In this document: positions 1-64,000 of the stretch, in pieces
Position numbering within the stretch: the stretch's first letter is position 1
Layout: every line of letters starts with the position of its first letter
Assembly (NCBI GenBank): GCA_902598735.1
Contig: CACKCM010000001.1
Coordinates: 62,001-126,000 of the forward strand
DNA: 64,000 nt
Reading direction: 5' to 3'
DNA from: an uncultured Pelagibacteraceae bacterium
GTDB lineage: Bacteria > Pseudomonadota > Alphaproteobacteria > Pelagibacterales > Pelagibacteraceae
Position numbers and translations under genes: made by a program
The notes under the pieces: generated by a model
Told to the model about the DNA's origin: nothing
Database searches by the model: none
Seen by the model: only the letters and a program-made list of their open reading frames with translations

Positions 1-573
1 AAAAACGATGAATCTGGATCAGCAGAAAATGATAAAGTTCAAAATGAAAATGCTGAAAAAGAAAAAGAAAAAAAAGAACTAACAGTTGATGAAAAGCTTA
101 AAGAAACTGAGGAAAAATTATTAAGATCTTTAGCAGAAATTGAAAATCAAAGGCGGAGATTTGAAAAAGAAGTAAAAGATGCCTTTGAGTTTGGTTCGTT
201 TAATTTTGCAAAAGAAAGTTTAGCAATACTAGATAATTTACAAAGAGCTAAAGTTGCAATAAAAAATAATGATGCTTTAAAAAATAATAAAGACCTAGAT
301 AAATTTTTAGAAAATATAAGTATTATCGAAAAAGATTTAGTATCTATTTTTGAAAAAAATAATATCAAAAAAATTGATGCTCAGGGAAAAAAATTTGACC
401 CAAATCTCCATCAGGCAATGACTGAAATAGAGGATAATAACTCTGAAGCGGGGACAATTATTCAAGAAATTCAAGCTGGTTACATGTTGGGCGACAGATT
501 ATTAAGACCGGCTTTAGTGGCTGTAGCGAAGAAAAATAAGCAAAAAGACGAGGAAAAGAGTGAAAAAAAATGA
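1..573 (+). CDS. grpE: Nucleotide exchange factor GrpE (5' truncated by window edge)
   Basis: Frame 1 open from base 1 to TGA at 571-573; C-terminal motif HQAMTEIEDNNSEAGTIIQEIQAGYMLGDRLLRPALVAVAK is GrpE-like; directly upstream of dnaK. Confidence 0.95.
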   Translation, partial: KNDESGSAENDKVQNENAEKEKEKKELTVDEKLKETEEKLLRSLAEIENQRRRFEKEVKDAFEFGSFNFAKESLAILDNLQRAKVAIKNNDALKNNKDLDKFLENISIIEKDLVSIFEKNNIKKIDAQGKKFDPNLHQAMTEIEDNNSEAGTIIQEIQAGYMLGDRLLRPALVAVAKKNKQKDEEKSEKK

Positions 574-581
574 AAATTAAC

Positions 582-609
582 CTTGTAGAAGAAGAAAAAA
601 CACCCATAT
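582..609 (+). promoter_or_regulatory. Candidate sigma-32 (RpoH) heat-shock promoter upstream of dnaK
   Basis: CTTGTAG (582-588), 14-nt spacer, CCCATAT (603-609); resembles CTTGAA/CCCATnT consensus. Confidence 0.6.
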
Positions 610-635
610 AAAAGTTAACTAAAGGATGCAATGTA

Positions 636-2564
636 ATGAGCAAAGTAATTGGAATTGATTTAGGAACCACAAATTCATGTGTAGCTATTATGGATGGCTC
701 ACAGGCTAAAGTATTAGAAAATACAGAGGGGGCTAGAACTACCCCATCAGTTGTAGCTTTTTTAGAAAATGAGGAAAAATTAGTTGGTCAACCTGCTAAA
801 AGACAAGCGGTTACTAATGCGGGTGACACTATATTTGCTGTAAAGAGATTAATTGGTAGAAAATTTGATGGACCCTCAGTACAAAAAGATATTTCAAAAG
901 TTCCCTACAAAATTGTTAAATCAGATAATGGCGATGCCTGGGTTGAAGGTAAAAGTAAAAAGTATTCCCCTGCTCAAATTTCCGCTTTTGTTTTACAAAA
1001 GATGAAAGAAACTGCAGAAAAATATCTTGGCCAAGAAGTTACAAAAGCTGTAATTACTGTACCTGCTTATTTTAATGACTCACAAAGACAAGCAACGAAA
1101 GATGCAGGTAAGATTGCTGGACTTGAAGTTTTAAGAATAATTAATGAACCAACAGCAGCTTCCTTAGCTTATGGTTTGGATAAAAAAGGTGGAAAAAAGA
1201 TTGCTGTATATGATTTAGGTGGTGGAACATTTGATATCTCGATTTTAGAAATTGGTGACGGTGTATTTGAAGTCAAATCAACTAATGGAGATACTTTTTT
1301 AGGTGGCGAGGATTTCGATGATACAATAGTTGAGTATCTTGCATCAGAATTCAAAAAAGACAATGGTATTGATTTAAAAACTGATAAACTTGCTCTTCAA
1401 AGATTAAAAGAGGCAGCAGAAAAAGCAAAAATCGAACTTTCTTCTGCAGCTCAAACTGAGATTAATTTGCCATTTATTACTGCAGATAAATCTGGCCCAA
1501 AACATTTAAATTTAAAATTTACAAGAGCTAAACTAGAAGCTTTAGTTCAAACTTTAGTTGATAGAACTTTGGAGCCTTGTAAAACAGCTTTAAAGGACTC
1601 AGGATTTTCTGCAGCGGAAATAAACGAAGTTGTTCTAGTAGGAGGAATGACCAGAATGCCTAAAATAATTGAAACTGTAAAAACTTTTTTTGGTAAAGAG
1701 CCAAATAAAAGCGTTAATCCAGATGAAGTAGTTGCAATGGGCGCTGCAATTCAAGGTGGTGTCTTGCAAGGGGATGTAAAAGACGTTCTGCTTTTAGATG
1801 TAACTCCTCTTTCTTTAGGAATTGAAACTCTCGGTGGGGTGTCTACAAAATTAATCGAAAAAAATACGACAATACCTACTAAAAAAAGCCAAGTATTTTC
1901 TACAGCTGAGGACAATCAACCAGCAGTTTCTATTAGAGTTCTTCAAGGAGAAAGAGAGATGGCTGCTGATAATAAAATTTTAGGAAACTTTGAATTGGTA
2001 GGGATACCTCCAGCACCAAGAGGAACTCCACAAATCGAGGTTACATTTGATATTGATGCTAATGGAATAGTTAGTGTATCTGCAAAAGACAAAGGAACAG
2101 GTAAAGAACAAAAGATTCAAATCCAAGCTTCTGGCGGTTTATCTGAAGAAGAAATTCAGAAAATGGTTAAAGACGCTGAAGCTAATAAAGAGGCAGATAA
2201 AAAGAAAAGGGAAACTGTTGATGCGAGAAACCAAGCTGACAGTCTTGTTTTTTCAACAGAAAAAAGTTTAAAAGAACATGGTGAAAAAATTTCAGCTGAG
2301 GAAAAAAAAGCAATAGAGAATGGAATTTCTGATCTAAAAAAATCATTAGAAGGATCAGACATCGAAGATATTAAGAAAAAAACACAGAATTTAATTCAAG
2401 TATCTATGAAATTAGGTGAAGCAGTATACAAAAGCCAGCAAAAACCAAATGATAATAATAAAGGTGATGATGGGCCAAAAAATCCTAAATCTAATGAAAA
2501 AGATAATGTTGTCGATGCAGATTTTGAAGACGTAAAAGAAGAAGATAAAGAAAAAAGCGCCTAA
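636..2564 (+). CDS. dnaK: Chaperone DnaK (Hsp70)
   Basis: 642 aa, [17 protein letters not shown]..., full-length Hsp70. Confidence 0.99.
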
Positions 2565-2587
2565 GTTTAAAAATAAGGAGACGTCCT

Positions 2588-3712
2588 GTGGCTAAAAGAG
2601 ATTGTTATGATGTCTTAGGTGTTCCTAAAGGAGCTTCAAAAGATGATATCAAAAAAGCTTATAGAAAATTAGCATTAAAATACCACCCAGATAAAAATAA
2701 AGGCGATAAAGTTTCTGAGGAAAAGTTTAAAGAAGCAAGTGAAGCCTATCACATACTTTCTGATGAAAAAAGAAAAGCAAACTATGATCAATTTGGTCAT
2801 GCAGCTTTTGAAGGTAGTGGAGGTGGAGGTGGATTTCAAGGCTTTGGTGGTTTTGATAGTTCATCTTTCTCAGATATTTTTGAAGATTTTTTTAGTGACT
2901 TTGGTGGAAGCTCTTCAAGAAGAGCTAGTAACAGAGGAAATGATTTAAGATATGATGTTAGTATAAACTTGGAAGAAGCTTATAAAGGCACTGAAAAAAA
3001 TGTAAGATATACAACTTACAAATCATGTAAATCATGTTCAGGAAGCGGTGCAGCAAAAGGCTCTAAACCGTTAAGATGTGATTATTGTTCTGGAAGAGGT
3101 AAAGTAAGAACAAATCAAGGATTCTTTACAGTTCAACAAACGTGTCCACAATGTAGCGGTTATGGAGAAATGATTGGAACTCCTTGCAACAGTTGCAGTG
3201 GCAACGGCAAAACTCAATCAAACGAAAACGTTACTGTCAAAATTCCAAAAGGGGTTGACGATGGCACAAGAATAAGATTGTCAGGCAAAGGTGAGGCAGG
3301 TTCAAAAGGAGGTTCTAGTGGAGATTTATACTTATTTATATCTATTGATAATCATAATATTTTTAAAAGATCAGATGAAAATTTATATTATGAATTGCCA
3401 ATTTCATTTTCAGATGCAGCATTAGGGTCTTCAGTAGAGGTTCCGTCTATTGACGGGGGAAAATCTAAAATTAAAATACCTTCTGGTACACAACATGGAA
3501 AACAGTTTAGATTGAAAGGTAAAGGAATGCCTGTTCTTAGAAGGAACGTATATGGAGATCTTTATATAAGAGTTGTAACCCAAGTACCAACATCACTGTC
3601 GAAAAGACAAAAGGAAATATTAGAAGAGTTTAATAAGATCGAAAATGATAAACCAGATCCAGTTATTAAGAGCTTTTTTGAAAAAGCTAAAAAATTCTGG
3701 AAAAAAACCTAA
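2588..3712 (+). CDS. dnaJ: Chaperone DnaJ
   Basis: J domain with HPD, G/F region, four CxxCxGxG zinc repeats; GTG start preceded by AAGGAG. Confidence 0.98.
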
Positions 3713-3717
3713 TTTAA

Positions 3718-3885
3718 ATGGAGACTGATCAAATCATGTCTGCAATATTTCTTATTGCAGTTCTTGCACTAATCTTACCTGGTTTTTTATCCACGAATAA
3801 TAAGTTAAAGCAATTTTTAAGTAATTTATCTATCTGGACTATAATTGTGCTAGTGATTATTGTAGTTATTTATTTAATTAGATAA
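3718..3885 (+). CDS. Small (55 aa) two-helix membrane protein, not in supplied ORF list
   Basis: METDQIMSAIFLIAVLALILPGFLSTNNKLKQFLSNLSIWTIIVLVIIVVIYLIR*; stop TAA overlaps dapB ATG (TAATG). Confidence 0.7.
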   Translation: METDQIMSAIFLIAVLALILPGFLSTNNKLKQFLSNLSIWTIIVLVIIVVIYLIR

Positions 3886-4661
3886 TGAAAAAAATTAATT
3901 TGGCTATAACAGGGTGCATGGGTAGAATGGGTCAACAGCTCATTAAATCTGCAAATAAGGATAAAGCTTTTAAAATAATATCTTTGACAGAAAGCAGAAA
4001 AATAAACAAAAAAGTATTAGGAATTAGTCCAGAAATTAATTCAATTAATGCATTTAAAAAAGCCAACGTAATCATAGATTTTACCGTTCCTAAGTGCACA
4101 TTGGAGATGCTTAAAATTGCTATTAAATTAAAAAAGAAAGTTGTAATTGGAACAACAGGATTTACGAAAAGAGAGGAAAAATTAATTAAGAGGTTTTCTA
4201 ATAAAATTCCAATATTGAAAGCTGGAAATATGAGTCTAGGTGTAAATCTGTTAATGTATTTAACAGAAATTACTTCAAGATCACTCGGTAAAATATTTTT
4301 AAGTAAAGTTTACGAAGTTCATCACAAACACAAAAAAGATTATCCGTCTGGAACAGCTTTAATGCTTGGTAAAGGAATAGCGGTTGGAAAAAATAAAGAA
4401 TTTCATAGTTTAGTTGGTAAAAAATATTTAAATAAAAAATCTTTTCCCTACGGAAATAAGGTCAATTTTAATTCAATAAGAAAGGGAGATATAATTGGGA
4501 AACATGAAGTATCTTTTTCTAGCGGTAAAGAAATAGTAAAATTAAATCATGAATCTTTTGATAGAGCGCTTTACTCTGAAGGAGCTTTAACTGCTGCAAA
4601 ATGGTTATCTAATAAAAAATCTGGTTTATACTCCATGAGAGATCTTTTAAACTTTAAGTGA
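3885..4661 (+). CDS. dapB: 4-hydroxy-tetrahydrodipicolinate reductase
   Basis: GCMGRMGQ N-terminus, EVHHKHKKDYPSGTAL motif. Confidence 0.97.
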   Translation: MKKINLAITGCMGRMGQQLIKSANKDKAFKIISLTESRKINKKVLGISPEINSINAFKKANVIIDFTVPKCTLEMLKIAIKLKKKVVIGTTGFTKREEKLIKRFSNKIPILKAGNMSLGVNLLMYLTEITSRSLGKIFLSKVYEVHHKHKKDYPSGTALMLGKGIAVGKNKEFHSLVGKKYLNKKSFPYGNKVNFNSIRKGDIIGKHEVSFSSGKEIVKLNHESFDRALYSEGALTAAKWLSNKKSGLYSMRDLLNFK

Positions 4662-5311
4662 ATAATAGGGAAAAATCAAAGATCATAATTAGGATTTTAA
4701 ATAAAACTTATCCTAAAGTTCCTATACCTTTAAATTATAAAAATACTTTTACTCTTCTAGTATCAGTGTTGCTTTCAGCACAATGTACTGATGTGAATGT
4801 CAATAATGTAACTAAAAGTATCTATCCAAGATATAACAAGCCTAAGCACTTTGTAAAATTAGGCAGAAAAAAAATTGAAAAATTGATAAAAAGAATTGGA
4901 ATTTTTAGAATTAAAGCAAAGAGTATTTTTTATTTATCAAAAACATTAATTGAAAAATACAAAGGAAAAGTGCCAAATACTTATGAGGAACTAGAACAAT
5001 TACCGGGTGTTGGTCATAAAACTGCTAGTGTAGTTATGTCACAAGGTTTTGGTTATCCTGCTTTTCCTGTAGATACTCATATACATAGATTAGCCCAGAG
5101 ATGGGGCCTCACAAACGGAAAAAATGTTTTACAAACCGAAGAGGATTTAAAAAAAATTTTTCCTAAGAAATTTTGGAATAGGCTACACCTACAAATCATT
5201 TGGTATGGAAGAGAGTATTGTAAAGCAAGAGACTGTTATGGAATTACTTGTAAAATTTGCAAAAGCTGTTATCCAAATAGAAAAAAGCCGATAAAAACCA
5301 AAAAAGCATGA
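4658..5311 (+). CDS. nth: Endonuclease III
   Basis: LPGVGHKTASVV HhH motif, VDTHIHR, C-terminal Cys cluster for 4Fe-4S. Confidence 0.97.
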   Translation: MNNREKSKIIIRILNKTYPKVPIPLNYKNTFTLLVSVLLSAQCTDVNVNNVTKSIYPRYNKPKHFVKLGRKKIEKLIKRIGIFRIKAKSIFYLSKTLIEKYKGKVPNTYEELEQLPGVGHKTASVVMSQGFGYPAFPVDTHIHRLAQRWGLTNGKNVLQTEEDLKKIFPKKFWNRLHLQIIWYGREYCKARDCYGITCKICKSCYPNRKKPIKTKKA

Positions 5312-5318
5312 TCTATTA

Positions 5319-6248
5319 ATGAAAATTCTGGGAATAGGAAACGCTATCGTAGATGTCCTTTGTAAAGTGGAGGATAGTTTTATTAAAAATAATTCTTTAA
5401 CAAAAAGTACAATGAAATTAGTTGATGAAAAAGAATTCAGTTCATTATTATCAAGTGTTAAGATTTCAGAAACAGTAGCTGGTGGTTCAGTAGCAAATTC
5501 AATTGTCGGGTTATCTCAATTAGGAAATAACGTGGGTTTTATCGGGAAGGTTAGTGATGATGAACTAGGCATCAAATACGAAGAAGGTTTAAAAAAGGAA
5601 AAAGTCAAATACTTTTATTCAAAGAAGAAGGAAAAGATACCGACTGGGACATGTTTAATTTTAATAACTCCAGACTCTGAAAGAACCATGGTAACTTTTT
5701 TAGGCACTGCAGGAAAAATTAATGAGGATGATATCGATGAGAATGCAATAAAAAAAAGTGAAATTTTATTTTTAGAAGGATATTTATGGGATGAAGGTGA
5801 GCCAAAAAAAGCTTTTGATAAAGCAATTAATTTCGCTAATAAAGTAGCTATGTCCTTATCAGATTTGTTTTGTGTTGAAAGACACAAAGCTAATTTCTTA
5901 GATTTAGTAAAAAATAAACTTGATATAACTTTTGCAAACGAACAAGAGATAATGTCTTTAATAAATACTTCTAACTTTAATGATGTAATTGAATTTTCAA
6001 AAAAAATTAAAAAATTGATTATTATCACACGGGGAGATAAAGGAGCATTGGCTATAAACAGTGATGAAGTTGTTGAATGCCCAGCAAATCAAAATCTTAA
6101 AATTATTGATCTAACAGGTGCTGGTGACTTGTTTGCAGGAGGATTTCTTCATGGTTTTATAAATGGAAAAACTATTAAAGAAAGTTTAATCAAAGGAACA
6201 GAAATGTCCTCAAAAATAATTCAGATAATTGGTGCTAGAATAAAATAA
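5319..6248 (+). CDS. PfkB-family carbohydrate/adenosine kinase
   Basis: GNAIVDVL..., AGGSVANSI, DLTGAGDLFAGGFL PfkB signature. Confidence 0.92.
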   Translation: MKILGIGNAIVDVLCKVEDSFIKNNSLTKSTMKLVDEKEFSSLLSSVKISETVAGGSVANSIVGLSQLGNNVGFIGKVSDDELGIKYEEGLKKEKVKYFYSKKKEKIPTGTCLILITPDSERTMVTFLGTAGKINEDDIDENAIKKSEILFLEGYLWDEGEPKKAFDKAINFANKVAMSLSDLFCVERHKANFLDLVKNKLDITFANEQEIMSLINTSNFNDVIEFSKKIKKLIIITRGDKGALAINSDEVVECPANQNLKIIDLTGAGDLFAGGFLHGFINGKTIKESLIKGTEMSSKIIQIIGARIK

Positions 6249-6249
6249 T

Positions 6250-6357
6250 TTATTTTTTTCTTCTTTTAAAACTTCCTTTGCCTTTTTTTGGCTTAACAAT
6301 TCTTTTCCTATATTTATTTGTAAAAAGATCTATTGCTATCTTGTTTCTTTTTTTCAC
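6250..6357 (-). CDS. 35-aa ArfA-like (alternative ribosome-rescue factor A) mini-protein, not in supplied ORF list
   Basis: GTG start at 6357 overlaps the upstream TGA stop; VKKRNKIAIDLFTNKYRKRIVKPKKGKGSFKRRKK*; resembles the ArfA core [29 protein letters not shown]. Confidence 0.7.
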   Translation of the reverse strand: MKKRNKIAIDLFTNKYRKRIVKPKKGKGSFKRRKK

Positions 6358-6959
6358 AAATAATATCCCTTTTTATTATTGAGTATAAATTTCTCGTCCA
6401 AGAATTTATCTGATATTTTTTTTCTCAATCTATAGATATGTGTTTCAACGGTATGAGTATCTGTATTAGATGAATAATTCCAAACAGATGCTAAAATATA
6501 ATCTTTTGAAATTGGAGTTTTACTTTCTAGGAATAATTCAAGAAGTTGAACTTCTTTTTCAGTTAAAATAATAAAATTATTTAATTTAGATAACCTTTTC
6601 TCGTTTTTATTTAATAAATAACTCTTAATCTGAATTGAAGAATTTTTATTGAATTTTTTTTTAGCAACTGTGCTCTCTACAATAGCGTTAATTTCTTTTA
6701 AAGTGGTAGGCAGTGATAAATTAGCATCGTATAGATTTTTTAAGTCTCTTTTTTTTCCTAAACATATTTTTATACCCTCACTGCTATCAATATACGCTTT
6801 TTGTTTCTTATTTGACAAAACATCAGTATGAAACAATATAATGCTCGGTTTTTCATTATTATGATCTAAAAAAGGATTAAACTTTAAAAATATTTTTAAT
6901 TCATTTAAAGTTGAAATAAATGAAGTGGGGCCTAAAATTTGAACATTTAAGTTATGCAT
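6354..6959 (-). CDS. Orphan OmpR/PhoB-type winged-helix regulator with degenerate receiver
   Basis: C-terminal LTEKEVQLLELFLES...VETHIYRLRKKI...KKGYYL is a Trans_reg_C wHTH; N-terminus lacks the phospho-acceptor Asp. Confidence 0.8.
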   Translation of the reverse strand: MHNLNVQILGPTSFISTLNELKIFLKFNPFLDHNNEKPSIILFHTDVLSNKKQKAYIDSSEGIKICLGKKRDLKNLYDANLSLPTTLKEINAIVESTVAKKKFNKNSSIQIKSYLLNKNEKRLSKLNNFIILTEKEVQLLELFLESKTPISKDYILASVWNYSSNTDTHTVETHIYRLRKKISDKFLDEKFILNNKKGYYL

Positions 6960-7454
6960 ATTTTAATTAATAAAAAATATCTAATTTATAAAGACTATAA
7001 AGCAAAATGTGCAATAGGTAAAAGGGGAATTGGTTATAAAAAAAAAGAGGGCGATTTAATAACTCCAATCGGATTATTTAAAATCAAGTATATTTTATAT
7101 AGAAAAGATAGAATAAAAAAACTTAAAACAAAGTTAAAAAAAATTATTATTAATAAAAAAATGGGTTGGTGTAATGATCCATATTCAAAACATTATAATA
7201 AACTTATTAAGTTGCCATCAAATTATAGTCATGAGAAAATTTATAGGAAAGATAATATCTACGATATAATATTAGTTTTAAACTACAATATGAGTCCTAT
7301 AATCAAAAATAAAGGTAGTGCAATTTTTATTCATATCGCAAGAAGAAACTTAAAAAAAACAGAAGGATGTATTGCTTTAAAAAAATTGCATCTTTTAAAA
7401 GTTATTAATAAATTGAAAAATAATACACAAGTTAAGATCTTGAACCAAAAATAG
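6954..7454 (+). CDS. L,D-transpeptidase (YkuD) family protein
   Basis: GDLITPIGLFKI..., AIFIHIARRNLKKTEGCIAL catalytic His/Cys motif. Confidence 0.85.
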   Translation: MHILINKKYLIYKDYKAKCAIGKRGIGYKKKEGDLITPIGLFKIKYILYRKDRIKKLKTKLKKIIINKKMGWCNDPYSKHYNKLIKLPSNYSHEKIYRKDNIYDIILVLNYNMSPIIKNKGSAIFIHIARRNLKKTEGCIALKKLHLLKVINKLKNNTQVKILNQK

Positions 7455-8082
7455 AACTACCAATTCTAATAAATGTAGATCCATTTTTTATAGCTTCAAC
7501 ATAATCTGCAGACATACCCATGCTCATATTTTCTAGGGATAAAGATTTATTTAATTCATTTAGAAGTTTAAAATATTTTTCAGCATTTTGATCCACGGGC
7601 GGTATTATCATTAAACCTATAATCTTAAGATTAATTTCATTAACACAATAATTATAAAACTCATCTAATTGATGAATAGGAATGCCAGATTTTTGAATTT
7701 CGTTACCGATATTTACCTGAATAAAATATTCCAACTTTTTATTTAAATTTATTTGATATTTAGCAAGAGCATCTGCTAATTTTTGATTATCAAGTGAATG
7801 GATATAATCAAAAAGTTTTACAGCGTCTTTAGCTTTATTGCTCTGTAATTTGCCAATCATATGTAATTTTAAATAACTATTATTTTTTTTAAATTCTGTC
7901 CATTTTGCTGAGGCTTCTTGAACTTTATTTTCACCAAAATGCAAATGACCATAATCTATTAGCGGTTTTATATAATCAAAATCAAAAGTTTTACTTACAG
8001 CTATAATATTAACCAATTTATCTGGTTTTAAGGAATCAATTTTAAATTTTATTTTTTCAAATCTATCTATTATTGTACTCAT
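7432..8082 (-). CDS. YggS/PLPBP family pyridoxal phosphate homeostasis protein
   Basis: IIAVSKTF..., HFGENKVQEA, HMIGKLQSNKAKDAV, SMGMSADYVEAIKNGSTFIRIGSSIFG. Confidence 0.95.
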   Translation of the reverse strand: MSTIIDRFEKIKFKIDSLKPDKLVNIIAVSKTFDFDYIKPLIDYGHLHFGENKVQEASAKWTEFKKNNSYLKLHMIGKLQSNKAKDAVKLFDYIHSLDNQKLADALAKYQINLNKKLEYFIQVNIGNEIQKSGIPIHQLDEFYNYCVNEINLKIIGLMIIPPVDQNAEKYFKLLNELNKSLSLENMSMGMSADYVEAIKNGSTFIRIGSSIFGSRS

Positions 8083-8652
8083 ATGTTTATAATTAAAAAT
8101 AAATATTATTTTATAATTGAAAATATCAAAGATATTGATTTAAAAAACATAAAAAAACGTAATAAATTTTTTATAATTTATAGAAATAATAAAAAAATCG
8201 ATAGAATTAGTGATTTATTTAAGTTTAGACAAAAATGTAAATCGAAATCAATTAAATTTTACGTAGCCAATGATATTAAATTGGCTATTTCCATAAACTC
8301 TGACGGCATTTATTTATCCTCATATAATAAAGATTTAAAGTTTTTATGTTTTAAAAAAAAAAATTTTGAAATAATTGGTTCAGCACATAATTTTAGGGAA
8401 ATTTCAGCTAAAATTAGGCAAGGATGCAGTCTAATTTTACTATCTAAATTATTTTTAGTTGATTATGATAAAAACTCAGCATATTTAGGAGTTATAAAGT
8501 TTAATAATTATTTTAAAATATCAACGAAATTAATTCCACTTGGTGGTATTAAATCTAATAATTTAAACAGACTTAATAACGTTTCTTGCGATAGTTTTGC
8601 TTTAATGTCGGAAGTAAAAAAAAAGCCGGCTATTGCTAGCCGGCTTTTTTAA
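8083..8652 (+). CDS. ThiE/TenI-like thiamine phosphate synthase family protein
   Basis: KFYVANDIKLAISINSDGIYLS, IIGSAHNFREISAKIRQGCSLILLS, LIPLGGI motifs, divergent. Confidence 0.75.
   Translation: MFIIKNKYYFIIENIKDIDLKNIKKRNKFFIIYRNNKKIDRISDLFKFRQKCKSKSIKFYVANDIKLAISINSDGIYLSSYNKDLKFLCFKKKNFEIIGSAHNFREISAKIRQGCSLILLSKLFLVDYDKNSAYLGVIKFNNYFKISTKLIPLGGIKSNNLNRLNNVSCDSFALMSEVKKKPAIASRLF
8615..8651. terminator. Bidirectional intrinsic terminator overlapping the thiE-like 3' end
   Basis: AAAAAAGCCGGCTA-TTGC-TAGCCGGCTTTTTT inverted repeat flanked by A- and T-runs. Confidence 0.9.
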
Positions 8653-8669
8653 ATAACTTTATAAGTTAA

Positions 8670-9698
8670 TTAAAACGCTGTTTTAACACTTATAGTTCTT
8701 GTATCGTTATCTGTTCCAGATGAGTAACCTGAATTAGATGTACTCGCATCTTGGAATGCTAACGTTAATCCACCTACTGTGTAAGCAATGTTTATAGCTT
8801 TAGTTTCTTGTTCAACGATAGATGCTTCTGCATGTTTGTCAGACTCATATACGTTGTAAGAAATAGCTAATTCATCGTTTACTGCGTATGCAATACCTAG
8901 AACATCATCTTTATAGAATTCTTTTGTTCCATCTGTTTGCACTGGTGCATAAACTTTTTTCTGGTAACCAACAGATAATGGACCTAGTGGGAAAACTACA
9001 GCTCCTGTACCACCCTCTAAAGATTGGTTTGCAGTAGTTAAGTTATCATTAACATGGTAACCTAATGTAATTTTCATTCCGCCAAGTGGTGAATCACCAA
9101 TTATTGGAAGACCAGCTAATGGGATACCAACGTTAATTGATTCCGCGCTGTCCTTAGATTCATCATTTGTACCAGAGAAACCTTTTTCATTGTTAGTTTT
9201 ACCGTCAAGTCTTGGATAGTAAGCATAGTTTACAGAGATACCCGTTCCTAGAATATCAGCATTTGAGTAACCTAAGCTCATTGATCCATCCATACCAGCA
9301 CCAACGTCGTTTGTTGCTGCTATTGTACCTGAACCTGAACCGTTAGCTTCTTCGAAAGCTGTTGGTGTAATATCGTCAACTGCAGCTGCTGGGTCACCAG
9401 TGTTTGCTACTCTGAATGTTCCAAAACCAGTTGCAAGTGATAACGTATGGTCAGCTCCAGAGTCACCTAAGAACGTTCCGTCTGTTCCCATTTTCCATGT
9501 TGCTGTACCGAAGTCAGTATCAGTTGTACCAGTAAACGTTAGGTCTGTATTCATACCTATTGGGTTACCAGTTACATTGTCGATTTCTGACTGATATGTA
9601 GCTTGCATTGAACCAGTTACTGACATTTCACCTGCTTGCACAGACGTAAATGCGAATAACCCAGCAACAAAAGCTACGATTAGTTTTAATTGTTTCAT
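8670..9698 (-). CDS. Major outer-membrane porin-like beta-barrel protein
   Basis: Start MKQLKLIVAFVAGLFAFTSVQA (signal peptide) preceded by AAAGGAGAAAAT; Gly/Thr-rich alternating strands ending in ...TRTISVKTAF (terminal Phe); strongly biased composition. Confidence 0.85.
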   Translation of the reverse strand: MKQLKLIVAFVAGLFAFTSVQAGEMSVTGSMQATYQSEIDNVTGNPIGMNTDLTFTGTTDTDFGTATWKMGTDGTFLGDSGADHTLSLATGFGTFRVANTGDPAAAVDDITPTAFEEANGSGSGTIAATNDVGAGMDGSMSLGYSNADILGTGISVNYAYYPRLDGKTNNEKGFSGTNDESKDSAESINVGIPLAGLPIIGDSPLGGMKITLGYHVNDNLTTANQSLEGGTGAVVFPLGPLSVGYQKKVYAPVQTDGTKEFYKDDVLGIAYAVNDELAISYNVYESDKHAEASIVEQETKAINIAYTVGGLTLAFQDASTSNSGYSSGTDNDTRTISVKTAF

Positions 9699-9897
9699 AT
9701 TTTCTCCTTTTTGATTAAATATAAAATTTATATTTACATGGTTTTTTACATCGTTAGTTTGAGTTTTTCCTCTAAATACCAATAAAAACAATAATTATTT
9801 AATTAGTGTGGTAAATTTACAACATCCAAAAATTCCCCTAAAATAAAGGTTTTTTAGCTAAATTTGTAAAATTATTGTATGATACATAATTATCTAC

Positions 9898-10452
9898 ATG
9901 AGAATTCTAAATATTTGTAAAATAATAGTTATATTTTCACTCACTGCTACATTGGTCTCATGCGGTATGGGCGAAAAAGTAAAGAATATCAGAAAACCTG
10001 TTGATTTAAGAACACAACCTTTAGATCCTGATGAGAGGGCAAGAAAGAACATCCAAGAGGGAAGAGGAGTATCTTTAGGAAGTCTTGGTAATCAAAAAAC
10101 AACTTATGAATTTAGTACTTCAAACCCGATGTGGAGAGCATCTTTAGAAACTTTAGACTTTATACCTTTGTCTACTGTCGACTATTCAGGTGGAATGATC
10201 ATTACGGATTGGTATTCCGAGAATAGTAGTTCGCAGAATCAATCATTAAAAATTACTGTAAGATTTCTTTCAAACGAAATTAGATCAGATAGTCTTAAAA
10301 TTATTGTTCATAAAAAAGATTGCAAAACTGTAAACAGTTGTAATACGACAATTTTGCCAGAAACTTCTAAAATACAAATGGAACTACGTTCTGTAATTCT
10401 TAAAAAAGCTGCCTTACTTAATGAAGAGGGAAAGTTGAAAAAAAAAAAGTAA
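9898..10452 (+). CDS. DUF3576-family lipoprotein
   Basis: Lipobox LVSCG; conserved NPMWRASLETLDFIPLSTVDYSGGMIITDWY. Confidence 0.85.
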   Translation: MRILNICKIIVIFSLTATLVSCGMGEKVKNIRKPVDLRTQPLDPDERARKNIQEGRGVSLGSLGNQKTTYEFSTSNPMWRASLETLDFIPLSTVDYSGGMIITDWYSENSSSQNQSLKITVRFLSNEIRSDSLKIIVHKKDCKTVNSCNTTILPETSKIQMELRSVILKKAALLNEEGKLKKKK

Positions 10453-10462
10453 TCTATAAATC

Positions 10463-12976
10463 ATGGACCGTTATAATTATCTAGCTGTTGAAAAAAAATG
10501 GCAAGAGAAATCAACAGCAATGACTGTTCAAAGCGATAAGTCAACAAAAAAGTTTTATTGCCTTGAAATGTTTCCTTATCCGTCTGGAAAAATTCATATG
10601 GGGCATGTGAGAAACTACACAATTGGTGATGTTGTTGCACGATACAAATTTTTAAACGGTTATAATGTTTTACATCCTATGGGTTGGGATTCTTTTGGTT
10701 TACCTGCTGAAAATGCGTCAAAACAAAATAATTTACATCCTAAAAAATGGACAATGAAAAACATCACCACGATGAAAAATCAATTAAAATTACTTGGATT
10801 ATCAATCGACTGGAACTCGGAGATTTCCACTTGCAATAAAGAATATTACAAACACCAGCAGGAAATATTTATAGATTTTTATAATAAAGGTTTTGTGTCA
10901 AGAAAAGAAACATATGTAAACTGGGATCCAGTTGAAAAAACAGTCTTAGCAAACGAACAAGTTATTGATGGTAAAGGATGGAGATCAAATGCTGTTGTGG
11001 AAAGAAAAAAACTATCCCAGTGGTTTTTCAATATCACAAAACTATCAAATAATTTGTTAGAGGACCTTAATTCTCTTAAAGGGTGGCCTGAAAAAGTAAA
11101 ATTAATGCAAAAAAACTGGATTGGAAAATCCTATGGTTGTGAAATAGACTTTGAAATAGAAAATAGTAAAGAAAAAGTTAAAGTATTTACTACTAGACCA
11201 GATACAATTTTTGGAGCTAGTTTTTTAGCAATATCAATCGATCATCCTTTGAACAAAAATTTTATAAACGACATTAAATTTAAAAAATTTAAAAAGGAAT
11301 GTAATAAAACCGGAACTACTGAAGAAGCATTGGCAAACGCAGAAAAACTCGGTTTAAAAACAGATTTTATAGTTAAGCATCCTTTTGTTAAAGATAAAAC
11401 ACTTCCAGTTTTTTTTGCTAATTTTGTTTTAATGGACTACGGAACTGGAGCAATATTTGGTTGTCCGGCCCATGACCAGAGAGATTTTGATTTTGCAAAA
11501 AAATATAATCTTGAGATAGTCAAGGTTGTATCTGGTGGAAAAGAGAACTTAAACCAAGCTTATACAGGTGATGGGAAAATAATAAACTCTGATTTTCTTA
11601 ATGGACTAAATATAAATGACGCAAAAAAAAGGATAATTTCTGAAATAGAAAAAAAATCATTAGGCAAAACTAAAACTTTATTTAGACTTAAAGATTGGGG
11701 GGTTTCAAGGCAAAGGTATTGGGGATGCCCCATACCAATGATTTACTTAGAAGATGGAAGTGTTGTGCCAGTTGATAAGAGTGAACTCCCAATAGAACTT
11801 CCTGAGGACATAGACCTAAATTCTCAAGGTAATCCTTTAGATACACATATTAAATGGAAAAATACAAAACAAAAATCAACGGGTAAACCAGCAGTAAGAG
11901 AAACTGATACGTTAGATACATTTGTAGACTCGTCATGGTACTTTTTAAGGTTTTGTTCTCCTAATGAAAATGCTGAGCCTTTCGATTTAGAAAAAATTAA
12001 ATACTGGATGCCGGTCGATCAATACATTGGTGGTGTTGAGCACGCAATACTACATTTATTATATTCAAGATTTTTTATGAAGGCATTATCTAAGTGTAAT
12101 AAAGAAATAAAAATTAATGAACCTTTTAAAAACTTGTTTACACAAGGTATGGTTTGCCACGAAACTTATAGAGATGAAAATGGAAATTGGTTATATCCTG
12201 AAGAGGTGGAAAAGATAAGCAGTAGTAAAGTAATTAAAAAACTTGATAAAAGTAATGTAATCGTTGGGCCGCAAGAATCAATGTCAAAATCAAAAAAAAA
12301 TACAATTGATCCGGAAACGATGATAAAACAATATGGTGCTGATGCTATTAGGTGGTTTATATTATCCGATAGTCCGCCTGAAAAGGATGTCCAATGGTCA
12401 GATACAGGCGTTGCTTCAGCTCACAAATTTTTGCAAAGAGTTTGGAATTTAAATCATCTAATTTCAAAAAAAATAACAAAATCTTCTGATAAAACAAAAG
12501 AAAATGATTTTAAAATTAAAATTAATGAGTATGTAAAAAAAATAGACAATTCAATAAATACTTTTCGTTTTAATGTTTCAATTGCTTATTTTTATGAAAT
12601 ATATAAAATTTTTAAAGATTATAGCGAAACAGAAATAAACAGCAAAACATTAAAAGATAACTTAATAAATATAATGAAACTAATGATACCTTTCACTCCT
12701 CATCTTGCTTATGAATGTCTTGAGTTACTAAAATGTAATACTGTGAATAATTGGCCGGAAATTAATCAAAAATTAAAAATTGAAGATTTAAAATTGGCAG
12801 TTCAGGTTAATGGAAAAACTAGAGACATAATTAATATAAAAATGAACATGAGCCAGAAAGAAGTAGATCAAATTATTTTAAAACACTCGAAGGCTAAAAA
12901 ATTCATTAACAATAAAAAAATAATAAGAATTATATTTGTTAAAAATAAAATAATAAATTACATAATTCAAAATTGA
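10463..12976 (+). CDS. leuS: Leucyl-tRNA synthetase
   Basis: [37 protein letters not shown] motif; 837 aa. Confidence 0.99.
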
Positions 12977-13440
12977 TGAAGTTTTACTTAGTTTTTTTCT
13001 TATTGATTGTCCTTCAAGGATGTGGTTTTCAAAAAGTTGATAGATCCATATACAATAACTTTGATGTATCAGAAATATCAATGTCAGGTGAAAAAAGAAT
13101 TAACTATAAATTAAAAAATGAACTTATTTTTTCATCTACAAAAAATAATCAAAATCTTCTTAAAATTGATATATCAACAACAAAAAATAAGAAAGTAAAA
13201 GACAAAAACATTAAAAATGAAATCACTAACTATACTATTAGTGTTACAGCTAGAGTTAAAGCTACATTATTAAATACAAAATCGGATTTTTCATTCACAG
13301 TAAGCACATCAGAAGATTATAAAGTAGAAGAAAAATATCTTAATACTATTAATAATGAAAAGAAAACAATGGATACTTTAATTATTAATTTGGCAGATAA
13401 TATATTGGAAGAATTGAGAGCTCGCTTAAGTGATTTATAA
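12973..13440 (+). CDS. lptE: LPS-assembly lipoprotein LptE
   Basis: Lipobox LQGCGFQ; position leuS-lptE-holA. Confidence 0.85.
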
Positions 13441-14425
13441 AAGTTACATAATTGAGAAAAATTTTGACTTGATAGATAAAAATATTATTTTATTTTACGG
13501 TGAAAATTTAGGATTAAAAAATGAGTTTAAAAACAAGATCAAAAAAAAATATAAAAAAAATAATTATGAATTGTTAATTTATGAGCAAGAACAAATTTTA
13601 AAAAATCCAAATTCTTTTATCAATGAGATCCAAAGCAAATCATTATTTCAAAAACAAAAAATTCTTTTTGTTAATAACGTTTCAGACAAATTTCTAACAA
13701 TATTTGAAGAAATTAAAAAAAAAACGGATAATGAAAAAATTTTTTTATTTTCTGAAATACTGGATAAAAAATCAAAGATTAGAGCATATTTAGAGACATC
13801 CAAAGATTTTGGCATAGTCGCTTGTTATGAAGATAATGAGTTGGGTATTAAGAAATTAATAAACAATAAATTAAGAGATTTCTCAGGCCTATCAGTACAC
13901 AACATAAATCTTATAGCTGAACATTCAAACTTTGATAGAAGTAAATTAAATAACGAAATTGAAAAAATAACAACTTTTTTTTTAGACAAAAATATCAAAA
14001 CAGAGCAGTTGGAAAAATTATTAGATACTAGAATTAACAAAAATTTTAACACGCTAAGAGATTGCGCACTATCTGGAAATAAAATAGAAACCAATAAGCT
14101 GTTAGCAGATACTGAAATAGAAGATGAAAAAAACTTTTATTATTTAAACTTAATAAACCAAAGATTGAATATGCTAAAAACTGTAAACGAAACAGCTAAA
14201 ACTTGCAGTTTGGAAATTGCAATTAATTCAATGAAACCGCCAATTTTTTGGAAAGATAAACCTGTTTTTATAGAACACCTAAAAAAATGGAGTAATAATA
14301 AGATTAGAAAAATACAGACGTCTACTTACAAAATCGAGTTGGAAATAAAATCAAATTCTACAATTAACAAAAACATTTTAATTAAAAAATTAATAGTTGA
14401 TATTTGTCAAGAAGCTAATGCTTAG
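13430..14425 (+). CDS. holA: DNA polymerase III subunit delta
   Basis: FYGENLGLKNEFKNKI..., synteny with leuS-lptE. Confidence 0.9.
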   Translation: MIYKSYIIEKNFDLIDKNIILFYGENLGLKNEFKNKIKKKYKKNNYELLIYEQEQILKNPNSFINEIQSKSLFQKQKILFVNNVSDKFLTIFEEIKKKTDNEKIFLFSEILDKKSKIRAYLETSKDFGIVACYEDNELGIKKLINNKLRDFSGLSVHNINLIAEHSNFDRSKLNNEIEKITTFFLDKNIKTEQLEKLLDTRINKNFNTLRDCALSGNKIETNKLLADTEIEDEKNFYYLNLINQRLNMLKTVNETAKTCSLEIAINSMKPPIFWKDKPVFIEHLKKWSNNKIRKIQTSTYKIELEIKSNSTINKNILIKKLIVDICQEANA

Positions 14426-15269
14426 TTAATAAATTTGAAATAAAATCGAATTGATCTAAATCTTTATATTGAATAGTAATTTTGCCAGAATTATTTTTTT
14501 TATTCATAATATTTACTTTTAAACCCAATATTTTTTCTATTCTTTCTTGAGTTTTAAGAATATTAGCATCTACGGATTTTTCTTTATTACTCCCTTTTTT
14601 TTGACGAGTTAAATATTCTACTTTTCTGGCACTATAGTTTTTTGAAACTATTTCTTCAGCAATATTAGAAGCGTTAGAAATTCCTATTAAAGGTCTTGCT
14701 TGTCCAGAGCTTAATGTTCCCTCCTCTAACATTGCAATAACATCAGAGGGTAGTGTTAATAACCTTAGAGTATTACTTATGTGACTACGACTTTTTGACA
14801 TTAATTTAGAAATACTTTCGTGATCGTAATTAAATTCTTCATTCAATCTTTTATATCCTTTTGCTTCTTCAATAGGGTTAAGATCGTCTCTTTGGATATT
14901 TTCAACTATCGCAACTTCTAATGACTCAACGTCTGATAAATCTAGTATTATAATAGGGATTTCGTGTAGACCAGCTCTTTGAGCTGCGAGCCATCTTCTC
15001 TCACCTGCTACTATTTCATATTTTCCAAGGCCTAATTTACTAGGTCTTACTGCAATTGGCTGAATAATCCCATTTTTCCTTATAGAATTAACTAATTCTT
15101 CAAGTTTTTCCTCTTTAAAATTTTGTCTCGGTTGGTATGGGTTTCGAGTTAAATCGGAGATAGAAGCCATATTATTTTGATTAGTTGGGGTTGCTTTTTC
15201 CTTAGGAGCTGTGTCCCCAAATAATGCAGATAATCCTCTACCTAAACCTTTCTTTTTTCCAGAATTCAT
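14415..15269 (-). CDS. parB: Chromosome partitioning protein ParB
   Basis: GLGRGLSALFGD; NPYQPR; VAGERRWLAAQRAG; IVENIQRDDLNPIEEAKGYKRL. Confidence 0.98.
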   Translation of the reverse strand: MNSGKKKGLGRGLSALFGDTAPKEKATPTNQNNMASISDLTRNPYQPRQNFKEEKLEELVNSIRKNGIIQPIAVRPSKLGLGKYEIVAGERRWLAAQRAGLHEIPIIILDLSDVESLEVAIVENIQRDDLNPIEEAKGYKRLNEEFNYDHESISKLMSKSRSHISNTLRLLTLPSDVIAMLEEGTLSSGQARPLIGISNASNIAEEIVSKNYSARKVEYLTRQKKGSNKEKSVDANILKTQERIEKILGLKVNIMNKKNNSGKITIQYKDLDQFDFISNLLTKH

Positions 15270-16063
15270 GCAGCACTTTCAATTTGGTTTTTTTTTAAAA
15301 ATTCTTCAGCCAATTTAAAATAAGACTTACTACCAACACAATTTTTATCATAAATTACACAAGGTAATCCATGAGAGGGCGCTTCAGATAAACGTACATT
15401 TCTTTGAATGACAGTCTGATATACTTTTTCTTTAAAATAATTTCTAGCCTCTCTATCAACCTCAGAAGAAAGTTTATTTCTTTTGTCAAACATTGTTAGT
15501 AAAATACCTCTAATCTTTAGACTTGGATTTAAATTTTCTTTTATGCGATCTATTGTTTTTACTAGTTGAGTAATACCTTCTAATGCAAAAAATTCTGTTT
15601 GAAGTGGTACCAACAATTCATCTGAGGCAACTAATGCCATTATAGTAAGTAAGCTTAAAGACGGTGGACAGTCAATAAAAATATTATCGTATTTTTTTAA
15701 TAAACCATCTTTTTTTGAATTCAAAATTTCTTTTAGTACAAATGCTCTGTTAGAGTCATTTGCAGTTTCTACTTCAAGACCAGAAAGATTTACATGAGAA
15801 CCTATTAAATCTAGATTTTTAATATCAGTTTTCTGAATTATATTTTCAATATTAGTTTTTTTAATTAAAAGATTGTAAACATTTTTATCTTCATCATTAT
15901 TGTTTTTACCTAGCCCAGTTGTTGCATTGCCTTGCGGATCCAAATCAATAACTAAATTAGTTTGACCCATAATGGACAGTGAAGCAGCTAAATTTATTAC
16001 GGTAGTGGTTTTTCCCACGCCACCTTTCTGATTTATGATTGCTAGTGTTGTAGGTGATGACAT
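15266..16063 (-). CDS. parA: Chromosome partitioning ATPase ParA
   Basis: NQKGGVGKTTTVINLA deviant Walker A. Confidence 0.98.
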   Translation of the reverse strand: MSSPTTLAIINQKGGVGKTTTVINLAASLSIMGQTNLVIDLDPQGNATTGLGKNNNDEDKNVYNLLIKKTNIENIIQKTDIKNLDLIGSHVNLSGLEVETANDSNRAFVLKEILNSKKDGLLKKYDNIFIDCPPSLSLLTIMALVASDELLVPLQTEFFALEGITQLVKTIDRIKENLNPSLKIRGILLTMFDKRNKLSSEVDREARNYFKEKVYQTVIQRNVRLSEAPSHGLPCVIYDKNCVGSKSYFKLAEEFLKKNQIESAA

Positions 16064-16681
16064 TTACTTGTTAATCTCCATCAAAATTATTTTTGAATCT
16101 TTATTTGTCATGCTGCTTTCTAATTTATAAGGGTATTTTTTTGTTTTAAAAGAATTTTTTATTTCTTCCTGTGCATTTTGACCCTTTAGAATCATTAATT
16201 TATGAGGTTTTTGGGCGATTTCACGTGAAACTTGTATTATTTGGTCTAATTTTTTAAAAGCCCTGCAAATTATAATCTCAGAATCTATAACTTCATCTCT
16301 TACATCTCCTAAAACTTCTGCATTTAAACTTAGTTCCTTAATTACACTCGTTAGGAACCTTCTTTTTACTGGTGATTTTTCGTATAATTTCACGTGAAAA
16401 GCCTTATTTTTATTGAATATTTCTACTACTAGACCCGGAAATCCTGCGCCAGTGCCAAGATCAGCCATGGAATTGAGGTTAAAATCAATAAACTTAACCA
16501 ATTGAGCAGAGTCAAGTATATGTCTATGCCAAATTTGATTTTCTGTGCTTTTAGAAATTAAGTTATAATTTTGATTTTCCTTTAAAACTAGATTTGTGAA
16601 CTTTTTAAGTTTTTCAATTGAATGATCACTAAAATTAAGACTCTTTTTAAGAATATTTATGACTTCAAGCTGCTGCATCAA
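16064..16681 (-). CDS. rsmG: 16S rRNA m7G527 methyltransferase RsmG (GidB)
   Basis: [23 protein letters not shown]; synteny with mnmG-parA-parB. Confidence 0.96.
16217..16232. promoter_or_regulatory. parS: parS-like ParB-binding site within rsmG
   Basis: GATTTCACGTGAAACT versus TGTTTCACGTGAAACA, 13/16, perfect 12-bp palindromic core TTTCACGTGAAA. Confidence 0.85.
16386..16401. promoter_or_regulatory. parS: Second parS-like site within rsmG
   Basis: AATTTCACGTGAAAAG, 12/16, perfect core TTTCACGTGAAA. Confidence 0.8.
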
Positions 16682-18546
16682 GCAGTGGCTTTATATCTAA
16701 GTTTTTTAATGTGTGAAAGAAGAATAATTATAGCTGCTGGCGTAACGCCATCAATACGAATAGCTTGACCAAGTGTTTTAGGCTTCACTTGAAGCAGCTT
16801 ACTCTTAATCTCATTAGATAGACCGCTGAGTTTTTCATAATCTATACCCTCAGGTATTATAACGGCCTCATCTTTTTTAAAAGATTCTATATCTTTGTCT
16901 TGTCTGTCCAGGTAACCCATGTAATGGGCGTCTGTTACAACTTGATTTTCAATAGACCTTGGAAAACTAGGAATATCAGGAAACACTTGCCTTATTTTTG
17001 CCATATTTACTTTTCGCTGACCCATAATCTCTAAACAAGATCTTTTTACTCCATCCATAGCAATTTTAATATCATATTTCTTAGCTTGATTAGGTGATAG
17101 ATAATTATTTTTTAGAATTGAATTAAGAGCCAAAATATTTTTTTTCTTTTCATCAAATATTTTTTTTCTTTCAGACTTCACTAAATTTAAATTGATCCCA
17201 AAATCAGTTAGTCTTTGATCCGCATTATCAGCTCTTAAAGTTAATCTATATTCGGCTCTAGATGTAAACATTCTATAAGGTTCTGTAACTCCTTTAGTAA
17301 TAAGGTCATCAATCATAACACCAATATAAGAAGTTGATCGATCTAAAATAAACTCCTGTTGATTTCGAATTTTTAAAGCCGCATTAATTCCTGCTATCAG
17401 ACCTTGTGATGCAGCTTCTTCATAACCTGTAGTTCCATTAATTTGTCCAGCGAGAAATAAAGAATTAATTTTTTTGGTTTCTAATGTTGCTTTTAACTCC
17501 CTTGGATCCACATAATCGTACTCAATTGCGTATCCAGCTCTCTTCATCACAACATGCTCTAAACCCTTGATTTTACTCAATATTTTAAGCTGAATCTCCT
17601 CCGGAAGTGAGGTTGATATACCATTTGGGTAAATAGTATTGTCCTTTAATCCTTCTGGTTCTAAGAATATTTGGTGTTTTTCTTTTTCTTTAAACTTAAC
17701 AATTTTATCCTCTATAGATGGACAATACCTAGGCCCTACTCCTTTTATGTTTCCTGAATACATAGCGCTTCGTGAAATGTTATCGCTAATAATTTTATGA
17801 ACATCATTATTAGTATAAGTCATCCCACATTTGATCTGCTTATTGTCGATCTTATTAGTCAAGAAAGAAAAATAGTAATGATCATCATCAGCAGGCTGCA
17901 TTTCTAAGTCATCGTAATTAATTGTGTCACCATCTAATCTAGGTGGTGTTCCGGTTTTTAATCTTCCAATTTGCATATTGAATTTTGCTAGTTGTTCACT
18001 TAAACCGGTAGATGGTTTTTCATCAAACCGACCAGCTGGTATCTGTGTTTCACCTATATGTATTAAACCATTCAAAAAAGTTCCCGTAGTAAGTATCAGT
18101 TCTTTAGTTCTTATTTCTTTACCGCTCTGACAAACGAACCCTATTACTTTGTTGTTATCAAATAAAAATTTTACTACTGGATCAGCTACGACTTCTAAAT
18201 TTTCATAATTTAATAAAATCTTTTGCATGTGCTCTTTGTAAAGAGCTCTATCTGATTGGGTTCTTGGTCCTTGCACTGCTGGACCACGACTTCTATTTAA
18301 TAATCTAAATTGAATACCTGATTTATCAGCCACTACACCCATTACACCATCTAAAGCATCGATTTCTCTCACAAGATGCCCTTTTCCAAGTCCTCCTATA
18401 GCGGGATTACAAGACATTTCACCAATAGTCTCTATTTTATGGGTAAAAAGAGCAGTATTTACGCCCATTCTAGCGGAAGCTGCTGCTGCCTCACATCCAG
18501 CGTGTCCTCCGCCTATAACCACTACATCATAGCATTGTTTTGTCAT
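16678..18546 (-). CDS. mnmG: tRNA uridine-5-carboxymethylaminomethyl modification enzyme MnmG (GidA)
   Basis: [43 protein letters not shown]. Confidence 0.99.
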
Positions 18547-18588
18547 TCTTTGAATGTAAACGTCTAGATTAAGAATACAAGAAGTATT

Positions 18589-19917
18589 TTATTTACCGAT
18601 ACAGAAGTCTTTGAATATAGATCCAAGTATTTCTTCCACATCTACCTTACCGACGATGCTACCAAGATGTCGTGTAGCCATTCTTAGGTCTTCAGCTGCT
18701 AATTCTAAGTCTTTGTTTTGATCCTTTTTAAGAAACTTATCAATTTCTTTTAGGCAATCATTAAGCTTAACTCTGTGCCTTTCTCTAGTAATTAAAGCGC
18801 TATTATTAGATGTAAATTTTTTGCTTAACTTAGATTTTACCAAATCTATTAATTTATCTATATTTTTATTATTTTTAACTGAAGCTAAAACAGTATCAAC
18901 ATCGAATTTATGATTTTGCTTATCTGAAACATCTGATTTATTCAAAAGAATTATAGTATCTTTATTAACCATATTCTGTATTTCCTTGTTAATTTTTTTA
19001 GATGAATTATCGATGACTACTATATTTAAATCTGCTTCTTTTGATTTACCTAAAGCTAAAGAAATACCTTTTTTCTCAACTTCGTTTTTAGCTTCTCTTA
19101 TACCAGCAGTATCAGCTAGGATTACAGGGTATCCATCCAAATTTAAATAGGTTTCTATAACATCTCTAGTCGTACCAGCCTCATCTGACACAATTGCTAC
19201 TTCTCTTTTTGAAAGTAAATTTAGTAATGATGATTTCCCCGCATTAACTTCTCCTGTAATTGAAACCCTAAAACCGTCTCTAATTTTTTCTCCAACTTTA
19301 TTATCTTCAATTATTTTTGTAATTTCTGAATGAATTTCTTTAATTGATTTGTGTGCATCTTTTAGTACTTTTTCTGGAAGATCTTCCTCTGCGAAATCAA
19401 TTTTTGCTTCAATGAAAGCAAGTGATTTTATTATTTTTTCCCTCAGATCATTATAATAATTTGATGCATTGCCCTGAACTAATTTAACTGCTTGTTGTCT
19501 TTGTAGTTCCGTCTCGGAATGGATTAGATCTCCTATACTTTCTGCTTTTAACAAATCGATTTTATCATTTTGAAATGCAATTTTAGTGAACTCACCTGGT
19601 TCAGCTAATCTGCAGTTTTTTTGCTCGGAAAGTACTCTTAATAAAGCGTTTATTACTGCGTTACTTCCATGGATTTGTAATTCTGCTAGATCTTCTCCAG
19701 TATAGCTGTTTGGCCCGGGAAACCACAATAATAGAGCCTCCGGATCTATTACATTACCATTGTTAGGATTATAGAACTTACAAAAATTAACTTCGTTAGA
19801 CTTTATATCTTTAGACTTAGTCAAATTTTGACAAATCTTGAGTGTTTCACTGCCTGATATTCTAACGATAGCTATTCCAGAGGGTCCTCTACCCGAAGAT
19901 AAAGCATAAATGTTCAT
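18589..19917 (-). CDS. mnmE: tRNA modification GTPase MnmE (TrmE)
   Basis: GEVNAGKSSLLN, DTAGIR, C-terminal CIGK. Confidence 0.98.
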   Translation of the reverse strand: MNIYALSSGRGPSGIAIVRISGSETLKICQNLTKSKDIKSNEVNFCKFYNPNNGNVIDPEALLLWFPGPNSYTGEDLAELQIHGSNAVINALLRVLSEQKNCRLAEPGEFTKIAFQNDKIDLLKAESIGDLIHSETELQRQQAVKLVQGNASNYYNDLREKIIKSLAFIEAKIDFAEEDLPEKVLKDAHKSIKEIHSEITKIIEDNKVGEKIRDGFRVSITGEVNAGKSSLLNLLSKREVAIVSDEAGTTRDVIETYLNLDGYPVILADTAGIREAKNEVEKKGISLALGKSKEADLNIVVIDNSSKKINKEIQNMVNKDTIILLNKSDVSDKQNHKFDVDTVLASVKNNKNIDKLIDLVKSKLSKKFTSNNSALITRERHRVKLNDCLKEIDKFLKKDQNKDLELAAEDLRMATRHLGSIVGKVDVEEILGSIFKDFCIGK

Positions 19918-19921
19918 TGAG

Positions 19922-21031
19922 TTATAATGATAAACCTCGATTAGAGATGATTTTACTGAATTTTTTTAATGTCTCGTTGTTCTTGATATTTTTTACAATT
20001 ATTTCTTTGAATGGATCTAAATATTTATTTTGTTTAAAAAAACTATGAGTAGCATCAACGCCTAAACTCATGATAGTGTTTTCGGGTTTTCTGCTATTAT
20101 AAAAATCATTTAACGCATAGCTATTTTTAATAGAAATGCCTAAATTCACATAATATTTAATAATTTCATTTAGTTTTTTAATGTCTCTTAGAACTAAATT
20201 AAAACCTTGACCAGCTACGGGATGAATAGTGTGCAAACCCTCACCAAGAATTAATATATTTTTTTGATGATACTGCCGTCTTAAACTAAGAGAAATAGGA
20301 TATGACTGAATGTTACTAATAGTGATATCTTTTTTTTTCTTTAATATTTCTGTTATTTTGTTTTTTACTAATGTTGTAATTTTTTTTGAATTATTTTCGA
20401 ACAAATATTTTTTAACACTCCAAACAAAAGAGAAATAATTATTTGAAAAAGGAAGTATAGCTAACGGGCCTTCTTTTAAAAAAAATTGGCTTGTGTTGAT
20501 TGTCTTAAAATTGTGTTTTACATATCCTGTAATAGCTATTTCTTTATAATCTTTCTTGATAGATCTAATTTTTGTTATGTTATCATAAATTTTAGATTGT
20601 CCCCCTATGCAGAGGATAATTAAATCATAATTTTTTAACTCATTTAAGTTTTTTAAATCTTTTCTGATTAATTTAATTTTATTTTTTGAAATTTCTTTCA
20701 ATAATACACTTTTAACTTTATCATTTTCAAAAACATACATAAGATTGGAATTAGCTTCGTTAAGATTTAAAAAATTTATTTTTTCTTTTGCGGTTTCGTA
20801 AAAAAGCTCAATTTTTTTTGAGGGCCAGAACAACTTTTGTCCCAAACTTGTAATATTTTGACTAATGAACTTATAATTTGTATCTGATATGGCAGTGGTC
20901 CTTTTATCGGCATTTTTTATGCCTTTTTTAGCTATTAAATTTACCTCTACACCTGGTACTTTAGATAAAATTACAGCTGTCATTAAGCCTGAAAGACCGT
21001 CTCCCACAACGCATATTCTCTGTTTTATCAT
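19922..21031 (-). CDS. UbiH/UbiF/COQ6-like FAD-dependent monooxygenase
   Basis: MIKQRICVVGDGLSGLMTAVIL FAD motif; LILGEGLHTIHPVAGQGFNLVLRDI; start trimmed from ORF start 21226. Confidence 0.85.
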   Translation of the reverse strand: MIKQRICVVGDGLSGLMTAVILSKVPGVEVNLIAKKGIKNADKRTTAISDTNYKFISQNITSLGQKLFWPSKKIELFYETAKEKINFLNLNEANSNLMYVFENDKVKSVLLKEISKNKIKLIRKDLKNLNELKNYDLIILCIGGQSKIYDNITKIRSIKKDYKEIAITGYVKHNFKTINTSQFFLKEGPLAILPFSNNYFSFVWSVKKYLFENNSKKITTLVKNKITEILKKKKDITISNIQSYPISLSLRRQYHQKNILILGEGLHTIHPVAGQGFNLVLRDIKKLNEIIKYYVNLGISIKNSYALNDFYNSRKPENTIMSLGVDATHSFFKQNKYLDPFKEIIVKNIKNNETLKKFSKIISNRGLSL

Positions 21032-21086
21032 ATTAAAATTTTTAACACTTTCATAAAAATGGTAAAAAGTACGTAATCGATTCGTA

Positions 21087-23168
21087 ATGAATACAAACTT
21101 TTTAGATAGTGTAACAAATTTTTTGAAAAAGCGAACCTTTGAATTGCTAGGTTTAATCCTAGTTTTATCAAGTGTCGCACTCGCAATAGCTTTTACAACA
21201 TATTCTCCTGAAGATCCTTCATTCATTTATGGGGATAGAAATTTCGAGATCCGAAATTTTTTTGGGATTTATGGAAGTAGCGTTGCAGATTTTTTGTTAC
21301 AAAGTTTCGGTTTGGCCTCTTTTTTATTATTACTTAATTTTTTATTTTGGGGATTAGATTTAATAATAAAGAAAGAATTAAGAAGAATAATTTTAAAACT
21401 ATTTTTAGTTGTAGCATATTTAACTGTTGGAACAGTTTTTATCTATTTAACATTCGATAATTCTTTTTGGTTAATTGATAATGGCAATTCAGGTTTCGTT
21501 GGAAAAATAACATATAACTTTATTAATACTTGGGCTCCGTGGATTGATAATACATATTCAATTTATGGACTGCTTTTATTAACTATTATTTTTTTTTCAT
21601 TTTCAGCAGATATAAATTATAAAAAAGTATTCTCAGTAATTATTTCACTTTTTAGAAGAAAGCCTGTTGAAAATATTGAACCAGATTTTAGTAAAATTAA
21701 TATTGAAGACCAGCCGCAGACATTGGAAAAGCCACAGCAATCTTTTTCATTTGATACTGACACAAGTTCTCAAACAGAGCAAATCACTACAAAAAATAAA
21801 TATAAATTACCAGATATAAATTATCTAGAAAAAAATTTATCTAAACTTAATTCCGACGGAAATAAAAATCGTCCTGACGCCGAGTTTATGGAAAAAATAT
21901 TATTAGACTTTGGTATAGACGGAAAAATTAAAACAATAAATAATGGTCCTGTAGTAAGCCTTTATGAATTTGAACCAGCGCCTGGTGTAAAAGTATCAAA
22001 AATAATTAATTTATCTGAGGATTTAGCAAGAAATACTAGTTCAACTTCTACAAGAGTTTCCGTCATTCCTGGAAAAAATACTGTTGGAATTGAAATTCCT
22101 AACGAAGAAAGGGAGGGCGTATCATTACGAGAAATAATTTCTTATGATAAATTTCAAAAGAAAGATGTGAGACTTCCAATAGCAGTAGGTAAAAGTATTT
22201 CGGGAATGCCAATTGTTGGTGATTTAACATCAATGCCTCATCTTTTAATTGCAGGTACCACTGGTTCAGGAAAGTCTGTTTGTATTAATACAATAATTGT
22301 TTCTCTACTTTACAAACTAAGTCCAGACCTTTGTAAATTTATTTTAATTGATCCCAAAATGTTAGAGCTATCTACTTATGAAGGAATACCTCATTTATTA
22401 ACTCCAGTTATTACTGATGCTAAAAAAGCGACCTCAGCTTTATCTTGGACAGTAAAAGAAATGAACAGCAGATATAAATTAATGAGCAAGGTAGGAGTAA
22501 GAAACATTGATGGCTATAACTCTAAGCACAAACTTAAAATGCCTTACATCGTTGTAGTAGTTGACGAGATGTCAGATTTAATGCTTGTAGCTGGAAAAGA
22601 AATCGAAAACTATATTCAAAAATTATCACAAATGGCAAGAGCTGCAGGAATTCATATCATCATGGCTACTCAAAGACCAAGTGTTGATGTAATAACAGGT
22701 ACAATAAAAGCAAATTTCCCTACAAGAATATCTTTCCAAGTGAGTTCCAAAATTGATAGTAGAACCATTTTAGGGGAGCAGGGTGCCGAACAATTACTTG
22801 GAAAAGGAGACATGTTATTCATGTCATCAGCAAACAGAATAGTTAGAATTCACGGTCCATATGTTTCTGAACAAGAAATTGAGAAAATTACAAACTCATT
22901 AAGAGCACAGGGAGAACCAGATTATATGGAGGAAATTACTTCACAAGAAACAATGGAAAGCTCACTAACCCCTGGAAATGAAGGTGATGAGGATGAATTA
23001 TTTAATCAAGCCGTAGAAATTATTAAAGCAGAAGGAAAAGCCTCTACAAGCTTTTTACAGAGAAAGTTACAAATCGGATATAATAGAGCTGCTAGAATTA
23101 TTGATATGATGGAAGAAAAAGGTATTGTTAGTAAGGCAAATCATGTTGGTAAACGTGAAGTTCTTTAA
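21087..23168 (+). CDS. ftsK: DNA translocase FtsK
   Basis: N-terminal TM segments, HLLIAGTTGSGKSVCINTI, gamma winged-helix domain. Confidence 0.97.
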   Translation: MNTNFLDSVTNFLKKRTFELLGLILVLSSVALAIAFTTYSPEDPSFIYGDRNFEIRNFFGIYGSSVADFLLQSFGLASFLLLLNFLFWGLDLIIKKELRRIILKLFLVVAYLTVGTVFIYLTFDNSFWLIDNGNSGFVGKITYNFINTWAPWIDNTYSIYGLLLLTIIFFSFSADINYKKVFSVIISLFRRKPVENIEPDFSKINIEDQPQTLEKPQQSFSFDTDTSSQTEQITTKNKYKLPDINYLEKNLSKLNSDGNKNRPDAEFMEKILLDFGIDGKIKTINNGPVVSLYEFEPAPGVKVSKIINLSEDLARNTSSTSTRVSVIPGKNTVGIEIPNEEREGVSLREIISYDKFQKKDVRLPIAVGKSISGMPIVGDLTSMPHLLIAGTTGSGKSVCINTIIVSLLYKLSPDLCKFILIDPKMLELSTYEGIPHLLTPVITDAKKATSALSWTVKEMNSRYKLMSKVGVRNIDGYNSKHKLKMPYIVVVVDEMSDLMLVAGKEIENYIQKLSQMARAAGIHIIMATQRPSVDVITGTIKANFPTRISFQVSSKIDSRTILGEQGAEQLLGKGDMLFMSSANRIVRIHGPYVSEQEIEKITNSLRAQGEPDYMEEITSQETMESSLTPGNEGDEDELFNQAVEIIKAEGKASTSFLQRKLQIGYNRAARIIDMMEEKGIVSKANHVGKREVL

Positions 23169-23712
23169 AAAAATACTTTCACTCTCGTTTTTTTTATTAA
23201 TAACAACGAGTTTATTAGCAAATGAAAAAAATCAAATAGTTGCTCAATTAAATAGCTTAAATTCCTTGGAATTTACATTTGATCAATCAATTAATGAAAA
23301 AACAGAAAAAGGTAGCTGTCTTTTAGAATTTCCTGGAAAATTAAAATGCAATTACTTTGACGACAAGAAGAAAGAATTAGTTATTAATAATAAGAGATTA
23401 GCAATAACCCAGAAAATATATAACAAAACTTATCATTATCCTATTTCAAAATCTCCATTCTTAAATATTTTATATAAGGATAAACTTTTAGAGATAGTGC
23501 AATCAGGTGTATTAGAATCATCTGATCAAATAATAAAGCTTGTTTATTTTGGTGATAACGAAATTACAGTTTTTTTTGACAAAACTAATCTAGACTTGAA
23601 AGGATGGAAGATTAAAGATCAATACAACAATAATATAAATTTTTCCCTAAAAATTGTTGCTAAAAACGATGTTTTTAAAAAAGGTACCTTTAAAGTCCCC
23701 GAAATAAACTAA
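23155..23712 (+). CDS. LolA-like outer-membrane lipoprotein carrier
   Basis: VKFFKKILSLSFFLLITTSLLA signal peptide; GSCLLEFPGKLKCNY; ftsK-lolA synteny; GTG start inferred within ORF 23125..23712. Confidence 0.8.
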   Translation: MKFFKKILSLSFFLLITTSLLANEKNQIVAQLNSLNSLEFTFDQSINEKTEKGSCLLEFPGKLKCNYFDDKKKELVINNKRLAITQKIYNKTYHYPISKSPFLNILYKDKLLEIVQSGVLESSDQIIKLVYFGDNEITVFFDKTNLDLKGWKIKDQYNNNINFSLKIVAKNDVFKKGTFKVPEIN

Positions 23713-24215
23713 GCTACGAAATCAATTTCTTCTTCTTTAAATATTTCAAAACCTTTAGATTTATAATTTTGTAATGCATGTTTGTGGTCTAAACTACAAG
23801 TATGAACCCACATTCTTTGAGGATTTTTTCTTGATGCACTTGCGATAGCATGATTTACAAGCGTTGATCCAAGCTTTAAACCTCTGAATTCTTTTAGCAC
23901 CCCTAGATTGATAAGCTCTACTTCATTTGATCCAGGATGATATTCTTGTTCATAGTATCCTACTAAATCCTCACCTTTTTTAAGAACATGCGTTTCTAAA
24001 TTTTTATTCGTAACATACTTTACCCATTCGCTATCAGACCAAAGTAATCTATCTCTCCAATAGTGATCTACACCTATTTGTTTGTAGAAAAATCTGTTTA
24101 AGTGGAAATTATCTTTATCATCCAAAATAATTTTAAATTTTTCTGGAAGATTTAAATCAACTGTTTTTGAAAAGTCCTTAATTTCTAAAAAATATCTTTT
24201 TACTCTTGAAACCAT
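23709..24215 (-). CDS. GNAT-family N-acetyltransferase
   Basis: INLGVLKEFRGLKLGSTLVNHAIASA acetyl-CoA binding motif. Confidence 0.88.
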   Translation of the reverse strand: MVSRVKRYFLEIKDFSKTVDLNLPEKFKIILDDKDNFHLNRFFYKQIGVDHYWRDRLLWSDSEWVKYVTNKNLETHVLKKGEDLVGYYEQEYHPGSNEVELINLGVLKEFRGLKLGSTLVNHAIASASRKNPQRMWVHTCSLDHKHALQNYKSKGFEIFKEEEIDFVA

Positions 24216-24571
24216 CAGCTAACCATCTTTCCGATCTTTTCACCTGCAAATATATGAAAGTGTAAATGAGGAACCTCCTGACCACCATCACTTCCAATAT
24301 TAGTTAAAGCTCGATATCCTTTATCTTTTGCGCCCACTAAGTTTGCAACATGCGTCACTGCTTTGTTTAACTCTACAATCTCTTTATCTGATGCTTTGCT
24401 GTTGAAATCATTAAGATCTACGTATTCACCTTTAGGAATAACTAAAACATGAACTTTCTTTTGAGGATTGATATCATGAAAAGCTAAAACATGATCATTT
24501 TCATAAACTTTTTTACAAGGGATTTCACCTCTTAAAATTTTAGCAAATATATTATTTTTGTCGTAATTCAT
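24215..24571 (-). CDS. HIT-family nucleotide hydrolase
   Basis: NIFAKILRGEIPCKKVYE..., HLHFHIFAG histidine triad. Confidence 0.95.
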   Translation of the reverse strand: MNYDKNNIFAKILRGEIPCKKVYENDHVLAFHDINPQKKVHVLVIPKGEYVDLNDFNSKASDKEIVELNKAVTHVANLVGAKDKGYRALTNIGSDGGQEVPHLHFHIFAGEKIGKMVS

Positions 24572-24840
24572 TTCTGTCTTTTCTTAAGTTCACTCATCAC
24601 ATCTTCAATTTTTATGTTGTTAGCCTCTAAGTAAACCATCAAATGATAAACCACATCAGCAGCTTCGTGTATCTTATTTGAATTCTTTTCCACAGATTCT
24701 ATTAATTCGGCTATTTCCTCTTTTACTTTTGAAACACTAAGGTTTTTATCATTCAAAAGTTTATTAGTATAAGATTTATCTGGAGAAGAATTTTTTCTCT
24801 CTCTGATTGTTTTAATTAATTGTTCTAAGTTTTCAAACAT
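24568..24840 (-). CDS. hisE: Phosphoribosyl-ATP pyrophosphatase
   Basis: KVKEEIAELIESV...HEAADVVYHLMVYLE. Confidence 0.95.
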   Translation of the reverse strand: MFENLEQLIKTIRERKNSSPDKSYTNKLLNDKNLSVSKVKEEIAELIESVEKNSNKIHEAADVVYHLMVYLEANNIKIEDVMSELKKRQK

Positions 24841-24841
24841 T

Positions 24842-25603
24842 TTATAACCTTACCGATACATTTTTAGAATTCAAATATTCTTTAACATCTTTAATTTTAT
24901 ATTCGCCATAATGAAAAATAGAAGCCGCTAAAACTGCACTTGCTCCACCTTTAACTATGCCGTCATATAAGTGATCTAGAGTTCCAACTCCACCGGAAGC
25001 TATCACCGGAATATTGGTGCTATTTGTAATTGTTTTTAATAAATCAACATCGTAACCAGATTTAGTTCCATCTTTATCCATCGAAGTTAATAAAATTTCT
25101 CCAGCTCCATTTTCTTCTACTTTTTTAGCAAACTCCACTGCATCGATACCGGTTTTATTTCTTCCACCGTGAGTAAACACTTCCCAATTATTTACTGAAA
25201 CTTTTTTGGCATCAATCGCAACAACAATACATTGAGATCCGAATTTTTTTGAAGCTTCCCTAACAAAGTCGACATTCTTTACAGCGGCAGTATTAATGGA
25301 GACTTTGTCTGCACCGGCTAACAATAAATCGGTAATATTTTGAATAGTTCTAACACCACCTCCAACAGTTAAAGGAACGAAACATTCTTTCGCAGTTTTT
25401 CTGACAATATCAATAATCGTTTCTCTATTTTCATTTGATGCGGTAATATCAAGAAAACAAATCTCGTCAGCGCCACCGTCACTATAAATTTTAGCTTGTT
25501 CTACTGGATCTCCAGCATCTTTTAATTCAACAAAGTTAATACCTTTAACAACTCTTCCATCTTTAACATCAAGGCAAGGTATAATTCTATTTTTAAGCAT
25601 CAA
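24842..25603 (-). CDS. hisF: Imidazole glycerol phosphate synthase cyclase subunit
   Basis: [19 protein letters not shown]. Confidence 0.99.
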
Positions 25604-26318
25604 TTTCCTTTGCTAACTCGTCAAGCTTAATATCACCATCGTAAATAGCTTTACCAACAATGATTCCCTCAATTTTTTTATTATTTAACTCTTTAGCTTT
25701 CTTTATATCACTTATTGAAGAAACGCCTCCTGAAATCACAACAGGACAATTAGAAAGTTCTGCAATTTTTAATGTCTCTTCATAGTTAGGGCCAGTTTTC
25801 ATTCCATCTCTATTTATGTCTGTAAAAATAATTCTGCTTAAGCCAAAATCATTTACTTCTTTTAAAAAATCTGTGGTTTTAATTTCTAAATTCTCTTTCC
25901 AGCCTGATACAGAAAGATTTCCATCTTTTGCATCTAATCCTAACGCAATTTGATTTTTAAAATTTTCACAAGCTTTTTTTAAAAATTCTTTATTTTTTAT
26001 TGCTCCACTTCCTAAAATTACTTTATCAGCTCCTGCATCAATGTATTGATGAACACTATCTAAATTTCTTACACCTCCACCTATCTCAACCTTTAAATCA
26101 TACTTGCTCACTATCTTCTTAATAATATCTAAATTTACAGTCTTTCCAGTTAAAGCCCCATCTAAATCAACAATGTGTAAATTTTTAAAACCATGATCTT
26201 TGTATTTGCCAGCTTGATCGATAGGTGAAGTTTCATATTCAGTTTTGTTTTCAAAATCTCCTTTTATTAATCTTACGCATTTCTTATCCTTAATATCTAT
26301 AGCAGGAAATATTTTCAT
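25593..26318 (-). CDS. hisA: HisA ProFAR isomerase
   Basis: [22 protein letters not shown]. Confidence 0.98.
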
Positions 26319-26947
26319 TATAATCTTAAGAAGTTATCAATTATTTTTAATCCGATTTTATCACTCTTCTCAGGGTGAAATTGTGTTCCAAACAAATTAT
26401 CTCTTTCCACGGAGCAGACAATTTTTGACGAATAGTCTGTTGTTGCTGAAATAACTGACTTATCTTCAGGAATAAACTCATAACTATGAACAAAATACAT
26501 ATGAGATTTATTTTTTATGTCTTTAAATATCTTGCTCTCTTTTTGAATTTCAATTTCGTTCCAACCAATATGTGGAAGTTTAAATTTTCCCTTTTGATTA
26601 TCTATTTTGGATACTTTACCAGAGATCCAACCTAATCCCTTTGTTTCCGCTTCTTCATACCCAATGTCAGCAAACATTTGTAATCCTACACAAATTCCTA
26701 ATAAGGGTTTCTTATTTATAATTGCAAAATCTTTAAGCGTGTCTACTAATCCAGAAATACCATTAAGAGAGTCAACACAGCTTTTAAATGAACCTTGGCC
26801 AGGTAAAACAATTTTATCACTAGATTTGATTTTTTTAATATCAGAGGTTACTTCTAAATTAACTTTACCTTTAGCTACCTCTGTAAAAGAATTTATGACA
26901 GAGCTAATATTGCCCGATTGGTAGTCAACAATTGTGACGTTCATCAA
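26318..26947 (-). CDS. hisH: Imidazole glycerol phosphate synthase glutaminase subunit
   Basis: LPGQGSF, GICVGLQMFAD, FGTQFHPEKS. Confidence 0.98.
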   Translation of the reverse strand: MMNVTIVDYQSGNISSVINSFTEVAKGKVNLEVTSDIKKIKSSDKIVLPGQGSFKSCVDSLNGISGLVDTLKDFAIINKKPLLGICVGLQMFADIGYEEAETKGLGWISGKVSKIDNQKGKFKLPHIGWNEIEIQKESKIFKDIKNKSHMYFVHSYEFIPEDKSVISATTDYSSKIVCSVERDNLFGTQFHPEKSDKIGLKIIDNFLRL

Positions 26948-26949
26948 TT

Positions 26950-27540
26950 TTAAATAGAGCCTTTTGTCGAAGGTATTGAGTTTTTAATTCTTTTATCAAT
27001 CGCTAAAGCATCTTTTAATGATCTAGCTAAACCTTTGTAACATGACTCAATCTTGTGGTGACTATTTTCGCCGTAAATATTTTCTATGTGTAAAGTAACT
27101 CCAGCTGATTGTGAAAAAGCTTGGAACCACTCTTTAAATAATTCAGTATCCATCTCACCAAGTTTTTCAACCGGCAGATTTACTTTCCAGATTAAATAAG
27201 GTCTATTCGATACATCTATTGAAACTCGGCTTAAAGTTTCATCCATAGGAATCATTGTTGATGCGTATCGTGTAATTCCTTTTCGATTACCTGCTGCCTT
27301 TTTAATAGCTTCTCCAATTGCTATGCCGGTATCCTCTGTAGTATGGTGTAAATCTATATGTGTGTCACCTTTTGCTTTAACTTCTAAATCTATTAGAGAA
27401 TGCTTTGATAGTTGCTCCAACATGTGATCTAAGAAACCTATTCCAGTTTTAATTTTATACTTTCCTTTACCGTCTAGATTGACCGCGACAGAGATACTGG
27501 TCTCTTTTGTTTTCCTAGTAATTTTTGCTTTTCTACTCAT
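26950..27540 (-). CDS. hisB: Imidazoleglycerol-phosphate dehydratase
   Basis: [28 protein letters not shown]. Confidence 0.98.
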
Positions 27541-27601
27541 AAACTAAGCCTGATTTACCTTTGATATATATTTAAATGGTCATTTTATCAATAAATCACT
27601 A

Positions 27602-27630
27602 TTGAAGATCTCAAAATAATCTCCACATAT
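27602..27630 (+). promoter_or_regulatory. Candidate sigma-32-like promoter upstream of hslVU
   Basis: TTGAAG (27602-27607), 15-nt spacer, CCACATAT (27623-27630). Confidence 0.45.
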
Positions 27631-27636
27631 AACTTC

Positions 27637-28176
27637 ATGAATACAGCTGAAAAATGGCACGGTACTACAATTGTCCTACTCAGAAAGGGCGGGGAGACCA
27701 TTGTAGCAGGCGACGGTCAAGTCAGTCTTGGTAATACAGTTTTAAAAAGCAAAGCCAAGAAGGTTAGAAAAATTGAGAGCAGAGGAGTAATCGCAGGATT
27801 TGCCGGCTCAACTGCAGACGCTCTAACTTTATTTGAAAGACTTGAAGCAAAATTAGAAAAGCATGCAGGCAACTTACAAAGGGCAGCTGTAGAGTTAGCC
27901 AAAGATTGGAGAAGTGATAAATTTTTGAGAAGATTAGAAGCACTGATGGCGGTGGCTGATAAAAGTCACAGTTTTATTATATCTGGAACAGGAGATGTTT
28001 TAGAACCTGAGGATGGAATTATAGGAATAGGATCTGGAGGAAACTATGCGCTTGCAGCTGCGAAGGTGTTAATTGAGACTGATATGAAAGCAGAGGAGAT
28101 AGCAAGAAAAGCTTTAAAAGTTGCGTCAGACATCTGCGTATTTACTAATAATAATGTAACAATGGAAAAAATTTAA
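27637..28176 (+). CDS. hslV: ATP-dependent protease subunit HslV
   Basis: [25 protein letters not shown]. Confidence 0.99.
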
Positions 28177-29553
28177 ATGTCCAAATCAAAAAAAGAAACG
28201 AACTTAAAACTAGTTAAGGGTTCTAAAACTGACAGCTCAAAAGTCAGCGCTCTTTCGCCAAGAGAAATTGTTTCAGAGTTAGATAGATATGTGATCGGTC
28301 AAAAAGAAGCAAAAAAAGCTGTTGCAGTTGCACTCAGAAATAGATGGAGAAGACAAGCTCTTACTGATGAGATGAGAGATGAAGTGTTACCAAAAAATAT
28401 ACTTATGATTGGTCCAACAGGCGTAGGTAAGACTGAAATATCTAGAAGACTTTCCAGATTAGCTGAAGCGCCTTTCATAAAAGTTGAAGCCACAAGATTT
28501 ACTGAGGTTGGTTATGTAGGTAGAGATGTTGAACAAATCGTCAGAGACTTAATTGAAATCGCTATAGCGATGGGAAGAGAGAGAGAAAGAAAAGAAGTTA
28601 AAGCTAAAGCTGAATTAAAGGCAGAGGAAAAAGTTTTAGATGCTTTAGTTGGAAATAAAGCAAGTGTTGCCACAAGAGAAAGTTTTAGAAAAAGGCTAAG
28701 AAATGGTGACTTAGACAACAACGAAATAGAAATAGAAGTTCAGGATAAATCCTCTGGATTACAAAGTTTTGAGATACCCGGTATGCCCGGAGGAAATGTT
28801 GGTATGGTAAATCTTGGAGATATCCTGGGAAAATCAATGGGGAACAAAAAAGGTAAAAAGAAAAAAATGACAGTTAAAGAGTCTCACGAAATTTTAGTAG
28901 CTCAAGAATCAGATAAAATGATTGAAGAAGATAAAATTATTAAAGAAGCCAAAAAAGCTACTGAAGAAAATGGAATAGTTTTCTTAGATGAGATTGATAA
29001 AGTTTCGGCAAGGAGCGATAGGGTCGGAGGAGACGTTTCAAGAGAAGGTGTTCAAAGAGATCTATTGCCTTTAATTGAGGGGACAACAGTGAGCACTAAA
29101 CACGGACCAATTAAAACTGACCATATATTATTTATTGCTTCAGGTGCTTTCCAGTTAGCTAAACCATCTGACTTATTGCCTGAACTACAAGGTAGACTAC
29201 CTATAAGAGTGGAATTAAATGCACTTAATGAAGATGACTTTAAAAGAATTCTTAAAGAGCCTGATAACAGTTTAATAAAGCAATACAAGGCTTTATTAAA
29301 AACGGAAGATGTAAATCTTGAATTTTCAGATGACGGCATTGACATGCTTGCAAAAATTTCTGCTGAAGTAAATTCATCAGTCGAAAATATAGGTGCCAGA
29401 AGACTACATACTATAATTGAAAAAGTTTTAGATGATATTAGTTTCAATGCTACAGATAAAGCTGGTGAAACAATTACAGTTGATAAGAAGTTTGTGCAAG
29501 ATAACTTGGGTAATTTAGTAAAAGATACAGACCTATCAAAATTTATATTATAA
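28177..29553 (+). CDS. hslU: ATP-dependent protease ATPase subunit HslU
   Basis: [31 protein letters not shown]. Confidence 0.99.
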
Positions 29554-29967
29554 ATTTTTTAATCTAATTATTATTGCTCCTTCTCCGCCTTCATTAATTT
29601 TAGCATCTTCAATTGATAAAATAAGTTTGCTTATATCTTCGTCTGATTTTATAAATTCAGGAACAGAATACTTTAATCTTCCAAGATTCTTTGAGGAATA
29701 AATATTTTTGTCATTAGTAGAATGTATTCCTTTACCTGTGATTAGTAGGATCTCTTTATATTTTTTATCAATACAATAAAGGATTAATTTTTTTACCTTG
29801 ATATTAGCTTCATCTAAGGTGAAGCCGTGTAGGTCAAATTTAAATCTGTTTTTCTTGTTTAAAACTTTAGAGATGCCTTGATCTTTGTCAAAAATACCTG
29901 AAGGATTTTTTATAAAATCTTCCCAACTTTTTTTATCCTCTGTGGAAAGATTCTTTTTTTTTATCAC
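29548..29967 (-). CDS. Smr/MutS2-domain protein
   Basis: [15 protein letters not shown]...LLITGKG. Confidence 0.9.
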
Positions 29968-30566
29968 TTGCTGATAATTTCAGATAAATACCAATTAGGA
30001 CTCTTATTATTTATATTTTTAGTAAATTTCCAACTGTCTGTGACAAATTTAATTTTATCAGGATTTCCCTCTATTACTTTATTGTCCTTATTTTTTTTTA
30101 CAGAGATTACTTCAGCTACAAATTTTACTGTTGCAAATAAATTATCCTTAATTTTTTCATACTTTTCAACTGAAGACTCTTTGATCCCTATAAATGTAAA
30201 TTCTGATTTTATATTTTCATTATTTCTAGATTTTATAGCCTCAGAAAAATTTGAGAACATGTTTGGAGATAATAAAGCTTTTAACTTTATTAAATCGCCA
30301 GCTGCAAAAGATGTCAAAATGCTCTCGTAAGCAATTTCGGCGCCTCTTAGGAATTCTTTTTTATTCTTACCTTCTAAAACTTCCAAATTCTTTTTTAATG
30401 GCTTTGCTTCTTGCGAGGGTACACTAAATTTTTTCTCAGCAAAGTTTGGATACACTTTAGACTCATGGCCAGTTTTTCTTCCTAAAATACTTCTTAGTCG
30501 CAAAATTATAAACCCTGCGATCATTCCTAATAAAATTATGTCTAAATATCCAAAACTATTACTCAT
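29964..30566 (-). CDS. Tim44/TimA-domain protein
   Basis: MSNSFGYLDIILLGMIAGFIILRLRSILGRKTGHE; start trimmed from ORF start 30620. Confidence 0.9.
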   Translation of the reverse strand: MSNSFGYLDIILLGMIAGFIILRLRSILGRKTGHESKVYPNFAEKKFSVPSQEAKPLKKNLEVLEGKNKKEFLRGAEIAYESILTSFAAGDLIKLKALLSPNMFSNFSEAIKSRNNENIKSEFTFIGIKESSVEKYEKIKDNLFATVKFVAEVISVKKNKDNKVIEGNPDKIKFVTDSWKFTKNINNKSPNWYLSEIISK

Positions 30567-30610
30567 AATTTGATAAATATACATGAATAATATAATTTTG
30601 TATCTGACAA

Positions 30611-31033
30611 ATGAACACATTTTTTCTTTTTTTTATAGGTTTGCCTGCCTTAGAAATATTCTTGATGATCAAAATTGGAGGAAAAATAGGAGCTTTAAAC
30701 ACCGTATTATTGATTTTTTTTACAGCAATAATAGGAGTTTACTTTGCGAGGCTTCAAGGTATTCAAACTATTAAATCTGGTTTGAACAGTTTATATAAAA
30801 ATGAAACTCCAATTTATGAAATTATATCAGGCGCATCTATAGCATTCGCTGCATTGTTACTAATTGTACCTGGCTTTCTTACTGATTTAATTGGTTTTAT
30901 TTTATTGTTTCCATTAACAAGAAATTTTTTATTTAAATTTATTGTTAAAAAAAATATTGCAAAAGATCAAAAATCGGAAAAAAAAATAATCGATGGTGAA
31001 ATAATAGACAAGGATAAAAAGAATGAATTATAA
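30611..31033 (+). CDS. fxsA: FxsA-family membrane protein
   Basis: GLPALEIFLMIKIGGKIGALNTVLLIFFTAIIGVYFARLQG. Confidence 0.9.
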   Translation: MNTFFLFFIGLPALEIFLMIKIGGKIGALNTVLLIFFTAIIGVYFARLQGIQTIKSGLNSLYKNETPIYEIISGASIAFAALLLIVPGFLTDLIGFILLFPLTRNFLFKFIVKKNIAKDQKSEKKIIDGEIIDKDKKNEL

Positions 31034-31445
31034 AATTATAGGAAAATATATAAAAGATTTAAATTTTAATATCCCGAACCCAAAAACATTTTTTTTACTC
31101 AGCAAAGATATTACCAACTATAAGATTAATATTGACATAAAAAGCAACCAGGTAAAACCAAATATTATTGAGGTACTCACTACTCTAAATTTAACACCAA
31201 CGAGAAACGACTTTGAAAGAATAAATACTAAGATTATATTTGCAACAGTAGTTGAATTATCTGATAAAAAAAAAATTGATAGAAATGAAATGGAAAAAAT
31301 TATCTTAATTGATGTACCATCAAGTATTTATAGCGAGTTAAGAACTATATTTGTAAGTTTATTTGAAAACTGTGGATTTAAAGACGTAAAAATAAGTGAA
31401 AATGTAGATTTTAAAAAGTTATATGAAATGACACGAGCTCAGTAG
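31023..31445 (+). CDS. secB: Protein-export chaperone SecB
   Basis: YIKDLNFNIPNP..., LIDVPSSIYSELRTIFVSLFENCGF. Confidence 0.88.
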   Translation: MNYKIIGKYIKDLNFNIPNPKTFFLLSKDITNYKINIDIKSNQVKPNIIEVLTTLNLTPTRNDFERINTKIIFATVVELSDKKKIDRNEMEKIILIDVPSSIYSELRTIFVSLFENCGFKDVKISENVDFKKLYEMTRAQ

Positions 31446-32098
31446 AAATTTTTTTTTAATTCTTTTTTTAAAAACTCTTTGTGTAATTGTAATTCATTTT
31501 CTGAAATATTAAGAATTTTTTTATTATAGTTTTTATTTTTAGTTTGATTTTTCTCTAAATTAACCGATGATAAATCAAATTTAGGTTCTTTAACATCTAA
31601 AAGATTTATATAAACCTCTCTTAATAACTCACAATCTAATAAAGCATTATGTTTAGTTCTTTTTGAAAGATCTATATTAAATTTCTTACATAAGGCATCT
31701 AAAGAATTAGAAGTGCTTGTAGATTTATTTCTTGCTATTTCTAATGAGTCTATAACTAATTTTTCATCTATAAGTTCTTTTTTAACAGCATCTAGTTCAC
31801 CGTTAAGAAAACTCAAATCAAAATTGGCATTATGTATTATAATTTTTTTCCCCTTAATAAAACTTAAAAATTCATCAGCTATCTCGTCGAATGTTTCTTT
31901 ATCACTCAAAAATTTTTCTGAAAAACCATGAACTTTAAAAGCTTCTTCAGGCATACTTCTTTTTGGATTTAAAAATTTATGAAATTTTCTTCCAGTTAAA
32001 ATTAAATCTTTGGTCTCGATGCAAGCAATCTCAACGATTCTGTGACCATCTTTATATGAAAGTCCGGTTGTTTCGGTATCTAAAAAAATTTCACTCAT
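31439..32098 (-). CDS. dnaQ: DNA polymerase III epsilon subunit
   Basis: IFLDTETTGLSYKDGHRIVEIACIE; HNANFDLSFL. Confidence 0.96.
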   Translation of the reverse strand: MSEIFLDTETTGLSYKDGHRIVEIACIETKDLILTGRKFHKFLNPKRSMPEEAFKVHGFSEKFLSDKETFDEIADEFLSFIKGKKIIIHNANFDLSFLNGELDAVKKELIDEKLVIDSLEIARNKSTSTSNSLDALCKKFNIDLSKRTKHNALLDCELLREVYINLLDVKEPKFDLSSVNLEKNQTKNKNYNKKILNISENELQLHKEFLKKELKKNFY

Positions 32099-32657
32099 AC
32101 TTTTTTATTATATCTAATAACTTTTTTTTTAAAATCTTTTTATTTTTTTCATTGGGTATAACATAATTGCAATGTTTTATTTTTTTAATATCGCTCAATT
32201 GTTTTTTATTCAAAAAATTGAAAAATTCATTTCCTCCACCCTTTAACTTGAATCTTTTTAATCTAGTACTTTTTTTTGCTTTAATATAAAAAATAATATC
32301 AAAATAGTTCATTAATTTGCTTTCTACTAAAAGAGGTATCTCATAGAAAATCAAACGCTTACCTTTATTTTTATTTTTAAATTTATACATTTCTTTTCTC
32401 ACAATAGGATGGATAATTTTTTCAAGTTTTGTTATATTTGTTCTCCTTTTCAGTATTTTCTCTCTTAATAAAGTTTTAATCTTAGAATAATTTTTTATTT
32501 GAAATTTTTTAGAAATAAGTTTTTTAAATTTTTTTTTTTGATAAAGATTTTTTACAATTTTATCGGCGCTAAAAAGGGGGCCTCTATTCAATGACAATAT
32601 TTTACTTGCTGTAGTCTTACCAGAGGCTAAAGAGCCTGTAATAGCAATTTTTTTCAT
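32091..32657 (-). CDS. coaE: Dephospho-CoA kinase
   Basis: IAITGSLASGKTTASKIL; FSADKIV. Confidence 0.92.
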   Translation of the reverse strand: MKKIAITGSLASGKTTASKILSLNRGPLFSADKIVKNLYQKKKFKKLISKKFQIKNYSKIKTLLREKILKRRTNITKLEKIIHPIVRKEMYKFKNKNKGKRLIFYEIPLLVESKLMNYFDIIFYIKAKKSTRLKRFKLKGGGNEFFNFLNKKQLSDIKKIKHCNYVIPNEKNKKILKKKLLDIIKKYE

Positions 32658-33475
32658 TTTAAATTTGATAGCAAAAGCTCAATCAGTTCATCATCTATTT
32701 CTGGGTTTACTTTATTCCATAAATAAAATGCCTTTTGACCTTGATAAATAAACATGCCTAATCCATTAAAAACTTTTATATCTTTTTCTTTTAAGTATTT
32801 TAAAGTTTTAGTTTCTAATGGGTTATATATTGTATCTATATAAATCAAATTATCTTTGGTATTGCTGAAATTAAAATGAAAGTCTTTACCATCTTTTAAA
32901 CCTAAGCTAGTTGCATTTATAATTATGTCAAAATTTTTTAGCTCTTCTTGTAAGTTAGACCATTCTAAAATTTGCAAACTCTTAAATTTTTTATTTAAGA
33001 AAATACACTTTTCTTTAGTCCTGTTAACAATCGAAATATTTTTAACCCCAGACTTTTCTAGTGATAAAATAACTGATGGTGAAACTCCTCCAGCTCCAAT
33101 TACCAGTGTTTTTTTTTTTGAAACGTTATCAACCTCTTTTAAGTAAGCAGCCTGTAAACCAAAAACATCGGTATTGTCTCCTATAATTGTCTCATTATTA
33201 TCTAGATAAATAGTATTCACAGATCCAGTGATCTCAGCGTCATTAACAAGAATATCGACATGTTTAACAATTTTTTGTTTGTATGGAAGTGTAATATTTA
33301 TTCCTTTTAAATCTTTATTTCTCACTTTTTTAATAACGTCTGATAAATTATCTTCCTTAATGTCAATAATTGAATAATACGCATCAATTTTATATTTTTT
33401 AAACCAGTAGTTATGCAGCACTGGTGAAAGAGAGTGATTTATAGGATTTCCAATTATTCCAAATTTTTTTGTCAT
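32654..33475 (-). CDS. aroE: Shikimate dehydrogenase
   Basis: FGIIGNPINHSLSPVLHNYWF; GINITLPYKQ. Confidence 0.97.
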   Translation of the reverse strand: MTKKFGIIGNPINHSLSPVLHNYWFKKYKIDAYYSIIDIKEDNLSDVIKKVRNKDLKGINITLPYKQKIVKHVDILVNDAEITGSVNTIYLDNNETIIGDNTDVFGLQAAYLKEVDNVSKKKTLVIGAGGVSPSVILSLEKSGVKNISIVNRTKEKCIFLNKKFKSLQILEWSNLQEELKNFDIIINATSLGLKDGKDFHFNFSNTKDNLIYIDTIYNPLETKTLKYLKEKDIKVFNGLGMFIYQGQKAFYLWNKVNPEIDDELIELLLSNLK

Positions 33476-34053
33476 TTATACTGATCAATATAATTCATAA
33501 TATCCTTTACAGGTAAACCCATTATTGAATTACGATCTCCTTTTATATATTCAAACAATTCCAGCCCATCAGCTTCTACTTGATAGACGCCATAAGCTAA
33601 TAAAGTTTCAGTCTTAATTTTGTTTAAATAAGAGATAAGCTGGTAATCAGTAAAATTTTTCATTTTTAATTCAGATGTATCTGAATGATTCCATATCATA
33701 GCTCCATTCTTGGAAAAACAAACAGAACTAATTAAATAATGTTTTGAATTATTCAATTTTTTTAAGATTCTGAGTGCTTCATCTCGTGATTTAGGTTTGT
33801 TGATCAACTCATCATTTAAAGAAATGACGCTATCCGCCCCCAAAACAAGTTTGTCAGGATTTTTATTGCTCACTTTAACAGATTTAATTTCAGCTAAGTT
33901 TTTTGATATTTCCAACGGACCTGCTCCTTCTGCTTGTAAAGAATTTTTTACTTCATCTTCATCTACATTTGAAACAACTACATCACATTTTACATTGTGA
34001 TGATCTAAAATATTTTTTCTCACTCCACTTTTTGAAGCCAAAATAATCTTCAT
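33472..34053 (-). CDS. Maf-family nucleotide pyrophosphatase
   Basis: IILASKSGVRKNIL; LVLGADSVI; YQVEADGLELFEYIKGDRNSIMGLP. Confidence 0.93.
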   Translation of the reverse strand: MKIILASKSGVRKNILDHHNVKCDVVVSNVDEDEVKNSLQAEGAGPLEISKNLAEIKSVKVSNKNPDKLVLGADSVISLNDELINKPKSRDEALRILKKLNNSKHYLISSVCFSKNGAMIWNHSDTSELKMKNFTDYQLISYLNKIKTETLLAYGVYQVEADGLELFEYIKGDRNSIMGLPVKDIMNYIDQYK

Positions 34054-34868
34054 TGGTTTTTTTTAATTTCAATAATTTTTAAAATTGATGCAGCGGTCTC
34101 TTCAACAGAACGCCTAGTAACGTCTATAATCGGCCAATTATTTTTTTTAAAAAGAATTTTTGAGTCATTTACTTCTTTTTTAATATATTCAAGATCAGTA
34201 TATTCTTTAATTTTGTGTTCATTCATAATTGCTACTCTATTTCTTCTAATATCAGCTAATCGCTCAGGATCTGCTACTAAACCGATAATACAGGTTTTTT
34301 TATTTAATGTTAAATCTTTTGGAATTGTTTGCTCTAAAACTAATGGAATGTTAACTGTCTTGTAGCCTCTATTGGCTAAATAAATCGAGGTCGGTGTTTT
34401 ACTTGTTCTGCTTACCCCTAACAAGATTACATCAGCATTTTTTATATCATCGACTTTTTTTCCATCATCATGAGTCATTGTGAATTGAATTGCCTCTATC
34501 CTCTTATAATAATCATCATCTAGAACATGTTGTGCGCTTGGTTTATGTATAGCTTTTTGATTTAAAAGTTTTGAAAAACTTAGGATTAAATTCCCTAAAA
34601 CACCAAAACACGGCACTTGTTTTTTTTCGCTTTGGCTTGATATATATTTTGCTAGTTTTGTTTCTACTATAGTATACAGAATTAATGAATTTTCACAGGC
34701 AATGCATTCTTTTATAATTCTATCTATTTGCTGTTCAGTTCTTACGAAAGCATATTCCTTTTTTTCGTATTCAAAATTGGCAAACTGTGATTTTAAAGAT
34801 AAAAATATTCTATCCAAAGTTTCACCTGTAGAATCAGACACAAGATATACATTGTATTTTTCGTTCAT
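34050..34868 (-). CDS. Pyruvate,phosphate dikinase/PEP synthase regulatory kinase-pyrophosphorylase (DUF299)
   Basis: YLVSDSTGETLDRI; LGVSRTSKTPTSIYLANRGYK. Confidence 0.95.
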   Translation of the reverse strand: MNEKYNVYLVSDSTGETLDRIFLSLKSQFANFEYEKKEYAFVRTEQQIDRIIKECIACENSLILYTIVETKLAKYISSQSEKKQVPCFGVLGNLILSFSKLLNQKAIHKPSAQHVLDDDYYKRIEAIQFTMTHDDGKKVDDIKNADVILLGVSRTSKTPTSIYLANRGYKTVNIPLVLEQTIPKDLTLNKKTCIIGLVADPERLADIRRNRVAIMNEHKIKEYTDLEYIKKEVNDSKILFKKNNWPIIDVTRRSVEETAASILKIIEIKKNQ

Positions 34869-34943
34869 ATGTTTGTTAATAAATAAATAATAATCAACGC
34901 TTTTCCACCCCCTGCTAAAGGTATAAAGAAAAAATTAACAGTA

Positions 34944-34984
34944 ATTAACATTATTTGAACAATTTGTTCGATGTTAATAATGTT
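34944..34984. repeat. Nested inverted repeats in putative oriC
   Basis: Inner GAACAA-T-TTGTTC (34957-34969), outer ATTAACAT/ATGTTAAT and AACATTATT/AATAATGTT. Confidence 0.85.
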
Positions 34985-35056
34985 ATTTTACTAGTATTTA
35001 TAAGATTAATAAAGTCAGCAAATTGGGGCTTTTTTAAAAAAAATTACTAAGTTAAA

Positions 35057-35078
35057 TATGTATAAAATATGTATAAAA
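35057..35078. repeat. Two perfect tandem copies of 11-bp TATGTATAAAA
   Basis: Direct read of 35057-35067 and 35068-35078. Confidence 0.9.
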
Positions 35079-35141
35079 AGTTATACCAGCATTAAACAGG
35101 ACCTAGAACTAAAACTAACCTTATAAAAATTTTTATTAATT

Positions 35142-36146
35142 ATGAGCAATCTTAAAAAAATTTTAAAAAATAAAAATTCTTGCAAATCAGTATGGTTTAT
35201 GAGACAAGCTGGTCGATACCTTCCTGAATTTAAAAATATTAGATCCAAAAACCCTGATTTTATAAAGCTTTGCCTTAACAGCGATTTAAGTTCTGAGATT
35301 ACTCTTCAGCCAATAAAGAGATTTAATTTAGACTCAGCTATAATTTTTTCTGATATTTTAATGATACCTTACGCACTTGGTCAAAAGATAACTTTTTTAA
35401 AAAATGATGGTCCAAAACTTAGTAAATTTAAACCTAATTTGTTTTTTTCGAATTATGAAAAAGACTTTACTAAAAAATTAAGTCCAGTTTATGATGCAAT
35501 CAGAATTACTAGAAAAAAACTAGAAACTGAAAAATCATTGATAGCATTTGTTGGAGCGCCTTGGACATTATTTATTTATATGTATGGTATTAGAAAAAGC
35601 AAAAACCAAGTAGAACTAGATAAACTTAAAATTGATGATAAAAAAATAGAAATGATATTTCAGGAATTAATCAAATTCATATGTTTGCACATTAAAAATC
35701 AAATTAATGCTGGAGCTGATGTTGTTCAAATATTTGATACCTGGGCAGGATTAATCCCTACCAATAAAATTAAAGATTATTGCTTTAAACCAAATGCCAA
35801 AATAGTCGAATTTTGCAGAAAAGAAGGAATCCCAAACATTTGTTTTCCAAAAGGTATTAGAGAAAAATATGAAGACTTTAATAAGTTAGTAAAGCCTGAC
35901 GGAATAAGCATTGATTACGATATTGACCCGATTTGGGCTAGAGATAAATTAAAAAATGTAGTTGTTCAAGGTGGATTGAGCCCGTATTTTTTATTAAAGA
36001 ATGAGGAAGAGATGTTTGAGGCAGCGACGAAATATATTCAAATTTTTAAAGATATTCCCTATGTTTTTAATCTTGGTCATGGTTTACTTCCAGAAACAGA
36101 TCCTGATAAAGTAGCTAAGTTAATAAAATTTTATAGAAATTTTTAA
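35142..36146 (+). CDS. hemE: Uroporphyrinogen decarboxylase
   Basis: VWFMRQAGRYLPEF; FNLGHGLLPETDPDKV. Confidence 0.99.
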   Translation: MSNLKKILKNKNSCKSVWFMRQAGRYLPEFKNIRSKNPDFIKLCLNSDLSSEITLQPIKRFNLDSAIIFSDILMIPYALGQKITFLKNDGPKLSKFKPNLFFSNYEKDFTKKLSPVYDAIRITRKKLETEKSLIAFVGAPWTLFIYMYGIRKSKNQVELDKLKIDDKKIEMIFQELIKFICLHIKNQINAGADVVQIFDTWAGLIPTNKIKDYCFKPNAKIVEFCRKEGIPNICFPKGIREKYEDFNKLVKPDGISIDYDIDPIWARDKLKNVVVQGGLSPYFLLKNEEEMFEAATKYIQIFKDIPYVFNLGHGLLPETDPDKVAKLIKFYRNF

Positions 36147-37138
36147 TGGACCCAAATCACCCCAAAATAAAATACGGAAAAACAGGTATATTAATAATAA
36201 ACTTAGGCACACCCAACTCAACCAGTTGGTGGGATATCAGGAAGTATTTGAAAGAATTTTTGTCAGACAGAAGAGTTATAGAAGTAAACCCATTAATTTG
36301 GAAAATAATACTTAACTTGTTTATCTTAACCTTTAGGCCTTCAAAGACCGCTCACGCTTATAAACAAATATGGAGAGAAAAAACTAATGAGTCACCACTT
36401 TTATACTTTACTAAATGCCAAGCTACCAAGCTTGATAAAGAAATCGGAAACGAAAAAACAATTGTTGATTTTGCAATGAGATATGGAAATCCTAGTATCA
36501 GATCTAAATTAAATAAACTTAAAGAAGAGGGGTGTGAAAAAATTATAATATTACCTTTATATCCTCAATATGCAGCAGCAACTACCGCAACTGTTTGTGA
36601 TGAAGTTTATAGGTCCTTGATGCAAATGAGGTGGCAGCCAAGTCTTCAAGTAATTCCGCATTACGAAAGTGAACCTTTATATATTAGCGCACTAGTAAAC
36701 AGCATTGAAAAAAAAGTAAAAGAAATAGATTGGAAGCCTGATTTAATAATTTCTTCTTATCATGGTATTCCCAAATCTTACTTTGAAAAGGGAGATCCAT
36801 ATCATTGCTATTGCCACAAGACTACAAGACTGATGAAGGAAAAGTTTTCAAGAATTGATATTCAGACAACTTTTCAGTCTAGATTTGGACCACAGGAATG
36901 GCTGACACCTTACACTGATAAAACTTTAGAAACATTACCCAACAAAGGAGTAAAGAACTTATTAATAATCTGTCCAGGTTTTGCTTCAGACTGTGTTGAA
37001 ACCCTAGAGGAAATAAACATTCAAGGAAGAGACAGTTTCATTGAAAATGGGGGTGAAAATTTTGAATTAATACCGTGTTTAAACGACAGCTCAGATCATA
37101 TTAAGCTCTTTGAAAAACTAATTAGAAAATATTTGTAA
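36146..37138 (+). CDS. hemH: Ferrochelatase
   Basis: ILIINLGTPNS; LYPQYAAATTATV; SYHGIPKSYFEKGDPYHCYCHKT. Confidence 0.98.
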   Translation: MDPNHPKIKYGKTGILIINLGTPNSTSWWDIRKYLKEFLSDRRVIEVNPLIWKIILNLFILTFRPSKTAHAYKQIWREKTNESPLLYFTKCQATKLDKEIGNEKTIVDFAMRYGNPSIRSKLNKLKEEGCEKIIILPLYPQYAAATTATVCDEVYRSLMQMRWQPSLQVIPHYESEPLYISALVNSIEKKVKEIDWKPDLIISSYHGIPKSYFEKGDPYHCYCHKTTRLMKEKFSRIDIQTTFQSRFGPQEWLTPYTDKTLETLPNKGVKNLLIICPGFASDCVETLEEINIQGRDSFIENGGENFELIPCLNDSSDHIKLFEKLIRKYL

Positions 37139-37139
37139 A

Positions 37140-37571
37140 ATGAACTTGTATTTGCTTTTTAAATCACTTCATCTAATTGCAGTTATTTCTTGGATGGCAG
37201 GGCTCTTATACTTACCAAGAATATTTGTTTATCATGCTGAAGCTGATCATGAAGCGCAAAAAAAAGTATTAAAAGTAATGGAAAGAAAACTCTACAATTA
37301 CATAATGATGCCCGCAATGTTACTATCCTGGTTATTTGGAGTTTTATTAATACACAATCTTAATTTTTCGGTGTTCTCTGAATTGTGGATGCAAATAAAA
37401 GTTTTCGCTGTAGTTATTTTGACCTACTACCATTTTACATTAGGAAAATATTTAAACGATTTCTCTTTAGATAATAATCAAAAAACCTCAAAATTTTTCA
37501 GAATATATAACGAAATTCCAACATTAATACTCATAGTAGTAATATTTGTGGCTATATTCAAACCTTTATAA
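37140..37571 (+). CDS. hemJ: HemJ-family protoporphyrinogen IX oxidase
   Basis: FKSLHLIAVISWMAGLLYLPRIFVYHAEA; adjacent to hemH. Confidence 0.9.
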   Translation: MNLYLLFKSLHLIAVISWMAGLLYLPRIFVYHAEADHEAQKKVLKVMERKLYNYIMMPAMLLSWLFGVLLIHNLNFSVFSELWMQIKVFAVVILTYYHFTLGKYLNDFSLDNNQKTSKFFRIYNEIPTLILIVVIFVAIFKPL

Positions 37572-37638
37572 ATAGGGGTTGAATTTTTTAAAAAAAGTCA
37601 TATATTTTAAGTACATTCCTTAAAACTATTACAATCAC

Positions 37639-38913
37639 ATGAATTTACAAGAATTAAAGCAAAAAAATCCTGCAGAGCTTATTAATGAAGCCGAAAAACT
37701 TGGTATTGAAAATCCAAGCACTTTAAGAAAGCAAGAAATATTATTTGCCATATTAAAAAAGCTTGCAGAAAAAAATGAGCAAATTACTGCAACAGGCGTT
37801 TTGGAAGTATTGCAGGATGGTTTCGGTTTTTTACGAGCTATAGAATCTAATTATTTACCCGGACCAGATGATATTTATGTCAGCCCAAGTCAAATAAGAA
37901 GATTTGGTTTGCGTACAGGTGACTCGGTAGAGGGAGAGATTAGAGGCCCTAAAGATGCTGAAAGATATTTTGCATTGCTTAAGGTTAATAAAATTAACTT
38001 TGATGACCCGGACAAAGGTAAAAATAAAATCGCCTTTGATAATTTAACGCCTCTTTATCCAAATGAAAGAATCAAGCTCGAGGTAGAAATAACAAAAATT
38101 GAAAAAAAGCCAGATAATACTGCCAGACTTATTGATCTAGTCAGTCCAATAGGAAAAGGTCAAAGATCATTAATTGTTTCTCCGCCTCGAGCAGGAAAAA
38201 CGATTATACTCCAAAACATTGCTCAATCAATAACAGCCAATCACCCAGAGTGTTATTTAATGGTGCTGCTTATAGATGAAAGACCTGAGGAAGTTACGGA
38301 TATGCAAAGATCAGTTAAAGGCGAAGTGGTTGCTTCAACATTTGATGAGCCTGCTTCAAGACACGTTGCAGTTGCTGAAATGGTAATTGAAAAAGCAAAG
38401 AGACTTGTAGAGCATAAAAAGGATGTTGTTATATTACTAGACTCAATAACAAGGTTGGGAAGAGCATACAATGCTGTTATTCCTAGTTCTGGAAAAGTTT
38501 TAACTGGCGGAGTTGATGCTAACGCTCTTCAAAGGCCTAAAAGATTTTTCGGTGCTGCTAGAAATGTAGAGGAAGGCGGTTCATTGACAATTATTTCGAC
38601 CGCTTTGATAGATACTGGAAGCCGAATGGATGAGGTGATTTTCGAAGAGTTCAAAGGAACTGGTAATTCTGAACTGATACTTGACAGGAAAGTTGCTGAT
38701 AAAAGAATATATCCAGCACTAGATATTACTAGGTCAGGCACAAGAAGAGAAGAGTTGTTATTTGCAAAAGATGAACTTTCCAAGATGAATGTCTTGAGGA
38801 GAATTATCAGTCCAATGGGTACGATGGACGGCATAGAATTTTTAATTTCTAAGTTAAAGAATACTAAGAATAATTCTGACTTTTTTGACTCAATGAATAA
38901 ATCTGCTAACTAG
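37639..38913 (+). CDS. rho: Transcription termination factor Rho
   Basis: [49 protein letters not shown]. Confidence 0.99.
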
Positions 38914-38916
38914 AAC

Positions 38917-39534
38917 TTATTGAATTGTTTGGTTATTAAAATTAGTTTCGTAAAGATAAAAACTAATTATATTGTCCAATGTTTCGATTTTGTCTTTAAT
39001 AGTTAAAGATTCCAAAAGTTTTTGCTTTTCCTCGTTTGTTACAGGGGATATCATTGATAAAGTGTTTATTCGCTGAGTTTTATTTAATTTATCAAATTCT
39101 CTCCAATTTAATAATAATCCACTCCTTTTAAAAAAAATTTTTGCTTTATCCATCAAATTTTGAGTATCCTGATCATCAATTGCTTCTTTAAGATCTACCT
39201 CAAATTTTTTATAATCAACTTTAAATTTTCTATATAATTTTTTACTCTCAATTTCTTCTAAGATTTTAAATCTACTCAAACCAGTTAGATTAATCAAAAT
39301 TCTTCCGTCCTTACTTTTTTGTAAGTCACTGATTTTACCCAAACATCCAACTTGATAAACTTTATTTTCATCTTTTTGCAACTGAACCATTCCCATAAGT
39401 TTGTCTTTTTCATACACATCATTCACAAGATCTATGTAACGCTGCTCAAAGATATTTAACGGAAGATTGGTTTTTGGGAAATAGATTACTCCGCTTAAAG
39501 GAAAGACAGGAATCACGTCAGGGAAATTTTTCAT
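38917..39534 (-). CDS. LON N-terminal substrate-binding domain protein
   Basis: VIPVFPLSGVIYFPKTNLPLNIFEQRYIDLV; start trimmed from 39576. Confidence 0.92.
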   Translation of the reverse strand: MKNFPDVIPVFPLSGVIYFPKTNLPLNIFEQRYIDLVNDVYEKDKLMGMVQLQKDENKVYQVGCLGKISDLQKSKDGRILINLTGLSRFKILEEIESKKLYRKFKVDYKKFEVDLKEAIDDQDTQNLMDKAKIFFKRSGLLLNWREFDKLNKTQRINTLSMISPVTNEEKQKLLESLTIKDKIETLDNIISFYLYETNFNNQTIQ

Positions 39535-39586
39535 AAGACTATTATAGTTAAATTTTTTAACAATCGATAGTGACATTTTATTAAGG

Positions 39587-39616
39587 TTGACCGTTCTGGA
39601 TCGTGTGTAATATAAT
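39587..39616 (+). promoter_or_regulatory. Sigma-70 promoter of tRNA-Gly
   Basis: TTGACC (39587-39592), 18-nt spacer, TATAAT (39611-39616). Confidence 0.8.
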
Positions 39617-39627
39617 CCTTACAATTT

Positions 39628-39702
39628 GCGGGCATAGCTCAGTGGTAGAGCGTCTCGTTGCCAACGAGAAGGTCGAGGGTTCAAGTCCCTTTGCCCGCTC
39701 CA
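39628..39702 (+). tRNA. tRNA-Gly (anticodon GCC), CCA encoded
   Basis: GCGGGCA/TGCCCGC acceptor stem, CTCGT-TGCCAAC-ACGAG anticodon arm, GGTTCAAGTCC T-arm, 3' CCA. Confidence 0.97.
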
Positions 39703-39718
39703 TTAGTTTGATAAAAAA

Positions 39719-40057
39719 ATGAACGATTTAGCAAAAAAGAAATGTATCCCATGCGAAGGCAATATTCCAGCTTTTGAGAAGAGTGAAATACATAAATATT
39801 TAAAAAAGGTAGATGGATGGGATGTCAAAAATGATTCTAACAATAGCTACTATTTATTTAAAGAATTTAAATTTAAAAATTTTGTAGAAAGTCAAAATTT
39901 CGTAAATAAAGTTGGTGATTTAGCTGAAAAAGAAAATCACCACCCAGATATTTTTTTTGGATGGGGATATTGTAAAATAAAAATTTTTACTCATGCTATT
40001 AAAGGATTAGCTGAAAGTGATTTTATATTAGCTGCCAAGATAGATAAGCTTAATTAA
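39719..40057 (+). CDS. phhB: 4a-hydroxytetrahydrobiopterin dehydratase
   Basis: EKENHHPDIFFGWGYCKIKIFTHAIKGLAESDF. Confidence 0.95.
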   Translation: MNDLAKKKCIPCEGNIPAFEKSEIHKYLKKVDGWDVKNDSNNSYYLFKEFKFKNFVESQNFVNKVGDLAEKENHHPDIFFGWGYCKIKIFTHAIKGLAESDFILAAKIDKLN

Positions 40058-41604
40058 TGATTAAAATGTCTTATACCAGTAAATAACATTTTTACCTTAG
40101 CTTTGTTAGCAACATTAATAATTTCTTGGTCTCTTATTGAACCACCGGGTTGAACAATTATTCTTACCCCTGATTTTATCAAAGCAGTAACACCATCAGC
40201 GAAGGGGAAAAAGGCATCTGAAGCTGCTACTGAGTTTTTAATCTTTTTAGGTAAAAATTTTTTCGCTTTCTGAATAGCTATTTTACAACTATCCAACCTG
40301 CTTGGTTGACCAGCACCGATACCGATTGTTGAGAAATTATTACATAATACAATTGCATTTGATTTAACATATTTGCTAATGTTAAATGCAAATTCTATTT
40401 GTGCCATTTCTTTTCTACTTGGTTTAAGCTTAGTTACACATTTTAATCTTTTACTATCTAGAATAGTATTATCTTTGTTTTGTATTAAGAAAGAACCGTC
40501 AAAATTTTTAAATGATGAAGTATTTTTTGTTTTGTATTTTGATATATCAATGATTCTCAAATTTTTTTTTTTTTTAAGTATATTTAGTGAATCTTTATCA
40601 AAAGATTTAGCCAGTATTACCTCAAGAAAGTTCTTTGTAATTTCTAAGGCTATTTTTTTATCTACTTTGTAATTACATGCTATAACACCACCGAAAGCAC
40701 TTATTGGATCGCATGAATAAGCATTTTTAAAAGACTCTATTGGTTTCTTATTTGTTGAAACACCACAAGGATTTGCATGTTTAATTATTACCGTTCCAGT
40801 TTTTTTCTTTAATGATCTAAGTATTTCTAATGAAGCAAAAATGTCATTATAATTATTAAAGCTTAGTTCCTTACCATGTAATTGTGTAAACCCAAGCTGT
40901 CTATCATTGTAATCATTAACATATATAGAACTTTCTTGATGAGGGTTTTCCCCGTATCTAAGTTTTTTTAATTTTCTACCAAATATAGTTTTCCTTTCTG
41001 GAAATTGAATTTTTAATTTATCATTAAACCAATTAGCTATCATTGCATCGTAGTAAGCTGTTAGACCAAATGCTTTTGAAGACATAATTTCTCTAAATTT
41101 TAAGCTCGTTTTACCCTTATATTTTTCCAACTCTTTAATTAATGGGCCATAGTCATTTTTATTCGTTATTATTGCTACATTCTTAAAATTTTTAGCAGCA
41201 GAGCGTACCATCGTTGGGCCACCGATATCTATATTTTCTATAATATTTTTTGAACTTTTGCTCTTGCTAACAACTTTTTGAAACGGATAAAAGTTTACAA
41301 CTATTAAATCAATTGATGAGAATTTTTGCTTAGACATTTCATTTTTATGGGATTTGTTTTGTCTGTCATGCAAAATTCCTGCGTGTATCTTAGGATGAAG
41401 TGTTTTAACTCTTCCATCTAACATTTCTTTAAAACCTGTAAATTTTGATAATTCAGTACATTCGTAACCATGTTTTTTTATGGAGTCATAAGTACCACCA
41501 GAACTTATAATTTTAATATTGTACTTTTTAAAAGCTTTTAATAAAGAAATAATGTTTTCTTTATCAAAGACAGAAACTAGTGCATTTTTAATTTTAAGTT
41601 TCAT
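40054..41604 (-). CDS. purH: Bifunctional AICAR transformylase/IMP cyclohydrolase
   Basis: ALVSVFDKENI; RVKTLHPKIHAGIL; KHANPCGVS. Confidence 0.98.
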   Translation of the reverse strand: MKLKIKNALVSVFDKENIISLLKAFKKYNIKIISSGGTYDSIKKHGYECTELSKFTGFKEMLDGRVKTLHPKIHAGILHDRQNKSHKNEMSKQKFSSIDLIVVNFYPFQKVVSKSKSSKNIIENIDIGGPTMVRSAAKNFKNVAIITNKNDYGPLIKELEKYKGKTSLKFREIMSSKAFGLTAYYDAMIANWFNDKLKIQFPERKTIFGRKLKKLRYGENPHQESSIYVNDYNDRQLGFTQLHGKELSFNNYNDIFASLEILRSLKKKTGTVIIKHANPCGVSTNKKPIESFKNAYSCDPISAFGGVIACNYKVDKKIALEITKNFLEVILAKSFDKDSLNILKKKKNLRIIDISKYKTKNTSSFKNFDGSFLIQNKDNTILDSKRLKCVTKLKPSRKEMAQIEFAFNISKYVKSNAIVLCNNFSTIGIGAGQPSRLDSCKIAIQKAKKFLPKKIKNSVAASDAFFPFADGVTALIKSGVRIIVQPGGSIRDQEIINVANKAKVKMLFTGIRHFNH

Positions 41605-41605
41605 T

Positions 41606-43249
41606 CTAAATTTTTTTCTTAATTTCCCAATTAAAAGATTTATCTTTATTAACTAGATTACCAGATATTGTAATACAAGTATTATCTAAAATTTTTCTGC
41701 CTCCAAGATATATACTATTTTCAATTTCAAGATTTTCATCCTTAACGGTAAAAATTAATGATTTTGTCTTTGATATTTGAATCAGAGCACTATTTCCACT
41801 CATAGTTTTTGTAGCTGTAAGGCCTGGATTTAAATGAAATCTAAATACATATCTAATAGGTAAACCATCGCTTTTTTTGAAGATATGGTCAATTCCTTTT
41901 AATTTATTATTTTCAGGATCGATATAAATTTCTCTTTGGTGAATACAACTAAAATTCTTTTCATATCCATTATGCACAACAGAACAACCAATTAAATTTT
42001 TGTTATTTTTAATTTCTAATTTAGTTGTTTTAAAACTATCCCTAATTGAATTACCAAATGCTCTATTAATAAGCTTATTCCTTTCAAATTTTGTAATACT
42101 AGTATCATTTATTGTTAGTGTAGATTGGCTAGCTGTCAATCTACTTATTAACTCTGCCTTAGGGGAAATATTATTACCAAATCCGCAATTAGTAATTATC
42201 TTTAATCCATCCAGAAAATACTCAAAAGAAAGGGGACCAGATTGATAATTTTTTGAAAAATTTTTACTAGGGGGACCTCCAACATCAAAAAATAAAACTT
42301 GATTTTTTGATTTTGCATAAAATATTCCGCCTAGAGGATTTGTTTTTCCTTTTTTATTTATTTTAAAATTTGCTAAATATTTGTCAAAATTAGATATACT
42401 ATTTTCAGAAGCACCGTTGAAAAGAGGTATTTGGTTATTTGGGGTGGTAAAAAATTTTATACAGGCTAAATTTTTTTTTATTAGATCATCTAGAAACTCT
42501 GGAATGTATTTTTGTGCATCCCTAATATTCTCAAAACATATCAAAAGATACTTAGTGACAAAAATTAAATCATTTGTACTTCTTGTAAGGGGATAACCAT
42601 CAACATCGTAATAGGATTTTACGAATTTCTCCAAATCTTTTATGCTGGAACTATAATTATTCTCATATTCCTTAAAGACAATTCCTGATAATATTAATGC
42701 GGTAAGGATTTCTACTTTCTTTAATGGATCTTTTTCAAATCTGATATTTTTTTTCAAGTGATTGCATTGCAAAATTATACTTTGAAAAAAATCCTTCTTA
42801 AATTCAAAAGTTCCATTATTGATAATGATATCTATATTGAGCAACCAACTTATTACTCTTGTACTCAAAGTTGAAGTTTCCCAAACAGTTTTTTTAAAGT
42901 TTGAGTATTTGAGCATCCAAAGATAAATTATCTTTTGAATATTTTTTCCATCTGTTTTTCTATTAATTAAACTGAGCCATAAAAAATTGTGATGCTGCGC
43001 GATATTCTTTTGTTTATTTTCAAGCCAAAATTCATTTGGATTTATTTCTCCTACCTTAAATGATTCATTTGTATAAGGAGAAATTATTGATAGTAAATAT
43101 GAATTGGGATTAAAGTAAACTTGATTTGGGATTTTAGATTTTAAAGATTTGTTATAATAATTTGTAGTAAAATAAATTTTTTTTAAAAATTTTATAAGAG
43201 TAACTTGAAAAGCAATTAAATAAAAAAAGGCATCTCTAAAGCCAAACAT
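41606..43249 (-). CDS. Heparinase II/III-family protein
   Basis: LFFDVGGPPSKNFSKNYQSGPLSFEYFLDGLKIITNCGFG and alphaproteobacterial purH-neighbour context. Confidence 0.82.
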   Translation of the reverse strand: MFGFRDAFFYLIAFQVTLIKFLKKIYFTTNYYNKSLKSKIPNQVYFNPNSYLLSIISPYTNESFKVGEINPNEFWLENKQKNIAQHHNFLWLSLINRKTDGKNIQKIIYLWMLKYSNFKKTVWETSTLSTRVISWLLNIDIIINNGTFEFKKDFFQSIILQCNHLKKNIRFEKDPLKKVEILTALILSGIVFKEYENNYSSSIKDLEKFVKSYYDVDGYPLTRSTNDLIFVTKYLLICFENIRDAQKYIPEFLDDLIKKNLACIKFFTTPNNQIPLFNGASENSISNFDKYLANFKINKKGKTNPLGGIFYAKSKNQVLFFDVGGPPSKNFSKNYQSGPLSFEYFLDGLKIITNCGFGNNISPKAELISRLTASQSTLTINDTSITKFERNKLINRAFGNSIRDSFKTTKLEIKNNKNLIGCSVVHNGYEKNFSCIHQREIYIDPENNKLKGIDHIFKKSDGLPIRYVFRFHLNPGLTATKTMSGNSALIQISKTKSLIFTVKDENLEIENSIYLGGRKILDNTCITISGNLVNKDKSFNWEIKKKI

Positions 43250-43252
43250 TGA

Positions 43253-43915
43253 TTAATTTTTTCTTAATATTTCTATATTTTTTTTTAAATCACCTTTGTT
43301 CTCTCTAAAAATAGTTGATCCAGAAACAAGTATGTTTGCACCAGCTTCTTTAGCTAGAGTACAATTTTCAAAATTTATGCCGCCATCAATTTCAATATCA
43401 ACATTAAGATTCTTACTTTTAATAATTTTTTTCAAAGACTTTGTTTTTTCCAAAACTTCAGGCATAAATTTTTGTCCACCAAAACCAGGTTCAACACTCA
43501 TAATTAAAACTAAATCGATATCATTAAGATGTTTTTCAATAAGATTAATTTTCGATTTTGGTTTTAATGAAATTCCGACCTTTTTATTCTCTTTTTTTAT
43601 TAAGTTAATTGTTCTTGATGTATCTTTTGTTGCTTCAGGATGAAAAGTTATAATATCAGCACCAGCATTTGCATAGTCTTTTATAAAGTTATCTACCGGA
43701 GAAATCATTAAATGGACATCAAAAGTTTTTTTAGTCAAGGGTCTCAGTTTTTTGATAACTTCAGGGCCAATAGTTAAATTTGGAACAAAATGACCATCCA
43801 TAACATCTATGTGTATATAATCTGCCCCAGCTTTTTCTAATGCTATAACCTCACTACCTAACTTACTAAAATCAGCCGATAAAATTGATGGAGAAATTTT
43901 GATAGAATTGCTCAT
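43253..43915 (-). CDS. rpe: Ribulose-phosphate 3-epimerase
   Basis: ISPSILSADFSKLG; HIDVMDGHFVPNLTIGP. Confidence 0.98.
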   Translation of the reverse strand: MSNSIKISPSILSADFSKLGSEVIALEKAGADYIHIDVMDGHFVPNLTIGPEVIKKLRPLTKKTFDVHLMISPVDNFIKDYANAGADIITFHPEATKDTSRTINLIKKENKKVGISLKPKSKINLIEKHLNDIDLVLIMSVEPGFGGQKFMPEVLEKTKSLKKIIKSKNLNVDIEIDGGINFENCTLAKEAGANILVSGSTIFRENKGDLKKNIEILRKN

Positions 43916-43958
43916 AGTTTACTTATATTTTAATCCAAAACTTTGTCAAAAAATAAGC

Positions 43959-44294
43959 TTAATTAAACAGTTGATATAATTGTCTTGAAAAATCACTTTC
44001 TAATGGAAATGCCAACATACCCCAAACATCGTAGCCTAAAATATATGGCATAGCGTAGAATCTGAATAGATAAAAAAACCAAGCTACATAGAGAGCTATA
44101 AAAGGACCAAATAGGAAACTTGGAGTGATAAATTTGAACAGATTAATTATAGGATTAGTATATTTTACAAAAACTCTCATAAAAAAAAACTGAGAGTCCT
44201 CTCTTTGAAAAATATTCATAAAAGCTCTGCCTATTAAGGTCCACATAATTGTCCCCAATATATAGTCTAGAATTATAGCCCAAGTAGGTATCAT
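43959..44294 (-). CDS. Small integral membrane protein (YggT-like)
   Basis: Multiple hydrophobic segments, RVFVKYTNPIINLFKFITP. Confidence 0.55.
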   Translation of the reverse strand: MIPTWAIILDYILGTIMWTLIGRAFMNIFQREDSQFFFMRVFVKYTNPIINLFKFITPSFLFGPFIALYVAWFFYLFRFYAMPYILGYDVWGMLAFPLESDFSRQLYQLFN

Positions 44295-44325
44295 ATTAGT
44301 AAATTACCATGATTTAGGTAAAAAA

Positions 44326-44350
44326 AAAGGGGCGAATAAATCGCCCCTTT
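44326..44350 (-). terminator. Intrinsic terminator downstream of the symporter operon
   Basis: AAAGGGGCGA-TTTAT-TCGCCCCTTT on minus strand followed by T-run. Confidence 0.9.
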
Positions 44351-44370
44351 AAATTTTAAATAATTATTAA

Positions 44371-46227
44371 TTAGTGCTGCTTACCAAGAATAGCCTTACC
44401 TGTCGGTATTCTTGTATCGTCTACTAATTTTTGTGTAGCTGGGCTTGGTTCTTTAGTCATTAAACTGACTACTACCATTACAACTAAACAAATTGGTGCT
44501 CCAATTAAACCAAATCTTAAGTGGTCAATACCTAAGAAAGGAGTATTTACACCGCCCCATAAAGGAACTGAGAATTTAGGGAACACCCACGTTAAGTAAA
44601 CTGTTCCTGACACAATTCCTGCAATGATACCGGCGATTGCACCTTCTCTAGTAGCTCTCTTCCACCATACACCAAGTACAAGTGGGAAGAATAAACCTGA
44701 CATTGCAAAGTCGAATGCCCAAGCAACCGAACCTAAGATACTTGTTAGCCTGAAAGAGGCTATGTAAGCACCAGCAGCTCCGATTATTACTAGAAGTACA
44801 CGAGCAACTAACAGTCTTTTTGAAGTCTCCGCTTTTGGATTTATGATCTTGTAATAAATGTCGTGTGATAACGCATTTGAGATCGCAAGAACTAATCCAT
44901 CGGCAGTTGACATGGCAGCAGCCATACCACCAGCAAACACTAGTCCTGAGATTACGAACGGTAGACCCGCTACTTCTGGAGTAGCTAATACTACAACGTC
45001 ACCTCTCATGAACCATTCGTTCAACTGAAGTATTCCGTCACCATTAAAGTCTGCGATAAATACTTGTTTAACTTCAGACCATCTTTGTACCCACTCTATC
45101 GACTGAACTTCAGAAATCGATTTTCCAATAATTCCAGTTGGTAGATTTGGATCCATTAATGCTAATTTAGACAATGTCGCTAACATAGGCGCTGAAGAGT
45201 AAAGTAAGAAAATAAAGAATAGCGACCAAGCTACTGATTTTCTTGCTGCTCTTACTGTAGGAGTTGTAAAGTATCTCATTAAGATATGAGGTAACGATGC
45301 AGTTCCCACCATCATACAAATCGCTAACGATAAGTATTTCCAGACAGCCATTCCACCTTCAGGTACTCCAGAGTGAGTTCCAGAGATATATTTCAATCCT
45401 CCTGGTACCCCAGCCGCTTTCATATCTGCGGCGCTGTTTTTAACTAGTCCAAATTGTTGTTCAAGTTCACCAAGTCTTGCAACTTCATCACCTAACATTA
45501 AGTGAGGGAAAATTCCTCCACCTACGTTAGAACTAATCCAGAATACTGGTATTAAGTATGCGATGATTAATACAATGTACTGAGCAACCTGTGTCCAAGT
45601 TACGGCTCTCATTCCACCAAGCATTGAACAGATAAGGATACTTATTAATCCTACCCATACACCTGCTTCAAACGGAATTCCAAGAGCTCTAGAAGCAATT
45701 GTTCCCGTAGCATTAATTTGTGCTGTTACGTAAGTAAATGATGCTATGAAAAGCACGAATACAGCTGCAGCTCTTACTGCATTACCACCGTATCGTGTTC
45801 CGATAAAATCAGGAACTGTGTAACATCCAAACTTTCTTAGGTACGGAGCCATTAGAGTTGCAACAAGTACGTATCCACCTGTCCAACCTACTAAGAAAGC
45901 CATATAAGTATAGCCACCAAAGTAAACTCCACCCGCTAAAGCTACGAATGATGCACCTGACATCCAGTCAGCTGCTGTTGCCATTCCGTTAAACACGGTT
46001 GGCACTTGTCTTCCTGCAACATAGTAGGCATCTACTTGAATGGTTCTTGATAAATAACCGATTAAGGCATAAATCAATACCGTGAAAGCCACGAACATCA
46101 CTCCGATGTTTTTAGCTGACACACCTGCTTGCTCTGCTAATGCCATCAAAATGATGAACACTATAAAGCCACCAGTGTAGGTACCGTATATTTTAGGAAG
46201 GTTTTGTATAAAATCTCCTTTAAACAT
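44371..46227 (-). CDS. Sodium:solute symporter (acetate/ActP-like, VC_2705-type)
   Basis: 618 aa polytopic SSS; ATAADWMSGASFVALAGG; FAGGMAAAMSTADGLVLAISNALSHDIY; paired with DUF4212. Confidence 0.92.
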   Translation of the reverse strand: MFKGDFIQNLPKIYGTYTGGFIVFIILMALAEQAGVSAKNIGVMFVAFTVLIYALIGYLSRTIQVDAYYVAGRQVPTVFNGMATAADWMSGASFVALAGGVYFGGYTYMAFLVGWTGGYVLVATLMAPYLRKFGCYTVPDFIGTRYGGNAVRAAAVFVLFIASFTYVTAQINATGTIASRALGIPFEAGVWVGLISILICSMLGGMRAVTWTQVAQYIVLIIAYLIPVFWISSNVGGGIFPHLMLGDEVARLGELEQQFGLVKNSAADMKAAGVPGGLKYISGTHSGVPEGGMAVWKYLSLAICMMVGTASLPHILMRYFTTPTVRAARKSVAWSLFFIFLLYSSAPMLATLSKLALMDPNLPTGIIGKSISEVQSIEWVQRWSEVKQVFIADFNGDGILQLNEWFMRGDVVVLATPEVAGLPFVISGLVFAGGMAAAMSTADGLVLAISNALSHDIYYKIINPKAETSKRLLVARVLLVIIGAAGAYIASFRLTSILGSVAWAFDFAMSGLFFPLVLGVWWKRATREGAIAGIIAGIVSGTVYLTWVFPKFSVPLWGGVNTPFLGIDHLRFGLIGAPICLVVMVVVSLMTKEPSPATQKLVDDTRIPTGKAILGKQH

Positions 46228-46484
46228 TAGTCATCCTCTCTTTCTGAGAAACCATGTTCTTCGTCGATTTTCTCTTGTTTATTTGCAGTCCAAAACAAAA
46301 TTATCACAAAGGCAAGAAGTGAACCTTGCGCAGTCATGTAATATGCTAATGGATAGCCAAGAAAAGACATCGTGTTCAGTTCTGAACCAAACATGAAGAT
46401 CACTAATGAGAAGAAAGCCCAAAGAACCAATGTTACTATCATATGGTTTTTGGTCTTGTTCCAATATGCGTCTTTATTTGACAT
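46227..46484 (-). CDS. DUF4212 symporter small subunit
   Basis: 85 aa two-TM protein, immediately upstream of the symporter, overlapping codons. Confidence 0.9.
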   Translation of the reverse strand: MSNKDAYWNKTKNHMIVTLVLWAFFSLVIFMFGSELNTMSFLGYPLAYYMTAQGSLLAFVIILFWTANKQEKIDEEHGFSEREDD

Positions 46485-46505
46485 ATTTCCCCCTATTTAT
46501 TTTTA

Positions 46506-46523
46506 ACTTTTTACGTAAAAAGT
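46506..46523. repeat. Perfect 18-bp palindrome in the DUF4212 leader
   Basis: ACTTTTTACGTAAAAAGT. Confidence 0.9.
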
Positions 46524-46637
46524 ACTCTTATTGCTGGGGAGCATACTGATTATGAGTTTAATTTAAAGAGAAAAAAGGACCCCAAAACCAATTTGAAATG
46601 CTATAAGACAAGTAAATAAAGGGTTTTTAAATACAAC

Positions 46638-47279
46638 GTGAAATTGAATCTAAATAAATTGCGAAACACTCTTAGAACCACTCTAATTGACCTTTGGGAG
46701 TATGTAATTCCAATTTGGAAAATATCTGGTCTTTTTAAAAGAATAAAATCCAAAAAAGATTTAGAAAACTTCATTCAAGAAAGATCTGCCCATGTTTCAC
46801 AAACAACTCTATACGGTTACTTAAAAACAAGAATTGGAGTTAAGTATATTGCCATGATGGAGGATGAAAGGTTTTTAAAGTCAATCAATCTTGCAAAATG
46901 GAATATCTATGTGGTTGCTCTAGCAGATTGTACATTTTATGTTTTCTCTTATCTTATTTCAGAAAAAAACTTGAAAGAAAATGATTGCAAAGAAATTTTT
47001 TTAAATATTTTAGAAAATGAAAAAAAAAATGGATTAAGCAATGAAATTTTTGATAGAGGAAAAACAAACTTTTTAGAAAGATTAGATAAAGTGAATTTTT
47101 CAAACTACCATTTAAGTGATCCTTTTAAAGAGAGTGGTCAAGCATTATACTATTGGTCACCAATTGCAGATGAACTAAAATCACTAGATAAAAAAATTGT
47201 CTTAAACTCTATTCACTTAAAATGGGGACTGATGAAGGATGAGTTTAAAAAATTAACAAAAGATTTGAAATTTAGTTAA
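46638..47279 (+). CDS. Conserved hypothetical protein
   Basis: 213-aa [33 protein letters not shown]. Confidence 0.75.
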
Positions 47280-49402
47280 CCTTTATTTTGTCTATTCTCA
47301 ACAAGAGATGTTACCACACTAGGATCCGCCAATGTTGTTGTATCTCCTAAATTATCAGGTTCATTGGCAGCAATTTTTCTTAAAATTCTTCTCATAATTT
47401 TTCCAGATCTTGTTTTTGGTAATCCAGGTGAAAATTGAATGACATCTGGAGTTGCAATTGGACCTATTTGTTTTCTAACCCAAAGTTTAAGATCTCTTTC
47501 TAAATCTCCAGTAGGGTTTTCACCAGCGTTTAAAGTAACATAACAATATAATCCGTTGCCTTTTATGCTATGCGGGAATCCAACCACAGCAGCCTCAGCC
47601 ACTTTAGGATGAGCCACGAATGCACTTTCAATCTCGGCTGTTCCAAGATTATGGCCCGAAACAATAATTACATCATCTACTCTTCCTGTAATCCAATAAT
47701 AACCGTCTTTGTCTCTTCTGCATCCGTCCCCAGTAAAATATTTTCCATCAAATTGAGAAAAATAAGTATCTATAAACCTTTGATGATCTCCATAAACTGT
47801 TCGCATTTGACCCGGCCAAGAAGTAGCCATACAAAGTCTTCCCTTACCTTCTCCTTTTACAGTTTTACCATCTTTATCAACTATAACTGGTTTGATGCCG
47901 TAAAAAGGTTTAGTTGCTGAGCCAGGTTTTAAATCTATTGCACCCGGTTGAGGCGCAATTAAAATTCCTCCAGTTTCTGTTTGCCACCAAGTATCAACAA
48001 TTGGGCATCTAGAGTCCCCAACTGTTTTATAATACCACATCCAAGCCTCTGGATTTATGGGTTCTCCAACAGTTCCTAATAATTTTAGCGTTTTTCTACT
48101 TGTTTTTTTTACAGGCTTATCTCCCTCTCGCATCAAAGCTCTTATTGCTGTTGGAGCAGTATAAAAAATATTTACTTTATATTTATCTACTATTTGCCAC
48201 CACCTTGAGCTATCTGGATAATTTGGAACTCCTTCAAACATAATAGTTGTTGCTCCATTAGAGAGAGGTCCGTAAATAATATAGCTATGACCTGTTACCC
48301 ATCCTATGTCAGCTGTGCACCAATAAATATCATTAGCCTTATAGTCAAAAATATACTGATGGGTCATCGAAGCATAAACCATGTATCCACCCGTAGTATG
48401 TAAAACACCTTTAGGTTTTCCAGTAGAACCAGAAGTATATAAAATAAATAGCGGGTCTTCCGCACTCATTTCTTCTGGATCACATTTTGATGGAACTGAT
48501 GAAATTAGCTCTTTATAAGAAACATCTCTTTCATTATTCCAATCAACTTGATTGCCAGTTCTCTCGACAACTACACATTTTTTTACTCCAGGACATTGAT
48601 CTAAGGCCTCATCAGCAATTTTTTTTAATGGAATTATCTTTCCACCTCTAACTCCTTCATCTGCAGTAATTAAATATTCAGATTCACAATCTGTAATTCT
48701 GGTTGCAATGGAGTCCGGTGAAAATCCACCAAATATAATTGAGTGAACAGCGCCTATTCTTGCGCAAGCCAACATAATGTAAGCTAATTCAGGGATCATA
48801 GTCAGATAAATTGTAACTCTATCTCCTTTTTGTATACCTAAACTTTTTAAACCGTTTGCAGCTTTACATACGTTTTGGTGCAATTCTTTGTAAGAAATTT
48901 TTTTTGTATCAGCGGGATCATCGCCGACCCAAATGATTGCTGTTTTGCTTGGATTTTTCTTTAAATGTCTATCTATACAATTTGCTGAAGCATTTAAAGT
49001 TCCATCATAATACCATTTTATTTTTACCTCATCTTTACTATATTTTACGTCTTTGATTTTTGTGTACTTTTTCATCCAAGTAATTCTTTTTCCTTCTTTA
49101 GCCCAAAATTTATCGTTTTCTTTAATGGACAATTTATATTTCTTTTTATATTTAGAGTCGTTCACGTAAGCATGATTTGCCCAACTATCTGAGACTTTTA
49201 TAACTGAATTTCCATCACTGTCTTTTGATAATGTAGGAGCTTTAAAATTAAGTCTTCTTACTTTTCTTGATTTTTTTCTTTTTTTGGATTTTTTACTTTT
49301 CTTTCTAGGACTGCTAATTTTCCTAGACTTTTTTACTTTTCTAGATTTTTTCCTAGACTTTTTTACTTTTCTAGATTTTTTCTTTTTTTTCTTTTTAGCC
49401 AC
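47276..49402 (-). CDS. acs: Acetyl-CoA synthetase with Lys/Arg/Ser-rich N-terminal tail
   Basis: [44 protein letters not shown]-terminus [28 protein letters not shown]... Confidence 0.97.
49322..49381 (-). repeat. Perfect 30-bp tandem duplication within the acs tail
   Basis: CCTAGACTTTTTTACTTTTCTAGATTTTTT at 49322-49351 and 49352-49381, encoding [10 protein letters not shown] x2. Confidence 0.95.
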
Positions 49403-49419
49403 AAATATCCCTAAATTTT

Positions 49420-49833
49420 TTATACTTTACCCATGTTACAAATAATTTTCCAGCTTTTATAATCTATTGGCATTACTGACAACCTGCTTTGTTTTATCAA
49501 CGGTAAATGAGAAATTTTCGTGTTTTTTTTAATTTTTTCTAAAGAAATTGCGCTTTTAAATTTACTTACAAACCTAACTTGAACGGCTACAAACCTCTTT
49601 TTCTTATCAGTTTTATCGATAAAAGCTGATTTAATTACTTTAACTACACCAACAATTTCTTTTCCAATATTTGAATGGTAGAAAAAACATAAGTCACCTT
49701 TTTTCATTTTTCTCAAATTATTTGCAGCTTGATAATTTCTTACACCATCCCAGGAAGCACCTTTTATACCAGCTTTTTTTTGTTGCTCAATCGACCAAAC
49801 ATCGGGTTCAGACTTAAGTAACCAGTAATTCAT
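49420..49833 (-). CDS. EVE-domain protein
   Basis: [46 protein letters not shown]. Confidence 0.93.
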
Positions 49834-50909
49834 TATAACTTTAAACCTGGCCCTTTCATGTAGGGAGCATTTTCATCTAAAGGCCATCTAGATTTAGCTT
49901 CGACATCAATTTTATTTAATAAATTTTTTTTAAATCTTTGAATACCAGCCCAGGCAATCATAGCAGCGTTATCACTACAAAATTTTAAATTAGGATAAAC
50001 AGTTTTAAATCCCATTTCATCTGAAAGTTTTTTTAAATTTTCTCTTATCGAAATATTAGCAGCCACACCTCCAGCGACAACTAAATTAATGTTCGATGTA
50101 TTAATTTTTTCTTTAAACATTTGAATTGCAATCTTTGTTTTTTTATAAAGAATTTTGTTTATGGTATTTTGAAAAGAAGCTGCAAGACTAAATTTTAATT
50201 CATCGTTATCATTTATTTTTTTTGACTCTCTTAAGACTGCAGTTTTAAGCCCAGCAAATGATAAATTACAACCTGCTTTATTTATAATTGGTTCAGGAAG
50301 CTTAAAAAAGTTTTTGTCTCCCAATTTTGCAAATTTCTCAACACTCGGTCCACCTGGATATCCTAAATCTAGCATCTTTGCGGTTTTATCAAACGCTTCG
50401 CCTAAAGCATCGTCGATTGTGGTTCCTAATTGTTCGTACTCATTAATATTTCTAACTATTAAAAATTGGGAGTGACCTCCAGAGATTAATAAAAGCAAAT
50501 ATGGGAATTGAATTTTATTCTCTAATCCTGGACTTAGAGCATGACCTTCTAAATGATTAACTGCAACGAATGGCTTATTTGAAAATGCAGCAATTGTTTT
50601 ACCTATGTTTAGACCAACTGTTAAACACACAATTAAGCCTGGACCTGCAGTAGCTGCAACCCCATCTATTTCATCTAAAGAAACTTTACTTTCTTCTAAA
50701 GCAGCTTTGATTATGTATTCAATATTTTCTAAATGCGCTCTAGCTGCTAATTCAGGCACCACTCCTCCAAATTTTTTATGCTCTGAAATCTGACTTGAAA
50801 CGATATTAGACAAAACATCTGCAGTGCCCTTATCATTTTCCCTTATTACAGCTGCTGCAGTTTCATCGCAGCTTGTTTCAATTCCTAAAAATGTAATCTT
50901 TTTTGTCAT
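49833..50909 (-). CDS. tsaD: tRNA N6-threonylcarbamoyladenosine synthase TsaD
   Basis: FLGIETSCDETAAAVI; VNHLEGHALSP; LLISGGHSQ. Confidence 0.98.
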   Translation of the reverse strand: MTKKITFLGIETSCDETAAAVIRENDKGTADVLSNIVSSQISEHKKFGGVVPELAARAHLENIEYIIKAALEESKVSLDEIDGVAATAGPGLIVCLTVGLNIGKTIAAFSNKPFVAVNHLEGHALSPGLENKIQFPYLLLLISGGHSQFLIVRNINEYEQLGTTIDDALGEAFDKTAKMLDLGYPGGPSVEKFAKLGDKNFFKLPEPIINKAGCNLSFAGLKTAVLRESKKINDNDELKFSLAASFQNTINKILYKKTKIAIQMFKEKINTSNINLVVAGGVAANISIRENLKKLSDEMGFKTVYPNLKFCSDNAAMIAWAGIQRFKKNLLNKIDVEAKSRWPLDENAPYMKGPGLKL

Positions 50910-50964
50910 CTCTTTAAAAAATTAAAATAGTATAAAATAATTCTATCAAATATATAATCAATTA

Positions 50965-51882
50965 ATGACAAAAATTACAATTGGAGCTCGAGGCAGCAAA
51001 CTCTCATTAGCCTATGTGACAAAAGTTAAGGAGCTATTAGTAAAAAATAATAAAGACCTTAAAGAGGAGAATATTAATTTTAAAACCATAAAAACATCAG
51101 GTGATTTGAATTTAAATAAGAACATCTCAGAAATAGGTGGAAAAAATTTATTTTGTAAAGAAATTGAAGAAAGCTTATTAAAAAAAGAAATAGATATTGC
51201 TGTTCATTCTCTCAAAGATATGGAGGCCAATGAAAATGAGATGCTTTTGATTGGAGCATATGTGAAACGAAACGATTACCGAGACGTAATAATTAGTGAA
51301 AAAATTAAAAAAATTTCCGATTTAAAAAATGGTATTAAAATTGGCTCAAGTTCAAAAAGGAGAGAACTTCAATTAAAAAAAATTAATAATAAAATTTCTG
51401 TAATCAATATCCGGGGAAATATTGATACTAGAATAAATAAAATAAATGAGAACAAATTAGATGGTATCATTCTTGCAGCTGCTGGAGTTAAATCACTTAA
51501 ACTCGATAAAAAAATAAGTTTGACTTTTAATTGTGAAAATATTTTACCAGCGGTGGGACAAGGAATAATTGCTGTACAATGTAGAAAGGAAGATAAAATT
51601 AAAAATTTAATAAAAAGAATTAACGATAGTGCAACTAGTCTTTGCGCAATAGCTGAAAGAAAAATGCTTCAAACTATTGGAGGTGATTGCGATACTGCAA
51701 TAGGTGGATTAGCTGAAATTGAAAACCACAACTTAAAACTTAAAGCTCAGCTTTTTTCAGATAACGGTCAAGAAAGTTTTGAATACGAACTTACAGGGAG
51801 AGAGGCAGATGCTTCTTTTATTGGAAAAAGTGTTGGAGAAAAACTACTAGATCTAGCCGGAGAAAAATTTAAAAAAAAATGA
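50965..51882 (+). CDS. hemC: Hydroxymethylbilane synthase
   Basis: IGARGSKLSLAY; AVHSLKDM; IGGDCDTAIGG. Confidence 0.97.
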   Translation: MTKITIGARGSKLSLAYVTKVKELLVKNNKDLKEENINFKTIKTSGDLNLNKNISEIGGKNLFCKEIEESLLKKEIDIAVHSLKDMEANENEMLLIGAYVKRNDYRDVIISEKIKKISDLKNGIKIGSSSKRRELQLKKINNKISVINIRGNIDTRINKINENKLDGIILAAAGVKSLKLDKKISLTFNCENILPAVGQGIIAVQCRKEDKIKNLIKRINDSATSLCAIAERKMLQTIGGDCDTAIGGLAEIENHNLKLKAQLFSDNGQESFEYELTGREADASFIGKSVGEKLLDLAGEKFKKK

Positions 51883-52577
51883 ATATTATAATAACAAGAC
51901 CTTTAATTGACTCTGAAGATTTAATGGGTAAATTACTTTCTTTAGGCCATAAAATTATTCATGTGCCTACTTTAAAGATCTCTAAAGCAGAACTTGATCC
52001 TATTGACTCTGAAAAATACAATGCATTTATATTTACAAGTGCTAATGCAATAAGGAATCTAAAACTATTAAAACCAGATAGAAATAAACTTTGTTTCTGC
52101 GTTGGAGCAATTACAGAAAAGATTGTAAGACAACAAGGTTATAATAATACTATTTCAGCTGGAGGGACGATAAATGCCTTAAAAAATATTATTGTTAATT
52201 CAGGCGACTTAGATAAAAAAAAAGTCTTGGCGTATATATGTGGAGATAATATTACCTCGGACTTGGATTTAGAACTACAAAAGGAAGGTTTTCAAATAGA
52301 CAAAATTATCAACTATAATTCAGAAAAAATTAAAGAATTAAATGAAGATACTAATAATTTAATCAACGATCATCCTCCTGACATAATTTTTGTTTACTCC
52401 ACAAGGAGCGCAGAAAGCTTTGTTGATTTAGCAAAAAATTACTCACTCAATGGACTGATGACAGGCTCAAGAGTTATGTGTATAAGTGAAAAAGTTATAA
52501 ATGTTTTCAAAGAAGCTGGATGGAAAAATTTAGAAACCTTCGAAGCTGGAGATGAACTTATAAAAATTGGTAATTAA
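51879..52577 (+). CDS. hemD: Uroporphyrinogen-III synthase
   Basis: IIITRPLIDSEDL; FTSANAIR; hemC-adjacent. Confidence 0.9.
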   Translation: MNIIITRPLIDSEDLMGKLLSLGHKIIHVPTLKISKAELDPIDSEKYNAFIFTSANAIRNLKLLKPDRNKLCFCVGAITEKIVRQQGYNNTISAGGTINALKNIIVNSGDLDKKKVLAYICGDNITSDLDLELQKEGFQIDKIINYNSEKIKELNEDTNNLINDHPPDIIFVYSTRSAESFVDLAKNYSLNGLMTGSRVMCISEKVINVFKEAGWKNLETFEAGDELIKIGN

Positions 52578-53669
52578 ATGGAAGTATTGCAAAATTTTAA
52601 GATATTATTTTTAGATGTTTGGAATAAAGGTATTTCAGGAGTTAATATTTCCGAAATTATTATTGCTTTAATAATTTTTTTATTTTTTCTTTTTTTAAGA
52701 GGAATATTTTCAAAATTTGTAATAAAAAGATTGGAGAATTACGTATCAAAAACCTCAAATAACTTTGATAATACTCTTGTAAAGTCCATGGAAGGGCCAG
52801 CTAAGTTTTTTCCGATTGTATTAGGGTTTTTTGTAGCTACTAGTTATCTAACTATTGAAACTCAAGCTGCAGATTTTTTAGAAACTATTAATCGGTCTTT
52901 AATTACAATCCTTATATTCTGGACCTTTCACCAAATTATTGGACCCTTTTCAACTGTTGTAAAATCAGTCAGCGATTTACTCTCAAGGGATCTAGTTAAT
53001 TGGATTATCAAGGCTCTAAAGGTCTTAATAATAATTCTTGGATTAGCGGCTGTTTTAGAACTTTGGGGAATTAAAATCGGACCAATTATAGCCGGACTAG
53101 GACTATTTGGTGTCGCCGTTGCACTCGGTGCGCAAGATTTATTTAAAAATTTAATTTCAGGTATATTAGTTTTAGTCGAGAAAAGATTTAAAGTTGGAGA
53201 TTGGATATATGTTGAAGATGTTATTGAAGGCACAGTAGAGTCAATAGGTTTTAGATCTACAGTTGTTAGAAGATTTGACAAATCTCTTGCAACAATCCCT
53301 AATTTTCAGTTTGCAGAAAAAGCAGTAATAAATAATTCTTTAATTACCAATAGGAGGATAAATTGGATTATAGGTCTAGAGTATAGAACAACAAGCAAAC
53401 AGCTAATTGATATCAAACAACAGATAGAAAATTATATAAAAAATAGTGAATTATTTTCAAAATCAGAAAATACAATGCTTTCAGTTAAAATCGATCAATT
53501 TGCTGCAAGTTCAATTGATATTAAGCTAATATGTTTTACTAAAACCACAAAATACTTAGAGTGGATGAAGGTAAAAGATCTTTTAGCCCTTGAAATAAAA
53601 AATATAGTAGAAAAAAATAATGCGTCTTTTGCTTTTCCAAGTACATCAGTTTATGTGGAGAAAAATTAA
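52578..53669 (+). CDS. MscS-family mechanosensitive channel
   Basis: GLGLFGVAVALGAQDLFKNLISGILVLVEKRFKVGDWIYV. Confidence 0.95.
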   Translation: MEVLQNFKILFLDVWNKGISGVNISEIIIALIIFLFFLFLRGIFSKFVIKRLENYVSKTSNNFDNTLVKSMEGPAKFFPIVLGFFVATSYLTIETQAADFLETINRSLITILIFWTFHQIIGPFSTVVKSVSDLLSRDLVNWIIKALKVLIIILGLAAVLELWGIKIGPIIAGLGLFGVAVALGAQDLFKNLISGILVLVEKRFKVGDWIYVEDVIEGTVESIGFRSTVVRRFDKSLATIPNFQFAEKAVINNSLITNRRINWIIGLEYRTTSKQLIDIKQQIENYIKNSELFSKSENTMLSVKIDQFAASSIDIKLICFTKTTKYLEWMKVKDLLALEIKNIVEKNNASFAFPSTSVYVEKN

Positions 53670-53965
53670 TGAAGTCGATATTAATTCTATTCGACAATAT
53701 AGTTAGCCTTTACATTTGGATATTAATTATTCACGTAATATTTAGTTGGCTGGTTGCTTTTAATGTTTTAAATACAAGTAATAGGTTTGTATATTCTGTT
53801 TTAGATATTTCTTACAAACTTACAGCTCCACCTTTAAATTTTATTAGAAGATTTTTACCCAACTTAGGGTCTATAGATATCTCTCCAGTGATACTGATCT
53901 TAGGATTGATGTTTTTTAGGAATTTAGTTTTTGAAATGTTTGCACCAGGATTATTTTTAAGATGA
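53669..53965 (+). CDS. YggT-family membrane protein
   Basis: YIWILIIHVIFSWLVAFNVLN; TAPPLNFIRRFLPNLGSIDISPVILIL. Confidence 0.9.
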   Translation: MKSILILFDNIVSLYIWILIIHVIFSWLVAFNVLNTSNRFVYSVLDISYKLTAPPLNFIRRFLPNLGSIDISPVILILGLMFFRNLVFEMFAPGLFLR

Positions 53966-54804
53966 TTATTGATGGAAAAAAACAAGCAAAGTTTATTAGA
54001 AATGAAATTAAAAAAGAAATTTTAGATTTAAAGAAAAAGAGCGGTAAAACACCCAGTCTAACAGTTATTTTGATCGGAGATTTTGCGCCTAGTTTAATAT
54101 ACGTAAAGAATAAAGAAAAAAGTGCTAGAGAAGTTGGCATTAACTCTGAAATAATTAGATATCCAAAAAATGTGAGTGAAAAAGATATTTTAGAAAAAAT
54201 TGAAGAATTGAATAACAACGACGAAATTTCTGGTATCTTAGTTCAGCTTCCTTTGCCCAGCCAAATAAGTAAGCAGAAAATTATTAATGCAATTAATCCA
54301 TCAAAAGATGTAGACGGTTTTAACCCAATAAATGTTGGTAATCTTTCATCAGGTTATGACTCAATCGTCCCTTGTACACCTTTGGGATGTCTATTATTGA
54401 TTAAAAAAATAGAATCAAATTTAGCAGGCAAACATGCTGTTATAATAGGAAGATCTAATTTAAATGGTAAACCAATGGCTCAATTATTATTAAAGGAAAA
54501 TTGCACAGTAACTATAGTTCACTCAAAGACAAATGATTTACAAAATGAGTGCCTCAAAGCAGATATTTTAGTAGCAGCTGTCGGAGTCCCAAATCTAATC
54601 AAAAAAGATTGGGTAAAAAAAAATGCAATTGTTATAGATGTTGGCATTAATAAGGTAGGAGAAAAAATAGTAGGAGATGTTAATTTTGATGAATTAAAAG
54701 ATAATGTTAAAGCAATTACTCCAGTTCCGGGAGGCGTAGGACCAATGACGATTGCATGTTTATTAAAGAATACTTTAACGTGTTTTAAAGCTCGCTTGAC
54801 CTAG
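53962..54804 (+). CDS. folD: Methylenetetrahydrofolate dehydrogenase/cyclohydrolase
   Basis: GILVQLPLPSQI; KDVDGFNPINVG; VPGGVGPMTIACL. Confidence 0.98.
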   Translation: MIIDGKKQAKFIRNEIKKEILDLKKKSGKTPSLTVILIGDFAPSLIYVKNKEKSAREVGINSEIIRYPKNVSEKDILEKIEELNNNDEISGILVQLPLPSQISKQKIINAINPSKDVDGFNPINVGNLSSGYDSIVPCTPLGCLLLIKKIESNLAGKHAVIIGRSNLNGKPMAQLLLKENCTVTIVHSKTNDLQNECLKADILVAAVGVPNLIKKDWVKKNAIVIDVGINKVGEKIVGDVNFDELKDNVKAITPVPGGVGPMTIACLLKNTLTCFKARLT

Positions 54805-55171
54805 ACTTTTCAATTTTTAAGTACCTACTATTTCTAAATCTTATAATAACCGTAGCAATTGCAACAATTAAAATAGCTAAAGAAATATAAATTAAGTTTG
54901 CAGGGTCACTCTCTTTATCTTGTAATATTATGAACCGAGCAAGCGCTGTAATAGCTATGATTAAAGGATATGTTATTCTTACGGATTGAGTTTCCCAATA
55001 AGATCTCACTAAACCAATTACTTCGATATAAATGAACATTAAAAGCAAATCAGCTAATGTGATATCTTTGTTTTCGTACATTTCTTTCATTTCTAAAAAG
55101 AAAGCAATAATAGTTGATACAAGAACAACTATAACCGCAACTAACTGAATATTTCGAATCGAATTGTTCAT
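54785..55171 (-). CDS. PsiE-like phosphate-starvation-inducible membrane protein
   Basis: Polytopic 128 aa; LLLMFIYIEVIGLVRSYWETQSVRITYPLIIAITALARFIIL. Confidence 0.8.
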   Translation of the reverse strand: MNNSIRNIQLVAVIVVLVSTIIAFFLEMKEMYENKDITLADLLLMFIYIEVIGLVRSYWETQSVRITYPLIIAITALARFIILQDKESDPANLIYISLAILIVAIATVIIRFRNSRYLKIEKSRSSEL

Positions 55172-55193
55172 CTGTAATTAATCTATCAAAAAT

Positions 55194-56378
55194 TTATGCT
55201 TTATTTAACTGTTTAGAGTGAAATTTTATGAAATTTTCAACCTTTCTTTTATTAAAGGTTTTATTCTCTTCAAAAGAAACTTTTTTCATTGAATAAGCTT
55301 TATTTTTCGTTCTTCTTGACAGAACAGTTATGTTTCCTTTGTATAAATTTAAAACAATGTCACCAGATACTATGCTTCTTTTTTTATCAATTATTTTTTG
55401 TAATTTAAGTCTTTTTTTTGAAAACCAATAGCCGTTATAAACTAGTTCAGCATATTCTGGCATTATCCTCTCTTTTTTGTGAGCGGTTTCTTTATCAAGA
55501 GTTACAGACTCTATAGCCCTATGTGCAGTATACAACAAAGTACCACCAGGAGTTTCGTAAACACCTCTAGATTTAATCCCAATAAATCTATTTTCAACTA
55601 GATCCACTCTTCCTATTCCGTTTTTTCCAGCCATAATATTTAATTTATTTAAAAGTTTTTCAGGACTTAATTTTTTTCCATTCACTGCAATTGGGTCACT
55701 GTTTTTAAAAGTAATTTTTACTTTTGTAGGTTTGTTAGGAGCTTTTTGTGGTGAAACTGTTCTCTGGTAAATAAATTCAGGAGCAGAGTTTTTTGGGTCC
55801 TCTAAAACCTTGCCTTCAGTTGATGTATGAAAAATATTGTCATCTACAGAAAATGGTGGTGCTCCTCTTTTATCTTTAGGAATTGGTATATTATTTTTTT
55901 TTGCGTATTTGATTAAATCTGCTCTTGATTGTAATTTCCATTCTCTCCAAGGCGCTATTGTTTTAATCTTATTTTTACCAAAATATGAGTAACCTAACTC
56001 GAACCTTACTTGATCGTTGCCTTTTCCAGTCGCGCCATGTGAAACTGCAAAAGCCTTAAATTTTTTTGCAATTTCAACTTGTCTTTTTGCAATTAACGGC
56101 CTAGCAATAGATGTGCCTAATAAATATATTCCTTCATAAACTGCATGAGCTCTTATCATTGGAAAAATATAATCTTTCACAAAGATATTTCTTAAATTTT
56201 CGATAATTATTTTTTTAACGCCTAATCTTTTAGCATTTTTTATAATTTTTTTTTTATCTAAAACCTGCCCAATATCAGAGGTGTAAGCAATTACTTCAGC
56301 TTTATAATTTTCTTGTAACCATCTCAAAATTATAGATGTATCCAAACCGCCTGAGTAGGCTAAAACAATTTTTTTCAT
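55194..56378 (-). CDS. argG: Argininosuccinate synthase
   Basis: VLAYSGGLDTSIILRWL; HGATGKGNDQVRFELGY. Confidence 0.99.
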   Translation of the reverse strand: MKKIVLAYSGGLDTSIILRWLQENYKAEVIAYTSDIGQVLDKKKIIKNAKRLGVKKIIIENLRNIFVKDYIFPMIRAHAVYEGIYLLGTSIARPLIAKRQVEIAKKFKAFAVSHGATGKGNDQVRFELGYSYFGKNKIKTIAPWREWKLQSRADLIKYAKKNNIPIPKDKRGAPPFSVDDNIFHTSTEGKVLEDPKNSAPEFIYQRTVSPQKAPNKPTKVKITFKNSDPIAVNGKKLSPEKLLNKLNIMAGKNGIGRVDLVENRFIGIKSRGVYETPGGTLLYTAHRAIESVTLDKETAHKKERIMPEYAELVYNGYWFSKKRLKLQKIIDKKRSIVSGDIVLNLYKGNITVLSRRTKNKAYSMKKVSFEENKTFNKRKVENFIKFHSKQLNKA

Positions 56379-56879
56379 TTAGCTGCAAGCTTTTTTTGCC
56401 GTGTTATATGCTTTTGTGAATCCCATCATAGAATAGTGATCAGTGGTCTCAGCTCCTTTTGTGGTTCTTGCTTTTACTATTATGTCAGTTGCTCTTTTCA
56501 TTAATTGAATGAATTTTTTCTCTTCCTGATCATCTAACAACCAAGCAAAATCTTTTTGTGAAAAAAAAGAATATCTTCTTTTCCCAGAGCTAGCGGTTAC
56601 ACTTGATGTTTTATAATCATGGCCACTTGTTAAACTCACTTCATCTTTGATTTCTTCAGAAGGCCTGAAAGTTACAAATAACTTTGATTTATTTCTTTTT
56701 ACAGCAGCTGGCGCTCTTTTCGTCGGAACAGTTTGAGCAAAGCAAATTTTTCCCTTATCAGTTTCCGCTATAAAGCTTTCCCAGTTTTTATATTTTCCAG
56801 TCGATCTTGGCGTAACAGCAAAAGTATTAACAGAAAATAAACATAGGATTAGTATTATAAAAATTTTTTTAACTGACAT
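56379..56879 (-). CDS. IalB-like (invasion-associated locus B) secreted protein
   Basis: Signal peptide, NWESFIAETDKGKICFAQTVPTKRAP. Confidence 0.7.
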   Translation of the reverse strand: MSVKKIFIILILCLFSVNTFAVTPRSTGKYKNWESFIAETDKGKICFAQTVPTKRAPAAVKRNKSKLFVTFRPSEEIKDEVSLTSGHDYKTSSVTASSGKRRYSFFSQKDFAWLLDDQEEKKFIQLMKRATDIIVKARTTKGAETTDHYSMMGFTKAYNTAKKACS

Positions 56880-56922
56880 ATTTTATTTTTATACTAAAAA
56901 TTATCTATTTCAATGCTTTGTA

Positions 56923-57960
56923 TTAAGGAGATGGATTTGGGTTATTATTATGGATAACATCAATCTTATTTAAAATTTCATCAGACAGTTCAATATTTAC
57001 ACTATTTATATTTTCCTTTAATTGCTCCATTGTTGTTGCCCCGATTATATTACTCGTAACAAAAGGTCTGGTGTTTACAAAAGCCTGTGCTAACTGAGCC
57101 ATTGTCATGTCATTTTCTTTAGCTAATTTATAATATTCCTCGTACGCTTTCATAGCTAAAGGATTAAGATGTCTTTCCCAACCTTTGAACAAAGCTTGCC
57201 TAGAATTTTTTGGCATTTGACCATTTCTATATTTTCCAGATAGCGCACCTGTAGCAAGAGGGTAATAAACTAGAAGTCCACATCTTTCTCTTATTGAAAT
57301 TTCAGACATTCCAATTTCATAAGTTCTATTAACTAAATTGTAAGGGTTTTGTACTGACATCATCCTAGGTAATTTTTTATTTTTAGATAACTCAATATAT
57401 TTCGATAGACCGTATGGAGTTTCATTTGACATGCCAATGTATCTAATCTTTCCGCTCTGAATAAATTTTTCTAGAGCTTCAAGAATACTTTCAAAGCTAT
57501 TCCACTCTCCTTCATCACTATCAATAGTATAATCTCTTTTGCCGAAGTAATTGGTTGATCTTTCGGGCCAATGCAATTGGTATAAATCTATATAATCTGT
57601 TTTTAATCTTTTTAAACTCCCATCGATTGCTTTTCCAATTGTTTTTTCATCAAAATTATTTCCCCCACCTCTAATCCAATTACATCCTGGACCTGCAACT
57701 TTTGAAGCTAAAATTATTTTTTCTCTGTTTTTTCTTTTTTCAAACCAATTTCCAATCATAACTTCGGTTTTGCCATAAGAGGCCGAGTTAGGGGGCACCG
57801 AGTAAAGTTCTGCAGTGTCAAAAAAGTTAACCCCTTCACTTAAGGAGTAATCCATTTGTTCAAAAGCATCTTTCTCAGTATTTTGTGTACCCCAAGTCAT
57901 CGTTCCAAGACAAATTAAACTTACATCTAAATCTGTTGTGCCTAATTTTTTAAATTTCAT
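56923..57960 (-). CDS. Aldo/keto reductase (Tas-like)
   Basis: FFDTAELYSVPP; DYIDLYQLHWPER. Confidence 0.95.
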   Translation of the reverse strand: MKFKKLGTTDLDVSLICLGTMTWGTQNTEKDAFEQMDYSLSEGVNFFDTAELYSVPPNSASYGKTEVMIGNWFEKRKNREKIILASKVAGPGCNWIRGGGNNFDEKTIGKAIDGSLKRLKTDYIDLYQLHWPERSTNYFGKRDYTIDSDEGEWNSFESILEALEKFIQSGKIRYIGMSNETPYGLSKYIELSKNKKLPRMMSVQNPYNLVNRTYEIGMSEISIRERCGLLVYYPLATGALSGKYRNGQMPKNSRQALFKGWERHLNPLAMKAYEEYYKLAKENDMTMAQLAQAFVNTRPFVTSNIIGATTMEQLKENINSVNIELSDEILNKIDVIHNNNPNPSP

Positions 57961-58040
57961 AAAATTGTAATAATTATAACAGTTTTTTAGGTCAATTTTT
58001 GCCTATTGAAAAGTATTTAAAAAAACTTATATAGTTAAGT

Positions 58041-58793
58041 ATGGAAATCAATAAACAAAGATCAACAGTTCGTTCTTCAGCATCTGAAGCAATTATAGAT
58101 CAGGGCCTCAGATCATATATGCTTAAGGTCTACAACTACATGGCTTCGGGTGTATTACTAACTGGCTTCGTTGCATTGATGTTTTTTAAAATGGCAGTAG
58201 TTACTTCAGCTGAAGGCCAAATAATTGGATTAACTAATTTTGGTAATACAATTTATGCTTCAGGTTTAAAATGGGTGATAATGCTAGCTCCACTAGCTGT
58301 AGTTTTTTATATGAGTTTTGGAATAGCTAAAATGTCAGCAGCAAAAGCACAAACAACTTTTTGGGTTTTCGCAGCTTTAATGGGCGCCTCGCTTTCATCA
58401 ATTTTTTTAATTTACACAGGTGCAAGCATAACAAGAGTTTTCTTTATAACTGCAGGTACTTTTGGAGCGATGAGTATTTACGGTTACACTACTAAAAGAG
58501 ATTTAACTAAACTAGGCTCATTTTTAATGATGGGTTTATTCGGAATAATAATTGCATCATTAGTAAATATTTTTATGAAGTCTTCAATGATGTATTTTGT
58601 TATTTCAATTATAGGTGTTCTAGTGTTTGTAGGTTTAACAGCTTATGATACACAAAAAATCAAAAATATGTATTTAGTAAGCGATAGTGGTGAGCTGATG
58701 GGCAAGAAAGCTGTTATGGGCGCTTTAACACTTTACCTTGATTTCATAAATCTTTTCATCATGCTTCTGAGACTTTTCGGTCAAAGAAGATAA
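58041..58793 (+). CDS. Bax inhibitor-1/YccA-family membrane protein
   Basis: GLTAYDTQKIKNMY; ALTLYLDFINLFIMLLRLFG. Confidence 0.95.
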   Translation: MEINKQRSTVRSSASEAIIDQGLRSYMLKVYNYMASGVLLTGFVALMFFKMAVVTSAEGQIIGLTNFGNTIYASGLKWVIMLAPLAVVFYMSFGIAKMSAAKAQTTFWVFAALMGASLSSIFLIYTGASITRVFFITAGTFGAMSIYGYTTKRDLTKLGSFLMMGLFGIIIASLVNIFMKSSMMYFVISIIGVLVFVGLTAYDTQKIKNMYLVSDSGELMGKKAVMGALTLYLDFINLFIMLLRLFGQRR

Positions 58794-59141
58794 TTATTTT
58801 ATAATTTTTAATCTATTCCAGCTGGTTCTATCTATTAGAAGATTTAAATTTTCTGACTTTTTAATCACTTTCCCGTCTTTATCTTTGATTAAATATTTTT
58901 CATTAAAATAATTTGGCTTTAAGTTTTTTGTAATTCTTAAAACGGGTTTATCAGATGCTTTTTGAAAGACATCAAATGAAACTTCTTTTGTTCCAGTTGA
59001 AAAAGAATAATCTTTCCATGATCCGTTTGAAACCATTTTCGCATAAAGATTTAAAATACATTGAAGCTCTTTCTTGATAAAAAATCTCTCTTTTTCACTT
59101 TTTTTAATATCGTTATTAATAATTAATCTAATTTTTTTCAT
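58794..59141 (-). CDS. DUF2794-like protein
   Basis: FIKKELQCILNLYAKMVSNGSWKDYSF; short conserved alphaproteobacterial type. Confidence 0.7.
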   Translation of the reverse strand: MKKIRLIINNDIKKSEKERFFIKKELQCILNLYAKMVSNGSWKDYSFSTGTKEVSFDVFQKASDKPVLRITKNLKPNYFNEKYLIKDKDGKVIKKSENLNLLIDRTSWNRLKIIK

Positions 59142-59683
59142 ATTTTATACTTATTAATTAATGGCACTTGAAAAACCGTGAATATAAAAGTAATTGGTAA
59201 AATTCCCCAAACTTTAAAATTTACCCAAGTTATCTCCGGTTGAGTTCTCCAAACTATCTCATTCAAAACAGCTAAAAATAAAAAAAAATAAGCCCATCTA
59301 AAATTTAATTTATCCCAACCAATCTCATTTAATTGGAATGCAGTTTGTAAAAATAATTTAAGAAAGTTTTTTTTAAAAAATAATTTACTTATTATTAATA
59401 TGCCAGCAAAGATTACATTCACTATTGTTGGTTTCATGTAAATAAATACTGGATTATTAAAATACAAAGTAAGACCCCCAAAAAGTGTTATGATCACACC
59501 ACCTATTAAAGGAACATAGGGAATTTTTTTTTCAATAAAATACACTATAGCAACCGCTATAACCGTTGCTATGATTAATGGAGGTATAGCTACTATAAGA
59601 TTATTCCCACTTTTGTAGTATATTGTGAAAAAAATTAATAAAGGTCCAAAGTCAGTAATAAATTTCAAAAATGACTTATTCAC
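59138..59683 (-). CDS. YciB/IspZ-family septation protein
   Basis: KFITDFGPLLIFFTIYYKSG; PTIVNVIFAGILIISKLFFKKNFLKLFL. Confidence 0.94.
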   Translation of the reverse strand: MNKSFLKFITDFGPLLIFFTIYYKSGNNLIVAIPPLIIATVIAVAIVYFIEKKIPYVPLIGGVIITLFGGLTLYFNNPVFIYMKPTIVNVIFAGILIISKLFFKKNFLKLFLQTAFQLNEIGWDKLNFRWAYFFLFLAVLNEIVWRTQPEITWVNFKVWGILPITFIFTVFQVPLINKYKI

Positions 59684-59762
59684 AACATATAAAGAGTAAC
59701 ATATTATTTAGTTTAAACAAATTAGATATTGATTTTAATAAAAAAATTACTAACTATGAGGT

Positions 59763-60086
59763 ATGGCAACAAGTAATAATGCAAAATTTTCAATCGGTGA
59801 AGTTGTTAAGCATCGCCATTTTGATTTTAGAGGCGTTATATACGATGTGGACTTTGAATTTAATAATTCAGAGGAATGGTACCAATCAATTCCTAAAGAA
59901 GTTCGACCAAGAAAAGACCAACCCTTTTATCATCTACTAGCTGAAAGTAATGACGTTACATACGAGGCTTATGTTTCTGAGCAGAATTTATTATTAGATA
60001 AATCCAAAGAACCTGTAAAACATCCACTTATAGAAGAAATTTTTTCGGGAAAAAAAGGCTCAAGTTACTTCAAAATTTCAAATTAA
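59763..60086 (+). CDS. hspQ: Heat-shock protein HspQ (hemimethylated-DNA-binding YccV-like)
   Basis: FSIGEVVKHRHFDFRGVIYDVD; PFYHLLAE...YEAYVSEQNLL. Confidence 0.94.
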   Translation: MATSNNAKFSIGEVVKHRHFDFRGVIYDVDFEFNNSEEWYQSIPKEVRPRKDQPFYHLLAESNDVTYEAYVSEQNLLLDKSKEPVKHPLIEEIFSGKKGSSYFKISN

Positions 60087-60103
60087 TTAGCTATCGCCTA
60101 AAA

Positions 60104-60214
60104 TAAAACACCATTTATTCAAATCTGTGACACAGAGATCAGCTAGATTTAAGATGTTTTAGCCCAATTGGGAATAAACTTCTTATATTACTCCCTCCCA
60201 TTCTCAGTTGGGCT
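60104..60214. ncRNA. Candidate structured RNA element between hspQ and ccmC
   Basis: 13-bp stem 60161-60173/60202-60214 with two G-U pairs, plus TAAAACA/TGTTTTA, AAATCT/AGATTT and TCTGTGACACAGA dyads. Confidence 0.35.
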
Positions 60215-60260
60215 TATAATAGAACTTCACAAAAAAAAAATATTATAGTAGTTAAGGCAG

Positions 60261-60968
60261 ATGTTTAATTTTTTTTACAATAGCAACATTTTTACTTGGA
60301 TAGAAAAATTAACGAATTTTATTAATTCTATCTTTTTTGCATTACTAATAGCAGGTTTATCATTTGCGCTGGTTTTTTCTCCACCAGATTATTTGCAAGG
60401 GGACAGTGTTAGAATCATGTATGTACATGTACCCGCCGCTTGGATAAGTTTAGCTTCTTTTTCATGTATAGCACTTTTATCAATTTTTAATTTTATTTTT
60501 AAAATTAAACACCTCACATTAATTACTAAAAGTATTGCACCTATTGGTTTGATGTTTACTTGTATTGCAATAGTTACTGGATCTATTTGGGGAAGGCCTA
60601 CCTGGGGAACTTTTTGGGCTTGGGATGCAAGAATTTCTTCTATGCTTATATTGGCACTTTTCTATTTAGCTTTTATTTTTATCCATAAATTTGTTTCAGA
60701 TGAAGACAGAGCTAATAAAATTTCAAGTATTGTTGCTGCATTTGGTTTAATAAATATACCAATCATAAAATACTCTGTTGAATGGTGGAGTACTCTTCAT
60801 CAACCTGCAAGCATAAAAATAACAGGATCAAGCAGCATACATTCTTCAATGTTAATGCCACTATTACTTATGTTTTTTGTATTAATAATGTATTGTGCGT
60901 TAATTTTTCTAATGAAATACAAGACAGAAATCATTAGAATCAAGAAAAAAAACTTAAAAAGATTATGA
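60261..60968 (+). CDS. ccmC: Heme exporter protein CcmC
   Basis: VRIMYVHVPAAW; GRPTWGTFWAWDARISSML; WWSTLHQPASI. Confidence 0.98.
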   Translation: MFNFFYNSNIFTWIEKLTNFINSIFFALLIAGLSFALVFSPPDYLQGDSVRIMYVHVPAAWISLASFSCIALLSIFNFIFKIKHLTLITKSIAPIGLMFTCIAIVTGSIWGRPTWGTFWAWDARISSMLILALFYLAFIFIHKFVSDEDRANKISSIVAAFGLINIPIIKYSVEWWSTLHQPASIKITGSSSIHSSMLMPLLLMFFVLIMYCALIFLMKYKTEIIRIKKKNLKRL

Positions 60969-61198
60969 TTAATGATTTAATTTTAATGAACGGTTACGGA
61001 ATTTTTGTGTGGTCATCTTTTATTTTAACTTTTTTAGTTTGTGGGATTTTTTATTATAAAACTCGTAAAACTTTAAAAAAGTATGAAGAGGAATTCGCTA
61101 GAGAAATTAGCGAACTTTCAGTTGAGCAGAAAAAAATAGTCCTCGAAAATTCTAAAATTGCATCAAAAATCTTATCTTCTTATAATAAAACTATCTAA
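60965..61198 (+). CDS. ccmD: Heme exporter protein CcmD
   Basis: Short single-TM ORF, GYGIFVWSSFILTFLV, between ccmC and ccmE. Confidence 0.85.
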   Translation: MINDLILMNGYGIFVWSSFILTFLVCGIFYYKTRKTLKKYEEEFAREISELSVEQKKIVLENSKIASKILSSYNKTI

Positions 61199-61206
61199 AG
61201 CATTTA

Positions 61207-61635
61207 ATGCTTCCTAAAAAAGTAAAAAAAAGAGCCTCTCTTTTATCAATATTTTTACTATTATCTGTAATTGGAGTTTTTTTGATTTTAAATGCTCTTA
61301 ACAAAAATATATTATACTTTAATTCACCTACAGATATAAAAATTAGCCAAGATATTAATTATAATAAAAAAATGAGAGTTGGTGGAATGGTAAAAAAAAA
61401 TACTCTCAATATTAAGGATCAGGAAATTAGATTTATAATTACTGATTTTAAAAATGAGGTAGAGGTAAGTTTTAAAGGTACAATACCAAACTTGTTTGCT
61501 GAAGGAAAAGGAGTTGTAGCAGAGGGGAAATTACAAGATAAAAAATTTTTTATTGCGGAAAGAATTCTTGCTAAACATGACGAAAATTATATGCCCCCAG
61601 AGTTAAAAAATATAATGAAAGAAAATGCTGAGTAA
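61207..61635 (+). CDS. ccmE: Cytochrome c-type biogenesis protein CcmE
   Basis: RVGGMVKKNTL; FAEGKGVVAEGKL; AKHDENYMPPE heme-binding His motif. Confidence 0.98.
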   Translation: MLPKKVKKRASLLSIFLLLSVIGVFLILNALNKNILYFNSPTDIKISQDINYNKKMRVGGMVKKNTLNIKDQEIRFIITDFKNEVEVSFKGTIPNLFAEGKGVVAEGKLQDKKFFIAERILAKHDENYMPPELKNIMKENAE

Positions 61636-63499
61636 TACAGGAAATTTTTTATTAATTTTAAGTATTTTATTTACTTCTTTTATTATTTACCAATCGTTTG
61701 CATGTCTAAAAAAAACCAACGATATAATATTCAAAAGTATTTATAAAATTAGTTTGCTGCAAAGCACAACTATTTTAATTTGTTTTTTCACATTAGTTGG
61801 AGCTTTTATGGTATCTGATTTTTCATTGATAAATGTTTACCAAAACTCGCATACACTAAAACCAATTTTCTATAAAATTTCTGGCACTTGGGGAAATCAT
61901 GAGGGTAGTTTATTACTTTGGGTAATTATTTTGACAATTTTTTCATTTTTGTTTCTTATTACAAATAAAAATCATCCAAAAAATTACAGAATAAATACTT
62001 TAATAATTCAAAATATTTTAATTTTAGGTTTTTTATTTTTTATTTTATTTAATTCAAATCCTTTTAGCTCTATAAGCCCTATTCCCAAAGAAGGGCTTGG
62101 ATTAAATCCTATTTTACAAGATCCAGCTTTAGCTATTCACCCTCCATTACTTTATGTGGGTTTTGTTGGATCTTCTATATATTTTTCTGCAGCTATGGCT
62201 TCTGTAATTACAAATTATTCTGGTAAATTTTTTGCACAATCAATTAAAAGTTGGGTAATCATTTCTTGGTCTTTTCAAACACTAGGAATACTAGTTGGAT
62301 CTATTTGGGCTTATTACGAGTTAGGTTGGGGTGGATTTTGGTTTTGGGATCCTGTTGAAAATGCATCTTTACTTCCCTGGTTTGCTATGACTGCATTATT
62401 GCATTCACTATTAGTTTTAGAAAAAAGAAATATACTTTATTTTTGGTCCATTATACTTTGTTTGTTAACATTTACTTTAAGTGTAACAGGAACCTTCTTA
62501 GTGAGATCCGGAATACTTAATTCTGTTCATACATTTGCCAATGATCCCTCTAGAGGAATTTATATTCTATCATTTCTAAGCTTGATGATATTTGCATCGG
62601 TTTATATTTTATTTACTAAATACAAACCAACAAATGATCAAATCAACTCCAATAGTAAAGAAACATTCATCTTGATAAATAACTGGTTTATGATGTTTTA
62701 CTTAATTACTGTTTTATTAGGTACTTTATATCCAATTTTTACTGACGCAATTTCAAACAATAAAATTTCAGTCGGTCCTCCTTTTTATAATTCGGTGATA
62801 ATACCTGTTGTAATTATCTTTTTATTTTTTATGGCTATCGGTCCAAAAGTGAGATGGATGAAAAATGAATTTTTAAATTTTAAAGATTTATTAAAAATAA
62901 TTGTTGGGGCAATAACTGTAAATTTTATTATCACTTATTTTTTTAAAAGTTATAGTCTAATTTCAAATTTAATCATTATATCATCAGTATTTTTGATTAT
63001 TTCAACTATCTCGGATGCATTTAAAAAACCAAAGATTAATTTTGCGAGAATCATTTCCCATTTTTCCTTCGGTTTTTTAATTTTTTTTATAGGATTAAAT
63101 CATAATTTTTCAATAGAAAAAGATTTTAATTTAAAATTAGGTGAAACAAAAAAAATTGACAATTATAATTTTGAACTTAAAGATTTAAAATTACAACAGT
63201 ATGACAATTATAAAGCTGTTATAGGCAAAATTCAAATAAGTGATTTATCTACCAACAAAAAAAGGACCTTAAATCCAGAGATTAGAATTTACGATAATCC
63301 TCAAACGTTAACTTACGAAGCTTCAATTAAAACAAATTTTTTTAGAGATTATTACTTAACAATGAGCAACATAGATCGTTCAGATTATTACAATATCAAA
63401 TTTCAAGAAAAACCACTTATGATTTGGATCTGGATTTCAGTTGTTATGCTATCGTTTGGTGGATTTTTAAGCTTCATAAGAAATGCAAAAAATAATTAA
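61625..63499 (+). CDS. ccmF: Heme lyase CcmF
   Basis: ISGTWGNHEGSLLLWV; YYELGWGGFWFWDPVENASLLPW. Confidence 0.98.
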   Translation: MLSNTGNFLLILSILFTSFIIYQSFACLKKTNDIIFKSIYKISLLQSTTILICFFTLVGAFMVSDFSLINVYQNSHTLKPIFYKISGTWGNHEGSLLLWVIILTIFSFLFLITNKNHPKNYRINTLIIQNILILGFLFFILFNSNPFSSISPIPKEGLGLNPILQDPALAIHPPLLYVGFVGSSIYFSAAMASVITNYSGKFFAQSIKSWVIISWSFQTLGILVGSIWAYYELGWGGFWFWDPVENASLLPWFAMTALLHSLLVLEKRNILYFWSIILCLLTFTLSVTGTFLVRSGILNSVHTFANDPSRGIYILSFLSLMIFASVYILFTKYKPTNDQINSNSKETFILINNWFMMFYLITVLLGTLYPIFTDAISNNKISVGPPFYNSVIIPVVIIFLFFMAIGPKVRWMKNEFLNFKDLLKIIVGAITVNFIITYFFKSYSLISNLIIISSVFLIISTISDAFKKPKINFARIISHFSFGFLIFFIGLNHNFSIEKDFNLKLGETKKIDNYNFELKDLKLQQYDNYKAVIGKIQISDLSTNKKRTLNPEIRIYDNPQTLTYEASIKTNFFRDYYLTMSNIDRSDYYNIKFQEKPLMIWIWISVVMLSFGGFLSFIRNAKNN

Positions 63500-64000
63500 A
63501 ATTACAATAATATTTCTTTTAATTTTTATTCTTGGAATATTTTTTTTATCGTTAAACAAAAGTTCAAATTATAATACAGAATTTTTAGTTGGAAATAAAC
63601 TAGGTGAAATAGAATTAGTAAGTTTTGAAGATGATAGTGTTTATACAAACGATGATTTTAAAAACAATAGTTTTACTTTGATCAATTTTTGGGCATCTTG
63701 GTGTGCTCCATGTAGAATAGAACACCCACAGTTAATGGAATTGTCAAAAGAAAATAATATAAAAATATTAGGAGTAAATTTTAAAGATAAAAAAATTAAT
63801 GCTTTAAAATTTTTAAAAGATTTGGGTGATCCTTATGAATATTTAACCAGAGACAGCAATGGGAAACAGTCGGTCAATTTTGGAATATATGGTATCCCTG
63901 AAAGCATTTTAATAGATAATAAATTAACGATAATAAAAAAATTTGTCGGACCTCTTACAAAACATGACCTAAATAATATAATAGAAATAATAAATAATTT
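63483..64000 (+). CDS. ccmG: Thiol:disulfide interchange protein DsbE/CcmG (truncated by window edge)
   Basis: MQKIIKITIIFLL... TLINFWASWCAPCRIEHPQL thioredoxin motif; ATG overlaps ccmF 3' end. Confidence 0.93.
   Translation, partial: MQKIIKITIIFLLIFILGIFFLSLNKSSNYNTEFLVGNKLGEIELVSFEDDSVYTNDDFKNNSFTLINFWASWCAPCRIEHPQLMELSKENNIKILGVNFKDKKINALKFLKDLGDPYEYLTRDSNGKQSVNFGIYGIPESILIDNKLTIIKKFVGPLTKHDLNNIIEIINN

Follow-up and report, generated by a model that had tools for sequence, protein, structure and literature searches.

Background

The replication origin Cori of Caulobacter is flanked by hemE and COG1806. This type of origin was defined for Caulobacter and Rickettsia and has been applied to relatives of Wolbachia; CtrA sites vary among its accepted examples, down to none (PMC1914354). 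The origins of Wolbachia and of Anaplasma/Ehrlichia resemble the SAR11 region described here in being intergenic, adjacent to hemE and of similar size. In Wolbachia, in contrast to SAR11, COG1253 replaces COG1806 as the other neighbour and variable CtrA sites are kept. In the literature library searched, no paper mapping a SAR11 origin was identified.

The window, that is the whole stretch of 64,000 nucleotides analysed here, corresponds to bases 62001-126000 of a 185 kb contig (G000:C1) from an 889 kb SAR11 assembly of 20 contigs (84% complete). It includes an intergenic gap that shares with Caulobacter crescentus Cori and the Rickettsia prowazekii origin the flanking gene pair, several DnaA boxes, a high AT content, a nearby parABS system and a dnaA gene located elsewhere. 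It differs from both by the absence of a strict CtrA site and of GANTC, by an IHF-like site that is not conserved and by boxes shifted to AT-rich words. This gap very probably corresponds to the oriC of the chromosome and to the positional orthologue of Cori. Its features are listed in Table 1.

Table 1. Features of the putative origin region, in window coordinates
Feature	Position	Strand	Evidence
parB, origin-proximal partition gene	14415..15269	-	PF02195 1.7e-36; TIGR00180 over cut-off
Candidate parS GATTTCACGTGAAACT, inside rsmG/gidB	16217..16232	.	Best match of the contig, 13/16; core TTTCACGTGAAA; two relatives have it at the same place
PPSR/DUF299 (COG1806), left flanking gene	34050..34868	-	NF003742, 314 bits, E 1e-93
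Putative chromosomal origin (oriC), whole intergenic region	34869..35141	.	DnaA-box density maximum; length constancy
DnaA-box-like TTATTAACA	34874..34882	-	8/9 match; mean column conservation 0.97, 23 genus members
DnaA-box-like TTTTCCACC, weakly conserved	34901..34909	+	8/9; column conservation 0.77, not above background
Tandem array of three weak DnaA-like sites AAATTAACA, TAATTAACA, ATTTGAACA, 10-11 bp apart	34932..34961	+	Conservation 0.85, 0.96, 0.91; sites picked after inspecting the alignment
DnaA-box-like TTATTAACA	34972..34980	-	8/9 match; conservation 0.91
DnaA-box-like site, genus consensus TTATAAACA, degenerate here (TTATAAATA)	34995..35003	-	Genus conservation 0.99
DnaA-box-like TTTTATACA, first of a pair 11 bp apart	35059..35067	-	Conservation 0.97
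DnaA-box-like TTTTATACA, second of the pair	35070..35078	-	Conservation 0.92
Weak DnaA-like site CATTAAACA	35090..35098	+	ACA end conserved
GC-rich 4-nt spacer GGAC	35099..35102	+	GC-rich in most genus members, within a 22% GC region
DnaA-trio-like run CTA GAA CTA AAA CTA ACC TTA TAA and start of the AT-rich unwinding stretch	35103..35126	+	Three-base periodicity
hemE, right flanking gene	35142..36146	+	TIGR01464 E 2e-91, over cut-off

Gene context and length of the gap

The gap is exactly 273 bp long and contains 21.6% GC, compared with roughly 30% across the window. An ORF scan identifies it as the longest non-coding gap of the window and, contig end excepted, of the 185 kb contig. With a different ORF setting, the same contig shows one gap of 360 bp at about 50.4 kb. 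The latter (G000:C1 about 50429-50789, window -11571) lies between divergent genes; it has the same length in two same-genus genomes and measures 363 bp in G050, a complete Pelagibacter-type genome of 1,199,990 bp (1.2 Mb) from another genus of the same family.

On the left, PPSR/DUF299 is accompanied on the minus strand by a Maf-like gene, aroE, coaE and dnaQ, while hemE, hemH, hemJ and rho occupy the plus strand on the right. The sequence adjoining rho (38917-39576) encodes a 219-residue protein whose match to Lon protease is confined to the N-terminal part of that enzyme. An Rfam scan of the window retrieved a single tRNA and nothing within the gap.

HemE shares 68-69% identity with the proteins of named relatives (uncultured Pelagibacteraceae, plus a single-cell genome of Candidatus Pelagibacter), which assigns the window to SAR11. 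Our family sample includes 42 distinct loci, all of which carry the divergent PPSR/DUF299-hemE pair, with a gap of 269-289 bp and HemE identities down to 48%. Constancy of length was rejected as a proof by itself. It is weak evidence because other gaps of these genomes likewise hold their length, both within the genus and, for the 360 bp gap, as far as G050.

DnaA-box-like sites

Boxes were defined by the pattern TTWTNCACA with at least 8/9 matches on either strand; a stricter pattern, TTATNMACA, was also used. The gap contains seven 8/9 matches to TTWTNCACA at five separate places, two of which can be read in two registers. Shuffled gap sequences contain 1.23 +/- 1.11 matches and none of 2000 shuffles reaches seven. 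No perfect TTATNCACA box occurs in the gap. The motifs quoted in the initial annotation were all recovered at their positions: TGTTAATAA at 34874 and 34972, TTTTCCACC at 34901, TATGTATAA at 35057 and 35068, and AATCAACGCTTTT at 34892. The two TATGTATAA sites are present as quoted, but the register that is conserved is TGTATAAAA (35059-35067 and 35070-35078).

The recurrent box words are TTATTAACA, TTATAAACA and TTTTATACA, together with a tandem set ending in TTAACA or GAACA and spaced by 10-11 bp. The box at 34995 is nearly invariant in the other members of the genus and carries a G-to-A change (+ strand) in this genome. The site closest to hemE (35090..35098) corresponds in other SAR11 genera to TTATTCACA or similar words, the perfect TTATTCACA being found in four other-genus gaps. 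The DnaA protein of this genome retains the domain IV stretch RRFANRDHTTVIHA.

Two same-genus genomes (G162 and G163) were compared by contigs of 231 and 325 kb. When segments of the same length are considered, the gap is the unique maximum of 8/9 box density in the 185, 231 and 325 kb contigs, and these three contigs contain no second box cluster. With the stricter pattern, no place in the 1,199,990 bp of G050 other than the gap has four boxes; with the looser one, the gap is not the top place of that genome. The 42 family gaps contain a mean of 3.8 boxes versus 0.77 expected. Conservation is also box-specific: in the alignment of 23 genus members, column agreement reaches 0.879 in boxes defined before alignment versus 0.755 in the remaining columns; of 269 circular shifts, not one equals this. 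Adding the boxes recognised on the alignment gives 0.920 versus 0.716 outside.

IHF, CtrA and CcrM sites

The IHF-like site AATCAACGCTTTT had also been counted as a part of the origin. This site, a single 12/13 match, is present and HU/IHF-family genes exist in the genome, but its position is not kept in relatives; it was set aside as unconserved, and this part of the proposal is not supported. IHF-like matches occur somewhere in 22 of the 23 genus gaps, a frequency to be expected of DNA this rich in AT.

The strict CtrA site TTAA-N7-TTAA is absent from the gap; its occurrence in the gaps of relatives is variable and no commoner than that of the N6 spacing. A CtrA gene was not identified among the OmpR-type regulators examined, which comprise PhoB and further proteins that score under every curated cut-off. 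This is suggestive of a genome in which CtrA is likely missing. GANTC (CcrM) sites are also absent from the gap. SAR11 is reported to possess a CcrM homologue (PMC3973325).

Putative unwinding element beside hemE

The basal unwinding layout consists of a DnaA box, a GC-rich spacer and DnaA-trios (PMC8287927). The system is recognised by a box, a spacer of up to 16 bp and at least three consecutive trios. The GGAC spacer and the CTA run that follow the last box of the gap likely correspond to a DnaA-trio unwinding element. In the genus, the frame starting four bases past the box at 35090-35098 has a middle T frequency of 0.55, versus 0.35 and 0.15 in the other frames, and the first trio has a middle T in 84% of members. 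In other genera, 50% of trios in this frame have a middle T, compared with at most 35% in the remaining frames. The run is imperfect in this genome, with a middle T in every second trio only. Three consecutive trios (3'-NAN-5') are absent here and present in some relatives, such as locus L040, while the frame preference extends across the 42 gaps.

The arrangement resembles the basal unwinding system of Bacillus subtilis oriC, where a box is followed on the same strand by a 4-nt GC-rich spacer and a CTA-led run of three-base periodicity. It differs by its imperfect trio run and by the weakness of the adjoining box in this genus.

parABS, dnaA and the inverted segment

In eight complete genomes of the family, parS lies 6-18 kb and dnaA 60-71 kb from hemE. 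The degenerate parS of this genome is found 18.7 kb from the gap and dnaA 72 kb from it. In this genus the outer bases of parS are degenerate (GATTTCACGTGAAACT), the core TTTCACGTGAAA is kept and the site is located about 1 kb from parB. A 201-residue protein encoded on the minus strand (6354-6959) has an OmpR-type DNA-binding C-terminus, the match covering only residue 78 onward; several relatives have a comparable divergent regulator near parB.

Proximity of rho and parAB to the origin, as first suggested, is true in general, but in this genus parAB lies 19-20 kb from the gap on its opposite flank, that of PPSR. Gene-by-gene comparison with G050 indicates that a segment of about 19 kb (window about 20-39 kb), which contains the gap, is inverted as a unit between collinear flanks. 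The inversion accounts for the different location of parAB, on the side of PPSR here and on that of rho in G050. Since an inversion that contains the origin would keep fork directions, it presumably has no explanatory power for the skew offset described below.

GC skew and alternative origin positions

A skew pointing to dnaA had been put forward as evidence that could refute an origin beside hemE. The check failed to refute it, the maximum being opposite hemE and not dnaA. The cumulative GC skew of G050 is maximal at 673.6 kb; the position opposite the gap is 667.0 kb and that opposite dnaA about 730 kb. In G035, a comparison genome from a second genus of which 880 of 1160 kb are covered, the maximum is at 493 kb, versus 510 kb opposite hemE and 580 kb opposite dnaA. 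Of the genes, 63% are oriented away from hemE, and the GC skew of noncoding DNA has a normal polarity, with one positive and one negative arm. For single contigs, the raw cumulative skew was dropped, as it is too noisy and dominated by gene strand. The same applies to dif as a terminus marker, Pelagibacter being reported to lack dif/Xer (PMC2731167).

A finer test relied on fourfold-degenerate sites corrected for gene strand. The best switch was located at 64 kb in G000, 127 kb in G162 and 116 kb in G163, where the gaps are at 97.0, 96.9 and 113.7 kb, respectively. The switch is broad and is displaced by 15-35 kb toward the PPSR side in two of the three same-genus contigs, and the bootstrap interval of G162 (112-146 kb) excludes the gap. 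In G050 the gap, at 67 kb, falls within the supported range of 30-70 kb. The joint skew fits of G000, G163, G162 and G050 all give a stronger rejection of dnaA than of the gap. Skew therefore supports the region without pinpointing the gap, and the offset in this genus lowers confidence in the gap as origin. The GC sign of fourfold sites is opposite to that of noncoding DNA, and fourfold skew partly reflects codon use. Fourfold sites of G050 are richer in A and (Ala, Gly, Thr) in C in leading-strand genes than in lagging-strand genes; in noncoding DNA of this genome, G is in excess on the leading strand, as is usual.

The displaced switches, together with the location of parB/parS about 20 kb on the PPSR side, could mean that replication of this genus initiates 15-35 kb to that side, near parAB, and that the gap is no longer an active origin. 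We consider this improbable: besides the codon-use effects mixed into fourfold skew, no other box cluster exists in the three same-genus contigs, the boxes of the gap remain under constraint, and the homologous place flanks the gap on the opposite side in Pelagibacter-type G050, whose skew does not support it. Even less probable is an origin located, as many bacteria have it, at dnaA or upstream of this gene, with the hemE gap persisting as an old relic. The gap upstream of dnaA, with 212 bp and 19.8% GC, is among the longest of the contig, but it contains no 8/9 DnaA box, and both the joint skew fits and the position of the GC-skew maximum speak against dnaA. Least probable of all is a mere bidirectional promoter region of PPSR and hemE, kept for transcription control and containing DnaA-like words by chance, since the box count exceeds that of shuffles and of all other places in the contigs and conservation is concentrated in box columns, even though divergent genes require promoters and several other gaps of the genus are also constant in length. 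Promoters and origin may be present in the gap together.

Proposed origin function and significance

The origin initially proposed between DUF299 and hemE is supported by features shown here: synteny with Cori, box density, box-specific conservation, parS proximity and a skew maximum on the opposite side of the chromosome. That the gap binds DnaA, is unwound and actually initiates replication is what we infer from them. DnaA would bind AT-shifted boxes grouped in a compact array, namely TTATTAACA, TTATAAACA and TTTTATACA together with weaker TTAACA sites 10-11 bp apart. From the last box, it would be guided across the 4-nt GC-rich spacer onto the DnaA-trio-like single-strand element beside the hemE start. 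Opening of the duplex at this element would then lead to helicase loading and bidirectional replication.

The SAR11 gap is probably an expected, yet now well-defined, case of the hemE/COG1806-type alphaproteobacterial oriC. Tentatively, SAR11 origins may have a minimal DnaA-only design of nearly fixed length (~270-285 bp), combining AT-shifted boxes with a trio element, free of CtrA/CcrM control, and carried on a 19 kb core that has turned around as one block with respect to parABS between genera. The 273 bp candidate and its conservation-ranked boxes make direct DnaA-binding and minimal-origin tests possible. SAR11 are among the most numerous cells of the ocean, and estimates of their growth in situ from metagenomes require a known origin position.
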